Source: Schwartzia succinivorans DSM 10502 (lineage in GTDB: Bacteria > Bacillota > Negativicutes > Selenomonadales > Selenomonadaceae). From it: DNA of 64,000 bases. The stretch's first letter is position 1; each line of letters opens with the position of its first letter. The translations under genes and the position numbers were made by a program. Under the pieces are notes generated by a model. The model saw nothing but the letters and a program-made list of their open reading frames with translations. It was not told the DNA's origin and searched no databases. Location: assembly GCF_900129225.1 (NCBI RefSeq), contig NZ_FQUG01000005.1, forward strand, positions 186,001 through 250,000, in the 5' to 3' direction. Positions 1 through 64,000 of the stretch are shown here, piece after piece.

Positions 1-1
1 A

Positions 2-865
2 GTATTTGAAAAAAAGAAATTCAAGGCATCCCTGGGAGGCTTTCTGGCGAATTTCGGTCCATTTAGACGGCGTCTGAAGGCAGGTAATTTCGATATTGCC
101 CTCGACCTGCAGGGACTTGGCAAGTCGGCTGCAATAGCGTATTTTTCAGGAGCACCGAAGAGATTTGGCACCTGTGATATGCGTGAATTCAGCGACAAAA
201 TATCGAAACCTGTAAGAGGTGCCAACAGAAACGGGCATATCGTGGAACGGTATCTTGATGTTGCCCGCGCTATCGGGTGCCGTGTTGATGAAGTGAGGTT
301 TCCTGTCGTTGTTTCCCAAAGAGACAAGGAGCTTGTGCCAAAGATTTTGGCGAAGGCCGGTGTCCCTGAGGGTGCTTCCTATGCGGTGCTTGCAGTAGGG
401 GCAAACTGGCCCAATAAGCGCTGGCCCACAGAGTATTACGCAAGGCTTTCGGATTGGCTTTACGGTAAAAAAATAATTCCTGTCTTTGTGGGAGGCGGTG
501 CTGTAGATGAAAGCCTTGTTGCCGAAATTGACGCAAAGGCAGAGATACCTCCTGTTAATCTCGTTGGACGTACCAGCCTTAAACAGCTGGCTGAGGTCAT
601 TTCAGGAAGCAGAATCATGGTCGGCGGCGACACGGGGCCTGTTCATCTTGCTGCAGGGCTTAAGGTGCCTACGGTTATGCTCATGGGGCCTACTGACGCT
701 GTAAGAAACGGTCCTTACGGTCAGACAGAAAACGCAATAGAGGTTGACCGCTCCTGCAGATACTGCTGGAAGAGGGCTTGTCCCAAGGGACTTGACTGTC
801 TGGCGGCTATTCGCGTAGAAGAGGTACAGAAAAAAATAGAAGAGATTATAAAAAAAGAGCTGTGA
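2..865 (+). CDS. ADP-heptose:LPS heptosyltransferase, GT9 family (5' partial)
   Basis: Transfers L-glycero-D-manno-heptose from ADP-heptose to the LPS inner core at the cytoplasmic face of the inner membrane. The frame is open from base 2, so the true start lies left of the window; an internal ATG at 179 is not the start because the upstream codons continue the family fold (FDIALDLQGLGKSAA). The C-terminal half shows the GT9 donor-site signature GGDTGPVHLAAG followed by PTVMLMGPTD, and a cysteine-rich tail (CRYCWKRACPKGLDC) also seen in the GT9 gene at 3012. The TGA stop lies in the conserved flank (ctgtgaaaaa) of the repeat pair that follows. Family is clear; whether it is heptosyltransferase I, II or III is not. 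Confidence 0.9.
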   Translation, partial: VFEKKKFKASLGGFLANFGPFRRRLKAGNFDIALDLQGLGKSAAIAYFSGAPKRFGTCDMREFSDKISKPVRGANRNGHIVERYLDVARAIGCRVDEVRFPVVVSQRDKELVPKILAKAGVPEGASYAVLAVGANWPNKRWPTEYYARLSDWLYGKKIIPVFVGGGAVDESLVAEIDAKAEIPPVNLVGRTSLKQLAEVISGSRIMVGGDTGPVHLAAGLKVPTVMLMGPTDAVRNGPYGQTENAIEVDRSCRYCWKRACPKGLDCLAAIRVEEVQKKIEEIIKKEL

Positions 866-1044
866 AAAAGCGTTCTTGCCTTCCCCATTGGGGAAGGGGG
901 ACCACGTAGTGGTGGATGAGGTACACCAAGGAGAGCTGCCATTTATGCACATAGCAGGCACTTTGGGGAGCACCTCATCCGAGCCCTGCGGGCCCACCTT
1001 CTCCTAAAGGAGAAGGCATTCTTGTTGCTTTTTTCACAGTTCTT
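866..1044. repeat. Mosaic hairpin repeat, inverted pair
   Basis: Two copies of the window-wide repeat face each other. The left copy (plus, about 864-926) has a CTTCCCC/GGGGAAG hairpin, an ACCACGTAGTGGT dyad and GGATGAGGTACACC. The right copy (minus, about 969-1044) has the matching parts with different stem sequences (CTTCTCC/GGAGAAG) and a longer conserved outer flank, ctgtgaaaaaagc on the minus strand. Tails point inward across a linker of about 40 bases. The same arrangement encloses a gene at 8016-8558, so this may be a gene-less version of that element. Confidence 0.75.
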
Positions 1045-1072
1045 TTTGCAGGTGTTACAAATTTTGAATAAC

Positions 1073-1105
1073 AAAAAGCTCCGAAGCCAAGGCTTCGGAG
1101 CAAAT
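1073..1105 (-). terminator. Rho-independent terminator of tRNA-Glu
   Basis: A perfect 11-bp stem (1078-1088 with 1091-1101) is flanked on the left by AAAAA, which is the U-tract on the minus strand. It lies just downstream of the minus-strand tRNA and closes the gltX/tRNA unit against the plus-strand genes. Confidence 0.8.
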
Positions 1106-1112
1106 TTTCATT

Positions 1113-1187
1113 TGGTGACTCCTACCGGATTCGAACCGGTGAACCCGCCGTGAGAGGGCGGTGTCTTAACCACTTGACGAAGGAGCC
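1113..1187 (-). tRNA. tRNA-Glu (anticodon CTC)
   Basis: The minus strand folds into a 75-nt cloverleaf beginning GGCTCCTTCG and ending GGAGTCACCA with CCA encoded. The 7-bp acceptor stem contains one G-U pair. The anticodon loop is CTCTCAC between CCGCC and GGCGG stems, giving anticodon CTC (codon GAG). The T arm carries GGTTCGAATCC. It lies 62 bases downstream of gltX, which charges it, on the same strand, and has its own promoter. Confidence 0.96.
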
Positions 1188-1194
1188 GAGAATT

Positions 1195-1223
1195 ATATTA
1201 CTACAAGTAGGTATCTAAGTCAA
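1195..1223 (-). promoter_or_regulatory. Promoter of tRNA-Glu
   Basis: On the minus strand the -35 is TTGACT (1218-1223) and the -10 is TAATAT (1195-1200), with a 17-base spacer. The -10 ends 7 bases before the mature tRNA 5' end, so transcription would start almost at the tRNA itself. The tRNA can therefore be made independently of gltX. Confidence 0.75.
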
Positions 1224-1249
1224 GCATTTTTTAAAAATATTTTTTTAAA

Positions 1250-2698
1250 TTACTCACTAACCTTCTTCAGTCCTTTCTTCAAACGCTCAATAGCTTCTTC
1301 CTGTCCCAAAAGATACAGAAGCTCCGTTACTCCGCCCGGAGTAACCTTCTGACCGGAGAGAGCTATGCGCATGGGCCACATGACAGCGCCCATCTTGAGC
1401 TGAGTGCCTGCGACTACACCCTGCATAATTGCATCAAGGGAGTATGGTGTCCAGCCGGGGGCTGCTTCGAGATCACGGATGGCCATCTCAAGAACCTGAG
1501 CCGCAATTTCCTTCGTTACCTTGTTGCGCTTGTTAAGGAAAAGCTCCGCGTCGTATTCAGGAAGCTCGCGGAAGAAATGAATCATATCAGGGATTTCACT
1601 GAAGCGGCTGACACGTGTGCGGAGAAGTCCGCAGGCGTAGAGCCACTTTTTGTCCAGCTCCTCGGTCAGTTCACCTGCAAAGGGGCGTGCAGCCTTAGAG
1701 AAATCGAAATCGCTCATTTTCTTGAAGTATTCACCGTTTACCCAGTCGAGCTTCGCGTAATCGAACACTGCCTGAGATTTGCTGAGACCTTCAAGAGAGA
1801 AAACCTCCGCCATTTCATCCATGGTGAAAAGCTCCTGATTGGACTTCGGGCTCCATCCGAGAAGAGCAACGTAGTTGGTGATTGCCTCCGGAAGATATCC
1901 CATGTCTACCAGCTCGGAGAAGCTCGTCGCGCCGTGACGCTTTGAAAGCTTCGATACAGAGCCGTCCTCGTTCTTGCCCATTACAGGAGCGAGATGAACA
2001 AAGGTCGGTATGCTCCAGCCGAAGGACTCGTAAAGAAGAACATGCTTCGGGGTGGAGGTGATGAACTCCGTTCCGCGGATGATGTGGGTGACACTCATGA
2101 GATGGTCGTCGATGACGTTTGCAAAATTGTATGTCGGCATCCCGTCCCGTTTGATGAGAACCTGGTCCTCAAGCTCATCATTGTTTATCGTGATGTTGCC
2201 GTGAACAACGTCATGGAACGTCGTCGTGCCCGTAAGAGGCATCTTCTGACGGATAACGTATGGGTCGCCTGCATCAAGATGCGCCTTGATTTCTTCCTCG
2301 GAGAGGTCGCGGCAGTGGCGGTCATAGCCCTTGTATTCACCATTTTCATGCGGATGCTCCGTATCGCAGAAGCAGCGGTACGCAAAGCCCTTCTCAATGA
2401 GCTCCTCCGCATATTTTTTGTAAATTTCCTGACGCTCACTCTGAACGTAAGGCCCGCAGTCGCCGCCGATGTCCGGACCTTCATCCGGAATTATGTGAGC
2501 AGCATCAAGAGTGCGTTTGATGAAATCAACAGCGTCAGGCACAAAGCGGGCACGATCCGTATCCTCAATGCGGAGAATGAATGTGCCGTCATTTGCTTTC
2601 GCAAAAAGATAACCATAGAGTGCTGTCCGAAGATTGCCGATATGCATATACCCCGTCGGACTCGGAGCAAAGCGTGTACGTACCTTTGTCAAAATCAT
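1250..2698 (-). CDS. gltX: Glutamyl-tRNA synthetase
   Basis: Class I synthetase that charges tRNA-Glu in the cytoplasm. The N-terminus has RTRFAPSPTGYMHIGN (the HIGH-type ATP motif) and the middle has KLSKRHG (the KMSKS-type loop) followed by LPEAITNYVALLGWSP; at about 482 residues it is full length. Start choice: GGAGG lies only 2 bases before the ATG at 2698 but 8 bases before an in-frame TTG at 2692, so TTG 2692 may be the real start; a TTG at 2707 precedes the ribosome site and is unlikely. The gene is followed by tRNA-Glu(CTC) on the same strand and sits inside an otherwise plus-strand LPS locus. Confidence 0.95.
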   Translation of the reverse strand: MILTKVRTRFAPSPTGYMHIGNLRTALYGYLFAKANDGTFILRIEDTDRARFVPDAVDFIKRTLDAAHIIPDEGPDIGGDCGPYVQSERQEIYKKYAEELIEKGFAYRCFCDTEHPHENGEYKGYDRHCRDLSEEEIKAHLDAGDPYVIRQKMPLTGTTTFHDVVHGNITINNDELEDQVLIKRDGMPTYNFANVIDDHLMSVTHIIRGTEFITSTPKHVLLYESFGWSIPTFVHLAPVMGKNEDGSVSKLSKRHGATSFSELVDMGYLPEAITNYVALLGWSPKSNQELFTMDEMAEVFSLEGLSKSQAVFDYAKLDWVNGEYFKKMSDFDFSKAARPFAGELTEELDKKWLYACGLLRTRVSRFSEIPDMIHFFRELPEYDAELFLNKRNKVTKEIAAQVLEMAIRDLEAAPGWTPYSLDAIMQGVVAGTQLKMGAVMWPMRIALSGQKVTPGGVTELLYLLGQEEAIERLKKGLKKVSE

Positions 2699-2731
2699 GA
2701 CCTCCAAAAATTCAATGCTTTTCTTGAATAT

Positions 2732-2760
2732 ATATTACTATGAACGAAAGCAGGAAACAA
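2732..2760 (-). promoter_or_regulatory. Likely promoter of gltX
   Basis: Minus strand -35 TTGTTT (2755-2760), 17-base spacer, -10 TAATAT (2732-2737). It predicts a leader of about 27 bases before the ATG. The -10 matches that of the tRNA-Glu promoter. Confidence 0.55.
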
Positions 2761-2801
2761 GACATTTCGAAGTGCGCATGGTATAACTCGGCAAAAGATG
2801 T

Positions 2802-2823
2802 CCCCCACTTCTGTAAGTGGGGG
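2802..2823. other. Isolated perfect hairpin between divergent promoters
   Basis: CCCCCACTT (2802-2810) pairs with AAGTGGGGG (2815-2823) around a CTGT loop. There is no T-tract on either side, and it lies upstream of both the gltX promoter and the plus-strand promoter at 2896, so it is neither a clear terminator nor a leader. Similar AAGTGGGGG hairpins are known at ends of IS200/IS605-type elements; a decayed end is possible but no transposase remnant is visible. Confidence 0.35.
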
Positions 2824-2886
2824 CTGGGACAAATAACAACAGGCGGCGAGCATATCTCCCGCCTCGTTGAAACGCTGACAGAGGAG

Positions 2887-2925
2887 GTTTTGCCCTTGGC
2901 AAAACTGTATCAAAGGCGTTATAAT
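2887..2925 (+). promoter_or_regulatory. Promoter with palindrome over the -35
   Basis: -35 TTGGCA (2896-2901), 18-base spacer, -10 TATAAT (2920-2925), start expected near 2932 and a leader of about 80 bases to the GT9 gene at 3012. GTTTTGCC and GGCAAAAC (2887-2894 and 2898-2905) form a perfect 8-bp dyad over the -35, which could be an operator. A closely matching promoter stands before metG at 29786. Confidence 0.7.
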
Positions 2926-3011
2926 GATACATTGGAATGTATAGCAGACTCATACTTTTGAACCGAAAAATTACATCAGAGTTGTAAAAGAAAAAGTAAG
3001 GAAAGATTCAA

Positions 3012-4211
3012 TTGGATTACAAAAATATTCTTGTCATAAATCTTATGCACATCGGTGACCTTATGCTGGCGACTCCGGTTCTTCGGACGCTTCGTGCGAA
3101 CTATCCGGACGCGCGGATAACACTTCTCGCGGACAAAAAGCTCCGTGACCTTGTGGAGTTCAATCCGCATATAGACGAATGCATGCTGATAGATAAAAAG
3201 GGCGAGGACGACCGTCTGGGCGCTTTCATAAGGTATATCGGAAAGGTGAGGGCGAAGCATTTCGACCTTGTTATAAATCTGCATAGGAACGAACGGGCTT
3301 CTGCGCTGGCAGCTTTTTCAGGAGCAAAGCATATAGTTGGCTACAGCAAGCCGGGATTTTCGCTCTTCTTCGATAAGGTTATGCAGAATCCTTCAGTTGC
3401 TCATCATATCGGACAGGGGCCTTTTCAGCTTTTTCCGCCCCATAAGTATGTGCCGGGATGGAAGCATCAGGTGACGGCACATATTGAGGTTTTGAAGGAA
3501 GCCGTTGGTGTAACGATAATTGACGACGGAGGCCTTGAGATGCAGCTTCCCCCGGGAGCTGAAGAAAAGGCTGCGGCACTTTGGGAAGAGCATTTTGACA
3601 GGGATGAAAAGGTAGTTGCCTTTAACATCGGTGCCAGCTGGGAAACAAAACGCTGGCCTGACTCATATTTCGCAAAATGCGCGGACAATCTCATTAGTCG
3701 GGGCTATGCGGTCGCATTTTTCGGAGGCCCAATGGATACGGAATTTGTGGAAAGCTGTGTTTCACAGATGAAGGAAAAGGACAGCCCCCGTATCCATGTA
3801 TTTACAGGGAAGGTGTCTCTTGGCGTGCTTGCAGGAATGCTTCGCCGCTGTGTGCTTTTCCTCACCACGGATTCAGGTCCGATGCATATCGGAGTTGCAA
3901 TGAATGTCCCCATTGTGACCATGTTTGGCGCATCGCCTGTGCCGGGCTTTTATCCCTACGACGAAAAGGACGTGCTTATAAAGGCACCTGAGCCTTGCCA
4001 CCCCTGCGGTATTCATAAATGTCCACACGAGGGTGAGACAAATCTCGGCTGCATGAAGCACATGCCGCCGAAGCTTATCATGAAATATGTGGATGAGCTT
4101 CTGGAAAAATATGAGGACAAGGTCGGCAATATGCCGTCCCATTACGGAAAATATCAGTGCCGTGTGATAGAGCCGACCATGGACGAAGCAGTAGCGGCAA
4201 TGGACAGGTGA
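3012..4211 (+). CDS. Heptosyltransferase, GT9 family
   Basis: Probable ADP-heptose:LPS heptosyltransferase (WaaF/WaaQ type) acting on the inner core at the cytoplasmic membrane face. The N-terminus ILVINLMHIGDLMLATP is the usual GT9 acceptor-side loop; the C-terminal half has TTDSGPMHIG and VPIVTMFGAS, the donor site, then a cysteine-rich stretch (CHPCGIHKCPH). 399 residues is slightly longer than the family norm of about 350. The start is TTG at 3012, supported by AAGGAAAG about 7 bases upstream and by the immediate start of the conserved fold. The next gene follows after 4 bases, and the set 3012-6284 is one operon driven from the promoter at 2896. Confidence 0.9.
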   Translation: MDYKNILVINLMHIGDLMLATPVLRTLRANYPDARITLLADKKLRDLVEFNPHIDECMLIDKKGEDDRLGAFIRYIGKVRAKHFDLVINLHRNERASALAAFSGAKHIVGYSKPGFSLFFDKVMQNPSVAHHIGQGPFQLFPPHKYVPGWKHQVTAHIEVLKEAVGVTIIDDGGLEMQLPPGAEEKAAALWEEHFDRDEKVVAFNIGASWETKRWPDSYFAKCADNLISRGYAVAFFGGPMDTEFVESCVSQMKEKDSPRIHVFTGKVSLGVLAGMLRRCVLFLTTDSGPMHIGVAMNVPIVTMFGASPVPGFYPYDEKDVLIKAPEPCHPCGIHKCPHEGETNLGCMKHMPPKLIMKYVDELLEKYEDKVGNMPSHYGKYQCRVIEPTMDEAVAAMDR

Positions 4212-4215
4212 TGAA

Positions 4216-5295
4216 ATGAAGATTATACAGGTTGCGCATGCCCTGACGCAGAACGATGCGGCTAGTCAGCAGCTTTTGAATATGGACCGTATTTTTAGGG
4301 AACTGGGATATGAGTCGAAAGCTTACGCCCATAAGCTGGACGCGAGACTTAAAAATGAAGCGGAAACAATGGATGCCTTTGAAGCATCCGATGACGATAT
4401 CATAATTTATCACATGACAACAGGGACATCCTTTAACAAATGGGTGTACAAATATCCGCGGAAAATTGTTCTGTTCTACCATAACATCACCCCTGCAAAA
4501 TATTTCTTCGGGAATGCCTGGGGCTCTTGGCTGAAATGTCTTAAAGGGCGCAGAGACCTCAAAAAAATTGTGAAGAATACATTTTTTGCATGGGGAGCAT
4601 CAGAGTATTCCCAAAGAGAGCTTGAGGAGCTTGGACTTAAGCATACGAAGGTTCTTCCGATTGTCGTAAATCCTGATGATTACAAAAAATATGATAAGGT
4701 TCAGTCGATTGTTGATACCTACGGCGACGGATACAAAAATATTATAGTTGTCGGGCGCGGAGTACCGCATAAGAGACAGGATGAGGCAATCGAGGCTGCG
4801 GCATGGTACCGCGACCATATATCCGATAAAATCCGCATTGTGATAATCGGCGGAATAAAAGAAAGCTTTGCCAAAAAGCTTCATGCCCTGGTTAAAAAAC
4901 TTAACATGGAAAAGCATGTGCTGTTTACAGGAAAAATATCCAATGAGGAGCTTTGCACCTGGTATGGTCTTTGCGATGCGGTACTTTCCCTTTCAGAGCA
5001 TGAGGGTTTTTGCGTGCCGCTTATAGAAGGAATGATATTCGACAAGCCTGTTATAGCATACGCGGGCGGTGCTGTGCCTGAAACTCTCGGCAAGGCAGGG
5101 GTGCTGCTTCGTGAAAAAAATCCTGAGCTTGTGGCAAATACAATTTATGAAACGCTTACAAACGAATTGCTTTTAGAGACTTTGAGAAAGGAACGGCAGC
5201 AGCGGCTGAAGGAGCTTTCATATGAAGCTCTTGTGAAAAGACTTAAAGAAGACATAGAAGAAATAAGGACACTTCAAAAGGAGGTCTTGCGGTGA
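4216..5295 (+). CDS. Glycosyltransferase family 4 (group 1)
   Basis: Retaining GT-B glycosyltransferase, probably adding a core sugar to LPS. The N-terminal half is variable. The C-terminal half carries the GT4 pattern NIIVVGRGVPHKRQDEAIEA (sugar-nucleotide domain), HVLFTGKISNEEL, and the E-x7-E catalytic motif in EHEGFCVPLIEGM, then KPVIAYAGGAVPE. 359 residues is normal length. It starts 4 bases after the GT9 gene and its TGA overlaps the GTG of rfaE1, so translation is likely coupled. Donor and acceptor sugars cannot be read from sequence. Confidence 0.88.
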   Translation: MKIIQVAHALTQNDAASQQLLNMDRIFRELGYESKAYAHKLDARLKNEAETMDAFEASDDDIIIYHMTTGTSFNKWVYKYPRKIVLFYHNITPAKYFFGNAWGSWLKCLKGRRDLKKIVKNTFFAWGASEYSQRELEELGLKHTKVLPIVVNPDDYKKYDKVQSIVDTYGDGYKNIIVVGRGVPHKRQDEAIEAAAWYRDHISDKIRIVIIGGIKESFAKKLHALVKKLNMEKHVLFTGKISNEELCTWYGLCDAVLSLSEHEGFCVPLIEGMIFDKPVIAYAGGAVPETLGKAGVLLREKNPELVANTIYETLTNELLLETLRKERQQRLKELSYEALVKRLKEDIEEIRTLQKEVLR

Positions 5296-6284
5296 AATTT
5301 TCGAGGAAGAAAATGACGGACTTTGTCAGTGAAAAGACAAAGGACTGCCGCGTTCTTGTCGTAGGCGATATCATGCTTGACAAGTACTTCTATGGAGAGG
5401 TCTCAAGGATATCTCCTGAAGCTCCTGTTCCCATAACTCGTGTTGTTAAGGTAAAGGAAACCCTGGGCGGTGCTGCAAATGTGGCACACAACCTTGCACT
5501 TCTCGGCTGCAGGACAATCGTTGCGGGTTATATCGGGAATGATTACCATGGGGAGAGTCTTAGAAAGCAGTTCATTGAAAGAAATATTTCCATGGACGGT
5601 CTTGTGGAGACAGAAGCACCTACAACGACAAAAATACGTGTTATCGGCGGACATCAGCAGATGATGCGTCTCGATTTTGAGGAAACGAAGCCGGCGGTGG
5701 ACGAAAATGGGAAAAGGCTTCTTTCCAAGGTAAAAAAATGCCTTGAAGCAGGTTCACAGGCTATAATACTTTCCGACTACGGAAAGGGAGTATGTACGGC
5801 AGAGCTTTGCGGAGAAATAATTTCTCTAGGAAAGGAATACGGCGTGCCTGTAATTGTAGACCCGAAGGGTACTGACTGGGGCCGTTACCGTGGGGCTGAT
5901 TATATAACGCCGAACCTTAAGGAGCTCAACGAGGTGCAGAAAGAGCCTGCGGAAAATAAGGATGAAGCAGTAGTACGCGCGGCCCGGTATGCGATGAGAC
6001 GTTTCCACATAGGAGCTATGGTGGCAACACGCTCGGAATGCGGACTTTCAATGGTTCGTTCACGTTCGGTGGTACATATACCGACAAAGGCGCAGGAGGT
6101 ATTTGATGTTTCAGGCGCCGGAGATACAGTTATTGCCACATTTGCGATGGCCCTTGCCGGTGGGCTTGACCCTGCATCAGGAGCATATCTCGCGAATCTT
6201 GCCGCGGGCGTGGTAGTAGGCAAGCTTGGAACCTACGCCGTAAGCAGGGACGAGCTTCTTAACGCATTACAGACAGAAAAATAG
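5292..6284 (+). CDS. rfaE1: D-glycero-beta-D-manno-heptose-7-phosphate kinase
   Basis: Phosphorylates D-glycero-beta-D-manno-heptose 7-phosphate at C1 in ADP-heptose synthesis. PfkB/ribokinase fold: VVGDIMLDKYFYG near the N-terminus, GGAANVA in the substrate lid region, and the DVSGAGDTV anion hole with the catalytic Asp near the C-terminus. At 330 residues it is the kinase half only; the adenylyltransferase half found in fused HldE is absent and must be encoded elsewhere. Start GTG at 5292 overlaps the previous stop, with AGGAGG 7 bases upstream. The TAG stop lies at the left edge of a repeat copy. Confidence 0.93.
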   Translation: MKFSRKKMTDFVSEKTKDCRVLVVGDIMLDKYFYGEVSRISPEAPVPITRVVKVKETLGGAANVAHNLALLGCRTIVAGYIGNDYHGESLRKQFIERNISMDGLVETEAPTTTKIRVIGGHQQMMRLDFEETKPAVDENGKRLLSKVKKCLEAGSQAIILSDYGKGVCTAELCGEIISLGKEYGVPVIVDPKGTDWGRYRGADYITPNLKELNEVQKEPAENKDEAVVRAARYAMRRFHIGAMVATRSECGLSMVRSRSVVHIPTKAQEVFDVSGAGDTVIATFAMALAGGLDPASGAYLANLAAGVVVGKLGTYAVSRDELLNALQTEK

Positions 6285-6460
6285 CCTTCTCCCTAGGGGA
6301 GAAGGGGGACCGCGTCAGCGGTGGATGAGGTGTACAAAGGCAGACCACTATCTGCATAAAAGGCACTTTAAATAGCCTTCCCCTGCGAGGGGAAGGTGGC
6401 AGTCCGAAGGACTGACGGATGAGGTGCACCCCAAAGCACCCACTATGTAAAGCACTTATA
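6282..6460 (+). repeat. Mosaic hairpin repeat, two tandem direct copies
   Basis: Copy 1 (about 6282-6373) has CTTCTCC/GGGGAGAAG and ACCGCGTCAGCGGT dyads. Copy 2 (about 6372-6456) has CTTCCCC/GGGGAAG and GGCAGTCCGAAGGACTGAC. Both share GGATGAGGTG and a tail of the type ACTATcTGCATAAAAGGCACTT. Both begin aatagcc, and the rfaE1 stop codon TAG falls in this string. The second tail ends just before the ribosome site of rfaD. Confidence 0.8.
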
Positions 6461-6474
6461 GGAGGTAAAAATAA

Positions 6475-7446
6475 ATGATTATCGTAACAGGCGGCGCCGG
6501 CTTTATCGGCAGCAACATCGTAAAGCAGCTTAACAGAATCGGCAGAGAGGATATCCTTATCGTCGATGACCTTGCAGACGGAGAGAACTATAAGAATCTC
6601 CGCGGACTAAAATTCTTTGATTACAAGCACAAGGACGATTTCCTTGAAAATATTGAGGGTGATGACTTCGACGGAACGGATGTGGATGCCGTATTCCACG
6701 AGGGCGCATGCTCCGATACGATGGAATATGATGTCAACTACATGATGCGTACAAACTACGAATACTCCAAGGCTGTGCTTCATTACTGCCTTGAGCACCG
6801 CGTCCCGTTCTTCTATGCTTCTTCCGCGTCTACCTACGGCTTGGGCGAGAACGGATTCCGTGAAGAGGACGAATGTGAGAATGCGCTGAATCCGTATGCA
6901 TTTTCGAAGCTTGCCTTTGACCGCTATGTACGTCAGCTTCTGCCGGATGCAAAAAGCCAGGTGGTAGGTCTGCGTTATTTCAATGTATACGGACCACAGG
7001 AGCATCATAAGGGTAAAATGGCATCCATCTTCTATCAGCTTTACAACCAGATTAACGAAACAGGCGTAGCAAAGCTTTTCGATGGCTATGGAGAATACGG
7101 CCCGGGCGAACAGCTCCGCGATTTCGTCTATGTAAAAGACGTCGTAAAGGTTAATCTCTGGTTCTGGCGTGAAAAGGGCCCAAGCGGCATCTTTAACTGC
7201 GGGACAGGAAAAGCACACAGCTACAACGAGGCGGCACAGGCAGTTATCGACGCCATGGGCAAGGGCAAAATAGAGTATCGTGCCTTCCCTGAGGTACTCA
7301 AAGGCAAATACCAGTCCTATACCCAGGCTGATGAAACGAAGCTTCTTGCGGCAGGCTATGATGAAGGCTTCTATGACATGAAGGATGCTGTGAAGGAATA
7401 CTGTGACTTCCTGACAGCAGGCGGATATTTCGTTTATGGCAAGTAA
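6475..7446 (+). CDS. rfaD: ADP-L-glycero-D-manno-heptose-6-epimerase
   Basis: NAD(P)-dependent epimerase that converts ADP-D-glycero- to ADP-L-glycero-D-manno-heptose, the last step of LPS heptose donor synthesis. Short-chain dehydrogenase fold: MIIVTGGAGFIGSNIV (glycine-rich loop), the HldD-type DDLADGENYKNL, SSASTYG and the catalytic YAFSK (Tyr-x3-Lys), then RYFNVYGP. 323 residues matches HldD. Start ATG 6475 has TAGGAGG 8 bases upstream. It overlaps gmhB by 11 bases. Although separated from rfaE1 by repeats, it belongs to the same pathway. Confidence 0.95.
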   Translation: MIIVTGGAGFIGSNIVKQLNRIGREDILIVDDLADGENYKNLRGLKFFDYKHKDDFLENIEGDDFDGTDVDAVFHEGACSDTMEYDVNYMMRTNYEYSKAVLHYCLEHRVPFFYASSASTYGLGENGFREEDECENALNPYAFSKLAFDRYVRQLLPDAKSQVVGLRYFNVYGPQEHHKGKMASIFYQLYNQINETGVAKLFDGYGEYGPGEQLRDFVYVKDVVKVNLWFWREKGPSGIFNCGTGKAHSYNEAAQAVIDAMGKGKIEYRAFPEVLKGKYQSYTQADETKLLAAGYDEGFYDMKDAVKEYCDFLTAGGYFVYGK

Positions 7447-7939
7447 AGCTGTTTTTTTTGACAGGGATGGCACACTGAACGTCGATACGGATTTTTTGTA
7501 TAAAAAAGAAGAATTCGAGTGGATGGATGGGGCTGTCGAGGCTATACGCTTCGCAAATGAAAATGGCTATAAGGTCATCGTCATAACGAATCAGAGCGGA
7601 GTTGCACGTGGGTATTTCAAGGAATCTGACGTGAATGCTCTTCATGACTGGATGAACGAACAACTAAAGGAATATGGTGCCCATATAGACGCTTTTTATT
7701 ACTGTCCGCATCATCCCGAAGCTGTTGTACCCGAGTACAGAAAAAAATGCGAATGTCGAAAACCCGGGTCAAAGCTTGTGGAGGATGCCTGCAGGGATTT
7801 CGATATCGACAAGAAGGCTTCTGTCATGATTGGGGACGCCGACCGCGATATAGAATGTGCCGAAAAAGCAGGTGTCAAGGGTGTAAAATTCACCGGCGGC
7901 AATCTGCTTGAATTCGTAAAACAAAGCCTTCCCCTTTAG
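7436..7939 (+). CDS. gmhB: D-glycero-beta-D-manno-heptose-1,7-bisphosphate 7-phosphatase
   Basis: HAD-superfamily phosphatase that removes the C7 phosphate of heptose 1,7-bisphosphate. FFDRDGTLNVD carries the nucleophile and acid/base Asp pair (residues 9 and 11), ITNQSG is motif II, and GDADRDIE the metal-binding motif. The zinc loop is CPHHP followed by CECRKPG, as expected for GmhB. The last residues, SLPL and the TAG stop, are encoded by the hairpin of a repeat copy, so the original C-terminus has been replaced or trimmed. A second GmhB-type domain exists in the fusion at 53560. Confidence 0.93.
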   Translation: MASKAVFFDRDGTLNVDTDFLYKKEEFEWMDGAVEAIRFANENGYKVIVITNQSGVARGYFKESDVNALHDWMNEQLKEYGAHIDAFYYCPHHPEAVVPEYRKKCECRKPGSKLVEDACRDFDIDKKASVMIGDADRDIECAEKAGVKGVKFTGGNLLEFVKQSLPL

Positions 7940-8115
7940 GGGAAGGTGGCAGTCCGAAGGACTGACGGATGAGGTGCACAACAGCAAACCACTATCTACG
8001 TAAAGACGGTTCAATGTGCCTTCTCCCTTGGGGGTGTCAATATGCCAGTGGCATATTGGCTGGGACCACGTAGTGGTGGATGAGGTGCACAACAGCCTAC
8101 CACTATGTATATAAA
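7926..8115 (+). repeat. Mosaic hairpin repeat, two tandem direct copies
   Basis: Copy 1 (about 7926-8015) begins inside gmhB and supplies its stop codon in CCCTTTAGGGG; second dyad GGCAGTCCGAAGGACTGAC. Copy 2 (about 8016-8112) carries an extra internal dyad built on CAATATGCCAGTGGCATATTGG, then ACCACGTAGTGGT. Both end in GGATGAGGTGCAC and an ACCACTATnTA tail. The DUF559 gene begins shortly after the second tail. Confidence 0.8.
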
Positions 8116-8558
8116 TAAATCCGAAAGGTATGACCACGCGTGCTTTGTTATACAAAAGATAGCAAGCGATTATCACAAAAGCTGCGCAAAGAAATGACCT
8201 CATATGAAAAGCATCTTTGGTATGATTTTCTACGGTCATACCCTGTTCAATTCAGACGACAAAAACCTTTTGCTACATATGTGGTTGATTTTTACTGTGC
8301 AAAGGCAAAACTGGTTGTTGAACTTGATGGAGAACATCATTGGGATGAAGAAGAGCAGTTTCATGATGAGCAGAGGGACAAATATTTGAATTCAATTGGA
8401 CTCAGGGTGCTGCGTTTTTCTAATCATCAATTGATGGATAATTTTTCGGAAGTATGTGGAATGATTGATAGGACAGTGAAAGAACGTACATAGAAGGTAC
8501 TTTGGGGAGCACCTCATCCGACTCACTGCGTTCGCCACCTTCTCCTAAAGGAGAAGGC
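8016..8558 (+). mobile_element. Candidate repeat-flanked DUF559 element
   Basis: A DUF559 gene is enclosed by a plus-oriented repeat copy on the left (about 8016-8112) and a minus-oriented copy on the right (about 8486-8558), tails inward. The gene's stop codon lies in the right tail: compare acatagaaggtactttgggg here with acatagcaggcactttgggg at 943-966. The whole resembles a small composite element whose gene-less form is the inverted pair at 866-1044. No target-site duplication was identified, so mobility is an inference. Confidence 0.4.
8140..8493 (+). CDS. DUF559 domain-containing protein (putative endonuclease)
   Basis: 117-residue protein of the DUF559 family, related by fold to very-short-patch repair and PD-(D/E)xK-type nucleases; its cellular role is not established. 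Visible family features are LRKEMTSYEKHLWYDFLR at the N-terminus, VQFRRQKPFATYVVDFYC (with the DFYC active-site strand), LVVELDGEHHW (E and D of the putative metal site) and LRVLRFSNHQ near the end. Start is GTG 8140 (an in-frame TGA lies three codons upstream) with GAAAGG about 10 bases before it. It sits alone inside a cluster of hairpin repeats with inverted copies on each side, unrelated to the LPS genes around it. Confidence 0.85.
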   Translation: MLCYTKDSKRLSQKLRKEMTSYEKHLWYDFLRSYPVQFRRQKPFATYVVDFYCAKAKLVVELDGEHHWDEEEQFHDEQRDKYLNSIGLRVLRFSNHQLMDNFSEVCGMIDRTVKERT

Positions 8559-8932
8559 AAAATAATATGCCTTCCCCATTGGGGAAGGGGGACTACGTAG
8601 TGGTGGATGAGGTGTACAAGGGTAAATCACTATCTGCATAAAAGATACTTCAATGTGCCTTCTCCCTTGGGGGTGTCAATATGCCAGTGGCATATTGGCT
8701 GGGACCGCGTCAGCGGTGGATGAGGTTCACAAGGACACCCCCCTATCTGCATAAAAGATACTTCAATATGCCTTCCCGATACAGCGAAATTAAGTATGAA
8801 CCGCAGAATTTCTCGAAAGTCTATCTGCATAAAAGATACTTCAATATGCCTTCCCCTTTAGGGGAAGGTGGCAGTCCGAAGGACTGACGGATGAGGTGCA
8901 CCCAAATTAATCACTATCTACAAATGGAGATA
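8486..8932. repeat. Mosaic hairpin repeat cluster, one inverted and four direct copies
   Basis: This 441-base gene-free stretch is almost all repeat. A minus copy (about 8486-8558) is followed by plus copies at about 8568-8650, 8651-8766, 8767-8838 and 8843-8925. The segment CTATCTGCATAAAAGATACTTCAAT occurs three times as the junction between plus copies. The third plus copy has lost its hairpins: after GCCTTCCC come about 45 unrelated bases (gatacagcgaaatta...) before the next junction. The second has the CAATATGCCAGTGGCATATTGG insert. Confidence 0.8.
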
Positions 8933-8934
8933 CT

Positions 8935-10962
8935 ATGTTTGAACATTATTTTTTCGGAATGCAGCAGGATTTGAAGCTGGCGGTGCTGCCGCCTCTTCTC
9001 TGTGCTGTATTCCGTGCTGTTTTTATATACGCATACGCGCCAAGGGAGAGCATCAGAGGCCAGTGGAAGAAGCTTTACCACTGCTTTCGCTACGGCTTCT
9101 GGTGGGGAATGGACTGGAATGCATACGCATATCTTATCCCTCTGGCGCTCGTAACACTCCCGGGGGTATTCCTGCCTGCCTATTATGAGCTTGGAGATAC
9201 AGTGCGTACAGTGTGGATTGTTTCCTATGTCTTTGTGCTTTACTTCCTCTTCTGGGGAAAGATGATATTTTACTATCATTACAATGACATCTATAATTCT
9301 ACTCTGTGGCTTGGGAAAAATGCGGATAAAAAGAACCTTGCGGACATATTTTTCAATCAGAATCATGGCGCGTGGATACTTTTAAGCTTTATTCCCTACG
9401 TATTTTTGTGCCTCAGGGCAGCAGAATTTTTGCTTGGAATTCCGAATATTTCCTACCCTGTTTTTGAAACTGAATGGAAAGTGTACGCTTTCAATACAGC
9501 CATTTTCCTCGGCTCAATCGCAATTTTCTATTGGTTCCGCTTCGGCGGCACATTCCGTCACCGCCTCAAACCTGAGTGGGATGAAGTACCTCCTATTGTA
9601 AAAAATGACGAGGTTATCGGAAAAGCTACTGTGGATGACCTTGTGGCACTGGAAATCGTGTGGAAGCACCCGGCCCATGAATCCCTGAAGCATTCTGACG
9701 AAGAAGCGGCAGAGATTATGGCGCCGGTAATGCCCAAAGGCTGGCAGGATAAAAAGGACCCACTCGAAAGTTTTATGCGAAAAGCGAAGGGGCCTCGAAT
9801 CAAAAAGCCGTCCCATATATTTTATTTGTTGGGAGAAAGCCACTCCCAGATAATATATGACCCACAGTTCAGCTGTCTCAACATGATGGAAGGAACGAAA
9901 AAGTGGCGTGCCCAGGAGCATACGGTAGCTATTGATAACTTCCTGTCGGCAGGACTCATATCCCAGCCATCGCTTGTGAGCCTCATTCTTGGCATATATG
10001 ACGCGAATATGGAAATCAACGAGAACAAGGATTTCTGGAGCGGCTGCACGATTACATCCCTGCCGTTTCAGCTTAAAAAGCTGGGATACAAAACCTCCTT
10101 CTGGTACGGTGGCGGATTAAGCTGGGGGAGTCTTTATCACTTTATCCCGGGGTCAGGCTTTGATGAAGCCCATGGCGGACCGGATATCTGCGGCCCTGAC
10201 GCGCCGAAAACATGGTTGGGTGTTTACGACCATCTCTTTTTGGAAGAAACAGCACGCCGCATAAAAGCGTCTGATGACGGTGCGCCGGAATTTCACTTCA
10301 TCTATACCACCTCGAATCATGGACCATATAACATACCTGTCACCGAATACGGCTTTGATGCTGACCGTGTTCTTAAGGATGCGCCTGCTAAGGTACGCCA
10401 GAAGGATATGGCACTTAGGGAGGCAGGCGGAGTATGGTACACAGACCAGGCTCTGGCTCACTTTATTGAGGATATGCAGAAAACATATCCTGACAGCCTG
10501 ATTATTTTGACAGGCGACCATGCGGCTCACTTTGTGGAATACGACTGTGATATAGTTCCGCGCACAATGGCGACACTGCGTGAAAACAGAACAACCTCCT
10601 TCGCTTTGTCTCATCCTGAGCTTACAAAGGATATGTTCGCAGGCAATACACTTGGAGGGCATCTGAACATAATGCCAACGATATTCGAACTCATCGCTCC
10701 GAAAGATTTCGAATATTATTCCATCATGCCGTCGCTTTTGGAACATCTCGACCATATAACTACTCCTTTTGGCTGGATGACTGTTGACACAATCGGAGAC
10801 TACTACAATCACGTTTCACAGCCCTTGGCACCGTGTATGGAACTGCCTGATACAAAGCACGACGTATCGGAATTTGAAAACGAACGCTTCGCGTGGTCTG
10901 AGCTTACGGGATGGATTATCCGTCATCCTGAGCTTTTGACACCTGTATCGGGAAAAAAATAA
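8935..10962 (+). CDS. LTA synthase-like sulfatase-fold membrane phosphotransferase
   Basis: Probably transfers a phospho-alcohol group (glycerol phosphate or phosphoethanolamine type) to a cell-surface glycan or lipid outside the cytoplasmic membrane. The N-terminal 205 residues hold about five membrane segments. The sulfatase/alkaline-phosphatase domain (about 295-600) shows ESHSQ (Glu 301, metal), NHGPYNIP (461-468), TGDHAAHF (526-533) and GGHLNIMPTIFEL. Where LtaS-type enzymes have the nucleophilic Thr, this protein appears to have Ser (AGLISQPSLVSLILG, 339-353). ATG 8935 follows a GGAGATACT spacer. A terminator follows. Substrate unknown. Confidence 0.8.
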   Translation: MFEHYFFGMQQDLKLAVLPPLLCAVFRAVFIYAYAPRESIRGQWKKLYHCFRYGFWWGMDWNAYAYLIPLALVTLPGVFLPAYYELGDTVRTVWIVSYVFVLYFLFWGKMIFYYHYNDIYNSTLWLGKNADKKNLADIFFNQNHGAWILLSFIPYVFLCLRAAEFLLGIPNISYPVFETEWKVYAFNTAIFLGSIAIFYWFRFGGTFRHRLKPEWDEVPPIVKNDEVIGKATVDDLVALEIVWKHPAHESLKHSDEEAAEIMAPVMPKGWQDKKDPLESFMRKAKGPRIKKPSHIFYLLGESHSQIIYDPQFSCLNMMEGTKKWRAQEHTVAIDNFLSAGLISQPSLVSLILGIYDANMEINENKDFWSGCTITSLPFQLKKLGYKTSFWYGGGLSWGSLYHFIPGSGFDEAHGGPDICGPDAPKTWLGVYDHLFLEETARRIKASDDGAPEFHFIYTTSNHGPYNIPVTEYGFDADRVLKDAPAKVRQKDMALREAGGVWYTDQALAHFIEDMQKTYPDSLIILTGDHAAHFVEYDCDIVPRTMATLRENRTTSFALSHPELTKDMFAGNTLGGHLNIMPTIFELIAPKDFEYYSIMPSLLEHLDHITTPFGWMTVDTIGDYYNHVSQPLAPCMELPDTKHDVSEFENERFAWSELTGWIIRHPELLTPVSGKK

Positions 10963-10974
10963 ATCATCAAACGG

Positions 10975-11000
10975 ACAGTCGGCATTTGCCGGCTGTTTTC
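10975..11000 (+). terminator. Rho-independent terminator
   Basis: ACAGTCGGCA (10975-10984) pairs with TGCCGGCTGT (10987-10996), followed by TTTTCC. It ends the unit containing the LTA-synthase-like gene. Confidence 0.7.
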
Positions 11001-11007
11001 CTTTGTG

Positions 11008-11036
11008 TGGACAGTAAATGCGATATGTTGTAAAAT
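11008..11036 (+). promoter_or_regulatory. Promoter of the DUF535-GT9-ligase operon
   Basis: -35 TGGACA (11008-11013), 17-base spacer, -10 TAAAAT (11031-11036), directly after the terminator. It gives a leader of about 50 bases to the ATG at 11095. Confidence 0.65.
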
Positions 11037-11094
11037 AATTAGAATGGAAGCTTGTAAATACGATTATTCACAAGAAATATTGGGAGAGTAAGGC

Positions 11095-12012
11095 ATGAAA
11101 AATATTCGGGACATCGGCCGAAAAATATACAATGTAAATTATTGGCGTGAACGGAGAAGATATTACATTTTTCTACTTCGCTGCTTCTTTAACAAAAGCA
11201 AAATGAAAAAAATAGACGAATTTTTCCACAGCACAAAGCTGCTGGAGGAAATCGCGGATATTTATCCATTCGTGTATGAACAGCCGACCCGGGCTTTTTT
11301 TTATAACAAATCCACCTTTGATGAGAGAGCGGCTCTCGTAGAAAAGCACATGGATTTTACTGCACGCACATTTCGCGCGGATATAGTCAGGGATTTATAT
11401 TCCGAAAAAAATATTTCCCTTTGGGATGGCGGCGAGCTTGATGGCAGCCGCCTTTGGGGTATGCTCTATTTTGAGGCAGGGCAGCGAAAAGAAGGCATGA
11501 TGTCGGTAATGCTTAGGCTTGATGATAAACCTCTGTATCAGATTATCTTCTGGATATCTACGGATAAAAAAGGAGATATTTCCATGTTTATCGGCGCCAT
11601 GCAGGGTCCGAACATGGACGATGCGCGTGACGTCGTAAAGAAAGTAACCAAGTTCTGCCATGCGTACAGAACGAAAAATCTTGTTCTGTACCTTACTCAG
11701 GCTGTTGCACGGGCACTGGGGCTTAAGCATATTTACGCCGTAACAAATGAAGGATACTATGCTAATAACCACGTGCGCGCCGACCGCAAGCTCAAGACAG
11801 ATTTCAGTGAATTTTGGATTGAAGCGGGAGGACATCCGACCGACGACGCACGCTTCTACGAACTTCCGCTGGTGGAAGCCCGTAAGACAATGGAAGAGGT
11901 TCCGACACGTAAGCGTGCCGTATACCGCAAGAGATTTGCCATGCTTGATGAATTGGATAAAACTGCAGCAGAAAAAATGAAAACCATGCTTGTGCCGGAG
12001 GCGCAGAAATGA
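11095..12012 (+). CDS. VirK/YbjX family protein (DUF535)
   Basis: 305-residue member of the DUF535 family, which includes Shigella/Salmonella VirK and E. coli YbjX; these are linked to outer-membrane and peptide-resistance phenotypes, but no biochemical activity is established. Visible family features are the hydrophobic core LYQIIFWIS, MFIGAMQGPN, the segment LVLYLTQAVARALGLKHIYAVTNEG (residues about 200-225) and FWIEAGG near the end. No signal peptide or clear membrane span. GGGAGAG precedes the ATG. Its TGA overlaps the ATG of the next heptosyltransferase (ATGA), so it is co-translated with an LPS core gene. Confidence 0.85.
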   Translation: MKNIRDIGRKIYNVNYWRERRRYYIFLLRCFFNKSKMKKIDEFFHSTKLLEEIADIYPFVYEQPTRAFFYNKSTFDERAALVEKHMDFTARTFRADIVRDLYSEKNISLWDGGELDGSRLWGMLYFEAGQRKEGMMSVMLRLDDKPLYQIIFWISTDKKGDISMFIGAMQGPNMDDARDVVKKVTKFCHAYRTKNLVLYLTQAVARALGLKHIYAVTNEGYYANNHVRADRKLKTDFSEFWIEAGGHPTDDARFYELPLVEARKTMEEVPTRKRAVYRKRFAMLDELDKTAAEKMKTMLVPEAQK

Positions 12013-13067
12013 ATCAATATAAGAACATATTAGTGTATTCCCTTGTGAACCTTGGGGATGTGCTTCTTACAACAAGCGCGACAGCGCTGCTCAGAAAGGC
12101 GTACCCCAATGCGAAAATTACAATGATGGTCCGCCCTGTTGTGCGTGAAGCCGTAGAAAATAATCCCATTATAGATGATGTTATCCTTTTTGATTACAAA
12201 GCGAAACAAAACTCGATAAGCAAAATGTGGCATATGGTGCAGACCCTGAAGAAAAGAAATTTTGATCTGGCCATATCCTACGACAGAAAGCTTCGCCCTG
12301 CGCTCCTTTGCCGGCTTGCAGGAATCCCTGTACGTGTCGGCCCGGACAAGGTTTTTGATGACGTGCCGAGCCGTGTTCCCTGGTTTTATACAGATACGGT
12401 ACCCGTAAGGCATGATTTGGTAAAAACACTTCAGGCTGAGACATATCAGGAGATTATCCGCGGATTTACAGGGATTGACGGGCATGAATCGCCTGTAATG
12501 GCCCGCATGACAGAGGAAAGCCGTAAGAAAGCGGAGAGTCTTTTGGAGAGGCTGCCGAAGGCCGAAAAAAGGATTGCGCTTTGTGTCAAAGGCACCTTTG
12601 AATTAAAAACATGGCCGAAAGAGTATTTTGCAGAGGTTGTTAAGAATCTTGCAAAAGAATACGATGCCTCGTTTTTTGTGGTCGGAGCACCCGGCGACCG
12701 CGGGTACTCGGATGAAGTAATTAAAGAAATGGCATCTGTAAAAGTGCAGAATTTCTGCGGAGATACAAACTTGGTAGATCTGGCTTCGCTTATCTCTATG
12801 GCGGACCTTTTGGTTACTGTAGATACGGGCGCTACTCATATTGCTGCGACAACAGGTGTACCTATGGTTGTTATGTATGGCTGTACCAGCCCCGACCGCT
12901 GGCACCCCTATAACGAAAATGCCCGTGTGCTTACATCGCGGGAAGCCTGCTGCCCGTGCCATGTGGCGGCGGACGCATGCCAAAGCTCACCAAAACCGGC
13001 ATGCCTTTGGAATGTTACACCGGACATGGTACTCAAAGAATGCAGGTCACTTTTACAGCGCCAGTAA
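12009..13067 (+). CDS. Heptosyltransferase, GT9 family
   Basis: Third GT9 protein of the window, probably an LPS core heptosyltransferase. The N-terminus ILVYSLVNLGDVLLTTSA is the acceptor-side loop. Donor-site features are ALCVKGTFELKTWPKEYF and VTVDTGATHIAATTGVP followed by MVVMYGCTSPDRWHPY. The C-terminal cysteine-rich stretch (CCPCHVAADACQ) parallels the other two copies. 352 residues is typical. ATG 12009 overlaps the previous stop. The divergence from the two copies on the left suggests a different acceptor heptose. Confidence 0.9.
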   Translation: MNQYKNILVYSLVNLGDVLLTTSATALLRKAYPNAKITMMVRPVVREAVENNPIIDDVILFDYKAKQNSISKMWHMVQTLKKRNFDLAISYDRKLRPALLCRLAGIPVRVGPDKVFDDVPSRVPWFYTDTVPVRHDLVKTLQAETYQEIIRGFTGIDGHESPVMARMTEESRKKAESLLERLPKAEKRIALCVKGTFELKTWPKEYFAEVVKNLAKEYDASFFVVGAPGDRGYSDEVIKEMASVKVQNFCGDTNLVDLASLISMADLLVTVDTGATHIAATTGVPMVVMYGCTSPDRWHPYNENARVLTSREACCPCHVAADACQSSPKPACLWNVTPDMVLKECRSLLQRQ

Positions 13068-13113
13068 ATACTTCTGCAAAAGCAGTAAACTAATATGCAA
13101 TGGAGGCATATAA

Positions 13114-14367
13114 ATGGGAAACGGTAAATGGAGGCAGGCTTCATTTTGGAATAAGCTTATGTATTGGGACTTGCTTCTGTTGGCCTTGGCGGCAAATGTA
13201 TCAACAGGGGCATCTTCGGTTGCTGTAGGCTTAGGTGTGCTATTTGTGATTCTGCAGTACGTATTTACAAAGGAGCTTCCTGAGTTCGATAAAGGTATCG
13301 GAAAAGTTTTTGCCGCGTTTTTTGCCATTCAGATGCTTATCGCGGCACTTTCCATGGACCCGGGTGTGAGCTTCCGGACGATTTCGGGAGAGCTTCACAG
13401 ATTTTTTATCCTTTTCTTTGATCTTATGTATCTCAAGGATAAAAAACAGATATGGAATGTACTGATGCTTTTTGTGCTGTCCGCTTTTGTAAATGATGTC
13501 GAGGCTCTTCGGCAGGCTTGGAAGAGCGGGTTTAATAATCCGCACTTGGTACATGGCTTTAATAACACGCACACGTTTTTGGCTAGCCAGTGCTTAGTTG
13601 CTATTCCCGCGGCGCTGTTTGCTTCTGTTCAGCCCTGCATTGAAAAATGGAAGCGTAATTTCGCGTTGTTTACAGCAGTTTTTTCCGTGGCAATTCTGTT
13701 TATAAGCGGAACTCGCGGAGCGTGGGTAGCGCTCGCTCTGGTTATATTGGCGTTTATCCTGCTTTCGCGTGTAAATGTCAAAATGGCCGTGGCATTAGCT
13801 GTTTTGGTTGGGGTTATGGCTGCAGTTTCTGTCGCTTTTATGCCTTGGTTTCATCAGCGTGCGGTATCTATAACAGATATAAAGCATAGAGCAAATACAG
13901 AACGAATATTGATGTGGGAGTCTGCATTGCAGATAATCCAAGATTATCCGGTTCATGGCATAGGTCAGGATATATTTGTGTATCAATATAACACGAAGTA
14001 TATTTCCCCTTTGGCACGCGAACGCGCACCTGAGGGACACCCTGAAAAAGGACATGGGCATCCGCACAACTATATATTGAAGATTACCAGTGAGGGCGGC
14101 GTTTTAGGTCTTGCTGCATTTCTTATGTTCTACGGATACCTTGTTTACCGTCTTTGGCTCATGTATCGTCAGGAATATGGAAAGACTCCGATTCCCTGCG
14201 GCATGGCAGGCCTTCTTCTGTTCATTGGAATCCTGGCGGAAGGCATGACAGATACAAACATGAATCAGGTTCCCATAATGAGGGCATATTGGCTTTCTAT
14301 GGGAATATATTTTGTCGCATGGAGTTTGCGGCAAAAGAATGAAAGTGGAGAAAGTAAGAGCGATTGA
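13114..14367 (+). CDS. O-antigen ligase family protein (WaaL-like)
   Basis: Polytopic inner-membrane protein of the Wzy/WaaL superfamily. WaaL joins undecaprenyl-linked O-antigen to lipid A-core on the periplasmic side. Ten or more hydrophobic segments are visible. Family marks are FISGTRGAWVALALV in the middle, a large hydrophilic loop after PWFHQRAVSI with RILMWESALQIIQDYPVHGI, and GHGHPHNYILKITSEGG with the conserved HPHN before the last spans. A Wzy polymerase is the alternative; the company of three heptosyltransferases favours ligase. TGGAGG stands 8 bases before the ATG. Confidence 0.8.
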   Translation: MGNGKWRQASFWNKLMYWDLLLLALAANVSTGASSVAVGLGVLFVILQYVFTKELPEFDKGIGKVFAAFFAIQMLIAALSMDPGVSFRTISGELHRFFILFFDLMYLKDKKQIWNVLMLFVLSAFVNDVEALRQAWKSGFNNPHLVHGFNNTHTFLASQCLVAIPAALFASVQPCIEKWKRNFALFTAVFSVAILFISGTRGAWVALALVILAFILLSRVNVKMAVALAVLVGVMAAVSVAFMPWFHQRAVSITDIKHRANTERILMWESALQIIQDYPVHGIGQDIFVYQYNTKYISPLARERAPEGHPEKGHGHPHNYILKITSEGGVLGLAAFLMFYGYLVYRLWLMYRQEYGKTPIPCGMAGLLLFIGILAEGMTDTNMNQVPIMRAYWLSMGIYFVAWSLRQKNESGESKSD

Positions 14368-14448
14368 TAAATCACTGATTAAATCAGTAATGTAAAGATT
14401 TTGGGAAATGGCGCTTTGGGCGTTTGAAAAAATGGAAGGGGAAGCAGT

Positions 14449-15903
14449 TTGTTATTCAATTCATACGAGTTTTTGCTTATTTATTTGCCATTTGTATTTA
14501 TAGTATATTTTTGGTTGGGCAGAAAAAAGCATACATGGGCGCGGATGTGGATGGCTGCCGCGTCATTCTTCTTTTACGGATGGTGGGATTATCAGTATGT
14601 TCCTCTGCTGATGGCATCAATCATGTTTAACTATTTTGTAGGATGCCGGCTGGAGGAAACATCACGGAGTAAATCGTGGCTGTGCTTCGGCATTACGGTA
14701 AATTTGCTTTTGCTCGGCGCGTACAAATACACGGGCTTTTTCCTTCAGAATGCAAACAGCCTCATGGGCAAAGCTGTTTTTGACGTGCCGCAGATTGTGC
14801 TGCCGCTGGGAATATCATTTTTTACCTTTACGCAGACGGCATATCTTATAGATGCATATCGTGGGGAGACAGAGAACAGTTCATTTCTTACATATTGTGA
14901 ATTTGTCACGGTATTTCCGCATTTGATTGCTGGCCCTATAATCAGCCACAGGAAAATGCTTCCGCAGTTCATGGCGGAAGAAAATTTTCGCATACAGTAC
15001 GATAACGTCGCGTACGGGCTCACGCTTTTATCCTTTGGATTATTTAAAAAGGTTTTTATCGCGGATAGAATTGCAGAATATGTCAATCCAATTTTTGCGC
15101 AGTCCGGGAGTTTGACATTGCCTGAGGCGTGGATTGGCGCAGTGGGGTATACCCTGCAGCTTTACTTTGATTTTTCCGGTTATTCGGAAATGGCAATCGG
15201 ATTGGCGAGAATGTTTAATCTCCGCTTTCCGGTCAATTTTGATTCACCATACCAATCACTGAACATTATTGATTTTTGGCGTCGTTGGCACATGACGCTG
15301 GGCGCATGGGTGAGAGATTATCTCTATATCCCATTGGGAGGAAATCGGCAGGGCGAGCTTCGGAAGATGTTCAATCTGCTGCTAAGTATGCTGCTCATTG
15401 GACTTTGGCACGGCGCAGGCTGGACCTTTGTGATTTGGGGAGGAATACACGGAGTTCTTTTGCTCATTAACCACGAGTGGAGGCGGCTTGAGATACAGCT
15501 TCCAAAGTTTTTATGCTGGGGAATGACCTTCCTGGCAGTCACTTTGGCATGGGTATTTTTCCGTGCCCCGGACAGCAATACGGCACTGCAGATAATATAT
15601 ACAATGTTTGATCTGAATGCTTTTCTGCTTCCGGACTGTGATTTTACACTTGCATATCAGGATTTGCTTGCTTCGTATGGCATTTATATCAAGAATTCCT
15701 GGCTTATGGCGGACCCCCATGTCGGAGATCATATCGTCATACTGCTTGGTCTGCTGATTCTGGCCGTATTATGTCCGAATCCTGTCCGCTTCATGGAAAC
15801 ATTTAAAACGGATAAACGTTGGTTAACTGTTGCTGTTGTGTTATTTGGTGTTTCGTTGTTGTATATGAGTGCATATACAGAATTTTTGTATTTCCAGTTT
15901 TAA
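14449..15903 (+). CDS. MBOAT family O-acyltransferase (AlgI-like)
   Basis: Membrane-bound O-acyltransferase that passes acyl (usually acetyl) groups across the membrane to an exported glycan. The start is TTG at 14449, giving the typical MBOAT N-terminus LLFNSYEFLLIYLPF, with AAGGGGAAG upstream. Eleven or so membrane segments. Key motifs are DFWRRWHMTLGAWVRDYLYIP in the middle and LIGLWHGAGWTFVIWGGIHG with the catalytic His, both intact. 484 residues is normal for AlgI/PatA types. The next gene encodes an SGNH-like partner 15 bases downstream, the usual pairing for this family. Confidence 0.92.
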   Translation: MLFNSYEFLLIYLPFVFIVYFWLGRKKHTWARMWMAAASFFFYGWWDYQYVPLLMASIMFNYFVGCRLEETSRSKSWLCFGITVNLLLLGAYKYTGFFLQNANSLMGKAVFDVPQIVLPLGISFFTFTQTAYLIDAYRGETENSSFLTYCEFVTVFPHLIAGPIISHRKMLPQFMAEENFRIQYDNVAYGLTLLSFGLFKKVFIADRIAEYVNPIFAQSGSLTLPEAWIGAVGYTLQLYFDFSGYSEMAIGLARMFNLRFPVNFDSPYQSLNIIDFWRRWHMTLGAWVRDYLYIPLGGNRQGELRKMFNLLLSMLLIGLWHGAGWTFVIWGGIHGVLLLINHEWRRLEIQLPKFLCWGMTFLAVTLAWVFFRAPDSNTALQIIYTMFDLNAFLLPDCDFTLAYQDLLASYGIYIKNSWLMADPHVGDHIVILLGLLILAVLCPNPVRFMETFKTDKRWLTVAVVLFGVSLLYMSAYTEFLYFQF

Positions 15904-15918
15904 CAGGAGGTTATGTAG

Positions 15919-16893
15919 TTGTCCTCTGAGAACTATGTTAGATATTTTATTTTTATAGTGGGAGGCTTTATCCTTTTTCTTTGGGGATTGGCTTGGATAG
16001 CGCCTGAATCGGCATATATGGACCGTGAATATGCTGAATGGCAGAGTAAGAAAGAATATGTCCGACAAGAATCAGACAAAAAAGAGATTTTATTTTTGGG
16101 GGATTCTCGGATGCTGGCAGCCGTTGACCCCACTCTGATGGCAAAACCCGGATTTAACCTTGCGTTAAGTGGGTCAAATCCGGTAGAAATGTATTTTACT
16201 CTAAAAAACTATATGGAAAATCACCCGAAGCCGTTAGCGGTTTTTGTGGGTTTTGCTCCTGAGCATTTGGCAAAATTGGACGCTTATAAACGCAGGAATT
16301 TCCATTTTCACTATTTTACTTATGATGAAGCTATGGAATCGCAACAGCAGATTTTTCAGAGTGACGGCTATTCCAAGGAACAGCAGAATAAAGAGCTGAT
16401 TGACGACTGGCATTACCTTTTAAGGCTGCCGACCCGTTATGGCAGAGTAATTCTCAAAAGTAAATTAAGGCGCGGAAAAGAATACAGAAAAAATTATCAG
16501 GAAATTATGGGAAAATTTGGTCATAGCCAAGTTATTTCAGCTAAGGAAAATAATGAGCAGAATTGGGAAGCTCAGCAGAAACATTTCCGAATATTAAACA
16601 GCAACGATTTTTACTTAAAGAAAATTCTGAGGCTCTGTGAAGAACAGCTTATACCGGCGTATATTCTTCAGTTTCCTGTTAATCCAAGAAGTGAACATGA
16701 TATAGAAGCGTCTGGCTATAGTGATGCTTATGAAGAATATATGCGTTCGATTATGCGTGAATTTCGGGTTTCAGTAGAGCTTAAAGCTCCGGTATATCCG
16801 GCAGATTGCTTTAGAGATCCGAGTCATCTAAATGTTTATGGAACCGAGATCTATACGAAAGATTTGATTAACAGGTATGATATTTTGAAATGA
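15919..16893 (+). CDS. SGNH/GDSL-like membrane-anchored partner of the MBOAT protein
   Basis: Probable periplasmic acyl-acceptor transferase or esterase working with the MBOAT protein (AlgJ/AlgX or DltD role). One N-terminal membrane span (YFIFIVGGFILFLWGLAWI). Block I is ILFLGDSRM with the nucleophile Ser, SLSGSNPVEM-like sequence (LALSGSNPVEM) follows, and the C-terminal catalytic pair is in FRDPSHLN (Asp-x2-His). The start is TTG 15919 with AGGAGG 8 bases upstream; an ATG a few bases earlier runs at once into TAG. 324 residues. The glycan substrate is unknown. Confidence 0.75.
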   Translation: MSSENYVRYFIFIVGGFILFLWGLAWIAPESAYMDREYAEWQSKKEYVRQESDKKEILFLGDSRMLAAVDPTLMAKPGFNLALSGSNPVEMYFTLKNYMENHPKPLAVFVGFAPEHLAKLDAYKRRNFHFHYFTYDEAMESQQQIFQSDGYSKEQQNKELIDDWHYLLRLPTRYGRVILKSKLRRGKEYRKNYQEIMGKFGHSQVISAKENNEQNWEAQQKHFRILNSNDFYLKKILRLCEEQLIPAYILQFPVNPRSEHDIEASGYSDAYEEYMRSIMREFRVSVELKAPVYPADCFRDPSHLNVYGTEIYTKDLINRYDILK

Positions 16894-16933
16894 TTAACAG
16901 ACAATAGCAGATAGTGGAGGCAAGAATTTACAA

Positions 16934-17884
16934 ATGGATGTTGAAAAAATGATTCGTAAAGAATATGTGTATGGAGAGAAACAAGGAGATAACACTATTC
17001 ATATTGCGTTCGGACTGGACAAGAGCTATGTGCGTCCGCTTGGAGTCATGATGACCTCTATTTTGACATATAATAAATCGGTGTGTTTTCATGTCTTTAT
17101 AGATGAAATTGAAGATAATGATTTGCGGCGATTGGAATCTACAGTGGAGAAATATCATGCTTGCTGCTATTGTTATATCGTTAATCCGGAAATATTTAAA
17201 GATTTTCCGCAAACCTTTGGCTGGCATACGGCCATGTATTTTCGCTTTTTAGCATTTGAACATTGTTATTTGAAAGGAATTCGACGATTGCTTTATCTTG
17301 ATGCGGACATGCTTTGCATGGGAAATTTAAGAGAACTGTATTTTATGTCCCTTGAGGGCAAGGAAATTGCCGCAGTGAAAGATCCCGGGCTTCCGGAAGG
17401 GCGGCTGAAGCGTATTGATTTTACCGGAGATGGATATTTTAATTCGGGCATGCTCATGGTCGACCTTTGCGCATGGCATGATAATAAAAATTTTGATACC
17501 GCTATATCAATGCTTCAGAAGACCCCGGAACGTTTTGAAGCACCGGATCAGGATGTTCTCAATCTTTTATACGCCGATAAGGTTTATTGGGCAGGAAAAA
17601 GATATAATCAGGAAAATAATGTTGAGGACATCTACCCGGAGAATACTGTGATTGTGCATTATACAAGTACGCCTAAACCGTGGCTTGCCTGGTACTACTG
17701 CAGTGGGAAAAATTTCTGGCAGCAGTGTTCCGATATGTCGGAATGGAGCGATGTTCCTATTATTCAAAATCCGAGAACCGTCAGGGAAAAAAGACTGCTT
17801 TCACGTACCTGCTTTAAAAAAGGAAACTTTTGGCAGGGAATTATATGGTATTGCAGGTATTTGAGCAGTAAAATATCTGCGTAA
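16934..17884 (+). CDS. Glycosyltransferase family 8
   Basis: Retaining GT-A enzyme of the RfaI/RfaJ/GspA type that adds a hexose (glucose or galactose) from a UDP-sugar to the LPS outer core. It has IHIAFGLDKSYVRPLGVMM at the donor pocket, RLLYLDADMLCMGNL with the metal-binding DAD, FNSGMLMVDL, and the APDQDVLNLL block; HYTSTPKPW near the C-terminus is the usual HxxGxxKPW-like motif. 316 residues, normal. It lies between the acylation genes and licD, apparently in one operon. Confidence 0.9.
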   Translation: MDVEKMIRKEYVYGEKQGDNTIHIAFGLDKSYVRPLGVMMTSILTYNKSVCFHVFIDEIEDNDLRRLESTVEKYHACCYCYIVNPEIFKDFPQTFGWHTAMYFRFLAFEHCYLKGIRRLLYLDADMLCMGNLRELYFMSLEGKEIAAVKDPGLPEGRLKRIDFTGDGYFNSGMLMVDLCAWHDNKNFDTAISMLQKTPERFEAPDQDVLNLLYADKVYWAGKRYNQENNVEDIYPENTVIVHYTSTPKPWLAWYYCSGKNFWQQCSDMSEWSDVPIIQNPRTVREKRLLSRTCFKKGNFWQGIIWYCRYLSSKISA

Positions 17885-17898
17885 AGGTAGATCGATTT

Positions 17899-18690
17899 AT
17901 GACAGAGATGACAATAGAAGAAATAAAGCAGGAAGAAACAAAACTCCTGGTGTGGTTTGCTGAATACTGCGATAAAAATAATTTAAAATATTCATTGGCA
18001 TATGGAACATTTTTGGGGGCTGTAAGGCATCATGGTTTCATTCCGTGGGATGATGATGTAGATGTCATGATGCCCAGAGAAGATTACAATCAATTTTTGA
18101 AGTGCTTTTCGGAAATAGACAGTGGATGGGTGCGACTGGTTCACCCGACAACAGACAGGCAGTATCCGTACCCTTTTATAAAGCTTGTCAGTAAAAGGAC
18201 GTATTTGGAGGAAAAGCGGCTCAAGCCGGAGTATCAGGTTGATGGTATGGGAATCTGGGTAGATATATTTCCTGTAGATTATGTGCATAGCAAGAAAGAT
18301 TTTTTGCGGATTGTTTCTGACTGTAAGCTTTTGGGAAATATGATTTATCAAAGGACACCGAAGCATTGGATTAAACGTGTGACACAGCCGTTGTGGGAAA
18401 GTGTTCTTTCGGCTGTCAGGCCGAATGTACCCGCGCTTGTGGAACGGATTGACAAAGAAGCACAGGCGGACTCTTCTGATAAAATGGGCATATCTATATG
18501 CGGAGAAGGATTAAAGGAGATATTCAGTGCTTCCGTTTGGAACGAACTGGAAGAATATTCCTTTGAAGGATATAGACTGAAAGGGCTTAAATGCTATGAT
18601 ATGTATTTAAGCCAGCTATACGGTGATTATATGCAGCTGCCGCCTGAAGATGAAAGACCGACGCATAATTTTGAGGCTTGGTGGAGATAA
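17899..18690 (+). CDS. LicD family phosphotransferase
   Basis: LicD proteins move phosphocholine or a related phospho-alcohol from a CDP donor to sugars of LPS or teichoic acid. The nucleotidyltransferase-like core is plain: YSLAYGTFLGAVRHHGFIPW then DDDVDVMMPREDY (residues about 35-70), followed by PYPFIKLVSKRTY and GIWVDIFPVDY. 263 residues, typical. It lies 30 bases before the YidC-sulfatase fusion and a few kb from genes that should make CMP-aminoethylphosphonate, so the transferred group could be 2-aminoethylphosphonate rather than choline; this is inference. ATG 17899 is preceded by a weak ribosome site. Confidence 0.9.
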   Translation: MTEMTIEEIKQEETKLLVWFAEYCDKNNLKYSLAYGTFLGAVRHHGFIPWDDDVDVMMPREDYNQFLKCFSEIDSGWVRLVHPTTDRQYPYPFIKLVSKRTYLEEKRLKPEYQVDGMGIWVDIFPVDYVHSKKDFLRIVSDCKLLGNMIYQRTPKHWIKRVTQPLWESVLSAVRPNVPALVERIDKEAQADSSDKMGISICGEGLKEIFSASVWNELEEYSFEGYRLKGLKCYDMYLSQLYGDYMQLPPEDERPTHNFEAWWR

Positions 18691-18720
18691 AAATCTTAAT
18701 CGGGAGGAACAGGGGAGATA

Positions 18721-21471
18721 ATGTCTATATCCGAAATATTATATTCGATTTTAATACTGCCGCTGCAGCTTTTCTTTGAGGTTGTTTTTGTTTTGGCAAA
18801 CAGGCAGCTGCCTCATCCCGGTTTTGCTATTATTGCATTGAGCCTTGTTATGAATTTTTTGGTTCTGCCTCTTTACAGGCGTGCAGATGCAATACAGGAA
18901 GAAGAGCGGGATATTGAGGTAAAGCTGGCACGGGGAGTCGCTCACATAAAAAAGATGTTTAAGGGCGACGAGAAAATGATGATGCTGCGTACCTATTATC
19001 GGCAGAATAATTATCTTCCGACAGATGCCATTAAAGGCTCATTATCGCTTTTTTTGGAGATACCTTTTTTTATTGCTGCATATCAGTTCCTTTCCCATTT
19101 AGAACTGATTAAAGGAGTGGCATTCGGCCCTGTTGCTGATTTGGGGGCTCCGGATGCCCTTTTGACTGTAGCTGGAGTATCAATAAATGTTCTGCCAATA
19201 ATTATGACGGCAGTCAATCTTATTTCAAGTGCAATTTTCGTACGAGGTTACCCTCTTAAAACAAAAATACAGCTGTATTCAATGGCATTGTTTTTCCTTG
19301 TGTTTCTTTATTCATCTCCGGCAGGCCTTGTTTTTTACTGGACACTGAATAACCTGTTTTCCCTTGTTAAGACCATTTTTTATAAAATTGAAAATCCCCG
19401 TAAAGTCCTGGCTGTATTGCTGTCTCTTTGCGGAGTCGCAGCAGCCGTGTACGGAATATTTTTTTATCATGGCTTGGTTCGAAACAAAGTATATATGGTG
19501 CTCTTTGGCATTGTCGCGCAATTATGGCTCCTTTGGAAGACCGGAAAGATTAAGACAAAGGAAAAAACAAGTGAGCCGTCCATACCTGATGCAAAAGTTT
19601 TTTGGATGTCAGCAATATTCCTGACTGTCTTGATCGGATTGCTGATTCCGTCTTCGGTTATCAAGGCATCTCCACAGGAGTTTGTGAATGTACAGCATTT
19701 CTTTCATCCACTTTGGTATGTTGTAAGTGCGGGATGTCTTGCGACAGGGACGTTTCTGGTTTGGATGCGCGTATTTTACTGGATTTCGGATAAACGAGGG
19801 AAGGTAATATTCGAACGTATTCTTTTGTGTTTGTGCGGAGCAGCCGTTGTAGACTACATTTTTTTTGGTACAGATTACGGGATATTATCATACCTTTTGA
19901 AATATGATAGACCAATTAATATAACATCCAAACTTAAAATGATAAATACGCTTGTTTTGATATTTACATCAGGCATAATATGCTGGGGGATTAAGCGTTA
20001 CAGAAATAAAATCTTTAGCATTCTATTGACTGTAATACTGGCGGCCGGAGGTATGTCGGCGTTCAATGTTTATGAAGTATGGAGCAATATAAAAATCTTG
20101 GAGAAGCGTATAGAAGGCGGTAATGCTGCCGGACGGGACGAGAAGATTATACAGCTTAGCAAATCGGGAAAGAATGTTGTTGTTATTATGTTAGACAGGG
20201 GTATGGGCCCTTATATCCCATATCTTTTCAATGAAAATAAAAACTTGAGGGAGCAGTTTTCAGGTTTTACCTACTATCCTAATACAACGTCTTTTGGCGG
20301 TTTTACAAATTTTGGAACTCCTGCCCTGTTTGGTGGGTATGAGTATACACCGATGGAGATGAACAGTAGAAAAGATGAAAAACTGGTTTCCAAGCAGAAC
20401 GAGGCGTTAAAGGTTATGCCGGTGTTATTTTCTCAAAATGGGTATGAAGTTACGGTGTGCGACCCGTCTTACGCCAACTATCAATGGGTACCTGATTTAT
20501 CCATTTATTCTGATTATCCCGGCATACGGACGTATAATCTTGATGGAAAATATAGTGATTCGTTAGTTGATGAAGTTGCAAGTAATAAAAGGAACTTCTT
20601 CTTCTACAGTCTTATGAGAAGTTCCCCGCAGCTGATACAGGGAACGGTGTATGATAACGGGCAATATAATCATACCAGGTACAGTTCACAAAAAATATAT
20701 GGGCCGTCAAAGGCAGATGGTATAGCGCCGAGCTTTATGAATACGTACAGTGTGCTGACAAATTTGCGGAGGATTACTGCAATCAGGGGAGATGTCGGAA
20801 ATACATTTCTGATGATGACCAATAATGCAACGCATGAGCCAATGATGCTGCAGGAGCCTGAATATTTACCCGCTGAGCGTGTGGATAATATAGAGTACGA
20901 TGCACAGAATAAGAGCCGTTTTAATGTTGACGGCAAAAATATGAAGATGGAAAATGAACAGCATTATATCCATTATGAATCAAATATGGCAGTACTTAAT
21001 GCGTTGGGGAAATGGTTTGATTACTTAAAGAAAAATGGGGTATATGATAATACCCGAATCATAATCGTGTCGGATCATGGGCGTCAGATGGGGCAATTTG
21101 ATGAATTAATCGTCAAGAAAAAAGGAAAAACTTACGACATAGAAGGTTTTGCTGCACTGCTTATGGTTAAGGATTACGACGCGCAGGAGTTCAATGTATC
21201 GAATGAATTCATGACCAATGGTGATGTGCCGTCGTTAGCTGTAGCAAAACTGATTGATGAGCCGATGAATCCGTTTACCGGCAAAATAATCAGCAACGCG
21301 GAAAAAACAGCTCATGCGCAGTATATTATTACGTCGAATAAATGGAATACTGACAAGAATAATGGAACGCAATTCCTACCTTCCGACTGGCTTACAGTGC
21401 ATGATGACATTTGGAACAAGGATAATTGGGAGTTTGCCGCTGAGGATGCGGTGTTGACCGGCAGTGAATGA
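18721..21471 (+). CDS. YidC/Oxa1-like domain fused to a sulfatase-fold phosphotransferase
   Basis: 916 residues. Residues about 10-225 look like the YidC/Oxa1 membrane insertase core (IIALSLVMNFLVLPLYRRAD, a charged cytoplasmic loop, DAIKGSLSLFLEIPFFIAAY, YSSPAGLVFYWTLNNLFSL). About six further membrane segments follow (225-450). From about 485 a sulfatase/LtaS-like domain appears: VVVIMLDRGMG (metal Asp), FTNFGTPALFGGYE with the likely Thr nucleophile near 533, TNNATHEPM, and VSDHGRQMG. The likely role is attaching a phospho- or phosphono-group to an exported glycan; insertase activity is not implied. It follows licD and faces the phosphonate operon. AGGAGG and GGGGAG precede the ATG. Confidence 0.8.
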   Translation: MSISEILYSILILPLQLFFEVVFVLANRQLPHPGFAIIALSLVMNFLVLPLYRRADAIQEEERDIEVKLARGVAHIKKMFKGDEKMMMLRTYYRQNNYLPTDAIKGSLSLFLEIPFFIAAYQFLSHLELIKGVAFGPVADLGAPDALLTVAGVSINVLPIIMTAVNLISSAIFVRGYPLKTKIQLYSMALFFLVFLYSSPAGLVFYWTLNNLFSLVKTIFYKIENPRKVLAVLLSLCGVAAAVYGIFFYHGLVRNKVYMVLFGIVAQLWLLWKTGKIKTKEKTSEPSIPDAKVFWMSAIFLTVLIGLLIPSSVIKASPQEFVNVQHFFHPLWYVVSAGCLATGTFLVWMRVFYWISDKRGKVIFERILLCLCGAAVVDYIFFGTDYGILSYLLKYDRPINITSKLKMINTLVLIFTSGIICWGIKRYRNKIFSILLTVILAAGGMSAFNVYEVWSNIKILEKRIEGGNAAGRDEKIIQLSKSGKNVVVIMLDRGMGPYIPYLFNENKNLREQFSGFTYYPNTTSFGGFTNFGTPALFGGYEYTPMEMNSRKDEKLVSKQNEALKVMPVLFSQNGYEVTVCDPSYANYQWVPDLSIYSDYPGIRTYNLDGKYSDSLVDEVASNKRNFFFYSLMRSSPQLIQGTVYDNGQYNHTRYSSQKIYGPSKADGIAPSFMNTYSVLTNLRRITAIRGDVGNTFLMMTNNATHEPMMLQEPEYLPAERVDNIEYDAQNKSRFNVDGKNMKMENEQHYIHYESNMAVLNALGKWFDYLKKNGVYDNTRIIIVSDHGRQMGQFDELIVKKKGKTYDIEGFAALLMVKDYDAQEFNVSNEFMTNGDVPSLAVAKLIDEPMNPFTGKIISNAEKTAHAQYIITSNKWNTDKNNGTQFLPSDWLTVHDDIWNKDNWEFAAEDAVLTGSE

Positions 21472-21486
21472 CATAATATTAATAAA

Positions 21487-21531
21487 TAAAAAGAACTCAG
21501 CCATCCAATAAGAGTGGCTGAGTTCTTTGCA
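21487..21531. terminator. Bidirectional terminator
   Basis: AAGAACTCAGCCA (21491-21503) pairs with TGGCTGAGTTCTT (21515-21527), with A-tract on the left and TTT on the right. It separates the plus-strand YidC-sulfatase gene from the convergent phosphonate operon. Confidence 0.85.
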
Positions 21532-21545
21532 TGTGACAGAGCTGA

Positions 21546-22667
21546 TTACAATGTTTTCAAATATTCCATAAAGTTCTGCTTGTTTTCAAGGGCAGTTGTC
21601 GTCGGACGGCCGAGGTCTTCTCTGGCTCCAAGAGAGCACTTGACTTCAATCAAACTTAATTCATCCCTGCTTTTAGCTTCAGCAAGCGCTCTGTCGAGAG
21701 CTTCAAATGTATCAACACTCACCGCATTCGGGTATCCGCAGGCTGAGGCGATTTGGACGAGGTCGATGGAAGAGGCTACGGTAGGCATACCTCCAACGGT
21801 CTCATGTGCACCGTTGTTAATTATTACATGTATAAGATTATTAGGTTTGTTTGTTCCTATGACTGCCATTGCTCCCATGTGCATGAGCACAGCGCCGTCG
21901 CCATCCAGACACCAGATTTTTTGTTTTGGCTTGTTGATTGCTATTCCGAGGGCGATAGAGCTGGAATGCCCCATAGACCCTACAGTCAGAAAATCATATT
22001 TGTGACTCTGCCCATTGGCAACGCGGGTCTCAAAGAGCTCTCTGGAAGCCTTTCCGGTCGTACTGATAATTAAATCTTCTCCCGACACCTTTACGATGTG
22101 CTGAATAATTTCTTCGCGCACCATCTTATTGTCGTTTTTGTACTCAATTTTTGGGGCATCAGTCAAAGCCCCCTTACGGATTACAAACGCAACATCCTTG
22201 CCTTTTGAGAGGATTGAACGGAACTCTTCCATTTTAGCAGAAAGCTCTTTTTCTGTGGTTTCTTTTCCGATTACAAAGGAAGCAATATCCATATCCTCAA
22301 GGAGTTTAACGGTAACCTCACCCTGATAAATATGCTGTGGTTCATCATGAAGTCCGGGTTCACCGCGCCATCCGATAATGAACACTAAAGGAATAGCATA
22401 AACCCTGTCGTTGAGAAGGGAAGCTGCCGGGTTTATGATATTGCCCTCACCTGAATTTTGCATATAAACAACGGGGATTTTCCCCGTTGCCAGGTGATAC
22501 CCCGCTGCCAGAGCCGCGCAGTTGCCCTCATTTGCGGCGATAACGTGATGCTTAGGGTCAATGCCGTATTTTGACATCAGATAATTGCACAGCGCTTTAA
22601 GCTGTGAGTCAGGTACACCTGTATAAAAATCTGAGCCGATTATCTCTGCCAGTCTTTCTACATTCAT
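21546..22667 (-). CDS. aepY: Phosphonopyruvate decarboxylase
   Basis: Thiamine-diphosphate enzyme that decarboxylates phosphonopyruvate to phosphonoacetaldehyde, the step that pulls phosphonate synthesis forward. N-terminal Pyr domain with FYTGVPDSQLKAL and AANEGNCAALAAGYHLATG (catalytic Glu); the C-terminal PP domain has LTVGSMGHSSSIALGIA and LDGDGAVLMHMGAM followed by the metal-binding NNGAHETVGG. ATG 22667 is chosen because AGGAGG lies 9 bases upstream; a TTG 6 bases earlier is too close to it. 373 residues. Last gene of the minus-strand operon, 14 bases after pepM. Confidence 0.94.
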   Translation of the reverse strand: MNVERLAEIIGSDFYTGVPDSQLKALCNYLMSKYGIDPKHHVIAANEGNCAALAAGYHLATGKIPVVYMQNSGEGNIINPAASLLNDRVYAIPLVFIIGWRGEPGLHDEPQHIYQGEVTVKLLEDMDIASFVIGKETTEKELSAKMEEFRSILSKGKDVAFVIRKGALTDAPKIEYKNDNKMVREEIIQHIVKVSGEDLIISTTGKASRELFETRVANGQSHKYDFLTVGSMGHSSSIALGIAINKPKQKIWCLDGDGAVLMHMGAMAVIGTNKPNNLIHVIINNGAHETVGGMPTVASSIDLVQIASACGYPNAVSVDTFEALDRALAEAKSRDELSLIEVKCSLGAREDLGRPTTTALENKQNFMEYLKTL

Positions 22668-22681
22668 CTTCAAAGTCCTCC

Positions 22682-23977
22682 TTACAGTTCATCAATCAGT
22701 GTGATGATCTGCTTGATTGGCATGAGTCTGTCATCTACTTCTTTGGCTCTGTGATATTTCAGAATATCCTCGGCCGTTTTCTGCATTGCAGGGAATGCGG
22801 CTCTTGTTAGCTGATTTGCATATATTACGATATTTACACCGTGTGAAGCGAGTTCATCCTCAGTAATGATGTTAAAGCTGCTCGGGACAACCACAATAGG
22901 AGTAACCGTATCTACTTCCCTGAATTTATCGCAAAACTCAAGAATTTCAGCAGGGTCCTTCTTGCGGCTGTGAATCATTATTCCGTCGGCACCTGCTTTT
23001 ACAAACGCAAATGCTCTTTCCAGCGCATCCTCCATGCCTTTTTCAAGAATGAGGCTTTCTATTCTTGCGATAATCATGAAGTCATCGGTAAGCTGAGCTT
23101 TTTTGCCGGCGGCAATCTTTGCGCTCATTTCTTCAATGGTAGCCTGGGTTTGCTTGACTTCAGTACCGAAGAGGGAGTTTTTCTTGAGCCCCTTTTTATC
23201 CTCGATAATGATAGCAGAAACACCCATCCGCTCCAGACTTCTTACCGTATATACAAAATGTTCCGTAAGTCCGCCCGTATCTCCGTCAAATATGATTGGC
23301 TTGGTTGTAACCTCCATGATATCGTCTATTGTTCTGAATCTGCTGGTCATATCAACAAGCTCGATATCCGGTTTTCCCTTTGCGGTGCTGTCGCAGAGGC
23401 TGGATATCCACATGGCATCAAACTGGTCAAGCTTTCCCTCGTTCTCTACCACCGTTTTTTCGACAATCAGTCCCGTAATACCACTGTGAGCTTCCATAAC
23501 TTTAACGATAGGGGTCATGGAAATCAGCTGACGAAGCCTTTTACGTCTGTATTCCGGCATAGCGAGCTTTTCACGCAGCTGCATGTCAATTTTTTTGACC
23601 TTGTCGTTGTATGTATACGGAATATCGATGACTTCTCCGCCGTAGGCAGAAAGCAGCTCTTCTACATGGTCACGAATTGCTTTTTCGGGCCCGGTTTTCC
23701 AGTTGTCCCCATGTATGACGTAATCAGGCTGTATAAGAGTGATTACATCGTCATACATCATTTCATTCTGGATAACTACTTCTTCAACTCCATCAATAGA
23801 CCTGTAGAGCTTAAGACGCTCTTCCTGGCTTATTGTCGGGAATTTGTTATAGCGGATAAGAGTCTCATCAGAAAGGCAGCCTACAATTACCTTTCCTCTC
23901 TTGTGTGCTTCTTCGATAATGTTTAGGTGACCTTCGTGGATTACGTCGGTACAGAAACAGGTATAAACTGTTTTCAT
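22682..23977 (-). CDS. aepX: Phosphoenolpyruvate phosphomutase with N-terminal nucleotidyltransferase domain
   Basis: Converts phosphoenolpyruvate to phosphonopyruvate, forming the C-P bond. The mutase domain (about 145-431) has the DGDTGG metal/substrate loop and the diagnostic EDKKGLKKNS, separating it from isocitrate lyase relatives, and ARIESLI. The first 135 residues form a separate cytidylyltransferase-like domain of the TagD type (FCTDVIHEGHLNIIEEA with the HxGH motif; FPTISQEERLKL), making the protein 431 rather than about 300 residues. Its substrate is unknown. AAGGAG is 7 bases from the ATG. Second last in the operon, 12 bases after phnW. Confidence 0.94.
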   Translation of the reverse strand: MKTVYTCFCTDVIHEGHLNIIEEAHKRGKVIVGCLSDETLIRYNKFPTISQEERLKLYRSIDGVEEVVIQNEMMYDDVITLIQPDYVIHGDNWKTGPEKAIRDHVEELLSAYGGEVIDIPYTYNDKVKKIDMQLREKLAMPEYRRKRLRQLISMTPIVKVMEAHSGITGLIVEKTVVENEGKLDQFDAMWISSLCDSTAKGKPDIELVDMTSRFRTIDDIMEVTTKPIIFDGDTGGLTEHFVYTVRSLERMGVSAIIIEDKKGLKKNSLFGTEVKQTQATIEEMSAKIAAGKKAQLTDDFMIIARIESLILEKGMEDALERAFAFVKAGADGIMIHSRKKDPAEILEFCDKFREVDTVTPIVVVPSSFNIITEDELASHGVNIVIYANQLTRAAFPAMQKTAEDILKYHRAKEVDDRLMPIKQIITLIDEL

Positions 23978-23989
23978 ATGGATTCTCCT

Positions 23990-25123
23990 TTACTTTTTGT
24001 AGTTTACCGGGGTTTGGACGCCCGTTGTTTTCAGTGCTTCTTTGAACACCACAAAGAAGTCTTTTATGTCAGCTTCATCAATCGCGCCAAGAGCGCATAA
24101 TCTGAATGTGTTGGTTGCACTTATTTTGCCGGGGTATATGGTAAAGCCTCTATCGTAGCAGTAGTCATGCACCTTTTCAAATGACCAGTTCGGGTCATCC
24201 GGATAAATGGCCGTTGACACTAATCCTGTTCTCCACTCCGGTTTGATAACCTGTTTGAACCCCAGCTCGTCAAGCCCGGCATTTATTGCGTTAAATACTC
24301 TTGTGTGCCTTGCCCATTTAGCTTCTTCCCCTTCGGCCCAGTATTCCTTTAGCGCCTGTATAGCTGCGTAAATGGTTTGAACAGGGGGAGTGAAATGCAT
24401 CTCTCCGGTACGCTCGAAGAAATCATACTGCATATAAAGATTGCAATAGTAAGAGCGTTTCGGATAATCTTTGCTGGCTTCGATGATGCTGCGATTGCCT
24501 ACAATAAAGCTCAAGCCCGTGAAGGCCATCAGCCCCTTCTGGGCAGAAGCCATGCAGAAGTCAATGTTGTCCTCTTCAATATTGATTGGCCTCATTGCAT
24601 AGGTCGAGGTCGTATCTACGGTGAAAATTGCACCGTACTTGTGTACCAACGCGCCTATCTCACGAATTGGGTTCAGAAGCCCGGTCCCTGTTTCATTGTG
24701 AGTAGTGTGAACTAATCCTATGTTCGGGTTTTTCTTCAGAACATCCTCAATCTGGCCTAAATCAGGTATCTGATCTACAGGGAAATTTAGGTCAATATGT
24801 GGAAGTCCGTAATACTGGCAAATTTCAACGGCTCGGGTAGAATATGCACCGTTATTTATTACCAGAACCTTTTTCCCTTCAGGAAGAAGACTGTTGATTA
24901 CCACATCAATATTGATTGTACCTGAACCGCAGAACAATACGCTTGTGTATCGTTCAAGACTGCCGTGAACTATTTTGACTAAATCCTCACGGAGCCCTTT
25001 CATTAACCCGCCAAAGTCTTTTTCGCGAGGGCAGATATCAGGGACCACCTGGGCGTATTTGACTGTATCTGTCGTGGTAGAGGGCCCGGGGTTGAGCAGA
25101 ACATTTCTTTTTATAGAGTCCAT
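23990..25123 (-). CDS. phnW: 2-aminoethylphosphonate aminotransferase
   Basis: PLP-dependent class V aminotransferase. Here, next to pepM and ppd, it most likely works in the synthetic direction, aminating phosphonoacetaldehyde to 2-aminoethylphosphonate (AEP). Seen: LNPGPSTTTDTVK at the N-terminus, FCGSGTINIDVVIN, TTHNETGTGLLNP, VDTTSTYAMRPI and the PLP lysine in MASAQKGLMAFTGLSF. ATG 25123 has AGAGG 7 bases upstream; an upstream TTG at 25144 precedes that site. 377 residues, normal. A 7-bp inverted repeat (GTTCAAA/TTTGAAC, 25139-25174) lies before it. Confidence 0.93.
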   Translation of the reverse strand: MDSIKRNVLLNPGPSTTTDTVKYAQVVPDICPREKDFGGLMKGLREDLVKIVHGSLERYTSVLFCGSGTINIDVVINSLLPEGKKVLVINNGAYSTRAVEICQYYGLPHIDLNFPVDQIPDLGQIEDVLKKNPNIGLVHTTHNETGTGLLNPIREIGALVHKYGAIFTVDTTSTYAMRPINIEEDNIDFCMASAQKGLMAFTGLSFIVGNRSIIEASKDYPKRSYYCNLYMQYDFFERTGEMHFTPPVQTIYAAIQALKEYWAEGEEAKWARHTRVFNAINAGLDELGFKQVIKPEWRTGLVSTAIYPDDPNWSFEKVHDYCYDRGFTIYPGKISATNTFRLCALGAIDEADIKDFFVVFKEALKTTGVQTPVNYKK

Positions 25124-25176
25124 AACTATACCTCTTTTGTTCAAATTATGCCTATTATCTATATGAGTTTGAACGC

Positions 25177-26073
25177 TTACACGTCATAGGTCTTGTCAAT
25201 TGCTTTTAATTCGCTAAAGGTGTCAATCTCCACTATATCTTCGTCATGGCACTCACGAACCTCAACTGCATAACGCTCTTTCTTATATACAAGGGGAACC
25301 TGTTCCCAGTATCTTTCTTTGCCACCGGGAGAAGCGTAAATGTCAGCTATATCCTGTGACAGCTTGTGACCATCAGCTTCGTCCCAGTAGCTTATGCCTA
25401 CCATCTGCCATATGTCGTCGCCTTCACCGCCGACCTTTTCTTCGACGATTACACCGTCACTGACCTTGAAGCACCAGTCATCGGAGCGCTCCTTTTTGAT
25501 TGCGAGGAAGTCGGAAGTGTAGTGATATTTCTTTATAATCGCAGGATTTGAGAGAAGCAGGTCGGCTTCAAACACGTAGGAGTTTGACAGCATGTAACGG
25601 GCGACCAATGAAGAGCTTATGTTGTTTGCCTCGTTATACATAGGATTCTCAAGAAATTTTATCATCGGATATTTGTAGAGAAGCTGATCGAACTGCTCCG
25701 CCAGGTATCCTCGTACGATATAAATTTCGTTGATGCCGGACTGAAGACATGCGTCAATCAGATGGTCTATTATGCGTACGCCATGAACTCTTACAAGTGG
25801 TTTTGGCGTGTTAAAAGTTATTGGAATAAGACGTGATCCGAAGCCGGCAGCTATGAATATAGCACGTTTCGCGCGGTATGGTTCCAACGCAGTAAATCCA
25901 GCGTTGGTAATGCCGGAGCGTTCTATATAGCCGAGCTCAGTCAATTCCTTCATGACACGGTTTACTGTACCCAGGCTGTGCCCAGTCTGTTCCTCTAATT
26001 GCCGTTGAGTCAGAGCCTTTTGGTTTGTTGCCAAAGCCTCAAGTATATCAAATTGTTTCCTAGTCAGCTTCAT
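25177..26073 (-). CDS. Phosphonate cytidylyltransferase-like protein (PntC/LicC type) with N-terminal winged helix
   Basis: Likely activates 2-aminoethylphosphonate to CMP-AEP for transfer to a glycan or lipid. The nucleotidyltransferase domain (about 70-298) has AIFIAAGFGSRLIPI, NTPKPLVRVHG, the NANNISSSLVA-like block (YNEANNISSSLVA), FEADLLLS and a closing EEDIVEID-like metal site (HDEDIVEID). The first 65 residues are a winged-helix DNA-binding-like domain (TRKQFDILEALA, ALTQRQLEEQTGHSLGTVNR). First gene of the minus-strand operon. AGGAGG is 3 bases from an ATG at 26076 and 6 from ATG 26073; the latter is preferred. Choline-phosphate activation is the alternative, less likely beside pepM. 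Confidence 0.85.
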   Translation of the reverse strand: MKLTRKQFDILEALATNQKALTQRQLEEQTGHSLGTVNRVMKELTELGYIERSGITNAGFTALEPYRAKRAIFIAAGFGSRLIPITFNTPKPLVRVHGVRIIDHLIDACLQSGINEIYIVRGYLAEQFDQLLYKYPMIKFLENPMYNEANNISSSLVARYMLSNSYVFEADLLLSNPAIIKKYHYTSDFLAIKKERSDDWCFKVSDGVIVEEKVGGEGDDIWQMVGISYWDEADGHKLSQDIADIYASPGGKERYWEQVPLVYKKERYAVEVRECHDEDIVEIDTFSELKAIDKTYDV

Positions 26074-26158
26074 CATTTTCCTCCTTTGAAAAATTAAACG
26101 ATTAGAAAATGTCGTCAGATAAAATGGAATGAACCAATTACTATAACTGCATAAATTA

Positions 26159-26186
26159 ATTATAGTATGATATGTTCATTTTGCAA
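26159..26186 (-). promoter_or_regulatory. Promoter of the phosphonate operon
   Basis: Minus-strand -35 TTGCAA (26181-26186), 16-base spacer, -10 TATAAT (26159-26164). It lies in a 305-base AT-rich gap (26077-26381) between divergent units; apart from the two promoters nothing else is recognised there. Confidence 0.65.
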
Positions 26187-26244
26187 ATTTTTTTCTGCTC
26201 AAAAGGAACAATATATATATTCTTAAAACATTGGTCTATGTTTT

Positions 26245-26274
26245 TTGCTAAAATTGTGCTAATGCTTGTATAAT
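26245..26274 (+). promoter_or_regulatory. Promoter of the CPBP/TagF-like operon
   Basis: -35 TTGCTA (26245-26250), 18-base spacer, -10 TATAAT (26269-26274), start near 26281 and a leader of about 100 bases. It is divergent from the phosphonate promoter. Confidence 0.6.
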
Positions 26275-26381
26275 ATAGTAAGATGATTATTGTGTCTTTT
26301 GTATAAAACAGGCTCTGATGACGATTTTGCGAAGAGATGAATATTGTGATAATTGTTATTGATTTATGAGATGAAGCTGCT

Positions 26382-27107
26382 ATGATGTTTTTTATCTTGG
26401 TTTTAGGATACAACATTCTTTTTTATTTAGGTGAATATTGCTCGGCAAATGCAGAAAATCATCTCCTTTCGGCTGCTTTTTTGCTGGTTTTTTTAACAAT
26501 TGTTATCCAGTTTATAAGACGCACAGGCGCGCTTACCTGTTCATTTGACCGAAAAAGCGAAAAAGATCTGCCTTTCACTGCCTGGATAATACCAGGACTT
26601 TTTGGCTTATGGAGTATTGTGCAGACAGTAAAGTCATTGTATTACGGAGCGGAAGTGTATCCAATAGATACGGTAATTGGTACGCTTCTGTTAGTCACTG
26701 CGTCGGCTGTGTATGAAGAATTGCTCTTCCGTGGGTTTATTTTTGAATATTTGCTTCCGCATGGCTATTCGTGCGCGTTGTGGGGGGCGGATATTCTGTT
26801 TGCTGCAGCACATATGTTTAACAGTCAGTTCGGGAGTTTTTGTTATGATTTTGTAATACAGATTTTAATTGCGTTGTGCTTTGGATATTTCTTTTCAGTA
26901 TTTGTTTTCATGACTAAAAGTTTGTTCCCTGCAATCTGCATGCATATTTGGATTAACGCAGTTTCACCATATAACTATCTGCAGGAAGCACCTCGTTTTG
27001 ATGAATATGATTTGTTGGTTTATGTAGTTTTGGCCGTTATCTGTTTATGTTATAGTAATAGAATATACAGACAGCAAAAAGAAGGTATGGTGAGAATAAT
27101 CAGATGA
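26382..27107 (+). CDS. CPBP family intramembrane metalloprotease
   Basis: Membrane protein of the CAAX protease/bacteriocin-immunity (Abi) family, about seven spans. The active-site motifs are present: VYEELLFRGFIFEYL (EE-x3-R), FAAAHMFNSQFG (second-motif His) and ICMHIWINAV (third-motif His). 241 residues, typical. Substrates of these proteases are mostly unknown. Its stop overlaps the ATG of the CDP-glycerol glycerophosphotransferase-like gene by 4 bases, so the two are co-translated, suggesting a role in that envelope pathway. The ribosome site before ATG 26382 is weak; an adjacent second ATG is possible. Confidence 0.85.
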   Translation: MMFFILVLGYNILFYLGEYCSANAENHLLSAAFLLVFLTIVIQFIRRTGALTCSFDRKSEKDLPFTAWIIPGLFGLWSIVQTVKSLYYGAEVYPIDTVIGTLLLVTASAVYEELLFRGFIFEYLLPHGYSCALWGADILFAAAHMFNSQFGSFCYDFVIQILIALCFGYFFSVFVFMTKSLFPAICMHIWINAVSPYNYLQEAPRFDEYDLLVYVVLAVICLCYSNRIYRQQKEGMVRIIR

Positions 27108-28348
27108 GGTTATATATTGATCCCGGAACAGGGAGTATGTTATTTACGATACTGGTCGGATTGATTGGAGCGGCGGTCTTTTCTATCCGCATGTTTTGGG
27201 TAAAGGTTCGGTTCTTTTTTAGTGGTGGTAAAAAGGTTAAAATGGATGGAGCCAGGATACCTCTTGTTATTTTTTCAGATGATAAGCGTTATTGGAGTAT
27301 TTTTGAACCCATCTGCCGCGAACTGAATCATCGCGGACAGGAGGTTGTTTACATGACTGCGTCAGCGGATGATCCTGCACTGAATACTGAGTATGAGTAT
27401 GTTAAAGCAGAATTTATAGGGGAAGGTAACCGTGCTTTTGCAAAATTGAATTTTTTACAGGCGGACATTGTATTGTCTACAACCCCTGGGCTTGATGTAT
27501 ATCAGTGGAGAAGATCTCCGGAAGTGCATTATTATGTTCATATACTGCATATGCCAAATGATGCGACACTGTATCGTATGTTTGGTCTCGACTATTATGA
27601 CGCGGTTCTTCTGTCCGGAGATTTTCAGGTACAGCAAATCAGGGAATTGGAAAAGCTCAGAGAGCTGCCACCAAAAGAACTAGTAAAAGTTGGCATCCCT
27701 TATATGGATGAGATGAAAAAAAGACTAATTTCAGCTCCGATTTTAGCTGAACATGAACGTACTGTGCTTTTGGCGCCTTCATGGGGCCCGGAAGCCATCT
27801 TTTCTAAAATTGGAGATGAAATTCTAAAAATTCTTCTTTCTACGGGCTGGCATATAATCGTGCGTCCACATCCGCAATCCTTTACTTCGGAAAAAGAGCT
27901 GATGGATAATCTTATGGAGGAATATCCGCCATCTGAGCAGCTGGAGTGGAATCGTGATAACGACAACTTTGAGGTGTTGAGGCGATCAGATATTCTGATA
28001 TCGGATTTTTCCGGGGTTATCTTCGATTTTACAATGATTTACAATAAACCTGTTATTTACACTGCAGGCGAGCTTGATACAAGTGTTTATGATGCATGGT
28101 GGCTTGATACTCCTGTATGGACTACAACGGTTCTTCCAAAATTAGGTCGGGAGCTGAGCAAAGAAAATTTAAATAATTTAAAGGAAATTATTGAGTCGTG
28201 CCTGACGGATGATTTGTATTCGAAAGGCCGTGATGAAGTTAGGAAAGAAGCGTGGGCATACCCCGATGAGGGCGCAGTTCGTGTTGTTGATTATTTGACT
28301 GAGCTGCAAAAGCGTTTACTGGAGTCGGGAAATGACAATGTTTTATAG
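27104..28348 (+). CDS. CDP-glycerol glycerophosphotransferase family protein (TagB/TagF-like)
   Basis: GT-B-fold enzyme related to teichoic-acid primase/polymerase. It would transfer a phospho-alcohol from a CDP-activated donor to a membrane-linked acceptor. One N-terminal membrane span (MLFTILVGLIGAAVFSIRMF) anchors it. Catalytic features are HILHMPNDA in the first half, LLAPSWGPEA, WHIIVRPHPQS (the conserved His) and SDILISDFSGVIFDFTM (the SDxSG-x-xxD donor motif), then NKPVIYT. 414 residues. The donor might be CDP-glycerol, or CMP-AEP made by the divergent operon; the sequence cannot tell. A bidirectional terminator follows. Confidence 0.88.
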   Translation: MRLYIDPGTGSMLFTILVGLIGAAVFSIRMFWVKVRFFFSGGKKVKMDGARIPLVIFSDDKRYWSIFEPICRELNHRGQEVVYMTASADDPALNTEYEYVKAEFIGEGNRAFAKLNFLQADIVLSTTPGLDVYQWRRSPEVHYYVHILHMPNDATLYRMFGLDYYDAVLLSGDFQVQQIRELEKLRELPPKELVKVGIPYMDEMKKRLISAPILAEHERTVLLAPSWGPEAIFSKIGDEILKILLSTGWHIIVRPHPQSFTSEKELMDNLMEEYPPSEQLEWNRDNDNFEVLRRSDILISDFSGVIFDFTMIYNKPVIYTAGELDTSVYDAWWLDTPVWTTTVLPKLGRELSKENLNNLKEIIESCLTDDLYSKGRDEVRKEAWAYPDEGAVRVVDYLTELQKRLLESGNDNVL

Positions 28349-28360
28349 CGTCCATGAAAT

Positions 28361-28405
28361 AAAAAGAGGTTCATTGACTTTGACGAGTCAGTGAACCTCT
28401 TTTTT
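28361..28405. terminator. Bidirectional terminator
   Basis: AAAAAGAGGTTCA plus TGACT pairs with AGTCA plus TGAACCTCTTTTTT across a short loop, with one mismatch. It separates the TagF-like gene from convergent ndh. Confidence 0.88.
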
Positions 28406-28436
28406 ATATGCGTTATTGCTATGCTTTACGTTATTG

Positions 28437-29717
28437 TTACTGCAGATTTTTAGCCTCATCACGTTCTCTGGTCAGGCATGCGGGGCGGGTACTGAACAGT
28501 GTGTTTAGCAGCCATTTATACAGTACGATGAAGTTAGTTGTCCAGCCTGCCAGGCGGATTACGTGGACGGCGAGCCATGCGGCCCAGGCGAAGAATCCGT
28601 CCATGGTCATGCTGCCCTTTGCCATGACTCCTGCGAAGCGGCCGACCATTGCCATTGAGCCCAGGTCGTGGCTTACAAAGGTTTTCTGTGGTTCTCCTTC
28701 GATTTGGCACATGATGTTATGTGCCGCGCAGGCAGCCTCCTGCATGGCGTAAGGAGCTATGGTGGCGAGGGGCGGTTCGCCGGATTTTTCTATGAAGTGC
28801 GCGCAGTCGCCTATGACGTAGACCTCGGGAAGCTCAGGTACGGATAAGTCTCTTCCTACGATTATGCGTCCATCGCCGGCCTGCTTTGCGCCAAGCTCTT
28901 TGCAGACATCCACAGCCTGTACGCCGCTGGCCCATATGAGAGTGTATGCTTTGACGGTTTCACCATTTTTGAATGTTACAGTTTCGCCGTCGTAATTCGA
29001 AACGGCGGTATTAAGCCGCACATCTACGCCCTTTTTTCTGAGGCTTTTGGCAGCAGATTCACGAAGCTTCATCGGCATCATCATGAGAAGGCTGTCCGTC
29101 ATTTCGATGAGCTTCACATCGGCCTTTTTCAGGTCGAGGCGTGGATAGTCGCGCGGCAGTGTGTTGTGTAGAAGCTCTGCGATGGCGCCTGCTTCTTCGA
29201 CGCCTGTCGGACCTCCGCCGACTACGATAAATGTCAAAAGCGCCTGCCTTTTTTCTTCGTCTGTTTCATGAGCCGCGCTTTCTATGCAGCGCATGATATG
29301 GTCGCGGATGGCGGCAGACTCGCTCAGGGTTTTCATCGGAAAGGAATGCTCTTCTATATCCTTCATACCGAAATAGCGTGTAGTAGAACCCAACGCGACA
29401 ATGAGATAGTCGTAGGATATATCCCCGGTGTCCGTGAATACCGTTTTATTTGCCGTATCAAAGCCTGTTACGCAGCCAAGATGAAAATCTGCGTTTGACT
29501 GAGAACGGAAGAACTGACGAACCGGCAGCGCAATTTCACTTTCCTCCAGGATACCTGTGGAAAGCTGGTAAAGAAGCGGCGCAAAAAACTGATAATTATT
29601 TTGGTCAACTACCGTCACATCGACAGGCTCTCCTGCAAAGCACTGCGCGGCCTTTACTCCGCCCATTCCTGCCCCGAGTATGACGACGTGAGGACGCGCG
29701 TTTGATTTCTCGTTCAT
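28437..29717 (-). CDS. ndh: Type II NADH dehydrogenase (FAD-dependent, non-proton-pumping)
   Basis: Peripheral membrane flavoprotein that oxidises NADH and reduces quinone. Two dinucleotide folds are present: VVILGAGMGGVKAA (FAD) and FIVVGGGPTGVEEAGA (NADH), with NYQFFAPLLYQ and the second FAD contact VYVIGDCAHF. The C-terminus has the hydrophobic/basic tail (FFAWAAWLAVHVIRLAGW, FIVLYKWLL) that anchors NDH-2. 426 residues, full length. Start: an ATG at 29729 is about 3 bases from GGGGGTGG, while ATG 29717 is better spaced; 29717 is used here. It is read from a divergent promoter facing metG. Confidence 0.9.
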   Translation of the reverse strand: MNEKSNARPHVVILGAGMGGVKAAQCFAGEPVDVTVVDQNNYQFFAPLLYQLSTGILEESEIALPVRQFFRSQSNADFHLGCVTGFDTANKTVFTDTGDISYDYLIVALGSTTRYFGMKDIEEHSFPMKTLSESAAIRDHIMRCIESAAHETDEEKRQALLTFIVVGGGPTGVEEAGAIAELLHNTLPRDYPRLDLKKADVKLIEMTDSLLMMMPMKLRESAAKSLRKKGVDVRLNTAVSNYDGETVTFKNGETVKAYTLIWASGVQAVDVCKELGAKQAGDGRIIVGRDLSVPELPEVYVIGDCAHFIEKSGEPPLATIAPYAMQEAACAAHNIMCQIEGEPQKTFVSHDLGSMAMVGRFAGVMAKGSMTMDGFFAWAAWLAVHVIRLAGWTTNFIVLYKWLLNTLFSTRPACLTRERDEAKNLQ

Positions 29718-29752
29718 GGAAGCATCCACCCCCTGTTTAATCTAATAATTAC

Positions 29753-29761
29753 ATTATAGCA
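29753..29761 (-). promoter_or_regulatory. Extended -10 promoter of ndh
   Basis: Minus strand TGCTATAAT, an extended -10 (TATAAT at 29753-29758) without a convincing -35. It is divergent from the metG promoter 25 bases away. Confidence 0.5.
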
Positions 29762-29782
29762 TAACATGCCAGTCAGTATTTT

Positions 29783-29815
29783 CCCTTGGCAAAACTTGAT
29801 TCAAAGCATTATAAT
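29783..29815 (+). promoter_or_regulatory. Promoter of metG-tatD
   Basis: -35 TTGGCA (29786-29791), 18-base spacer, -10 TATAAT (29810-29815). CCCTTGGCAAAACT is identical to the promoter at 2893-2906, and the half-palindrome on the left is only partly kept (TATTTTCC in place of GTTTTGCC). Confidence 0.75.
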
Positions 29816-29875
29816 ATAGTCTAACAATTTTTTGCACCGTTTCCATTCGATGGTGCGATTTGGAGGGGTAAACCA

Positions 29876-31804
29876 ATGGAAAAAAAGAACTTTTATATAA
29901 CGACGCCGATTTATTATCCGAGCGCCAAGCTTCATATCGGTCATGCGTACTGCACGACCATTGCGGACTCGATTGCCCGTTTCAAGCGCTTCGCAGGCTA
30001 TGACGTGTTTTTCCTCACAGGAAGTGACGAGCACGGACAGAAGATTCAGCAGAAGGCAGAGGAAGCAGGAGTTACGCCTATCGAGTATGTAGACAACATC
30101 GTTGCAGGCTTTCAGAACCTCTGGAAGCGCCTCAATATCTCCAATGATGATTTCATCCGCACGACGCAGGAGCGCCATATAAAGGTTGTTCAGGAAATTT
30201 TCCGCCGCATCTATGCTAAGGGCGATATCTACAAGGGTGCATACAAGGGCCTTTACTGCACGCCCTGCGAAAGCTACTGGACAGAGCACCAGCTTGATGA
30301 AAACGGCTGCTGCCCGGACTGTGGACGGCCGGTGCAGGAGGTCGAGGAGGAAGCGTACTTCTTCAAGATGTCAAACTACGCAGACCGCGTGCTTAAATAT
30401 ATTGAAGACAATCCTGAATTCATCCAGCCTGTATCCAGACGCAACGAGATGATCAACTTCATCAAGCAGGGCCTTGACGACCTCTGCATTTCCCGTACGT
30501 CCTTTGACTGGGGAATCCCTGTCCCGACTGACGACAAGCATGTCATCTATGTCTGGTTCGATGCGCTGACGAACTACATCACGCCAATCGGATTTTTGGA
30601 CGACCCTGAAAAATTCGCGAAATTCTGGCCTGCAGACCTCCATCTCGTGGGCAAGGAAATCGTCCGTTTCCACTCCATCATCTGGCCCTGCATCCTGATG
30701 GCACTTGACCTGCCGCTGCCGAAGAAGGTATACGGACACGGCTGGCTTATCGTGGATGGCGACAAGATGTCAAAATCCAAGGGAAATGTTGTAGACCCGA
30801 ATCTTTTGATAGACGAGTTCGGCCCCGATGCCATCCGTTATTTCCTGCTTCGTGAAATAACCCTCGGACAGGACGGCAACTTCTCCCGTGACGCTCTTAT
30901 CGAGCGCATAAATGCTGACCTTGCCAATGACCTTGGCAATCTTCTGCACCGCACGCTGAACATGATTACGAAATTCCAGAACGGAGTAATCGAGCCTGCG
31001 ACAACGGAAAGCGATATTGACAAATCCCTCATTGCTGACGCGGAGCGAACGGTTAAGAGCTTCGAGGAAGGCATGGAGGCTATGCAGCTCAGCCCTGTTA
31101 TCAAAACAGTATGGGCATTTATAGGACGCGCAAATAAATACATCGACGAGACGGCCCCCTGGGCACTTGCTAAGGATCCGTCGAAAAAGGCAGAGCTTGC
31201 TTCCGTCATGTACAATCTCGCAGAGAGCCTCCGCGTTATCAGCGGCCTTATCTCTCCGTTCATGCCGGCCACTGCACCGAAGGTGTGGAAGCAGCTTGGC
31301 TTTACGGAGGATTTCTCTACCCTTACCCTTGAAGACATCAAGACCTGGGGCAAAACTACAGCAGGGCAGCATATCGGCGAGGCAGAGCAGCTTTTCCCAC
31401 GTATCGAGATTGAAAAGGAAGCTGAGGAAAAGCCTGCGAAGCAGGAAAAACAGAAAAACGCAAAGAAAAAGGACGAGCCCAAGGACGGAGAAATCTCTAT
31501 TGACGATTTCAAAAAGGTGGAGCTCCGCGTGGCGAAGGTCATCTCAGCAGAGCCTGTACCGAAGGCAGATAAGCTTTTGAAGCTTACTGTAGACCTGGGC
31601 ACTGAGCAGCGCGAGGTGGTATCCGGAATCGCGAAAAACTACACGCCTGATGAACTCGTTGGCAAGACCGTCATTCTCGTGGCAAATCTCAAGGCTGCAA
31701 AAATCCGCGGCGTCGTATCCCACGGCATGATTCTTGCCGCGTCGGCAGGGGACGACCTGAAGCTTTTGACAGTAGATATGCCTGCGGGCACAGAGGTACA
31801 CTGA
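29876..31804 (+). CDS. metG: Methionyl-tRNA synthetase
   Basis: Class I synthetase that charges initiator and elongator tRNA-Met. Seen: YYPSAKLHIGHAYCT with the HIGH motif (residues 20-23), TGSDEHGQK, a zinc knuckle CTPCESYW...CCPDCGRP in the connective peptide, YVWFDALTNY, and the KMSKSKGN loop near residue 297. Residues about 540-642 form the C-terminal EMAP/OB-fold tRNA-binding domain (DDFKKVELRVAKV, VSHGMILAA), preceded by a lysine/glutamate-rich linker. 642 residues, normal for dimeric MetRS. Its TGA overlaps the ATG of tatD, a conserved bacterial pairing. GGAGGGG precedes the ATG. Confidence 0.97.
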   Translation: MEKKNFYITTPIYYPSAKLHIGHAYCTTIADSIARFKRFAGYDVFFLTGSDEHGQKIQQKAEEAGVTPIEYVDNIVAGFQNLWKRLNISNDDFIRTTQERHIKVVQEIFRRIYAKGDIYKGAYKGLYCTPCESYWTEHQLDENGCCPDCGRPVQEVEEEAYFFKMSNYADRVLKYIEDNPEFIQPVSRRNEMINFIKQGLDDLCISRTSFDWGIPVPTDDKHVIYVWFDALTNYITPIGFLDDPEKFAKFWPADLHLVGKEIVRFHSIIWPCILMALDLPLPKKVYGHGWLIVDGDKMSKSKGNVVDPNLLIDEFGPDAIRYFLLREITLGQDGNFSRDALIERINADLANDLGNLLHRTLNMITKFQNGVIEPATTESDIDKSLIADAERTVKSFEEGMEAMQLSPVIKTVWAFIGRANKYIDETAPWALAKDPSKKAELASVMYNLAESLRVISGLISPFMPATAPKVWKQLGFTEDFSTLTLEDIKTWGKTTAGQHIGEAEQLFPRIEIEKEAEEKPAKQEKQKNAKKKDEPKDGEISIDDFKKVELRVAKVISAEPVPKADKLLKLTVDLGTEQREVVSGIAKNYTPDELVGKTVILVANLKAAKIRGVVSHGMILAASAGDDLKLLTVDMPAGTEVH

Positions 31805-32586
31805 TGGAGCTTATTGATACACACGCCCATATAGACGGTGAGGAATACGCTGAGGACAGGAAAGAAATGCTGGCCCGCGCGAAGGCCGCAGGGGTTGTAC
31901 AGGTAATTGATTTCGGTGACTCAATGGAGTCCTCGGAGCGCGCCTTTGCACTGGCGGAGGCAGAGGAAATGGTGTTCGCGGGAGTCGGAGTACATCCTGA
32001 GGAAGCATTTCCCATGACTGACGCGGATGATGAGCGCCTTGCCGACTGGACGAAATCAAAAAAAGTAGTCGCCATCGGCGAAATCGGACTTGATTATTAC
32101 TGGGAAAAGGACCGGGAAAAGCGCGAGGTGCAGCGAAAGGCCTTCATACGCCAGCTGTCCCTTGCACGCGCTCTTGACCTTCCTGTGTGCATCCATGACC
32201 GCGAGGCCCATGGAGATATGATGTCACTGCTGAAAACAGAAGGACGGAAGAACAGGGGAGTCATTCACTGCTTTTCAGGCAGTCTGGAAATGGCAGTGGA
32301 GCTTTTGAAGCTGGGCTGGTATCTCGGAATTGACGGCCCGATTACCTACAAGAACGCGGCGAAGGCTCCGGAGATTATCCGAAGGCTTCCTGCCGACAGG
32401 ATTCTTGTGGAAACCGACAGTCCGTATCTTTCTCCGCAGCCCTACCGCGGAAAAAGAAATGAGCCTGCATACGTCAGGGCAACGGCAGAATTTGCGGCAA
32501 TGCTCCGTGGAGAAGACGCGGAAGCATTTGCTCTGCAGACAACAAAAAATGCGCGTGAGCTTTATGGCATACCTGAGAGTGTATAA
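31804..32586 (+). CDS. tatD: TatD family metal-dependent hydrolase (3'-5' DNase-like)
   Basis: TIM-barrel amidohydrolase-fold nuclease involved in DNA repair or RNA turnover. Metal ligands are visible: IDTHAHID (His-x-His at 7-9), AIGEIGLDYYW (Glu), PVCIHDREAHGD (His), GVIHCFSGSLEMA (His) and ILVETDSPYLSP (Asp). 260 residues, typical of the YcfH/TatD group. Translation is coupled to metG by an ATGA overlap. Confidence 0.94.
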   Translation: MELIDTHAHIDGEEYAEDRKEMLARAKAAGVVQVIDFGDSMESSERAFALAEAEEMVFAGVGVHPEEAFPMTDADDERLADWTKSKKVVAIGEIGLDYYWEKDREKREVQRKAFIRQLSLARALDLPVCIHDREAHGDMMSLLKTEGRKNRGVIHCFSGSLEMAVELLKLGWYLGIDGPITYKNAAKAPEIIRRLPADRILVETDSPYLSPQPYRGKRNEPAYVRATAEFAAMLRGEDAEAFALQTTKNARELYGIPESV

Positions 32587-32628
32587 GGGCTCCGAAAGCC
32601 TCTATAAGACTAGACTCACAGAAAAATG

Positions 32629-32673
32629 AAAAAGTGGTGAAAGCATATCAGATTAATGCTCTCACCACTTTTT
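32629..32673. terminator. Bidirectional terminator after metG-tatD
   Basis: AAAAAGTGGTGAAAGCA pairs with TGCTCTCACCACTTTTT with one mismatch; U-tracts are present on both strands. Confidence 0.82.
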
Positions 32674-32730
32674 AATTCCCATTTTTCAGCCAAAAATCAG
32701 ACCTAAGTGGGAGACTGGAGCTTGCGGAAT

Positions 32731-32759
32731 TTGACTCATAGATATATCAATGGTATAAT
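32731..32759 (+). promoter_or_regulatory. Promoter of the 3D-domain gene
   Basis: -35 TTGACT (32731-32736), 17-base spacer, -10 TATAAT (32754-32759); start near 32766. The 306-base gap 32587-32892 holds the metG-tatD terminator, this promoter and a leader of about 127 bases with a terminator-like hairpin. Confidence 0.78.
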
Positions 32760-32775
32760 AAACATGTCCGATGTC

Positions 32776-32812
32776 CCCGTCATGTGCAGAGAAGCATGAT
32801 GGGTTGTTTTTT
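32776..32812 (+). terminator. Terminator-like hairpin in the leader of the 3D-domain gene
   Basis: CCCGTCATG (32776-32784) pairs with CATGATGGG (32795-32803) with one G-U pair, followed by TTGTTTTTT. It lies about 10 bases after the predicted transcription start and 80 bases before the gene, so it could attenuate transcription or release a short RNA. There is too little sequence before it for a riboswitch aptamer. Confidence 0.5.
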
Positions 32813-32892
32813 GGAACATGGCTTTTTCCAGAGAGATCGACGGAGAGCACCACTCTCCCGGCTGCCATCTTCCGCTCGTGAGGAGGAATTGG

Positions 32893-33702
32893 ATGAATGT
32901 TTTACAAAAATGGTTTTCCCATGGTCGGGATGCCCGCGTACTTCTGTGCGTCGGTATTCTGATCGCAGCTGTTTTAACGGCGGGCTTTGCCAGCGTGAAG
33001 CACATTACCATTATTGCAGACGGTAAGACGCGTCATCTGACAACGACATATGTAAGACCGGACCGCGTTCTGCAGGAAGCGGGAGTACATGTGAACGAGA
33101 AAGACGAGGTCACTATGACGACGAAGCACGTTGAGGATGGGACAGAGATCCGCGTTCATCGTGCCGTGCTTGTGACGATAGAGCAGGGCGATAAAGCCCG
33201 TATCGTTCGCACTGCAAAGCAGAATGTCGGGGATGTGCTCCGGCAGCACGGATACGACCTGACAAAGGTCATGCCGGTGGTTGGGGAAGAAACCCCGATT
33301 ACACAGGATATGAATATCCGACTTGTTACACCCGAGGAGATTGAAGCCCAGCGCAAGGCTGAGCTGGCGCGCATGGAAGAGCAGCGCCGATATATTGATA
33401 CATCGCGCGGACGTATGCGTTATAAGTCCATGATGGTAATGGAAGCAAGCGCATATCTGCCTACCGATGGAGGCGGAGCCGGTATTACGGCTACGGGTGT
33501 AAGGGCCGGCCACGGTATAGCCGCGGTTGACCCGGATGTTATTCCTCTCGGCACACGGCTCTATATCCCGGGCTATGGCGTTGCTGTAGCTGCTGATACA
33601 GGCGGTATGATCGAGGGAGATATGATTGACCTCTGCATGGAGGATTACGGCTCGGCAATTGAATTCGGACGCCGCGACGTAAAGGTTTATGTACTTGACT
33701 AA
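32893..33702 (+). CDS. Ubiquitin-like (DUF348)/3D domain cell-wall protein, YabE-like
   Basis: Probable exported peptidoglycan-acting protein. The N-terminus is a membrane anchor or signal (LLCVGILIAAVLTAGFASV); two DUF348-like segments follow (HITIIADGKTRHLTTTYVRP, AVLVTIEQGDKARIVRT), then a charged helix, then the 3D domain (EASAYLPTD...GTRLYIPGYGVAVAADTGG...IDLCMEDY) with the three conserved Asp of the lytic-transglycosylase-like site. No G5 domain is obvious, so it is shorter than B. subtilis YabE. Start ATG 32893 has AGGAGG 6 bases upstream; a more distal in-frame ATG at 32818 lacks one. Confidence 0.87.
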   Translation: MNVLQKWFSHGRDARVLLCVGILIAAVLTAGFASVKHITIIADGKTRHLTTTYVRPDRVLQEAGVHVNEKDEVTMTTKHVEDGTEIRVHRAVLVTIEQGDKARIVRTAKQNVGDVLRQHGYDLTKVMPVVGEETPITQDMNIRLVTPEEIEAQRKAELARMEEQRRYIDTSRGRMRYKSMMVMEASAYLPTDGGGAGITATGVRAGHGIAAVDPDVIPLGTRLYIPGYGVAVAADTGGMIEGDMIDLCMEDYGSAIEFGRRDVKVYVLD

Positions 33703-33705
33703 AAA

Positions 33706-33731
33706 AGAGCTGCCTTCGGGCAGCTTTTTTT
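33706..33731 (+). terminator. Rho-independent terminator
   Basis: AGCTGCC TTCG GGCAGCT stem with UUCG loop and a run of T. It ends the 3D-domain gene four bases after its stop. Confidence 0.9.
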
Positions 33732-33758
33732 GCATTATGCAGTCAAATTGTGTAATAT
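33730..33758 (+). promoter_or_regulatory. Possible promoter of the EAL-domain gene
   Basis: -35 TTGCAT (33730-33735), 17-base spacer, -10 TAATAT (33753-33758). It overlaps the end of the preceding T-tract; the leader would be about 90 bases. Confidence 0.4.
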
Positions 33759-33853
33759 ATAGGATAATGAAAAAGTTGTCAATAATGAAACAATTTATCT
33801 TTATTTAATGATTCAGATTACAGGGAGTTTGTTCCGGAAGGATCGGGGAATGT

Positions 33854-36784
33854 ATGAGAGAGCACGAAGCAGTGAACAAGTCCATGGGCGCTGCCTTGGC
33901 AAATGAGTTTGTAAGGAAGTTTTATGCAGAGGGAAACATAGCCGGGGCCATGGAGCAGGCAAGCGAAAACATCGTTGCCTTCGGGACGCAGTCGATGAAG
34001 TACGCTGTCGGTAAAAAGGAAGTACAGCAGTGTCTGCAGGAGGAGCATGCGCTCGTTGCGCCCTGCAGACTTTTCCGCACGAAGCTGAAGGAATATCCGC
34101 AGGACGACATGTGCGCGGTCATGGGGTCTGTTATTCTGAGGACTACATCGGAATACTCTACGATACTCCATCAGATAACGCTGATGTATCAAAGGGAGAA
34201 GGACGACTACCGCCTGACCGGTATCCATCTTGTGAGGAACCTGCATCATGAGGGAACCTATCGCATGATATGCTCCAACATGCTGTCGGGGCTCATGGAG
34301 AAAAGACATTCACATCACAAATCACCGGAAAGCAATATCCTTTCCTCCCATGTCCATTCCGCCTTTGTGACATTCCGCATGTCGGATGAGCGCCCCATGA
34401 CGTTTTACAGCGATGAGCTTTGGTCTATGCTGGGATATATATCCGGGGATAAATTTATCCGTGAAACAGGCGAAAAACTTACGGAACTGATTGTGGAGGA
34501 TTTCAGGGAGGATGTCCTGCAGTCAATGAGACGTCAGCTGACCTATAAGGATGTGTATCAGGTCGAGTACCCGATGCGTGGAGCTGACGGGCGGACAACA
34601 TGGATTGTGGAATGCGGCAGGAGATTTGAACGTCCTGACGGGCGTCAGGCGTATAACGGAATCCTTCTCGATATCACACCGCTGAAGCAGGCGAGTGAGA
34701 CACTTGCCTATCAGGTATCCTACGACGAGCTTACGGGACTCTACAATAAGACAGCATTCTGCCAAAAGGCGCAGGAGCTTCTTGAGACACTGCCTGACAG
34801 GAATTTTGAAATAATGTGCCTTGATATAGAACGGTTCAAGGTAATAAACGACCTTTTCGGAGAAGATGTCGGTGACAGGATTCTTCGCTATTTTGCCGCG
34901 TTTTTCAGGGAAATGAAGCTGGAATCCGGCGTTTACGCCCGCATTCATTCTGACCGTTTCATAATGTTCTACCCGTCGGAGGGACGGAACAGGGAGCGCT
35001 TCATCAAATCCCTGAAGCTCCTTGCCTCAAGCTTTACTCTGGGCTACCGTGTCATGCTGCGCTTCGGCGTATATGTGATAGATGACAGAACCATCCCCGT
35101 CAGCATGATGTGTGACAGGGCGACTCTCGCGCTTATGAAGGCGAAGAGAGGCGGTATTCTCGACTGCGAGGAATACGATGAAACAATGCGTCATTACATT
35201 ATGACGGAGCAGAGCATCGTAAATGACATGATGGAAGCACTGCAGAGGGGTGAATTCAAAGTATATCTGCAGCCGAAGTACGACGCGGCAACGGAACGCG
35301 TGGTAGGAGCGGAGGCGCTTGTGCGCTGGATTCATCCTGTGCGCGGTGAAATATCTCCGGCCGAGTTCATCCCTGTATTCGAGCATAACGGCTTTATCCT
35401 CAAGCTTGACCAGTTCGTGTGGGAGGAAACCTGCCGCCTGCTGAGGAAATGGATTAACGAGGACAGGAATCCGCCGCCGGTATCGGTAAACGTGTCCCGT
35501 GTTGACTTTTACAGCACGCAGCTTGTAAATATCATCGAAAAGCTGGTGCAGAAGTATCATCTGCCCAGAGAGCTTCTGGAGCTTGAAATCACTGAGAGCG
35601 CGTATACCGACAACCCGCAGCAGATTGTCCGTGTTGTAAAGGAGCTGCAGCAGAGGGGCTACAAAATCCTCATGGACGACTTCGGAAGCGGCTATTCATC
35701 ACTGAACATGCTCAAGGCTCTTCCTGTTGACGTGCTGAAGCTTGATTTGAAATTCCTCGATGACAAAAATGAAACAGGCCGCGGAGGCAATATACTGAAC
35801 TCCGTTGTACGTATGGCAAAATGGATGCATCTTCCTGTTGTTGTTGAGGGTGTGGAGACCCGTCAGCAGGTGGATTTCCTGCGTACAATAGGCTGCGATT
35901 ACATCCAGGGATATTATTTCTCACGTCCGATTCCTGTGGAGGATTACGAGCACCTTCTGGCACAGCGCACCTTCGTTCCGATTCTTGGAAAGGAATCGCA
36001 GTGGCTTGACGCCCAAGACCTCAAGGAGCTTCTGAACCCCAGCCGTTCCTTCAACCTGCTCTTTAACAGCATGATAGGCGGAGTAGGTCTTTACGAGATG
36101 ATGACAGGAGGAAGTATAGAGCTTCTCCGCGCAAACGACGGATTTTTCCGGCTGATGCAGTCCTCGAAGGAGGATATTGACCGGATAGACATGCTTTCCT
36201 ATATCATGGATGAGGACAGAAAAAAGATTCTCCGTGCCATCCGTGAATCGGGTGACCGCAAAAAGCTCACCGAGTGTATAGTGCGGCGGAGACTCCCCGA
36301 TGGAACATTTTTATGGCTCAGAGCAAGGGTAAGCTCACTCTTTACCGATGAAAGCAGACGTCTTTTCTTCATCGGATGGGACGATGTATCCTCACAGTAC
36401 AACCTGCCTCTGCAGCTGCAGGCGATGACGGACCAGTTCCAGAACGGAATAGTAATGTCGCAGCTGATAAACGGCGAGCTGTATCTGAACTATGCAAACC
36501 GCTGGATGCTGGAGCTTGACGGACTTGACCCTGATTCCAGAAGAGGACAGGGACTTGTGCCGATGACGAATATAATGGACAAGGAACTGGTGGAAAAATT
36601 CAAGGAAGCAATACTGAAGCACGTGGAAAGCGGAAGCGGCGTTCCCTTGGCTATCGAGTATCCCTTCGAGGCATCGGACGGCACTACCAGAAGACTCAGA
36701 TGCTATCTCAACGCTGCAAAGACCTCGGAGAATCATTACAGCGTACTCGCCAGCGTCCACGACATAACGAACGAAACAAAATAA
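33854..36784 (+). CDS. Multidomain c-di-GMP phosphodiesterase (SnoaL-like/PAS/degenerate GGDEF/EAL/PAS)
   Basis: 976-residue cytoplasmic protein, no membrane spans. Order: a SnoaL/NTF2-like sensory region (about 1-130), PAS with C-terminal motif (170-280), GGDEF (285-440), EAL (455-705), then one or two further PAS-like domains (735-976). The GGDEF signature is replaced by HSDRF (365-369), so cyclase activity is not expected. The EAL site is intact: EALVRW (487-492), ELEITES, LMDDFGSGYSSL and VVEGVET. It should therefore hydrolyse c-di-GMP, perhaps with the dead GGDEF as GTP sensor. ATG 33854 follows CGGGGAA. A repeat copy begins 5 bases after the stop. Confidence 0.9.
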   Translation: MREHEAVNKSMGAALANEFVRKFYAEGNIAGAMEQASENIVAFGTQSMKYAVGKKEVQQCLQEEHALVAPCRLFRTKLKEYPQDDMCAVMGSVILRTTSEYSTILHQITLMYQREKDDYRLTGIHLVRNLHHEGTYRMICSNMLSGLMEKRHSHHKSPESNILSSHVHSAFVTFRMSDERPMTFYSDELWSMLGYISGDKFIRETGEKLTELIVEDFREDVLQSMRRQLTYKDVYQVEYPMRGADGRTTWIVECGRRFERPDGRQAYNGILLDITPLKQASETLAYQVSYDELTGLYNKTAFCQKAQELLETLPDRNFEIMCLDIERFKVINDLFGEDVGDRILRYFAAFFREMKLESGVYARIHSDRFIMFYPSEGRNRERFIKSLKLLASSFTLGYRVMLRFGVYVIDDRTIPVSMMCDRATLALMKAKRGGILDCEEYDETMRHYIMTEQSIVNDMMEALQRGEFKVYLQPKYDAATERVVGAEALVRWIHPVRGEISPAEFIPVFEHNGFILKLDQFVWEETCRLLRKWINEDRNPPPVSVNVSRVDFYSTQLVNIIEKLVQKYHLPRELLELEITESAYTDNPQQIVRVVKELQQRGYKILMDDFGSGYSSLNMLKALPVDVLKLDLKFLDDKNETGRGGNILNSVVRMAKWMHLPVVVEGVETRQQVDFLRTIGCDYIQGYYFSRPIPVEDYEHLLAQRTFVPILGKESQWLDAQDLKELLNPSRSFNLLFNSMIGGVGLYEMMTGGSIELLRANDGFFRLMQSSKEDIDRIDMLSYIMDEDRKKILRAIRESGDRKKLTECIVRRRLPDGTFLWLRARVSSLFTDESRRLFFIGWDDVSSQYNLPLQLQAMTDQFQNGIVMSQLINGELYLNYANRWMLELDGLDPDSRRGQGLVPMTNIMDKELVEKFKEAILKHVESGSGVPLAIEYPFEASDGTTRRLRCYLNAAKTSENHYSVLASVHDITNETK

Positions 36785-36788
36785 AAGG

Positions 36789-36870
36789 AGCTGTGAAAAA
36801 AGCAGCAAGAATGCCTTCTCCTTTAGGGGGAGGGGGACCGCGTTAGCGGTGGAGGAGGTGCACCCCGAAG
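36789..36870 (+). repeat. Mosaic hairpin repeat, single copy
   Basis: It begins with the long flank ctgtgaaaaaagcagcaag, as in the copies at 861 and (inverted) 1044. Then come CTTCTCC/GGGGGAG, the dyad ACCGCGTTAGCGGT and GGAGGAGGTGCACC. It lies between the EAL gene and the convergent small gene. Confidence 0.75.
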
Positions 36871-36873
36871 TTA

Positions 36874-37290
36874 CTAATTTTTTTCAAACGACAGAGAGGT
36901 ATGCTCCACTTCAGCCTGATGAATGAGGAGCTTCAGCCTCTCTATATTTTTTTTGTGAAGAATCACCGCGTACTCAATCCGCTTCTTTTCCTCAGGCGAA
37001 AACTCCCCTGTATCATAAGAATGCTGTATGCGGGCAAGCCGCGCCTCAACATCCTTCAGCTCGTCCGTCAAAAGCTTGCTGTCACCCATGGCAAGCCCAT
37101 AGACGGCACGCATATTGTCGCGTACCTGGTCGGCGTAGCCTGCCTCGGAGGATTTCTTCTCAAGATAGCGGGCAATATGATATATGATATCAAACGGATT
37201 CTCAGCGCTGTGAATCATGCCGAGAATATCCATCTTTATAATCTGATCCTCACCATGAGGTTTCGTGATATCCTGTTCTTTTTCTGACAT
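36874..37290 (-). CDS. Conserved hypothetical protein, helical
   Basis: 138 residues, not recognised. The sequence is highly charged and helical, with likely coiled coil in the second half (LTDELKDVEARLARIQH, EEKKRIEYAVILHKKNIERLKLL). The first half has IIKMDILGMIHSAENPFDIIYHIARYLEKK. No signal peptide, membrane span or catalytic motif. It is convergent with the EAL-domain gene and divergent from brnQ, with which it shares an overlapping promoter region. Codon use resembles its neighbours, so it is probably a real gene. Confidence 0.65.
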   Translation of the reverse strand: MSEKEQDITKPHGEDQIIKMDILGMIHSAENPFDIIYHIARYLEKKSSEAGYADQVRDNMRAVYGLAMGDSKLLTDELKDVEARLARIQHSYDTGEFSPEEKKRIEYAVILHKKNIERLKLLIHQAEVEHTSLSFEKN

Positions 37291-37331
37291 AAAATAAATT
37301 CATCTCTTTCTTTTTCATTTGTTTACTTTAC

Positions 37332-37364
37332 AGTATAGCAGTTCACCTTTAAATATGCTATAAT
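37332..37364. promoter_or_regulatory. Overlapping divergent extended -10 promoters
   Basis: Plus strand TGCTATAAT (-10 at 37359-37364) points to brnQ; minus strand TGCTATACT (-10 at 37332-37337) points to the small helical gene. The -10 boxes are 21 bases apart, so each promoter's -35 position overlaps the other's -10. TATAGCA and TGCTATA form an inverted repeat. Confidence 0.55.
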
Positions 37365-37508
37365 GAACCACATGATTTGAAAACTGTACCCGTTTTCGTG
37401 CTCAGGACGCCGGAGAACGAAATAAGAGGGGCAGAATACGGAATGTACGCATCGCCCGTCCATAAAGGATGTCAGGCGTTTATGCGTGCGCGGGAATGGA
37501 GTTTTTTT

Positions 37509-38867
37509 ATGAAGCAAATGTCAAAAACCGAGATCGTTTCCGTCGGTCTCATGATGTTCTCAATCTTTTTCGGAGCAGGAAATCTGATTTTTCCGCCGGC
37601 CCTTGGACAGTCCGCCGGAGAAAACCTTTTGCCTGCTATGGGTGGATTCCTTCTGACGGGAATCGGCCTTCCACTTCTCGGTATAGTCGCTATAGCGCTT
37701 GCCGGAGGCGATTACGTTTCGTTCATGGGAAACCGCGTTTCGAAGAAATTCGCAGGCATTATATTGGGCCTGCTGTACCTGACCATAGGGCCGCTTTTTG
37801 CGGTTCCGCGTACAGGCGCTGTGTCCTTTGAAATCGGCATCCGTCCTTTCCTCGAATGGGAACAGGTCACAATGGGACAGGGCATCTACACGGCGGTATT
37901 TTTCCTGTTGACCTTCTGGCTGGCACTGAACCCCAGCAAGCTTGTTGACCGCGTTGGAAAGACACTGACACCGGCACTGCTTTTGTTCCTGGTTGTTCTC
38001 TTCGTGAAGACCTTCGCGTCTCCACTCGGCCCTATCATGGAGCCACAAGGAATATATCAGACAGTACCCTTTGCCCAGGGCTTCCAGAACGGCTACCTTA
38101 CCATGGACCTTTTGGCATCTCTCGCAGTAGGAACGATTGTTGTTCAGGCGATTAAGGCACGGGGAGTGACTGAGACACACGCGGTAGGACGCATCTGCTT
38201 CGTCAGCGGACTTATCGCGGTCGTGCTCATGAGCCTTGTATATCTTTCCCTCAGCTATCTCGGCGCTACCAGCGCTGCACGTCTCGGCATCGCCGAGAAC
38301 GGTGCCGTTATCCTTTCGAAGGCGGCACAGGTTCTTTTCGGTACGGTAGGACAGAGCATCCTTGCGGCAATCATCGCGCTGGCATGCCTTACGACGAGCT
38401 GCGGAATGGTATCTGCCTTTGCGTCCCATTTCTATAAGGCCCTGGGGCACCGCGTTTCCTACGGACGTCTTGTGCTATATGCATCGGTTTTCGGATTTGC
38501 CGCATCGAACATCGGACTCACGGAGCTTATCCGCGTATCGGTTCCGTTCCTTGTTGCGCTTTATCCTGTTATTATTGTACTCGTTCTTTTGACGATGGTC
38601 GACCGTTTCTTTGGCGGAAGCCCGATGGTATACCGCGGAAGCCTTCTCCTGACTACGATATTCGGCATTGTCAGCGGACTCAAGACAGCAGGTATTGATA
38701 CATCCTTTGTGGATGACATCTTTGCTCACTATCTGCCACTCTATGATGCAAACCTCGGCTGGATTCTCCCGGCACTTCTGGGTGCTGCCGCAGGAGGTAT
38801 TCTCGCGGCGGTTCATCATCACGGAGCCGCGGTAGAGGAAAATGCCGCTCAGAAAATCGAATCGTAA
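37509..38867 (+). CDS. brnQ: Branched-chain amino acid transport system II carrier protein
   Basis: Sodium-coupled uptake of leucine, isoleucine and valine by an LIVCS-family permease with about 12 membrane spans. N-terminal signature: MMFSIFFGAGNLIFPPALGQ; later TIGPLFAVPRTGAVSFEIG and LACLTTSCGMVSAFASHF, all typical of BrnQ. 452 residues. Start ATG 37509 is chosen because GGAG lies 8 bases upstream and it gives the standard N-terminus; an in-frame ATG at 37377 would add 44 residues unlike the family. Followed by a strong terminator. Confidence 0.93.
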   Translation: MKQMSKTEIVSVGLMMFSIFFGAGNLIFPPALGQSAGENLLPAMGGFLLTGIGLPLLGIVAIALAGGDYVSFMGNRVSKKFAGIILGLLYLTIGPLFAVPRTGAVSFEIGIRPFLEWEQVTMGQGIYTAVFFLLTFWLALNPSKLVDRVGKTLTPALLLFLVVLFVKTFASPLGPIMEPQGIYQTVPFAQGFQNGYLTMDLLASLAVGTIVVQAIKARGVTETHAVGRICFVSGLIAVVLMSLVYLSLSYLGATSAARLGIAENGAVILSKAAQVLFGTVGQSILAAIIALACLTTSCGMVSAFASHFYKALGHRVSYGRLVLYASVFGFAASNIGLTELIRVSVPFLVALYPVIIVLVLLTMVDRFFGGSPMVYRGSLLLTTIFGIVSGLKTAGIDTSFVDDIFAHYLPLYDANLGWILPALLGAAAGGILAAVHHHGAAVEENAAQKIES

Positions 38868-38880
38868 CGATAATAAATAG

Positions 38881-38915
38881 AAAAAATGCTGTGCGCTTCG
38901 GCGCACAGCATTTTT
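38881..38915. terminator. Bidirectional terminator
   Basis: AAAAAATGCTGTGCGC TTCG GCGCACAGCATTTTT, a perfect stem with UUCG loop between convergent brnQ and the HD-GYP gene. Confidence 0.92.
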
Positions 38916-38928
38916 GCTTAATAACTTA

Positions 38929-40092
38929 TTATTCAATGCGGGGCTTCGGGTCCGCTTTTTTATTTTCCTGAAGGAAGAATGCCGGGTCAATCTGCATGCG
39001 GTACATGAGAGGAAGCAAATCCGTGTCCTCCACGACATGGATAATCGCATCCGGAGGACAATCCTCAAGATTTACATCATACGGCCTTGGCAGAACATTC
39101 GCCTGCTTGTTGGCGAAAACACAGATTGTCGGGGTGAGAGTCTTTCCGAACTCCGTCGAGCGCACAATAGCATAGCCCATTGTCGTTTTCAATACCGTTC
39201 CCACAGGATACACAGCTACATTATTGAAGAAAAGCTCCAGAAGGCCCATGTCGAACTGCCCCACAGAGCAGCGCGACATAATTTTATAAGCGATATGCGG
39301 CTTGTACGCAGGCTTGTACGGACGGCGGCTGGTGAGCGCATCGTATACATCGGCGATAGCGACCATACGAGAATACTTGTGCATTTTGCTGCCGGGAAGA
39401 TGATTCGGGTATCCGCGGCCGTCCATGTGCTCGTGATGCTGGGAAGCAATGATGGATAGAATAGAAGCAGAGGGAATGTTCAGCCTCCTGAGCTTCTCCC
39501 TGCCTATCTCCGGATGCATCTGTATAACACTGAACTCAGTCTGTGTGAGACTGCCGGGCTTTGTGAGAATCTCCACAGGGACGGCAATCTTTCCGATGTC
39601 ATGCAGAAGACTGCCGAGAACGAGGTCCAAAAGATTCTGCTTCGTCAGATGGCACAGAGAGCCGAGCATTGCAGATAGAATCGCGACGTTGACACTGTGG
39701 GCGAAGGTATAATCATCATGGGTGCGGATATCCGTAAGCTGCACCAGATTTCTGCGGTTGGAAAGTACATCCACAAGCAGCTGCTCCGATGTCCCCTCCA
39801 AGGGCCCGATGTTCAGCTCTCCCGACTTCTCAAGAGCTTCAAAAGTATCATAGACACGATGAATAGCCGTTGTACGGGTTTTTTCTTCCACGATATCCTT
39901 TGGCGGAGGGAGATTAATTCCGGGAGCAACAGAAGTAACAGAAAGCGTGGATATCCCCAGCTTCCTGAGCTTATCAATATAAAAATCGTTCATGACGGAG
40001 CCGCGTGTCAGATAACTGGCGCCTGACTTGTTGTACACGCTCTGCGCCGTCACCATACCGGGGCGAAGTCTTTTGACCGGAATTTTGATCAT
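38929..40092 (-). CDS. HD-GYP domain protein (putative c-di-GMP phosphodiesterase)
   Basis: 387 residues, cytoplasmic. An N-terminal region of about 110 residues (DUF3391-like start IPVKRLRPGMVTAQSVYNKSG) precedes the HD-GYP domain. Motifs are HSVNVAILSAMLG, the metal pair in LLHDIGKIAVP (HD at 164-165), MHPEIG, HHEHMDGRGYP with the GYP triplet at 227-229, and VAIADVYDALTSRRPYK. All predicted metal ligands are intact, so hydrolysis of c-di-GMP is likely. It is the second c-di-GMP-degrading protein in 6 kb, next to the EAL protein and just before the polysaccharide island. Confidence 0.92.
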   Translation of the reverse strand: MIKIPVKRLRPGMVTAQSVYNKSGASYLTRGSVMNDFYIDKLRKLGISTLSVTSVAPGINLPPPKDIVEEKTRTTAIHRVYDTFEALEKSGELNIGPLEGTSEQLLVDVLSNRRNLVQLTDIRTHDDYTFAHSVNVAILSAMLGSLCHLTKQNLLDLVLGSLLHDIGKIAVPVEILTKPGSLTQTEFSVIQMHPEIGREKLRRLNIPSASILSIIASQHHEHMDGRGYPNHLPGSKMHKYSRMVAIADVYDALTSRRPYKPAYKPHIAYKIMSRCSVGQFDMGLLELFFNNVAVYPVGTVLKTTMGYAIVRSTEFGKTLTPTICVFANKQANVLPRPYDVNLEDCPPDAIIHVVEDTDLLPLMYRMQIDPAFFLQENKKADPKPRIE

Positions 40093-40215
40093 GGGATTTC
40101 ACCTGCTTGTTGAAAAATGTACTAAAAATTTTGAAATGCAATACTATTTTACCATATTATTTACAATTTTACATTTAGAAAATAGAATAAAACAGCTTTA
40201 AGAAAATACTCTTTT

Positions 40216-40312
40216 CTTGCCTTCCCCTTCAGGGGTGTCAATATGCCAGTGGCATATTGGCTGTGGCGAGCTTGCGAGACGGAGGAGGTGCACCCCCAAT
40301 TACCTGCTATCT
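40216..40312 (+). repeat. Mosaic hairpin repeat, single copy with CAATATGCC insert
   Basis: CTTCCCCTTCAGGGG, the internal dyad CAATATGCCAGTGGCATATTGG, GGCGAGCTTGCGAGAC, GGAGGAGGTGCACC and a CTGCTATCTTCG tail. The 315-base gap 40093-40407 also holds an AT-rich stretch before it with nothing recognised, and the promoter after it. No further copy was seen to the right of this point. Confidence 0.75.
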
Positions 40313-40336
40313 TCGCAAACATCCCAACTTTTTCTG

Positions 40337-40365
40337 CTGACGTATTTCTTATATTATGTTAAAAT
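40337..40365 (+). promoter_or_regulatory. Promoter of the WbaP-like gene
   Basis: -35 CTGACG (40337-40342), 17-base spacer, extended -10 TGTTAAAAT (TAAAAT at 40360-40365), start near 40372. An ATG at 40369 lies at or before the start point, which favours TTG 40408 as translation start. Confidence 0.6.
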
Positions 40366-40407
40366 AAAATGATAAGTGAAAATATATTTAGGATTGGGGA
40401 TTTATTC

Positions 40408-41841
40408 TTGAATACTTCAAAAATGCAGCGTGCATGGCAGATATGGCTGCTTCCAACGTTGTTTTTTATCCTTGACTACGCAGCCGTAGTCGCGGCGGAG
40501 TGGTCGGCTATAGCCCTCCGGAATGCCTTGGACTATTGGATGCACTCGGTCTATAGGATACCACCGATATACCTGTACCTTTGGGTGCCGGCTTTTTTCC
40601 TGCTGTTCCTGAAGCTTAACCACACATATCAGTCCCAGCAGCCAATAGTAGATATTATAAGGAGAATATTTTATGCCGTGCTCGGCGGTCTTCTGACCAG
40701 TGTCGTAATAATCTACTTCATGCATGCGGCACAAACCGTATCAAGGCTTTTTTTCGTATTATTTGCTGTTTTCGTTCTGTTTTATATCTACGCGGTGCGC
40801 TACATTCTGCTTCACTATCTGAAGGATAACCATGATTTTTATGAACCGGTACTTCTCATAGGCGCAGGAAAGACCGCCGAACGTGTATTGCGCTTCTTTG
40901 ACGGAGACCTTGGCTATCGGTATCAGGTCATTGGCGTTTTGGATGATGGTCCGGGTTTGGAGTCTGTGACAAAACGCTGCAGGCATTTGGGCGGACTTCA
41001 TCGCGCGGAACGCATTGCAAAGCATACGCACGTCGGAACTGTGCTGATTACCGCGCCGGGGCTTGAGAAGGAAAAGCTCCAGGCACTTATAACAGGAATG
41101 CAGCCCTATGTGCGAAATATCGCCTTTGTCCCCGACCTTATCGGAACACCGATGGCGGATGTACAGGTGAACGTGCTTTTCAGTGAAAAAATAATGATGC
41201 TGGGACTGCGGAACAATCTCGCCCGGCAAAGCAACCGCATCATGAAGCGTATCTTTGACCTCACGGCAACTATACTTGGCGGCGCGGTGATATCACCATT
41301 CTTGCTTTTGCTGGTGCTGATTGTGTTTATTGATAACAAAGGCCGTGTCATCTTCGCGCATCGCCGTGTGGGCCAGCACGGAAAAGAATTTAACTGCTAT
41401 AAATTCCAAAGCATGGTGTCGGATGCTCAGAAGCGGCTGGAAGAATATCTGGCAGCAAATCCTGAGGCTAAAAAGGAATGGGAAGAAAACTTCAAGCTGG
41501 AGCATGACCCAAGAGTTACGAAGCTTGGAGCATTCCTCAGAAGAACAAGCCTTGACGAGCTCCCTCAGCTCTGGAACGTCATAATGGGAGATATGAGCCT
41601 CGTAGGCCCCCGTCCCATAGTACAGGCAGAGGTACCAAAATACGGCCCGTACATCCGGGAATATTATATGGTGCCTCCGGGAATAACAGGCATGTGGCAG
41701 GTCAGCGGACGCAGCGATACAACCTACGAAGAACGCGTAGCTATGGACACATGGTATGTCCGCAACTGGTCCGTATGGATTGACCTGGTATTCCTTTTCA
41801 AAACAATAAAAGCCGTTGCCTGCGGCAAAGGCGCGTACTAA
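40408..41841 (+). CDS. Undecaprenyl-phosphate sugar phosphotransferase (WbaP/PHPT family)
   Basis: Starts polysaccharide repeat-unit assembly by moving a hexose-1-phosphate to undecaprenyl phosphate in the inner membrane. The N-terminal half has four or five membrane spans; a Rossmann-like domain follows ([18 protein letters not shown]); the C-terminal bacterial sugar transferase domain has one span, then [46 protein letters not shown] and [16 protein letters not shown] 40408 is preferred over ATG 40369 because GGGGA precedes it and the promoter -10 lies just before the ATG. 477 residues, WbaP-sized. Confidence 0.92.
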
Positions 41842-41883
41842 CAACAGCGGCCGGTTCTCAAAACGAGAACCGGCCGCTGTTGT
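41841..41883. terminator. Long perfect hairpin between convergent genes
   Basis: A 19-bp perfect stem (41841-41859 with 41865-41883) around an AAAAC loop, GC-rich in the middle. The T-tract is poor, but the position between convergent stops suggests a bidirectional terminator. Confidence 0.7.
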
Positions 41884-41892
41884 CCTAATAGT

Positions 41893-42651
41893 TTACTGCA
41901 GCCGCAAGTACAGTGCTGCAATCCCCAAATACTCCCTTATTGCAGCTGCGGAGTTGGAAAGATTGCCACCGTCAGGAATCAAATCCAGTACAGGGTGGAA
42001 GTGCCATGACGCTCCTGCGCGGTAATGTGTCGGATATATGGTCACATCCATTCCTTCGCGCTCGAAAATCTTTGCAGTACGTGGAGCCTGAAGTGCTACA
42101 ACAGTCACAATGGGACGGGTCCAACCATGTTCATCGCATATTTTTTTGGAAAGTCGGGCATTTTCTACGGTATTTCTGCTGCCCCCCTCCGAGAACAGCT
42201 TGTCCTTCGGCACACCCATCTCAGGAAATTCTCGGGAGGCAATGGAAGCTTCGTTGCCGGCATCCTCAAAAACAGTACCTCCGCTGATGAGTATAGGAAG
42301 ATTCATCTGACGATGCAGACGTAACGTCATCAGCATATTCTTTCCCATTGTCCCTGAAGGCTGGCCAATGCTCGTGATGTCAGGTACCTCTCCGATAGCA
42401 CCGTTCCCCAGCATGAGAAGCACATCACCTGATGGACTCTGTGGCTGCGGTATAGCGTACTCAAGCGGCTGCATCAAAAGCATAGCAGGAAGCCGCAGTG
42501 AGAAAGCATAAAGAAGCAGCGTAACAACAGCAAGAGCTGTACGCCCGGGCGCCCGGCGGCGGTACATATAGATAGTAATACATGTAAGCATAAGAATAAA
42601 AATAGCCGGTGGCAAAATCCATTGGTAACAGAATTTAATATAATACAGCAT
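41893..42651 (-). CDS. YdcF/ElyC family protein (DUF218)
   Basis: 252-residue inner-membrane protein of the SanA/ElyC/YdcF group, linked in E. coli to envelope biogenesis, with biochemical function unclear. Two N-terminal membrane spans (WILPPAIFILMLTCITIYMY and ALAVVTLLLYAFSLRLPAM) precede the DUF218 domain: DVLLMLGNG, LPILISGG, SRNTVENARLSKKI (the conserved SxNTxENA motif) and a final YPTHYRAG. It is convergent with the WbaP-like gene and marks the border of the AT-rich island. Confidence 0.88.
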   Translation of the reverse strand: MLYYIKFCYQWILPPAIFILMLTCITIYMYRRRAPGRTALAVVTLLLYAFSLRLPAMLLMQPLEYAIPQPQSPSGDVLLMLGNGAIGEVPDITSIGQPSGTMGKNMLMTLRLHRQMNLPILISGGTVFEDAGNEASIASREFPEMGVPKDKLFSEGGSRNTVENARLSKKICDEHGWTRPIVTVVALQAPRTAKIFEREGMDVTIYPTHYRAGASWHFHPVLDLIPDGGNLSNSAAAIREYLGIAALYLRLQ

Positions 42652-42735
42652 GAACGAAACTCCTTTGTGTTATGGTTATTTGTGAAGTATACAGTATGTA
42701 CGGCAATATTTGAAGTAATTGACTATAAAACTAGG

Positions 42736-42763
42736 TTGTAATTAACTTCATATCTTATATAAT
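42736..42763 (+). promoter_or_regulatory. Promoter at the head of the polysaccharide island
   Basis: -35 TTGTAA (42736-42741), 16-base spacer, -10 TATAAT (42758-42763), leader of about 50 bases to the first glycosyltransferase. Confidence 0.5.
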
Positions 42764-42817
42764 AGTGAGAGAATGCATTTTTGTTAAGCTATTATTCTGC
42801 AAAACAGAGGTTAAATA

Positions 42818-43726
42818 TTGAAAGCGCAAGTTATTATCCCAATCTATCGGCCTGATGAAAAACTTATAAAGCTATTACGAAGCATTAAATTACAGGCGCA
42901 TGTTGATTTTGATGTTTTGATTATTGATTCGGGTTCTGATAAGAAATACCTTACTGAGTTGGGTGGAATAAATGCAGCCGTAAAGGAAATTGATGCTGCA
43001 TCATTTAATCATGGAGGCACCCGGCAGATGGGTGTGGAGATGTTTCCTGACAAAGACGTGTTCGTATTTCTGACGCAGGATGCAATATTAGCTGATTCAT
43101 CTGCATTAAACAAATTACTGGATGCATTCCGGGATTCAGCGGTAGGCTGCGCGTACGGGCGGCAGCTGCCTCATGAAGGTGCGGGAGCCTTCGCAAGCCA
43201 TGCACGGTTATGCAATTATGGTGATAGAAGCTATGTGTATGAGCTTGCGGACAAAGAAAAGCATGGAATGAAGACAGTATTTATATCAAATTCCTTTGCG
43301 GCGTATCGACGTACTGCTTTGGAAGAAGCAGGAGGTTTTCCGACACATACTATTTTATGCGAGGACATGTATGCTGCAGCGAATATGGTACTAAAAGGCT
43401 GGAAGATTGCGTACCGTGCTGATGCCATGGTTTACCATTCCCATGATTACTCTATATGGCAGGAATTTAAAAGATATTTCGATATTGGTGTATTTCATGC
43501 AACAGAATCATGGATTCGGACAACCTTCGGTGCTGCGGAAGGCGCAGGCAGAAGGTTTGTTATATCCGAGATAAAGTATCTTTTAAAGCGTAACCCACTG
43601 TTGCTTGTTCCTATGGTATTTCGTGACGGTATGAAGTTTTTTGGGTATCGGTTGGGGTTGAAACATAGTTGCTTTTCTAAGCGCCTTTGTGCAAGCCTCA
43701 GTATGACTAAAAGATATTGGACATAG
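42818..43726 (+). CDS. Glycosyltransferase family 2 (rhamnosyltransferase-like)
   Basis: GT-A enzyme, first gene of the island. VIIPIYRPDEKLIKLL opens the fold, with LIIDSGSDKKY (nucleotide site), NHGGTRQMG typical of RfbF/WbbL-type rhamnosyltransferases, FLTQDAI (DxD-equivalent region) and ILCEDMYAAANMVLKGWKI (catalytic ED). The last 70 residues are amphipathic and may touch the membrane. 302 residues. The start is TTG 42818 with AGAGG about 7 bases upstream. The sugar is inferred only from family resemblance. Confidence 0.85.
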   Translation: MKAQVIIPIYRPDEKLIKLLRSIKLQAHVDFDVLIIDSGSDKKYLTELGGINAAVKEIDAASFNHGGTRQMGVEMFPDKDVFVFLTQDAILADSSALNKLLDAFRDSAVGCAYGRQLPHEGAGAFASHARLCNYGDRSYVYELADKEKHGMKTVFISNSFAAYRRTALEEAGGFPTHTILCEDMYAAANMVLKGWKIAYRADAMVYHSHDYSIWQEFKRYFDIGVFHATESWIRTTFGAAEGAGRRFVISEIKYLLKRNPLLLVPMVFRDGMKFFGYRLGLKHSCFSKRLCASLSMTKRYWT

Positions 43727-43741
43727 TGTTAGGTGAAGTAG

Positions 43742-44836
43742 ATGACTGATATTTTGATGTTGCGGAGTCAAAATATTGTTTCTGATAGTCGTGTGTTGCG
43801 ATATGAAAATTGGTTTCAGAAGCATGACATATCTTATCGAATTGTAGGATGGGATAGAGAACAATCAGGAATAGAGCGGGAAAATACTATATACTGTCGG
43901 ATTAAAGCGGGATTTCAGCAAAAATCAAAAGCAATAATCGGAAGAATAAAGTGGAACGCTTGGCTGATGAAATATCTTTATGGATACCGCAAATCATATA
44001 GAATTATCCATGCGTGTGATTTTGACACGGTATTGCCCGCACTTGTTATGCAGCTGTTTGGGAAAAAGGTTATATTCGATATATTTGATTGGTTCAGCGA
44101 CGAAACAAGGACAGGGAAATGGTTTATAGACAAGACAATCAATTTCCTTGAGCGTCTGGCAGTACAAAAAGCCGACTTAGTGATTTTGTGTGAAGCGGGG
44201 AGATTGAAACAAATTCAGTGCATCCCGAATGAATATATAGTGATACCCAATATACCTTCTGTTCCCACTGTGGAGTTTGTGTCTGATAGGACTTTCAACA
44301 AAACAATCGGGTATGTTGGTGGTATTGTTGCAGATCGTGGGTTAGAAGAACTGGTGCATGTAATCGCAGAATTGCCGGATTGGACCTTGCATATTGCCGG
44401 ATTTGGGAATGAAAGGCTTGTTAAAGAGATTGAGGAATACAGCAGGAAATACGAGAACATCCATTATTACGGTAAAGTACCTTATGATGAAGCTATAAAG
44501 ATAATGCGGAGCGTCGATTTGATATATGCTATGTATTATAAGAACAATAGAAATCATGTATTTGCTGCACCCAATAAGTTTTACGAAGCAATTTTTTTGC
44601 AAAAGCCTATTATCACAACAGAAGGAACTCTGGTTGGGGATAAAGTGCGAGGAGTAAATTCGGGATATGTGATTGATGAGGGCGAAGAAAATTTAAAGAA
44701 ATTGCTGAGTTTGATTACAACAGACGACATTAAGCATGTTAAACTCGCAATAAGAAATTTAGCAAAAATAAATTCAACGTTGTTTGATAGTGTAATGCAA
44801 AGATATTTAGCGCATATAAGTGTGTTGTCTAATTAA
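43742..44836 (+). CDS. Glycosyltransferase family 4
   Basis: Cytoplasmic GT-B glycosyltransferase. N-terminal segment DILMLRSQNIVSDSRVLRYENW followed by HACDFDTVLPALVMQLFGKK and FDIFDWFSD; C-terminal donor domain with KTIGYVGGIVADRGLEEL, WTLHIAGFG, IHYYGKVPYDEAIKIMRSVD and NKFYEAIFLQKPIITTEG, where the usual E-x7-E is relaxed (FYEAIFLQ). 364 residues. Starts 15 bases after the previous gene, within one apparent operon. Linkage unknown. Confidence 0.83.
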   Translation: MTDILMLRSQNIVSDSRVLRYENWFQKHDISYRIVGWDREQSGIERENTIYCRIKAGFQQKSKAIIGRIKWNAWLMKYLYGYRKSYRIIHACDFDTVLPALVMQLFGKKVIFDIFDWFSDETRTGKWFIDKTINFLERLAVQKADLVILCEAGRLKQIQCIPNEYIVIPNIPSVPTVEFVSDRTFNKTIGYVGGIVADRGLEELVHVIAELPDWTLHIAGFGNERLVKEIEEYSRKYENIHYYGKVPYDEAIKIMRSVDLIYAMYYKNNRNHVFAAPNKFYEAIFLQKPIITTEGTLVGDKVRGVNSGYVIDEGEENLKKLLSLITTDDIKHVKLAIRNLAKINSTLFDSVMQRYLAHISVLSN

Positions 44837-44874
44837 CTATAGAGTATAATATTGGAGGATATAGAGAAACATCG

Positions 44875-45951
44875 GTGAAGATTCTGATTTTTGGCTTGGG
44901 AGCCCGGTTCGGCGGTGTGGAAAAATACTTTTTAGACCGCTTGCCATACATACTGAAGCATGATCAAATTGATTTAGCATTCACAGAGCCGGATTTAATA
45001 GAATACAGAGAGCAGATTGATAAAAGAGTTGGAATTAAACAGATTGCTCATATAACAAATCCTATAAAATATTGGATGACGTGGCGCAGACTGTTGAAGA
45101 AAGAGCAATATGATAAGGTATACTGTAACACGGATTATGCTAATATCGTGTTATATATGGCAGTAAAGTCTGTGGGAACAAAACTCACGGTGCACTGCCA
45201 CAGCACACAGATTGATATGGCTGCTCCCATAAAGAAGGCAATTTTCACTGCATATCACTATTTTGGCCGTATTTTTACAAATTTATTTGCTGATGAAAAA
45301 TATGCATGCTCAGAGCCTGCGTATAGATGGCTGTTTGGGAATTCAGGGGTCCCAAATATCAAACGGAATTCAATTCACAGTGAGTTATACCAGTATAATC
45401 CTGCTGTAAGAAAGAAAATGCGTGAACAGCTGGGAATATCACAGGATACATTGGTAATAGGGCATGTTGGCAGGTTTTCATATGCTAAGAACCATGAATT
45501 TTTGCTTGAAGTTTTTGCAGAGATTTGTGCTAGGCATATAGATGCGAAACTTTTGCTTGTTAACGGTACTGACCAAAAGGATGCATCTTGGGAGGCGGTT
45601 CAGTGTAAGGCAGAATTGCTCCAGATTGAAAAAGATGTCTGTTTTTTGGGATATCGCAGCGATATTCCTGAACTTATGCAGGCAATGGATGTTTTTTTGC
45701 TGCCGTCACGATTTGAGGGAATGCCTTTGGTTGGGATTGAAGCGCAGGCAGCTGGCCTTCCATGTTTTATATCTGATCAGGTTACGAGAGAAGTTAAAGT
45801 TACAGAACTTGTTGAATTTTTACCTATAACTGATTCAGGTGTTTGGGCTGAGGCTATCCTGAAAAGATGGCGGGATGTCCGGAAAGATATGAGTGAATAC
45901 ATTAAATCCTCTGGGTACGATTTTTTTACAGAGATGAATGCTGTTAGTTAA
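44875..45951 (+). CDS. Glycosyltransferase family 4
   Basis: GT-B enzyme. ILIFGLGARFGGVEKYFLD is the usual N-terminal loop; CHSTQIDMAAP lies in the acceptor domain; the donor domain has VIGHVGRFSYAKNHEFLLE, VCFLGYRSDIPELMQAMDVF and PSRFEGMPLVGIEAQAAG with the E-x7-E catalytic motif. 358 residues. The start is GTG 44875; the nearest GGAGG is about 16 bases upstream, so translation initiation may be weak. Similar in plan to capsule and O-antigen transferases (EpsD/F type). Confidence 0.88.
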   Translation: MKILIFGLGARFGGVEKYFLDRLPYILKHDQIDLAFTEPDLIEYREQIDKRVGIKQIAHITNPIKYWMTWRRLLKKEQYDKVYCNTDYANIVLYMAVKSVGTKLTVHCHSTQIDMAAPIKKAIFTAYHYFGRIFTNLFADEKYACSEPAYRWLFGNSGVPNIKRNSIHSELYQYNPAVRKKMREQLGISQDTLVIGHVGRFSYAKNHEFLLEVFAEICARHIDAKLLLVNGTDQKDASWEAVQCKAELLQIEKDVCFLGYRSDIPELMQAMDVFLLPSRFEGMPLVGIEAQAAGLPCFISDQVTREVKVTELVEFLPITDSGVWAEAILKRWRDVRKDMSEYIKSSGYDFFTEMNAVS

Positions 45952-45967
45952 ACATTTGGAGATAACA

Positions 45968-46798
45968 ATGCATCCTAAGATTTCAATCATAACAGTCACG
46001 TTGAATAGTGAGAAAACCCTAGAACAGACGATTTCAAGTGTGGTAAACCAAACCTACGATAACATTGAATATATTATCATAGATGGGGGATCAACAGACG
46101 GAACACTTGATATTATCCATAAATATGAAAAAAACATAGCATATTTAATCAGCGAACCGGATCATGGGATTTATGAAGCCTTCAATAAAGGTGTGCGTGC
46201 TGCAACAGGAGATTATATTGAAATAATCGGCTCTGATGATTGCCTATGTAATTATGACATTATCCGACAAGTTGCTGAATGCTTGGATGGTAACATTGAT
46301 ATATTAAGCTGTTGTCAGTGGGCAGTAGAAGAAAACACAGGTTATCAAAGATTGCTTACGAATTATTCTGCCCGCAATAAAAGAACATATGTTGGCGGAA
46401 TGATTCCCCACGGTAGCATGTTTGTAAAAAAAGAAGTGTTAGAAAAATATCCTTTTGATGAAAGCTACAAAATTTCGGCAGATTATAAGTTTTTCCTTTC
46501 AGCGTATTACGATTCGAATATTCTTATAAAATATAGCGATATAGCTGTGCTGTTTTTTTCTGCTAATGGTATATCAAGTAATATTGCTGTGTGTGAAGAA
46601 GATAAAAGGATAGTAAAAGAACTAAGATTGCCTGATTCTTTTGCGAAGGATAATCGTTCTGTATGGAAAAAAAATGTTCGAGCGATTTTGGGGGAAATGG
46701 GAATATATTCGATCATTAAGAAAATCAAAGATAGACTTGTACTTGAGAGACATCAGTGCAACAATCGGATATGTCGTTGGTGTGGACGGGGTGTCTAG
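45968..46798 (+). CDS. Glycosyltransferase family 2, 3' end probably frameshifted
   Basis: GT-A enzyme of the WcaA type. ISIITVTLNSEKTLEQTI, IIIDGGSTDGTLDII, EPDHGIYEAFNKGV, GSDDCLC (DxD-like) and MIPHGSMFVKKEVLEKYPFD are all present. Start ATG 45968 has GGAG 6 bases upstream. The last residues, after KIKDRLVLE, are HQCNNRICRWCGRGV, unlike a GT2 tail; the +1 frame from about 46745 reads DISATIGYVVGVDGVSRFLN and ends in TGA overlapping the ATG of ugd. This suggests one extra base near 46735-46760 and an original stop at 46850. Confidence 0.85.
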   Translation: MHPKISIITVTLNSEKTLEQTISSVVNQTYDNIEYIIIDGGSTDGTLDIIHKYEKNIAYLISEPDHGIYEAFNKGVRAATGDYIEIIGSDDCLCNYDIIRQVAECLDGNIDILSCCQWAVEENTGYQRLLTNYSARNKRTYVGGMIPHGSMFVKKEVLEKYPFDESYKISADYKFFLSAYYDSNILIKYSDIAVLFFSANGISSNIAVCEEDKRIVKELRLPDSFAKDNRSVWKKNVRAILGEMGIYSIIKKIKDRLVLERHQCNNRICRWCGRGV

Positions 46799-46846
46799 AT
46801 TTCTGAACAGGTATAAGGAAGTTGATGAGAAAATCGAGGGATGGTT

Positions 46847-48067
46847 ATGAAAATTACAGTGGCGGGTACAGGTTATGTCGGACTTTCTAATGCAGTGCTT
46901 TTGGCGCAGCATAATGAAGTTACAGCACTGGATATTGTGCAGGCCAAAGTAGATAAAATAAATCATAAGGAATCGCCCATAATCGATGCTGAGATATCAG
47001 ATTATCTGGCACACAAAGAACTTCACTTGCATGCAACTGTTGATTGGAAAGAAGCTCTTTCAAATGCAGAGTACGTAATAATATCCACTCCAACTAATTA
47101 TAATCCTGAAAAGAGTTACTTTGATACATCATCAGTAGAAGACATCATAAAAAAAGTCTGTGAAGTCAATGACCATGCAGTTATGGTCATCAAATCTACG
47201 ATTCCTGTAGGCTATACCGAGCGTGTAAAAAAGCAGTTTGCGACAGACCGCATTATCTTTGCCCCAGAATTTCTAAGAGAGGGGCATGCACTGTACGATA
47301 ATCTTTATCCTTCTCGCATTGTAATTGGAGAAGATTCGGAGCGAGCTCATGAATTTGCAAATCTTTTGGCGGAAGGTGCTATAAAAAAAGACATTCCAAT
47401 GATTTTTACTGGAAGTACAGAAGCTGAGGCTATCAAACTGTTTGCGAACACATACCTCGCTCTCCGTGTTTCGTATTTTAATGAACTGGATACATACGCT
47501 GAGATGAAAGGCCTCAACACGCAGCAGATTATAGAAGGGGTATGTCTTGACCCGCGTATTGGGATGCACTATAACAATCCATCTTTTGGATATGGCGGAT
47601 ACTGCCTGCCGAAAGACACAAAGCAGCTTTTAGCGAATTATGCGGATGTGCCGCAGAATCTTGTGGAGGCTATCGTCGAGTCCAATCGTACGCGCAAGGA
47701 TTTTATTGCTGACCAAGTGCTGAAAAAAGCAGGATACTATCACTATGGTGACGAAAATCAGTACGATAAGGGAAAAGAGAAGGAAATCATCATAGGCGTT
47801 TACCGCCTGACTATGAAAGCAAACTCTGATAACTTCAGACACAGTTCTATCCAGGGCATCATGAAGCGTGTAAAGGCTAAAGGAGCAAAGGTTATAGTCT
47901 ACGAACCTACATTGGAAGACGGAAGTACTTTCTTTGGGAGTAGAATCGTAAATGATTTGGAAACATTCAAAGCACAAAGTCTTGTTATTATAGCTAACCG
48001 CTGCGATGATAGTTTGGGAGATGTACAAAATAAGGTATATACAAGAGATTTGTTTAGCAGAGATTGA
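46847..48067 (+). CDS. ugd: UDP-glucose 6-dehydrogenase
   Basis: Makes UDP-glucuronate from UDP-glucose with two NAD+, supplying uronic acid to the polysaccharide. Rossmann start [50 protein letters not shown], the substrate Lys/Asn region [20 protein letters not shown] and the catalytic Cys in [18 protein letters not shown] 46847 is chosen over ATG 46841 because GAGGGA is better spaced and it gives the standard N-terminus. 406 residues, typical of the shorter Ugd group. Confidence 0.95.
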
Positions 48068-48161
48068 GGGGAAATGATTTTTTTAGGCTTGCAAGGCGAC
48101 TATAGTGTGAAATCGTTGGATATATTCGAATGTGATATTATTGAAACAAAGGTTGAATTTG

Positions 48162-49160
48162 ATGGATAAGATTGACGTATCAGTCGTGGTTCCTGTATAT
48201 AATGTAGAGAAATATTTAAAAGATTGCTTGGATAGCCTCGAACGACAGACACTAAAAAATATCGAAGTTATTATGGTGAACGATGGTTCAACGGATGGAT
48301 CCCGAAACATTGCTGAGGAATATGCATGTAGAAATGATAATTTTTTACTTATTGATAGGCTGAATGGTGGATTAAGTGCTGCAAGAAATACAGGGATGAG
48401 TTTTGCCAAAGGGAAATATATATATTTTCTTGATAGTGACGATTATCTTGTAGATAATGCACTTGAATTGCTATATAAGAAATCAGAGAATGATAACCTC
48501 GATGTGCTGTTGTTTACTTCATATACTTTTCATGACGATTCTCCCGAATTGATTATGGAGAAACATGTTAAGTATCGAGGAGAGTACACTCATGTTTATT
48601 CTGGGTTGCAAGCGTTACAAAAATTTATTGACAATAATGATGTATGTATAAGTTGTTGTTGGATTTTTTCAAGATTAGGTGTTATAAGGGAAAATAAACT
48701 CAAATTTTATGAAGGAATAATACATGAAGACCACTTGTTTCAATGGCAAATTTTGTCTTTGAGCAAAAGAGTTGCGGTTTTAAACAGTCCTTTGTATTGT
48801 CGGCGGATTTGCCCTGGATCAATTACATCGGCTAAGTCAGATTGGATAAAAAAAATATATGCTGTGAGATGTACAATTGTAGCTGGAGATATGTTTGTTA
48901 TGCAAAATCCCGAAATAATTGGGAAGACAACTTGCTGGTTCATGAGGTTTTGGGCCAATTTTTTCTTTATGGATTGGTTGATGCTGGATGAATATACACG
49001 AAATCGTTATGATTTGAAGATATTTTATATAGAAGTTGCGGATGTTTTGACCAAGTATGGATTTGGCAACAATATCCGGCTTTGGCTGTTTTATAAGCAT
49101 CCCAAAATTTTTGGGCTATTGAGGCGTATAAAAAGATTTGTGAAAGTATTAGAATTATAA
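48162..49160 (+). CDS. Glycosyltransferase family 2
   Basis: GT-A enzyme: VSVVVPVYNVEKYLKDCLDS, VIMVNDGSTDGS, GGLSAARNTGM, IYFLDSDDYLV (DxD-like) and EGIIHEDHLFQWQ (catalytic ED). 332 residues, the CpsI/EpsJ size class often adding galactose or glucose derivatives. ATG 48162 is used; AAAGG lies about 9 bases upstream, and a GTG 10 codons earlier has no better site. The C-terminal 80 residues are basic and hydrophobic, perhaps membrane-associated. Specificity unknown. Confidence 0.88.
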   Translation: MDKIDVSVVVPVYNVEKYLKDCLDSLERQTLKNIEVIMVNDGSTDGSRNIAEEYACRNDNFLLIDRLNGGLSAARNTGMSFAKGKYIYFLDSDDYLVDNALELLYKKSENDNLDVLLFTSYTFHDDSPELIMEKHVKYRGEYTHVYSGLQALQKFIDNNDVCISCCWIFSRLGVIRENKLKFYEGIIHEDHLFQWQILSLSKRVAVLNSPLYCRRICPGSITSAKSDWIKKIYAVRCTIVAGDMFVMQNPEIIGKTTCWFMRFWANFFFMDWLMLDEYTRNRYDLKIFYIEVADVLTKYGFGNNIRLWLFYKHPKIFGLLRRIKRFVKVLEL

Positions 49161-49222
49161 GTGTCACTAAAAATTTGGCAGAAATATGGTGGGACACCAT
49201 TACTTAGGGAGGGTATACTGAA

Positions 49223-51130
49223 GTGTGTGGAATATGTGGAATTGTATATAAAGAAGCACAACAGTATAGAAATATAATTCCTAAAATGTTGAAGGCCATT
49301 TTGCACCGTGGTCCTGATGAAAATGGAAAATGGTTTTTTGATAATTGTGCATTAGGACATACGCGCTTGAGCATTGTAGATATAAAAAGCGGGCAGCAGC
49401 CTATGGTTAAGCGTAATTTAGGGCTGGTGTTCAATGGAGAAATTTACGGTTATAAAGAACTCAGGAAAGGCCTTCTAAAGCGAGGTATATCGTTTGAAAC
49501 AAATTCTGATACAGAGGTCATTTTGGCAATGTATCAGTGCCATGGGCAGCGAATGATGAGTTATTTGCCTGGCATGTTTGCATTTGCTGTTTGGGATGAT
49601 GAATCACAAACGTTGTTTTGTGCACGGGATCGGTTCGGAGAAAAACCATTTTATTATGCTTGGGGTAAGAATGGGGAATTTATCTTTGCCTCTGAAATTA
49701 AGGCAATATTAGCTAGTGATCTTGTTGAACCTGTTTTAGATGATGGACAGCTTTGGCATTATATGAACTATTCGTATATATATCCAACACGTACAATATA
49801 TAGAAATATCCATACATTGCCACCTGCACATACACTTGTCTTAAAGAATGGGATAGTTGAAATAGAACGATATTGGCATTTACCTGGGACAAATACGGAT
49901 ATCACAGAACATGAGGCGATTGATGAATTTAAACGGTTATTTAAGAAAGCTGTAGAGCGGCAGTTGGTTGCAGATGTACCGGTTGCTGCGTTTTTAAGTG
50001 GAGGCTTGGATTCAGGTTCCGTGGTTGCTGTGGCAGCACAGTTGGTGCCACAGCTTACTACTATTTCGTTTGCGTTTAGAGAGGGGATAGATGAATCGTA
50101 TACGGCCAGAACCATGGCGGAACGATATAATACGAATCACATTGAGATTAGGGATATAGATTTCGATATGTCGGAAATGCTGGAAAAAATGCAACAAATA
50201 TTTGATGAACCATTTGCAGACCCTGCGGTAATCCCTGCATATCTTATATCAAAAGAAGCGAGAAAATATGCAAAGGTTGTTTTAACAGGAGATGCAGGGG
50301 ATGAACTGCTGGGTGGATATGATAGGAGATATCGAGCATTATTATACATGCAGAGATACCAAAAATCGGAAATACCCTCATTTATCCGTAATGATTTTTT
50401 ACATTGTAAACGGTTCATAAATCGCTTAATTAGAAAAATAAAAAAATGTGCAGGAAGTAGTAAAACATATCCGCTAACAATAGAACGCGCTTTGAGAAAT
50501 ACAGATATTAAGCTGCAAGCGATGACTATGTTGTGTGATGATACAAAGGATATTGTTGGATACGCACGTAAAAAAGGGCAGATGCTGTCTGAGTATTTGC
50601 AAAGGGAAATAGGGCTGTTGTCTCCCAAAGATGATTATAGAATATATGATGGATTCTTGGAAACAGAAGCATTGGATAATGCTCTGCGCGTTGATTTGCA
50701 AGATTATTTACCGGGAAATGGCTTCCTGAAAACAGATCGTACAACTATGTCGGTATCATTGGAGAGTCGTACTCCCTTTTGTGATAAGGATTTAGCAGAG
50801 TTTTGTGTGAGTTTGCCGTTTAGTATGAAGGTAAATTATGATCAAGATAAATATATATTGCGAAAAGCGATGGGAGATATGTGGACTGAGCCAGTTCGGC
50901 TTGGTGTCAAAAATGGATTCTCCCCGCCATTCGATAAATGGCTCCAAGAAAATAAAGTGCGAGAGATGGAAGAATATTACTTGAAATGTAAAGGAAGAAA
51001 ACTTTTTCAGGTACTTTCCTATGATGGTGTGCAAAAACTTATTAACTCGAAAAAATATGTTTGGCCAGAGTGGAGTCTGTTGATGTTATCGATGTGGATG
51101 GAAAAGCACCCATGCAATTTTGAATCGTAA
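49223..51130 (+). CDS. asnB: Asparagine synthase (glutamine-hydrolysing)-like amidotransferase
   Basis: Two-domain enzyme. The N-terminal class II glutaminase starts with the Cys nucleophile (MCGICGIVYKE) and has HRGPDENG and FNGEIYGY. The C-terminal synthetase has the PP-loop FLSGGLDSGSV and DAGDELLGGYDRRY. 635 residues, full length. GTG 49223 is preceded by GGGAGGG. Within a sugar cluster beside ugd, it more likely amidates a uronic acid or other carboxylated sugar intermediate than makes free asparagine; paralogues in O-antigen clusters do this, but it is inference here. Confidence 0.9.
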   Translation: MCGICGIVYKEAQQYRNIIPKMLKAILHRGPDENGKWFFDNCALGHTRLSIVDIKSGQQPMVKRNLGLVFNGEIYGYKELRKGLLKRGISFETNSDTEVILAMYQCHGQRMMSYLPGMFAFAVWDDESQTLFCARDRFGEKPFYYAWGKNGEFIFASEIKAILASDLVEPVLDDGQLWHYMNYSYIYPTRTIYRNIHTLPPAHTLVLKNGIVEIERYWHLPGTNTDITEHEAIDEFKRLFKKAVERQLVADVPVAAFLSGGLDSGSVVAVAAQLVPQLTTISFAFREGIDESYTARTMAERYNTNHIEIRDIDFDMSEMLEKMQQIFDEPFADPAVIPAYLISKEARKYAKVVLTGDAGDELLGGYDRRYRALLYMQRYQKSEIPSFIRNDFLHCKRFINRLIRKIKKCAGSSKTYPLTIERALRNTDIKLQAMTMLCDDTKDIVGYARKKGQMLSEYLQREIGLLSPKDDYRIYDGFLETEALDNALRVDLQDYLPGNGFLKTDRTTMSVSLESRTPFCDKDLAEFCVSLPFSMKVNYDQDKYILRKAMGDMWTEPVRLGVKNGFSPPFDKWLQENKVREMEEYYLKCKGRKLFQVLSYDGVQKLINSKKYVWPEWSLLMLSMWMEKHPCNFES

Positions 51131-51194
51131 TCATAATAATTTCTTTTATGACATCGACAAACAGGTACTTTTTAGTAGAGAGGTAATTTGTTGA

Positions 51195-52943
51195 ATGAGG
51201 TCACTTATTAAAATATTTTCGATTTTAACCAAGGAACAAAAAAAATATTGTATAGGTTTAACTATTGCAATGCTGATAGGCGGTACAATCGAGGCAGTAG
51301 GAATTGGGGCGATCTTACCGCTTATTTATATAATGGGAGAGCCCAATTGGTTAGATCAGAATAAAAACGTAGGAAAGTTATTAGAGGCAATTGGAATCAC
51401 GACGCATTCGCATTTTGTTGTGCTTTGTGCATTATGCTTGATTATTATTTATATAGTGAAAAATATTTACCTTGGATGGCAGAGCCGTATGCAAATTAAT
51501 TTTGTAATGAAAGGTCAAACTTTATTCGCAGGTGAACTTTTTAAAACATATTTGTCACGTCCGTATATTTTTCATGTGAATCATAATACAGCTATATTAA
51601 CGAGAAATGTGAGTAGTGGGGCAACAACTGCATTCGCAGGTGTTTTGATACCTGCATTACAGCTCGTGACAGAAGTTGTTGCTGTTTTTATTATTTGGGT
51701 TATGCTTGTGATAGTTGATGCTTTTACTGCAATTGTTGTAGCGGGCTTTTTAGCTATTATATTATGGTTGTTGATAAAAGCATTTCGAAAAAAAATCGTC
51801 GAGCAGGGAATTATTCAAAATAAGTATGCCGGAGAAATGGGACGGTGGATTAATCAGGGGCTTGGGTCTATCAAGGAAACAAAAGTACTAGAGAAGGAAG
51901 CCTATTTTGCACATGAATATATCAAAGGATATACGCGGTTCGGGGAGGCTAATCGCAAGTTTAGCTTATTGAACCAAATGCCCCGATTACTTATAGAGAC
52001 TATTGTTGTTACAGCATTGTTGCTGCTTATCATTATAAAAATATGCCAAGGATATAATCCAATGGACATTGTTCCACTGCTCGGAGTGTTGGCCCTTGTG
52101 GCCTTTAGACTAATGCCGAGTGCTAATCGAATAATTAGCATCACAAATACAATCAAATTTCAGATAGCCTTTTTCGATTATATGTATGATGAATTATGTG
52201 AAATTAGAAATCGACTTGAGTCAGGGAAAGCCGATTTGCTTTTGGCAGAGCCTTCGGAGAAGATTCCTTTTTCAAAAGAATTACTCGTAGACCATCTGGT
52301 GTTTAAATATCCTGAAGGGCAGCATGAGGTATTGCAGGACGTATCATTTACTGTCCCCAAAGGAAGCTTTGTAGGAGTTGTCGGCCCATCCGGAGCAGGA
52401 AAGACAACATTTGTTGATATCCTGCTTGGCCTTTTGACTCCTACTGCTGGTAAAATAACAGTTGATGGTGTGGACATTCAGACAAATATTCGTGGCTGGC
52501 AGGCAAATCTTTCCTATGTACCGCAGTCGATTTATTTAATAGATGGAACTATAAAGGATAATGTCGCTCTTGGTGTGGCTCCGGAGGATTTCGATGAGGA
52601 GCTGCTGATTCGTGCGCTCAAAATGGCAGAGCTTTACGATTTCGTAGAGGAGTTGCCGAAAGGCATCGAAACCATGGTGGGTGAGCGAGGCGTAAAGCTT
52701 TCCGGTGGACAGCGCCAGCGCATTGGTATAGCACGCGCATTGTACTATAAGCCGGAAGTGCTGGTTCTTGACGAAGCAACGAGTGCGCTTGATAATGAAA
52801 CAGAAAAGAGCATTACAGATACAATTTTGAAGCTCAAGGGGCAGATTACGATTATTGCTATTGCTCATCGTGTGAGTACGCTTGAAGCCTGCGATTTCAA
52901 AGTAAAATTTGAAGCAGGAAAGGCAACTATTCTATCAAAGTGA
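51195..52943 (+). CDS. ABC transporter, fused permease and ATPase (PglK/MsbA-like flippase)
   Basis: Half-transporter that works as a homodimer. Residues 1-330 hold six membrane spans (first: LTIAMLIGGTIEAVGIGAIL). The nucleotide-binding domain (about 350-582) has VVGPSGAGKTTF (Walker A), YVPQSIYLIDGTI (Q-loop), KLSGGQRQRIGIARAL (signature), EVLVLDEATSALD (Walker B) and IAHRVSTL (H-loop). No peptidase domain, so export of peptides is unlikely. In a WbaP-primed cluster with no Wzx in view, it may flip the undecaprenyl-linked oligosaccharide, as PglK does. Confidence 0.9.
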   Translation: MRSLIKIFSILTKEQKKYCIGLTIAMLIGGTIEAVGIGAILPLIYIMGEPNWLDQNKNVGKLLEAIGITTHSHFVVLCALCLIIIYIVKNIYLGWQSRMQINFVMKGQTLFAGELFKTYLSRPYIFHVNHNTAILTRNVSSGATTAFAGVLIPALQLVTEVVAVFIIWVMLVIVDAFTAIVVAGFLAIILWLLIKAFRKKIVEQGIIQNKYAGEMGRWINQGLGSIKETKVLEKEAYFAHEYIKGYTRFGEANRKFSLLNQMPRLLIETIVVTALLLLIIIKICQGYNPMDIVPLLGVLALVAFRLMPSANRIISITNTIKFQIAFFDYMYDELCEIRNRLESGKADLLLAEPSEKIPFSKELLVDHLVFKYPEGQHEVLQDVSFTVPKGSFVGVVGPSGAGKTTFVDILLGLLTPTAGKITVDGVDIQTNIRGWQANLSYVPQSIYLIDGTIKDNVALGVAPEDFDEELLIRALKMAELYDFVEELPKGIETMVGERGVKLSGGQRQRIGIARALYYKPEVLVLDEATSALDNETEKSITDTILKLKGQITIIAIAHRVSTLEACDFKVKFEAGKATILSK

Positions 52944-52982
52944 TAATAAAGTACTATTGTTCTGTAGATATGGAGGCCGGGG

Positions 52983-53567
52983 ATGAAATACATAGACGAT
53001 ATTATTGATTTGCTTCAGCATATAGAAATATCGGCAGATAGGCAGTTTGGCACTTATGATGAGGGAATTTTTGAGATTTTATTATTTCTCAGAGAGTGTA
53101 AAAAAAATCGTAAAGCATTGTTTATTTGTGGGAATGGAGGAAGTGCCGGTATTGCTCAGCATATGACAGGAGATTTTCTAAAGAATGGTGGGTTCAGAAC
53201 TTTTAGCATGTATGGGCAGCCAACAATCACCTGTATATCCAATGATCTTTCTTATGAGTATGTGTTTTGCAAACAATTGGAACTTTTAGCTAACAAAGAT
53301 GATTTATTGATAGCAATAAGCAGTTCGGGAAATTCAGAAAATATTATAAAGGCTGTTAAAACGATAAAAAAGATTGGTGGAAAGGTAATCACTTTTTCAG
53401 GATTCAAATCGGATAATAAGCTAAAGACATTAGGAGATATCAACGTTTATGTACCTGCCGAGCATTATGGAATGGTTGAGTCTATACATAACTTGATATT
53501 GCAGCAACTTGTTGACATTATAGTTGATGAGGATGGAGTTGCGATGAGGTTGAATACAGATGACTAA
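52983..53567 (+). CDS. gmhA: D-sedoheptulose-7-phosphate isomerase
   Basis: SIS-domain isomerase that converts sedoheptulose 7-phosphate to D-glycero-D-manno-heptose 7-phosphate, the first committed step of both ADP- and GDP-heptose routes. Seen: ALFICGNGGSAGIAQHMTGD with phosphate-binding loop and the HxxxD metal ligands, LLIAISSSGNSENI, and a C-terminal VESIHNLILQQLVDI (Glu/His). 194 residues, normal. GGAGGCCGGGG precedes the ATG. It overlaps the next gene by 8 bases. No other gmhA is in the window, so it may also feed the ADP-heptose genes at 5-8 kb. Confidence 0.93.
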   Translation: MKYIDDIIDLLQHIEISADRQFGTYDEGIFEILLFLRECKKNRKALFICGNGGSAGIAQHMTGDFLKNGGFRTFSMYGQPTITCISNDLSYEYVFCKQLELLANKDDLLIAISSSGNSENIIKAVKTIKKIGGKVITFSGFKSDNKLKTLGDINVYVPAEHYGMVESIHNLILQQLVDIIVDEDGVAMRLNTDD

Positions 53568-54762
53568 TAAAATTAAGCAAGCTGTGATTTTGGCGGGTGG
53601 ATTGGGTACTAGACTTCGTCCATTTACTAACGAGCATCCGAAGCCTATGTATAGATTTAATAATAAGCCGTTTATTGAATATCTTGTTGAACAGGTAAAG
53701 AGCTTTGGAATAAAAAAAATAGTTATCTTACTAGGGTACAAGGCGCAGGAAATACAGGACTATCTTGGGGATGGAAGCCGGTATGGCTTGACCATAGAGT
53801 ATAGTGTCACACCTGTTGAGTACGAGACAGGAAACCGACTGCTTGAAATCAGGGATTTATTGGATGATAGATTTTTGCTTATGTATTGTGATAATTATTG
53901 TCCGATAGATTTTGATAAGCTCGTTCGGGATGCATATAAAAATGATGCAGCGATACAAATTACTGCATATACAAATAGAGATAATTATACAAAAGATAAT
54001 CTTTTAATAGCCACTGACGGCAAGGTTGAGGTATACGATAAAAAGCGTGAAACCCTAGGATTAAAAGGCGTTGATATTGGCTATGCAATCATAAAAAAGG
54101 AGACATTGGATTTACTTGATTCAAATTCAGGTATAGTGAATTTTGAGAAAGAAGTATACCCACAATGTGTGGCGCAGGGAGAACTGTTTGCTACTTCAGT
54201 AGAACATAGATATTATTCTATAGGCTCGTGGAATCGTATAGAATTAACAGAACAGTTCTTTTCAGAAAGAAAGACAATCTTTTTGGATAGAGATGGAACA
54301 TTAAATGTTCGGCCACCAAAGGCGTGTTATGTTGAACGCCCGGAAGGATTTGTGTGGCTTCCGGGGGCGAAAGAAGCAATACAAAAACTCAAAGAAAATG
54401 GATACAGATTAATTCTTGTGTCAAATCAACCGGGGATTGCTCGGGGAAATCTGTCAGTAGATACGCTTAATGCGATTCATGATAAAATGCAGGCGGATTT
54501 AAGACAAGAAACAGGCTATGAAATAGATGCAATGTATTATTGCCCACATAATTGGGATGAAGAATGTGAATGCAGAAAACCAAAACCCGGAATGTTGTAT
54601 GAGGCACAGAAAGAGTATTCATTAAATCTTCGGAAATGCATCTTAATTGGTGATGATGAAAGGGATATACAGGCAGGAAAAGCCGCGGGGTGCAAATGCT
54701 ATCAGGTTAAGGATGATAGCAGTCTGCTGGATATAGCTAATAAAATTATTCAAGGGGATTGA
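53560..54762 (+). CDS. Fusion of heptose-1-phosphate nucleotidyltransferase (HddC-like) and GmhB-like phosphatase
   Basis: 400 residues in two domains. Residues 1-230 are a sugar-phosphate nucleotidyltransferase (AVILAGGLGTRLRPFTNEHP, KPMYRFNNKPFIEYL, LMYCDNYCPID, GVDIGYAII). Residues about 240-400 are a HAD phosphatase (TIFLDRDGTLNVRPP, LVSNQPGIARG, zinc loop CPHNWDEECECRKPKPG, LIGDDERDIQAG). By family logic it removes the C7 phosphate from heptose 1,7-bisphosphate and then makes GDP-D-glycero-alpha-D-manno-heptose, two consecutive steps in one polypeptide. Nucleotide choice (GDP) is inferred from its hddA neighbour. Confidence 0.9.
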   Translation: MTNKIKQAVILAGGLGTRLRPFTNEHPKPMYRFNNKPFIEYLVEQVKSFGIKKIVILLGYKAQEIQDYLGDGSRYGLTIEYSVTPVEYETGNRLLEIRDLLDDRFLLMYCDNYCPIDFDKLVRDAYKNDAAIQITAYTNRDNYTKDNLLIATDGKVEVYDKKRETLGLKGVDIGYAIIKKETLDLLDSNSGIVNFEKEVYPQCVAQGELFATSVEHRYYSIGSWNRIELTEQFFSERKTIFLDRDGTLNVRPPKACYVERPEGFVWLPGAKEAIQKLKENGYRLILVSNQPGIARGNLSVDTLNAIHDKMQADLRQETGYEIDAMYYCPHNWDEECECRKPKPGMLYEAQKEYSLNLRKCILIGDDERDIQAGKAAGCKCYQVKDDSSLLDIANKIIQGD

Positions 54763-54765
54763 GCC

Positions 54766-55752
54766 ATGATTATATCGAAAACTCCATTGAGAGCCTCTTT
54801 TTTTGGCGGAGGGACTGATTTCAGAGATTTTTTCGAGACAACTGAAATAGGGTACGGAAGCACGGTCAGTACGGCATTGAATATGTATATCTATATCATG
54901 GTCAATAAAAGATTTGATGATAAGATTCGTATCAGCTACAGGATTCAGGAATTGGTTGATAATGTTGACGAGGTTGAACATAATATCATTCGTGAAGCGA
55001 TGAAGATTGCCGGTGTAGAACGAGGCGTGGATATTGTATATTCTGCGGATATACCAATTAGTTCATCTGGTATAGGCTTAGCTTCATCAAGTGCAATGGC
55101 TGTAGGAGTGCTTAATGCATTATTTGCTTATAAAGGTGTATGTCTGTCCCCGGACAAATTGGCACAGCATGCGTGTGAAATTGAAATTGACAGGTTAAAA
55201 AATCCTATCGGAATCCAGGATCAGTATGCTGTTGCTTATGGGGGATTAAAACGATATAGGTACTATGCATCCGGCGAGGTCAGTGTGGCTAATGTCATAT
55301 GTAAAAAAGAGATTATGGAGATTTTAAAGCGTAGGCTGATGCTTTTTTATACAGGCGTAAACAGAATTTCTTCACATATCCTTAGCGACCAAAAGCAGAA
55401 CATAAAAAAGAAATGTGATGTTTTGAATGAAATGGTAGGAATGGTAGATGAGTCGATAGCTCTTTTGGAACGGGGAGATTTGCATAAATGGGGAGCTATG
55501 CTGGATAAAGCATGGACCTTGAAAAAGCAAATGTCAACGCAGATTTCAACATCATTGATAGATGAAATGTATATAAAAGCAAAAGTTGCCGGAGCCATTG
55601 GTGGTAAGGTTTTGGGTGCTGGTGGCGGCGGTTTTTTGCTTTTGTACGTTCCTGAGGAAAAACAAGAAATTGTTCGAGATGAATTGAGAGAATATAGATT
55701 AGTCAATTTCAATTTTGAAGATGAAGGAAGCCGTATCATATTTATGGAATGA
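54766..55752 (+). CDS. hddA: D-glycero-alpha-D-manno-heptose-7-phosphate kinase
   Basis: GHMP-superfamily kinase that phosphorylates heptose 7-phosphate at C1 with alpha stereochemistry, as in S-layer and capsule GDP-heptose pathways. MIISKTPLRASFFGGGTDF is the HddA-type start; the ATP loop is DIPISSSGIGLASSSAMAVG; KNPIGIQDQYAVAYGG and VLGAGGGGFLLLYVP (motif 3) follow. 328 residues, normal. It begins 3 bases after the fusion gene. It differs in fold from rfaE1 (PfkB family) at 5292, which makes the beta anomer. Confidence 0.93.
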   Translation: MIISKTPLRASFFGGGTDFRDFFETTEIGYGSTVSTALNMYIYIMVNKRFDDKIRISYRIQELVDNVDEVEHNIIREAMKIAGVERGVDIVYSADIPISSSGIGLASSSAMAVGVLNALFAYKGVCLSPDKLAQHACEIEIDRLKNPIGIQDQYAVAYGGLKRYRYYASGEVSVANVICKKEIMEILKRRLMLFYTGVNRISSHILSDQKQNIKKKCDVLNEMVGMVDESIALLERGDLHKWGAMLDKAWTLKKQMSTQISTSLIDEMYIKAKVAGAIGGKVLGAGGGGFLLLYVPEEKQEIVRDELREYRLVNFNFEDEGSRIIFME

Positions 55753-55779
55753 ATGTGATACGGCATACGGAAGGGTGCT

Positions 55780-56730
55780 ATGCTTATGATATCCGTTATT
55801 ATGCTTACATATAATCGTGCTACTTTTGTAAAAAATATGATTGAGGACATACTGAGTCAATCATATTCAGATTTCGAGTTCATTATAATCGACAATGGGT
55901 CATCTGATAATACGAGAGAAATCCTTAAGCATTACAGGGAAAAAGAATGCAGGATAAAAATTATTGCTATGAATGAACCACATTCCATAGGGTATGCCAG
56001 AAATAGGGGAGTGGAGGCAGCCAGAGGAGAGTATATAGCCTTTGTAGATGATGATGATCGTGTGAAAATAGATTATCTAGAGTTTCTGTTTAATCTTATC
56101 AATGAGAATAAAGCGGATATTTCAATTTCTGGATGTACAGAAGGTGATGGGACTTCCCGTAAGCCACAATGTCTATTTGATGAAAAAATAGTTACAGACG
56201 GTACAGGAGCGGTAAAATTTTTGTTGAAAAGAGATAAAATTAGAGCGGGAATGTCACCTAAATTGTATAAAAGAGAGATATTGCAAAAATATCCTTTTGA
56301 AGAAAATTGTCGAAATGAAGATGTACATACGCAATACAAATATCTTTTAGAAGCAGATAAAGTCGTTATGCATGGTTTGGATAAATATTATTATTTGCGA
56401 CATGGTAGCAATATTTCGGGGTTTACTAGTGATGCGAATCAGTGGAATAAAGAAATTATGACTGATTATCTGCGTGCATACAGGAATCGAACTGAGTATA
56501 TTGAAAAAAAGGCACCCAGCATTGCAAGTTTATCCAGATATTGTGAATGGTCTTTTTGGATTAGCATGGTAGACAAAATCACAAAACATGATTTGAAAGA
56601 CTGTTTGAATATAAAAAATGATTTGGTAAGTAAACTGAACAGTGTCAAAGAAGAATTTTTGAGTCATCCTGAAATAAAAGACTTTGAAAAGAAGTGGATG
56701 GAGGCATACGTGATTAATGGGAATAATTAA
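55780..56730 (+). CDS. Glycosyltransferase family 2
   Basis: GT-A enzyme: ISVIMLTYNRATFVKNMI, FIIIDNGSSDNTREIL, HSIGYARNRGVEAARGEYIA, FVDDDDRVKI (DxD-like) and CRNEDVHTQYKYL (catalytic ED). 316 residues. ATG 55780 follows GGAAGGG closely; ATG 55786 is equally possible. As the first gene after hddA it may be the heptosyltransferase that uses GDP-heptose, but nothing in the sequence proves it. It overlaps the radical SAM gene by 14 bases. Confidence 0.86.
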   Translation: MLMISVIMLTYNRATFVKNMIEDILSQSYSDFEFIIIDNGSSDNTREILKHYREKECRIKIIAMNEPHSIGYARNRGVEAARGEYIAFVDDDDRVKIDYLEFLFNLINENKADISISGCTEGDGTSRKPQCLFDEKIVTDGTGAVKFLLKRDKIRAGMSPKLYKREILQKYPFEENCRNEDVHTQYKYLLEADKVVMHGLDKYYYLRHGSNISGFTSDANQWNKEIMTDYLRAYRNRTEYIEKKAPSIASLSRYCEWSFWISMVDKITKHDLKDCLNIKNDLVSKLNSVKEEFLSHPEIKDFEKKWMEAYVINGNN

Positions 56731-57721
56731 AGAGTCCTTTGATACAAACAGACAAATATTAGGTAAAATATTACCGTTAGATACACCTTTTACTGTAATT
56801 GTTGATGCATCAGAGGTATGTAATCTAAAATGTAATTACTGCTTTCGGTCAGACAGAAATAAAGACAATTGGGGATATGCTAAGGCCCTTAATAAAATGG
56901 AGTGGAATACTTTTGTAAAAATAATTAACCAAATAAAAGAATTTCCACAGTCTGTTAAGCAGATATCATTATCTTGTCATGGAGAACCTTTAACAAATTC
57001 GAATCTTGCTAAGATGGTTTCTCACATAAAGAGTGAGGGGATAAAAAGCAGAGTCTCAATACATACAAATGCGACATTGTTAACAGAAACATACGCGCGA
57101 GAATTGGCGCAGTCAGGAATTGACAGGATAGTTGTTTCCTTACAGGGACTTAATTCTGAAGCATATGAAAGAATATGCGGAGTAAAGATAGATTATAATA
57201 AATTCTATAACAACTTAAAGTTGTTATATGGATATAAGGGCGAAAAAACGCAAATCTATATCAAAATTGCAAATACTGCCCTATGTGAAGGCGAGGAACA
57301 AGAATTTTATGATATGTTCACACCGATTGCCGATAGAGTGTTTATAGAACAGATTGTTCCTATCTGGAAGAATGTTGACAGTGTTGGGGTCAATATGGAT
57401 ATACAGAATAAATACGGGAAAAAATTTAAAAAGCAGAAATGCTGTCCTCTGATTTTTCACACGGTTGTTGTACTGCCGAATGGGGATGTTTATCCATGCA
57501 CGCAGCTGTTATCAGAAGAAAAATTGGGGAATATAAATGATAATAGTCTGTTGCATTATTGGCAATCTGACAGGAGACAGGAGCTGCTAAAACAACAACT
57601 GGAGTTACGGTCGCCTCAAATGTGCGAAGATTGTTCAATTTTGAATAATTCTATTTATTCCGAAGCAGATATGATAGATGAATATAGGTTTGAAATACTG
57701 GGGCGAATGAAGACGAAATAG
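56717..57721 (+). CDS. Radical SAM/SPASM domain protein
   Basis: 334-residue radical S-adenosylmethionine enzyme. The 4Fe-4S cluster motif is CNLKCNYCF (Cys 35, 39, 42), followed by LSCHGEPLTN and the SAM-binding strand region VSLQGLN. The C-terminal SPASM-like region has CCPLIFHTVVVLPNGDVYPC then CEDCSIL, able to hold an auxiliary cluster. Such proteins modify peptides or small substrates, and some occur in polysaccharide clusters without known activity. It lies between a GT2 and an SGNH-type protein and ahead of the adenylation/carrier cassette, so it may make or modify the group loaded there. Confidence 0.87.
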   Translation: MGIIKESFDTNRQILGKILPLDTPFTVIVDASEVCNLKCNYCFRSDRNKDNWGYAKALNKMEWNTFVKIINQIKEFPQSVKQISLSCHGEPLTNSNLAKMVSHIKSEGIKSRVSIHTNATLLTETYARELAQSGIDRIVVSLQGLNSEAYERICGVKIDYNKFYNNLKLLYGYKGEKTQIYIKIANTALCEGEEQEFYDMFTPIADRVFIEQIVPIWKNVDSVGVNMDIQNKYGKKFKKQKCCPLIFHTVVVLPNGDVYPCTQLLSEEKLGNINDNSLLHYWQSDRRQELLKQQLELRSPQMCEDCSILNNSIYSEADMIDEYRFEILGRMKTK

Positions 57722-57737
57722 TAAGAGGTTTTTGACA

Positions 57738-58952
57738 ATGGAGAAAAAGAACTATGCTTGGCCGGTTACGACTATGTGTAAATATGATTATTTGGCGTTA
57801 TGTAAATTTGTGGAAGAAAATGATGTCATTTTGCGCGAGAAGCAGATTGTGATTTTTGGCAGCGGTATTCGTGGCACATCTTTTTCTGTGCAGTTAAAGC
57901 GTTTGGGATATGATGGCTTTATATTTACGGATAATAACCAATCAAAGGTTGGTGGATTTATCAATGAATTTCCGATTGTATCCTATGATGAAATAAAAAA
58001 ACAGCGAGGGCAGGTCGTTATTATTATTTCTGTGGAAGGCGGATTTGCTATTGCCGAGCAATTGAAAAATGATGGTTTTGCAGAGAATAAGGATTTCTTC
58101 TACATAGAAAGTCATCTTTATGAGAACTATGTTCATATCTTTTGCGATAGCACGCCGTGCAAGACTTTGATTATGGGTGACTGTGGTTTGACGGATCTTT
58201 CACTTTCGGATACAGATTTTGAAAACGTAGGAGAAAAACTGCAACGGATTATAAAAGATGGAACAACAAAAGTTCTCGCAATTCATGCTATGGGAATGAG
58301 AGCGTATTACAATATTGCGAAGGCACATATACGCCATATCCACAAGCCTGATAACATCATATTGATGACGAATTTGGAAACCTTTACCGGGAAACAAAAC
58401 TTATTGCCACGTTCGCAGCATGCGCCATTGATTCGTCAGCTGGCAGAGGCTCTTGATTTCAAAGACGAAGGGCTTAATCGATATGCTCAGGTCACGAAAG
58501 AACGGTTTCAAAATTACAAAATGGACTATTTTACTTCTTCGGACGAGGCTATGGGAGGTATGTCCGGAGATAAAAATAATAAAATTGTTATCAAGCTGAA
58601 TTATATGTATCGCATGGATCCGGAAAATGAATGTGTTGTGTATTTGAAAAAATTCATACAGATGTGTGCGGAAAGAAATATACGGTTAATGCTTTTCATA
58701 CCCCCTGCCAATTATCAGTACGCGGTATCTTTGTGGGGGGACAGATTTACTGACAGTTATGAGCAAAATACCGCCTTTTTGAAAAGAGTGGCGGAAGATG
58801 GTAAGGTTCCGCTGCTGGATTTGAGCTATTTACTTCCTTCGGTACTGTTTGCAGACGTTTCAACTATAGATGAGACTGTAAATCAAGAAGGGCGTGAAAA
58901 AGTAGCAGCAGCTATTAATGCCAAATATAAGGAGTTGGCGTTCGATGATTAA
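57738..58952 (+). CDS. Rossmann-like plus SGNH-like protein of unknown function
   Basis: Not assigned to a named family. Residues about 35-125 form a nucleotide-binding-like unit (KQIVIFGSGIRGTSFSVQL, GYDGFIFTDNN, VGGFINEFPIVSYDEI), similar in plan to the N-termini of the genes at 60443, 61889 and 63041. From about 140 an SGNH-like domain may start: KTLIMGDCGLTDLSLSD (GDC/S block I), KLNYMYRMDPENE, RLMLFIPPANYQYA. A clear C-terminal Asp-x2-His was not found; DETVNQEGREKVAAAI occupies that place. Start ATG 57738 has AAGAGG 9 bases upstream. 404 residues; overlaps the adenylation gene by 8 bases. Confidence 0.6.
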   Translation: MEKKNYAWPVTTMCKYDYLALCKFVEENDVILREKQIVIFGSGIRGTSFSVQLKRLGYDGFIFTDNNQSKVGGFINEFPIVSYDEIKKQRGQVVIIISVEGGFAIAEQLKNDGFAENKDFFYIESHLYENYVHIFCDSTPCKTLIMGDCGLTDLSLSDTDFENVGEKLQRIIKDGTTKVLAIHAMGMRAYYNIAKAHIRHIHKPDNIILMTNLETFTGKQNLLPRSQHAPLIRQLAEALDFKDEGLNRYAQVTKERFQNYKMDYFTSSDEAMGGMSGDKNNKIVIKLNYMYRMDPENECVVYLKKFIQMCAERNIRLMLFIPPANYQYAVSLWGDRFTDSYEQNTAFLKRVAEDGKVPLLDLSYLLPSVLFADVSTIDETVNQEGREKVAAAINAKYKELAFDD

Positions 58953-60462
58953 AAATGTGCTGGAATATCTCCAATCTAGTGCGAAAAATTTTCCGAATAA
59001 GGTTGCTTTCGCTGATTCTAATCAGGAAGTGACGTTTTGTGAACTTAATAAAAGAGCATTAGAGCTGGCATGGAAGATTAGGGAACAGTGTGGAGAAGTT
59101 AGAAGGAGGCCTATAGCGGTCTATATGAAGAAAAGTGTAGACTGTATTATTGCTTTTATGGGAATAGCCTATAGCGGCAATTTCTACTCGCCGTTGGATA
59201 TATCTTCACCTCTGGCCAGAAATAATAAAATCCTGGAAGTATTAAAGCCTATGGCGATAATATACGCCCAAGAGGAAAATACTTTGGATGGTTCTTGGGA
59301 AAATATTATACTTCCAAGAGAGATTGATGATAACGTATCCGATATAGACATTTCTCCAATTTGTGATGTAGACCCATTGTATGTGCTATTTACTTCGGGT
59401 TCAACCGGTCAGCCTAAAGGTGTCGTTATAAGTCATAGAAGCGTGATTGATTATGCTGAGTGGCTCGCGGACACTTTTTCCTTTGATGAACATACTGTTT
59501 TTGGTAATCAGGCCCCGTTCTATTTTGATAACTCTATTTTAGATATTTATTCGACTTTAAAGAATGGCGCTGCAACATATATTATTCCTGATATATGTTT
59601 TACATTTCATAAGCAGTTGTTTGCTTATTTGAATGAACATAAGATTAACACTTTGTTTTGGGTGCCCTCAGCGTTGGTTTCAGTTGCCAATGGCAGGGCA
59701 TTGGATGAACTGCATCTTGAGCATTTGGAAAAGGTGCTTTTCTGTGGAGAGGTTATGCCGAATAAGCAGCTGAATATTTGGCGCAAGGCTTACCCGGAAG
59801 TACTTTATGCAAACTTATACGGACCTACGGAAATTACGGACGTTTGCGCATATTATATTGTTGATAGGGAGTTCTCTGATGATGAGCCTTTGCCTATTGG
59901 TGTACCGTGCGCTAATACAGAAATAATTATTTTAGACGAGGACAATAAACCTGTTGTAGGACAGGGATTAGGTGAGTTGTGCGTAAGAGGAACTTGCCTT
60001 TCGCTTGGGTATTATGATAACACGGAGAAAACAGAGTCGGCATTTGTGCAGAATCCACTTAATCCGTATTATCACGATCTTCTCTATCGAACTGGAGATT
60101 TGGTTCGCTTCAATGAGCGTGGAGAGATAGAGTACGTTTGCCGCAAGGATTTTCAGATAAAGTTGCAGGGGCATAGGATAGAACTGGGGGAGATAGAGAC
60201 CGCGACCTTGGCATTGCCAGAGGTAGGACAGGCATGTGCACTTTATGATGAAGAGAAAAAACGCATTGTTTTGATTATATCTTTAATCAATGTCGAAATA
60301 GGGGAAAAGCAGCTTTATCAGCAGCTTAAGGTAAAACTGCCGTGGTATATGTTGCCGGGAAAGATTATATTGCTGGATGAATTGCCTCTAAACCTAAACG
60401 GAAAGGTCGACAGAGTAAGGCTTAGAAGGGAGTATCTGGAGGATGGAACTGGAAAGTCTTAA
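58945..60462 (+). CDS. Amino acid adenylation enzyme (DltA-like, stand-alone)
   Basis: ANL-superfamily ligase that activates a carboxylic acid, probably an amino acid, as AMP ester and loads it on a carrier protein. Core motifs: LFTSGSTGQPKGVVISHRS (A3), FYFDNSILDIYST with the Asp typical of amino-acid-activating enzymes (A4), NLYGPTEITDVCAYY (A5), YRTGDLVRFNERGEIEY (A7), QGHRIELGEIE (A8) and LNLNGKVDR (A10 Lys). 505 residues, the DltA size. ATG 58945 has AAGGAG 10 bases upstream. The probable carrier is encoded at 61594. No DltB/D neighbours, so the acceptor is unknown. Confidence 0.9.
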   Translation: MIKNVLEYLQSSAKNFPNKVAFADSNQEVTFCELNKRALELAWKIREQCGEVRRRPIAVYMKKSVDCIIAFMGIAYSGNFYSPLDISSPLARNNKILEVLKPMAIIYAQEENTLDGSWENIILPREIDDNVSDIDISPICDVDPLYVLFTSGSTGQPKGVVISHRSVIDYAEWLADTFSFDEHTVFGNQAPFYFDNSILDIYSTLKNGAATYIIPDICFTFHKQLFAYLNEHKINTLFWVPSALVSVANGRALDELHLEHLEKVLFCGEVMPNKQLNIWRKAYPEVLYANLYGPTEITDVCAYYIVDREFSDDEPLPIGVPCANTEIIILDEDNKPVVGQGLGELCVRGTCLSLGYYDNTEKTESAFVQNPLNPYYHDLLYRTGDLVRFNERGEIEYVCRKDFQIKLQGHRIELGEIETATLALPEVGQACALYDEEKKRIVLIISLINVEIGEKQLYQQLKVKLPWYMLPGKIILLDELPLNLNGKVDRVRLRREYLEDGTGKS

Positions 60463-60742
60463 TAAGTACTTGGAAGAATTGCGTGGGGCAGATGTTATCC
60501 TTTATGGGGCTGGATCAAAAGGAAAACAGGCAATTGAGCTTTTGCGTCGCTATGGTGTTGAACCTGCAGCCATCTGCGATTCTGATAGAAACAAGTGGGG
60601 TCGGAATTTTGAGGGGATGGAGATAGAAGACTACAATACTGTACGCTCACGTTTGACAGGGAAGGTATTTATGCTGTTGACAGTTTCCAGCAGATTTGCA
60701 CGTGAAATAAAAACAGTCGTCCGCGGGGGGGGGACATCGTAA
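60443..60742 (+). CDS. N-terminal part of a phase-variable FkbM methyltransferase
   Basis: 99 residues with a Rossmann-like unit (ADVILYGAGSKGKQAIELL, GVEPAAICDSDRNKWG, FEGMEIEDYN). The frame runs through a G9 tract (60725-60733) and stops 9 bases later at TAA 60740-60742. With ten or seven G the frame would continue as GGDIVKQLCIPFKTEVELL into the methyltransferase at 60772, giving 379 residues with ten G, almost the length of the intact paralogue at 61889 (378). So this is the front half of one gene in the OFF state, not an independent gene. It overlaps the adenylation gene by 20 bases. Confidence 0.8.
   Translation: MELESLNKYLEELRGADVILYGAGSKGKQAIELLRRYGVEPAAICDSDRNKWGRNFEGMEIEDYNTVRSRLTGKVFMLLTVSSRFAREIKTVVRGGGTS
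60725..60733 (+). repeat. G9 homopolymer inside the FkbM gene (slippage tract)
   Basis: Nine consecutive G within coding sequence, the only such tract seen in the island. Nine G gives a stop shortly after; ten or seven G fuses the two reading frames. It is a typical simple-repeat contingency tract. Confidence 0.85.
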
Positions 60743-60771
60743 AGCAGCTTTGTATACCATTCAAAACAGAG

Positions 60772-61581
60772 GTGGAACTCCTTTCAGATGCGGAAATGAT
60801 GACTTGTTGGGAAGAGTTGGAAGAGGCTTACGAATCTTTGGAGGATGATATTTCCCGTCAAGTGTTTGAGAAAACAGTGGGATATAAAGTGACTGGAGAC
60901 TATTTGCCGCTTTTTGATTATCTTGAGACAAATGAACCAAATCTTGGTTTTTTTGATACAGAATTATTCCCGAAGAGACGTGATCATGTGTATGTTGATG
61001 TAGGGGCGTTTACGGGAGACAGTTTGCTCAGCTTTGCTATGGCCGTACGCGGATCTTATAAAGAAATTGTGGCGTTTGAAGGAGACAAAGGGATATATAA
61101 ATCTCTTTGCGATATGTTGACTTATGCCCGATTGCCTCATGTTACTACGGTAAATAAGCTTTTGTTTAGCGGGGCTGAAGAAAAAGAGTGGCACTCGATT
61201 CGAAATAATCAGAATATTCTCTTTGACTCCCCGAATCTTTATGGAAAAGCAGAAGTCATTTTTAGCAGCAGGGAGGCTGTTGCCCGTGGACCAGTTAATT
61301 TCATGACGGAAAGGGTTTATACAGATACACTGGATAATAGTTTGCAGGTTAGCCCAACGGTGTTGAAAATTAATGCAATGGGGGCGGATTTTGATATTCT
61401 TAAGGGGGGAAGAAAGCTTATCAGACAGTGCCAGCCAATGCTTTGCTTGGAATTCGGCGTTAGAAAGCAGGACGTTGGCAGATTGATTCCGCTCATCAAG
61501 GATATTAATCCGAATTATCGGTTTTATATGCGAGTGAAAGAGATATACGGAGATTTTAAAACAGTACTCTATGCAGTGTAA
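60772..61581 (+). CDS. C-terminal part of a phase-variable FkbM methyltransferase
   Basis: Carries the SAM-dependent methyltransferase domain of the FkbM family: HVYVDVGAFTGDSLLSFAMA (SAM loop), EIVAFEGDKGIYKSL (acidic loop end), VYTDTLDN, VLKINAMGADFDILKGG (the usual K-D-EG-x-E region, here with NAMGAD) and MLCLEFG. A GTG at 60772 could start it, but it has no good ribosome site and the open frame extends back to the G9 tract, so it is read best as the back half of the gene starting at 60443. Methylates a sugar hydroxyl or an intermediate; substrate unknown. Confidence 0.82.
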   Translation: MELLSDAEMMTCWEELEEAYESLEDDISRQVFEKTVGYKVTGDYLPLFDYLETNEPNLGFFDTELFPKRRDHVYVDVGAFTGDSLLSFAMAVRGSYKEIVAFEGDKGIYKSLCDMLTYARLPHVTTVNKLLFSGAEEKEWHSIRNNQNILFDSPNLYGKAEVIFSSREAVARGPVNFMTERVYTDTLDNSLQVSPTVLKINAMGADFDILKGGRKLIRQCQPMLCLEFGVRKQDVGRLIPLIKDINPNYRFYMRVKEIYGDFKTVLYAV

Positions 61582-61593
61582 GAGAGGTGCAGA

Positions 61594-61836
61594 ATGGACA
61601 GTTATAAAGAGAAAGTTAAGGAACTTATCCATGATATAGAGGAATATGAAGATTTTGAAGATGATACGGATTTGTTACAAAAAGGCATTATGAAGTCGCT
61701 TTGCTTCATGTATGTTGTTACGGAACTGGAACACGAATATGGCTTTACATTTCCTGAGGATGAGCTGGACATAAAGAACTTCGATACGGTTGAACATATT
61801 GCGAAGCTGGTAAAATCATTAGTGGATTCTAAGTAG
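61594..61836 (+). CDS. Acyl/peptidyl carrier protein (DltC-like)
   Basis: 80-residue acidic four-helix carrier. The phosphopantetheine Ser is at residue 35 in GIMKSLCFMYVVTELE, where Asp of the usual DSL is replaced by Lys; FTFPEDELDIKNFDTVEHIA matches the second half of carrier proteins. It is likely loaded by the adenylation enzyme at 58945. It stands between two FkbM methyltransferase genes. GAGAGG lies 7 bases before the ATG. Confidence 0.88.
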   Translation: MDSYKEKVKELIHDIEEYEDFEDDTDLLQKGIMKSLCFMYVVTELEHEYGFTFPEDELDIKNFDTVEHIAKLVKSLVDSK

Positions 61837-61888
61837 AAATAAAAATATTTTATATAGCATATCATCGTATACGAAGGAGTTAGTTTAA

Positions 61889-63025
61889 ATGTTGTTTCGC
61901 GATTATGTTAATAAAACTTTTTCAGAAGAGAATAGAATACAGAATGATGAATTAGACATGCTGAGAAAATCGGAGCTTCCATGTGTAGTCTATGGAACTG
62001 GATTTCGCGCGAAAATGCTGACTGAGCATTTATCAGCGAATGGAATTACAATTAACTCGTATTCGGAGAGCAGTCAGTTTTGGCGCGAAGGCAAGACGTT
62101 TATGGGGAAGGCGGTTGTCAATGCGGAAAATTTAAATCAACTGTATGATACTTATAATTTGGTTATCGGTTGCAGCGGAGCATCAATGGCTGACAATATT
62201 GCTGTTTTTTTGCGGAATCCAACTATTGGTCATGTCTTTTTTTTCGAAAAATTTATGATTCCCTGCGAAATATCCTATGAATGGGTTATAAAACATTTGG
62301 ACGAATTAGATGAAACCTTTAAAATGTTGGAAGATGATGAATCGAGGACTGTATTTTTGTCATATATTCAATCTCATGTGGAATGCTTAAATACTGATAT
62401 TCCGCCTTTGTGGTCATTGTGCCGTAAAGCACAATACTTTAATGAACTGTATCGGTTTAAAAATTTCCCTCAGCATGCTTTGTTGGACGGGGGTGGTTTT
62501 GTTGGTGATACCGCGGAAGCTTTTTTAGATTTTGTTGCAGATGAAGTAAAACCTAAGGCTGTATACTCATTTGAACCGGATGAAGATAATTATTCTAAGA
62601 TTGTGACTGTCGCCAAACGATACAACGATATTTATGCATACAATTATGCTTTGGGGGAGACTAACGGTGAAACGTTTTTTGAAATGGGAAATCTATCCAT
62701 GTCAAAAATAACATCGCAATCGGCAGGCGAACGTATTCGGGTTGTTTCGGCGGATACTATAATAGGTGATAAACAAATTTCTTTTGTTAAGCTGGATTTA
62801 GAAGGCGGAGAGATGGATGCTCTGCGCGGTATGAAACGTATTATATCTGAGCAGATGCCGTTTTTGGCTATTTGTGTTTATCATAGAACAGAAGATTTGA
62901 TTACAATACCACAGTATATAAGAACTTTGGCAAAAGATAATAATAGAGCGGTGCGGTATAAATATTATCTACGTCATCATGATATTCAGCCACATGAAAC
63001 GGTATTCTATGCTGTGCCGGTTTGA
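61889..63025 (+). CDS. FkbM family methyltransferase with N-terminal Rossmann-like domain
   Basis: 378 residues, intact paralogue of the split gene at 60443. N-terminal unit: LPCVVYGTGFRAKMLTEHLS, YSESSQFWREGKTFMG, YNLVIGCSGASM. Linker helix region around DETFKMLEDDESRTVF, which resembles LEDDISRQVF of the split gene. Methyltransferase domain (about 205-378): ALLDGGGFVGDTAEAFL, VYSFEPDEDNYSKI, ISFVKLDLEGGEMDALRGM (canonical FkbM motif, intact here) and FLAICVYHRTEDL. AAGGAG is 9 bases before the ATG. It probably methylates a residue of the polysaccharide or the carrier-bound group. Confidence 0.88.
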   Translation: MLFRDYVNKTFSEENRIQNDELDMLRKSELPCVVYGTGFRAKMLTEHLSANGITINSYSESSQFWREGKTFMGKAVVNAENLNQLYDTYNLVIGCSGASMADNIAVFLRNPTIGHVFFFEKFMIPCEISYEWVIKHLDELDETFKMLEDDESRTVFLSYIQSHVECLNTDIPPLWSLCRKAQYFNELYRFKNFPQHALLDGGGFVGDTAEAFLDFVADEVKPKAVYSFEPDEDNYSKIVTVAKRYNDIYAYNYALGETNGETFFEMGNLSMSKITSQSAGERIRVVSADTIIGDKQISFVKLDLEGGEMDALRGMKRIISEQMPFLAICVYHRTEDLITIPQYIRTLAKDNNRAVRYKYYLRHHDIQPHETVFYAVPV

Positions 63026-63040
63026 GAAAGAGGTCATTAA

Positions 63041-64000
63041 ATGAAAATAGCTATATATGGAGCAGGAGAAGTAGGGCAAGGCTGTTGTCAAAATCTGCTC
63101 CGTGCGGGAATCCAGCCAGAGGCTTTTTTTGACCGTAGGGCAAGAAAAGGGGAAGAGTGCTTGGGTATACCACTTTTGCAGGTTGATGAATATTCTGATT
63201 CGAAGCATTCTGATACTATTGTAATTATCGCGTTGGCGGATGGTCTTTTACACAAGGAGGTCGCTGATAAGCTCTGTTCTAAAGGATTTCAAAAACTGGT
63301 GTTCCTGCCAATCGCCTATGATATGCCAACGAGGTTAAAGACGAAACTCACGATTCTTTATAATGAGTATCTAGAGGGACGTGTTACTGGAGTGGTTCAA
63401 GATTACGGACGCTATGCAAAAGAATCGTTCTTTGAGGCAGGACAGGCTGTGGCAAGTGCAGGTATTGATAAAGTTGTGGTATGGGTCCCGTTGGAGATTG
63501 TTTATACAGAAAGTTTAGAGCATTGGCCGGGAGATAAAAATAATTTGCATTCGCCGTATGCTTATTATGATAGGAATATCGCAACCAATTATTGGATGTT
63601 GAATCTTATACGCTATTTCCAAGGCATGGATGGCTCTTGTGACTTATATCTCAGTATGTATGAGCGAAATGGTGGAGCAAAGCCGAATATAGAAAAACGC
63701 CGTTTGCAGTTTGAGTTGTTCGAACACGAATATAGCTTTGGGATGGAATTTTTTATTCATAGTGCGCCTGAGGCTATGTGGAATGAAAGAGGATATTTTA
63801 ATATTGTTGGGGGAAACCATCGCATTATGTATTTATATGCAAAGGGATGTCGATATTTTCCTCTAAAAATTAGCAGGAAAGATTTTTGCAAGTGGCAGGG
63901 TATGGAAGCTGTAACCCCTGATTTGATTGAGAGAATTACATACCCTATATCGCATCCCGCCTTTCAGTATGTAATTGTACATGGAGTGGGGGAGATATAT
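63041..64000 (+). CDS. Rossmann-like plus ParB/sulfiredoxin-like protein of unknown function (3' partial)
   Basis: Open for 320 codons to the window edge, without a stop. N-terminal unit: MKIAIYGAGEVGQGCCQNLL, GIQPEAFFDRRARKGEECLG, SDTIVIIALADGL, the fourth such module in a row of neighbouring genes. The second half includes FNIVGGNHRIMYLYAKGCRY then FPLKI, a GNHR-x-x-x-x-x-x-KG pattern like ParB/sulfiredoxin-fold domains found in some glycan clusters. No methyltransferase motif is visible so far. AGAGG precedes the ATG; it starts 15 bases after the FkbM gene. Function unknown. Confidence 0.7.
   Translation, partial: MKIAIYGAGEVGQGCCQNLLRAGIQPEAFFDRRARKGEECLGIPLLQVDEYSDSKHSDTIVIIALADGLLHKEVADKLCSKGFQKLVFLPIAYDMPTRLKTKLTILYNEYLEGRVTGVVQDYGRYAKESFFEAGQAVASAGIDKVVVWVPLEIVYTESLEHWPGDKNNLHSPYAYYDRNIATNYWMLNLIRYFQGMDGSCDLYLSMYERNGGAKPNIEKRRLQFELFEHEYSFGMEFFIHSAPEAMWNERGYFNIVGGNHRIMYLYAKGCRYFPLKISRKDFCKWQGMEAVTPDLIERITYPISHPAFQYVIVHGVGEIY

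Follow-up and report, generated by a model that had tools for sequence, protein, structure and literature searches.

A candidate phase-variable FkbM-family gene split by a poly-G tract in a surface-polysaccharide cluster of Schwartzia succinivorans

The window analysed here, a stretch of 64,000 nucleotides from the genome of S. succinivorans DSM 10502, contains a gene of a surface-polysaccharide cluster in which a run of nine G residues divides a two-domain protein between two reading frames. We read this split gene as a contingency (phase-variable) gene of the surface-glycan cluster that was caught in its OFF state and whose frame would switch reversibly, and we assign this reading a probability of roughly 0.6. 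It is well supported, at the level of sequence comparison, by homology across the tract, by the fact that the only two G9 runs that the genome has in coding sequence both fall in FkbM genes, and by ON and OFF states among tract-bearing genes of relatives. Against it stand the facts that nine residues are few for an unstable tract, that such a run is not improbable by chance, that MutS is present, and that the FkbM signature of the gene is degenerate.

The split gene and its genomic surroundings

The upstream frame starts with the ATG at 60443, enters the G9 tract and ends shortly behind it, its 99-residue product having the C-terminus ...TVVRGGGTS. The FkbM frame, which is open across the tract, comprises 291 codons without a stop from 60706 to its end at 61581. 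Re-reading of the sequence agrees with a previous sequence-only reading in both respects. That reading had also proposed that the two frames, when joined over the tract, give 379 residues that match the neighboring paralogue of 378 residues, and this was borne out by a BLASTP alignment, which spans both proteins end to end, the homology continuing from one side of the tract to the other (89 of 392 positions identical, or 23%; E 6e-13). Judged by this homology to the paralogue, the homopolymer lies within the coding frame of what corresponds to a single protein and leaves its two parts in different frames.

Domain analysis likewise recovered the order that had been described for both the joined protein and the paralogue, a Rossmann-type unit followed by FkbM. 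The match of the 5' part to PF02629 is weak (E 3e-4) and slightly under the gathering score; the 3' part matches both PF05050 (E 3e-8, 34.3 bits against a cut-off of 22.7) and TIGR01444 (45.6 bits against a curated cut-off of 37.7). In the solved structure 2PY6 (profile match with E 6e-37) a single chain carries both domains. A structure prediction for the paralogue puts the place equivalent to the tract close to the loop that leads into the final strand of the first domain, in a part where the model is weak; judging from this model, changes of tract length by whole codons would probably be tolerated by the protein.

Table 1. Coordinates of the split gene, its neighbors and other features (positions in the window unless a locus is named)
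Feature	Location	Strand	Remarks
Heptose-nucleotide genes	52983..55752	+	GmhA-like isomerase, nucleotidyltransferase-GmhB-like phosphatase fusion, HddA-like kinase; every profile score under curated equivalog cut-offs
Free-standing amino-acid adenylation domain protein	58918..60462	+	Shares 20 bases with the start of the split gene
5' part of the split gene	60443..60742	+	99-aa frame, Rossmann-type domain, TAA 60740-60742
3' part of the split gene	60706..61581	+	Open frame with FkbM domain; signature KINAMGAD
G9 tract at the frame junction	60725..60733	+	Context GTCCGC-G9-ACA
Small carrier protein (phosphopantetheine attachment)	61594..61836	+	12 bases past the split gene
Intact FkbM paralogue	61889..63025	+	Two-domain plan as in the joined protein; without a G tract
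Small Rossmann-type domain copies	60443-60720, 63041-63300; L162 308-600, 1753-2050; L163 12020-12300, 13219-13500; L164 4132-4400, 5556-5800		
Promoter-like G-run sites	L009 1493-1524 (G000:C14:139708); L013 1493-1524 (G000:C16:65733); relatives L165-L194		

According to the proposed mechanism, replication slippage in the tract would shift the reading frame. With nine G residues translation would end after the N-terminal Rossmann-type domain of 99 residues, and a tract that is one base longer or two bases shorter would give the full protein with both domains. The length of the tract would have to change at an appreciable rate, and the full protein would modify the glycan made by the cluster. 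In the OFF state 850 bases would be left untranslated, and through polarity the next genes, those for the carrier protein and the second FkbM protein, may then be less strongly expressed.

The gene is a probable source of a sugar-methylating enzyme of the surface-polysaccharide cluster. Its 3' part is an FkbM homologue as judged by profile, and FkbM methyltransferase activity is not assured, because the signature KxDxEGxE is replaced by KINAMGAD, residues that align opposite KMDIEGSE of 2PY6. Among 53 homologues with a recognizable motif the D is kept in 52 and the E in 51, and the other FkbM genes of the genome keep the signature wherever the motif was found. Six FkbM genes of the genome exceed the TIGR01444 cut-off, and among them the split gene scores lowest. 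This degenerate signature suggests that activity has been changed or lost: the product of the ON state is perhaps no ordinary methyltransferase, or the gene is decaying, and it may be losing its function after having been switched off. Of what the sequence-only reading had proposed, the poly-G contingency gene in its OFF configuration has gained from the in-frame G9 FkbM gene elsewhere in the genome and from ON and OFF orthologues in the family, while its supposed effect on methylation of the polysaccharide has been weakened.

Within the polysaccharide cluster, positions 56717-61836 and their surroundings bring together two FkbM genes with genes for a radical SAM/SPASM protein, an adenylation domain and a free carrier protein, a combination suggesting that an activated, modified amino acid is attached to the glycan. 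The small Rossmann-type domain of the split gene, with the pattern YGAG...G...D.D..K.G...G..V, recurs in the genome as a fusion partner of many different enzymes of glycan clusters, among them FkbM, radical SAM proteins, glycosyltransferases and unknowns.

Campylobacter, Helicobacter and Neisseria are the classical cases of phase variation by poly-G tracts. The closest match in kind is cj1426 of Campylobacter jejuni, a poly-G phase-variable gene for a capsule heptose 6-O-methyltransferase that switches at about 2e-2 (PMC8437040). In both, a methyltransferase gene carries a poly-G run and belongs to a surface-polysaccharide cluster with heptose genes, with ON/OFF switching by frameshift (proposed in our case), but in C. 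jejuni the rate has been measured and the substrate is known, whereas the present case is described from sequence; the likeness is one of gene kind, and the FkbM signature is degenerate in the split gene. Helicobacter canadensis has several methyltransferase genes with tracts of G9-G13, G9 included, whose length varies in reads (PMC2823697). Some of these are frame-shifted in the assembly, as is the split gene, but length variation was seen there in reads and the split gene is known from an assembly. In Bifidobacterium breve UCC2003, a non-pathogenic bacterium of the gut, a G run within a pilus gene, a gene of another kind, also joins or splits two reading frames, and its lengths were measured by maximum depth sequencing (PMC9187656). 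A full-text literature search found no description of phase variation or homopolymer switching in Selenomonas, Negativicutes or Veillonella. The split gene therefore adds to a known type of switch, that of cj1426, and the pattern across the family, including the promoter-like class described below, is the more novel part.

Competing readings of the split

Instead of being a switch, the frameshift could have inactivated a redundant FkbM copy irreversibly, in which case the altered motif would be part of the decay of a fixed, broken gene. The degenerate motif, the lowest TIGR01444 score and the intact paralogue nearby are all in keeping with such a history, as is the outcome of the search for orthologues: no close relative of the FkbM half was found among 200 related genomes, and none was found in GTDB contigs by peptide-pattern search or in phage records and viral contigs, so that these searches yielded no second strain or orthologue carrying the split gene. 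The adenylation domain did give relatives at 80 loci, all from other groups and at most 59% identical, which are uninformative on the tract. However, the 3' frame retains 291 codons with neither a stop nor an additional frameshift, and its third-position GC is coding-like (0.33, equal to that of the neighboring gene); these features speak against long decay. The break also falls exactly at the G9 run, and the other tract-bearing FkbM gene of the genome is intact. On balance we regard decay as rather unlikely.

An error of sequencing or assembly, with a true tract length that is in frame and a gene that is intact, appears improbable. Long G runs are prone to error in several technologies (PMC9187656), the assembly is a draft in 20 contigs, and the joined protein is full length. 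Yet the assembly also contains the second FkbM gene with nine G, and there the frame is kept; moreover, an OFF state requires no error, because frames broken at such tracts are seen in further genomes of the family. Even if an error had been made, the tract would remain a candidate for a switch. Slightly less probable still is that the split gene works in its present form, with translation reinitiating beyond the TAA so that each domain is made as its own protein, or with the frames bridged by slippage of RNA polymerase or the ribosome on the G run. Transcriptional slippage can arise at homopolymers, and reinitiation is conceivable at a GTG (60772) that lies in the FkbM frame 30 bases past the stop, but by eye no convincing ribosome-binding site is properly spaced from it, and the paralogue, the sister G9 gene and 2PY6 all hold both domains in one chain. 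The phase-variable reading is the one that we prefer for the split gene.

G tracts elsewhere in the genome and in relatives

Rarity of a G9 run in the window was considered as evidence and rejected, since 23 of 100 dinucleotide shuffles of the 64-kb window contain at least one. Placement in FkbM genes is more telling than occurrence. The genome (2.66 Mb in a 20-contig draft) has three runs of at least nine G in total; both coding ones sit in FkbM genes, of which the genome has six over the family cut-off plus one weak match, and the third lies in repeat-rich sequence outside any convincing gene. For either of the two further G9 runs to lie in an FkbM gene in the sense orientation, the probability is about 0.002, a figure calculated post hoc. 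The second coding run (G000:C13:214294-214302; L163 11295-11303) is in frame within an intact Rossmann and FkbM gene of a second glycan cluster, and because its signature is intact (KLDCEGAE) this gene is a better switch candidate than the split gene. Loss of mismatch repair was rejected as a cause of the tracts because MutS is encoded in the genome.

Shorter in-frame runs were also seen. A phage-tail-like gene (G000:C15:297447-297454; L012 1501-1508) carries GTCCGC-G8 with the flank of the FkbM tract; a search for viral versions of it that are nearly identical but differ in tract length returned only relatives of 44-48%, without the tract. In-frame G8 runs occur in long, repetitive surface-protein-like genes at G000:C13:406534 (L008) and C20:39005 (L014).

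Runs of at least ten G are present in 99 of 151 genomes of the bacterial family, and 64 distinct tracts from these family genomes were read individually. Genes with such tracts include those for TonB-dependent receptors, TylF-type methyltransferases, a glycosyltransferase and adhesin-like products (G10-13), as well as a subtilase autotransporter; the frame is kept in some and broken in others. In genes resembling TonB-dependent receptors, and in related exported genes, the G10-13 run stands directly after or inside the signal peptide. Orthologous receptors share the signal MKKRHLTLA(V/I)LAGLL, the G run and then QTSVYAGHDENLQS, and are in frame in L054 and L060 and out of frame in L313; L062, a relative of the receptor in L054 and L060, is in frame. 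A similar pair is L308, in frame, versus its relative L306, out of frame, so that ON and OFF states are both present among related tract-bearing genes. L056 (13 G) and L310 (12 G) have near-identical flanks and are both in frame, and out-of-frame tracts were further read in L057, L206 and L061 and in the TylF genes L070 and L322. Sense runs of at least eight G occur in 8 of 45 distinct cases of FkbM genes from relatives versus none of 30 tRNA synthetases (p 0.019). One FkbM gene of another genus (L019) also contains GTCCGC-G9-ACA, but some 20-25 residues earlier in the protein than in the split gene, and, given this difference in position, its tract was probably gained independently.

Inverted repeats flanking the tracts (TGTCC...GGACA) were considered as promoters of slippage; their excess over re-paired flanks is weak and was matched by 9 of 300 shuffles, they are no general feature of the tracts, and the idea was dropped. 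A run of more than 1000 G in the assembly of one relative (L067, G034:C9) is evidently an assembly artefact.

More tentatively, the G9 tract of the split gene may be an element of a family-wide poly-G contingency system with a sequence grammar of its own, in which coding tracts and a promoter class would vary the translation and transcription of surface functions. The coding side would comprise tracts in TonB receptors, adhesins and glycan enzymes, a subset of them flanked as GTCCGC-Gn; on the promoter side, the G run would set the spacer length in promoters of glycan genes and of genes for flagellin, S-layer porin and two-partner secretion. Should the tracts be unstable, clonal variation would be expected in the surface glycan, in receptors and perhaps in flagellin, with effects on phage sensitivity and immune recognition, and assemblies would have to be read differently, as genes called pseudogenes may be switches.

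A promoter-like class of G runs

Two G8 runs of the genome lie outside genes and share the context TGTCTTGC-G8-ACA-N7-TATRAT. In 151 family genomes TGTCTTGY-G6 has 109 matches versus one for the reversed pattern; it is also found, more thinly, in other families of the class. The full pattern is TGTCTTGY-G6-11-ACA-N4-TGN-TATAAT. In 26 of 32 sites read, ten bases separate a -10 box from the end of the G run, an extended TG is frequent, and the mean score of the box is 5.19 of 6 versus 3.56 in shuffled sequence. The spacer counted from TTGYGG is usually 16 or 17 bases and mostly 15-19, a range that arises because the run may have anything from 6 to 11 G. Genes downstream include those for flagellin, an S-layer-homology porin, secretion proteins of the ShlB (two-partner) type and a sugar transferase. 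Matches in viral contigs were scattered over many unrelated-looking contigs and were set aside as background.

By its sequence features the TGTCTTGY-Gn motif looks like a promoter class in which the G run serves as spacer, and phase variation at the level of transcription may be its function. The same appearance would be given by an ordinary strong promoter whose spacer happens to be rich in G. In Neisseria meningitidis porA the G tract lies inside the promoter of a surface-protein gene (PMC3639595). The putative class is comparable with it in principle, having a G tract within the presumed promoter of surface-protein genes, but the candidate class differs in its shared TGTCTTGY flank and fixed-distance -10 box in many genes and genera, and in being described from sequence. 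Such a class predicts that expression depends on the length of the G run, with an optimum near a spacer of 16-17 bases. Orthologous sites of the class differ in run length, with G9 in L190 versus G8 in L192.
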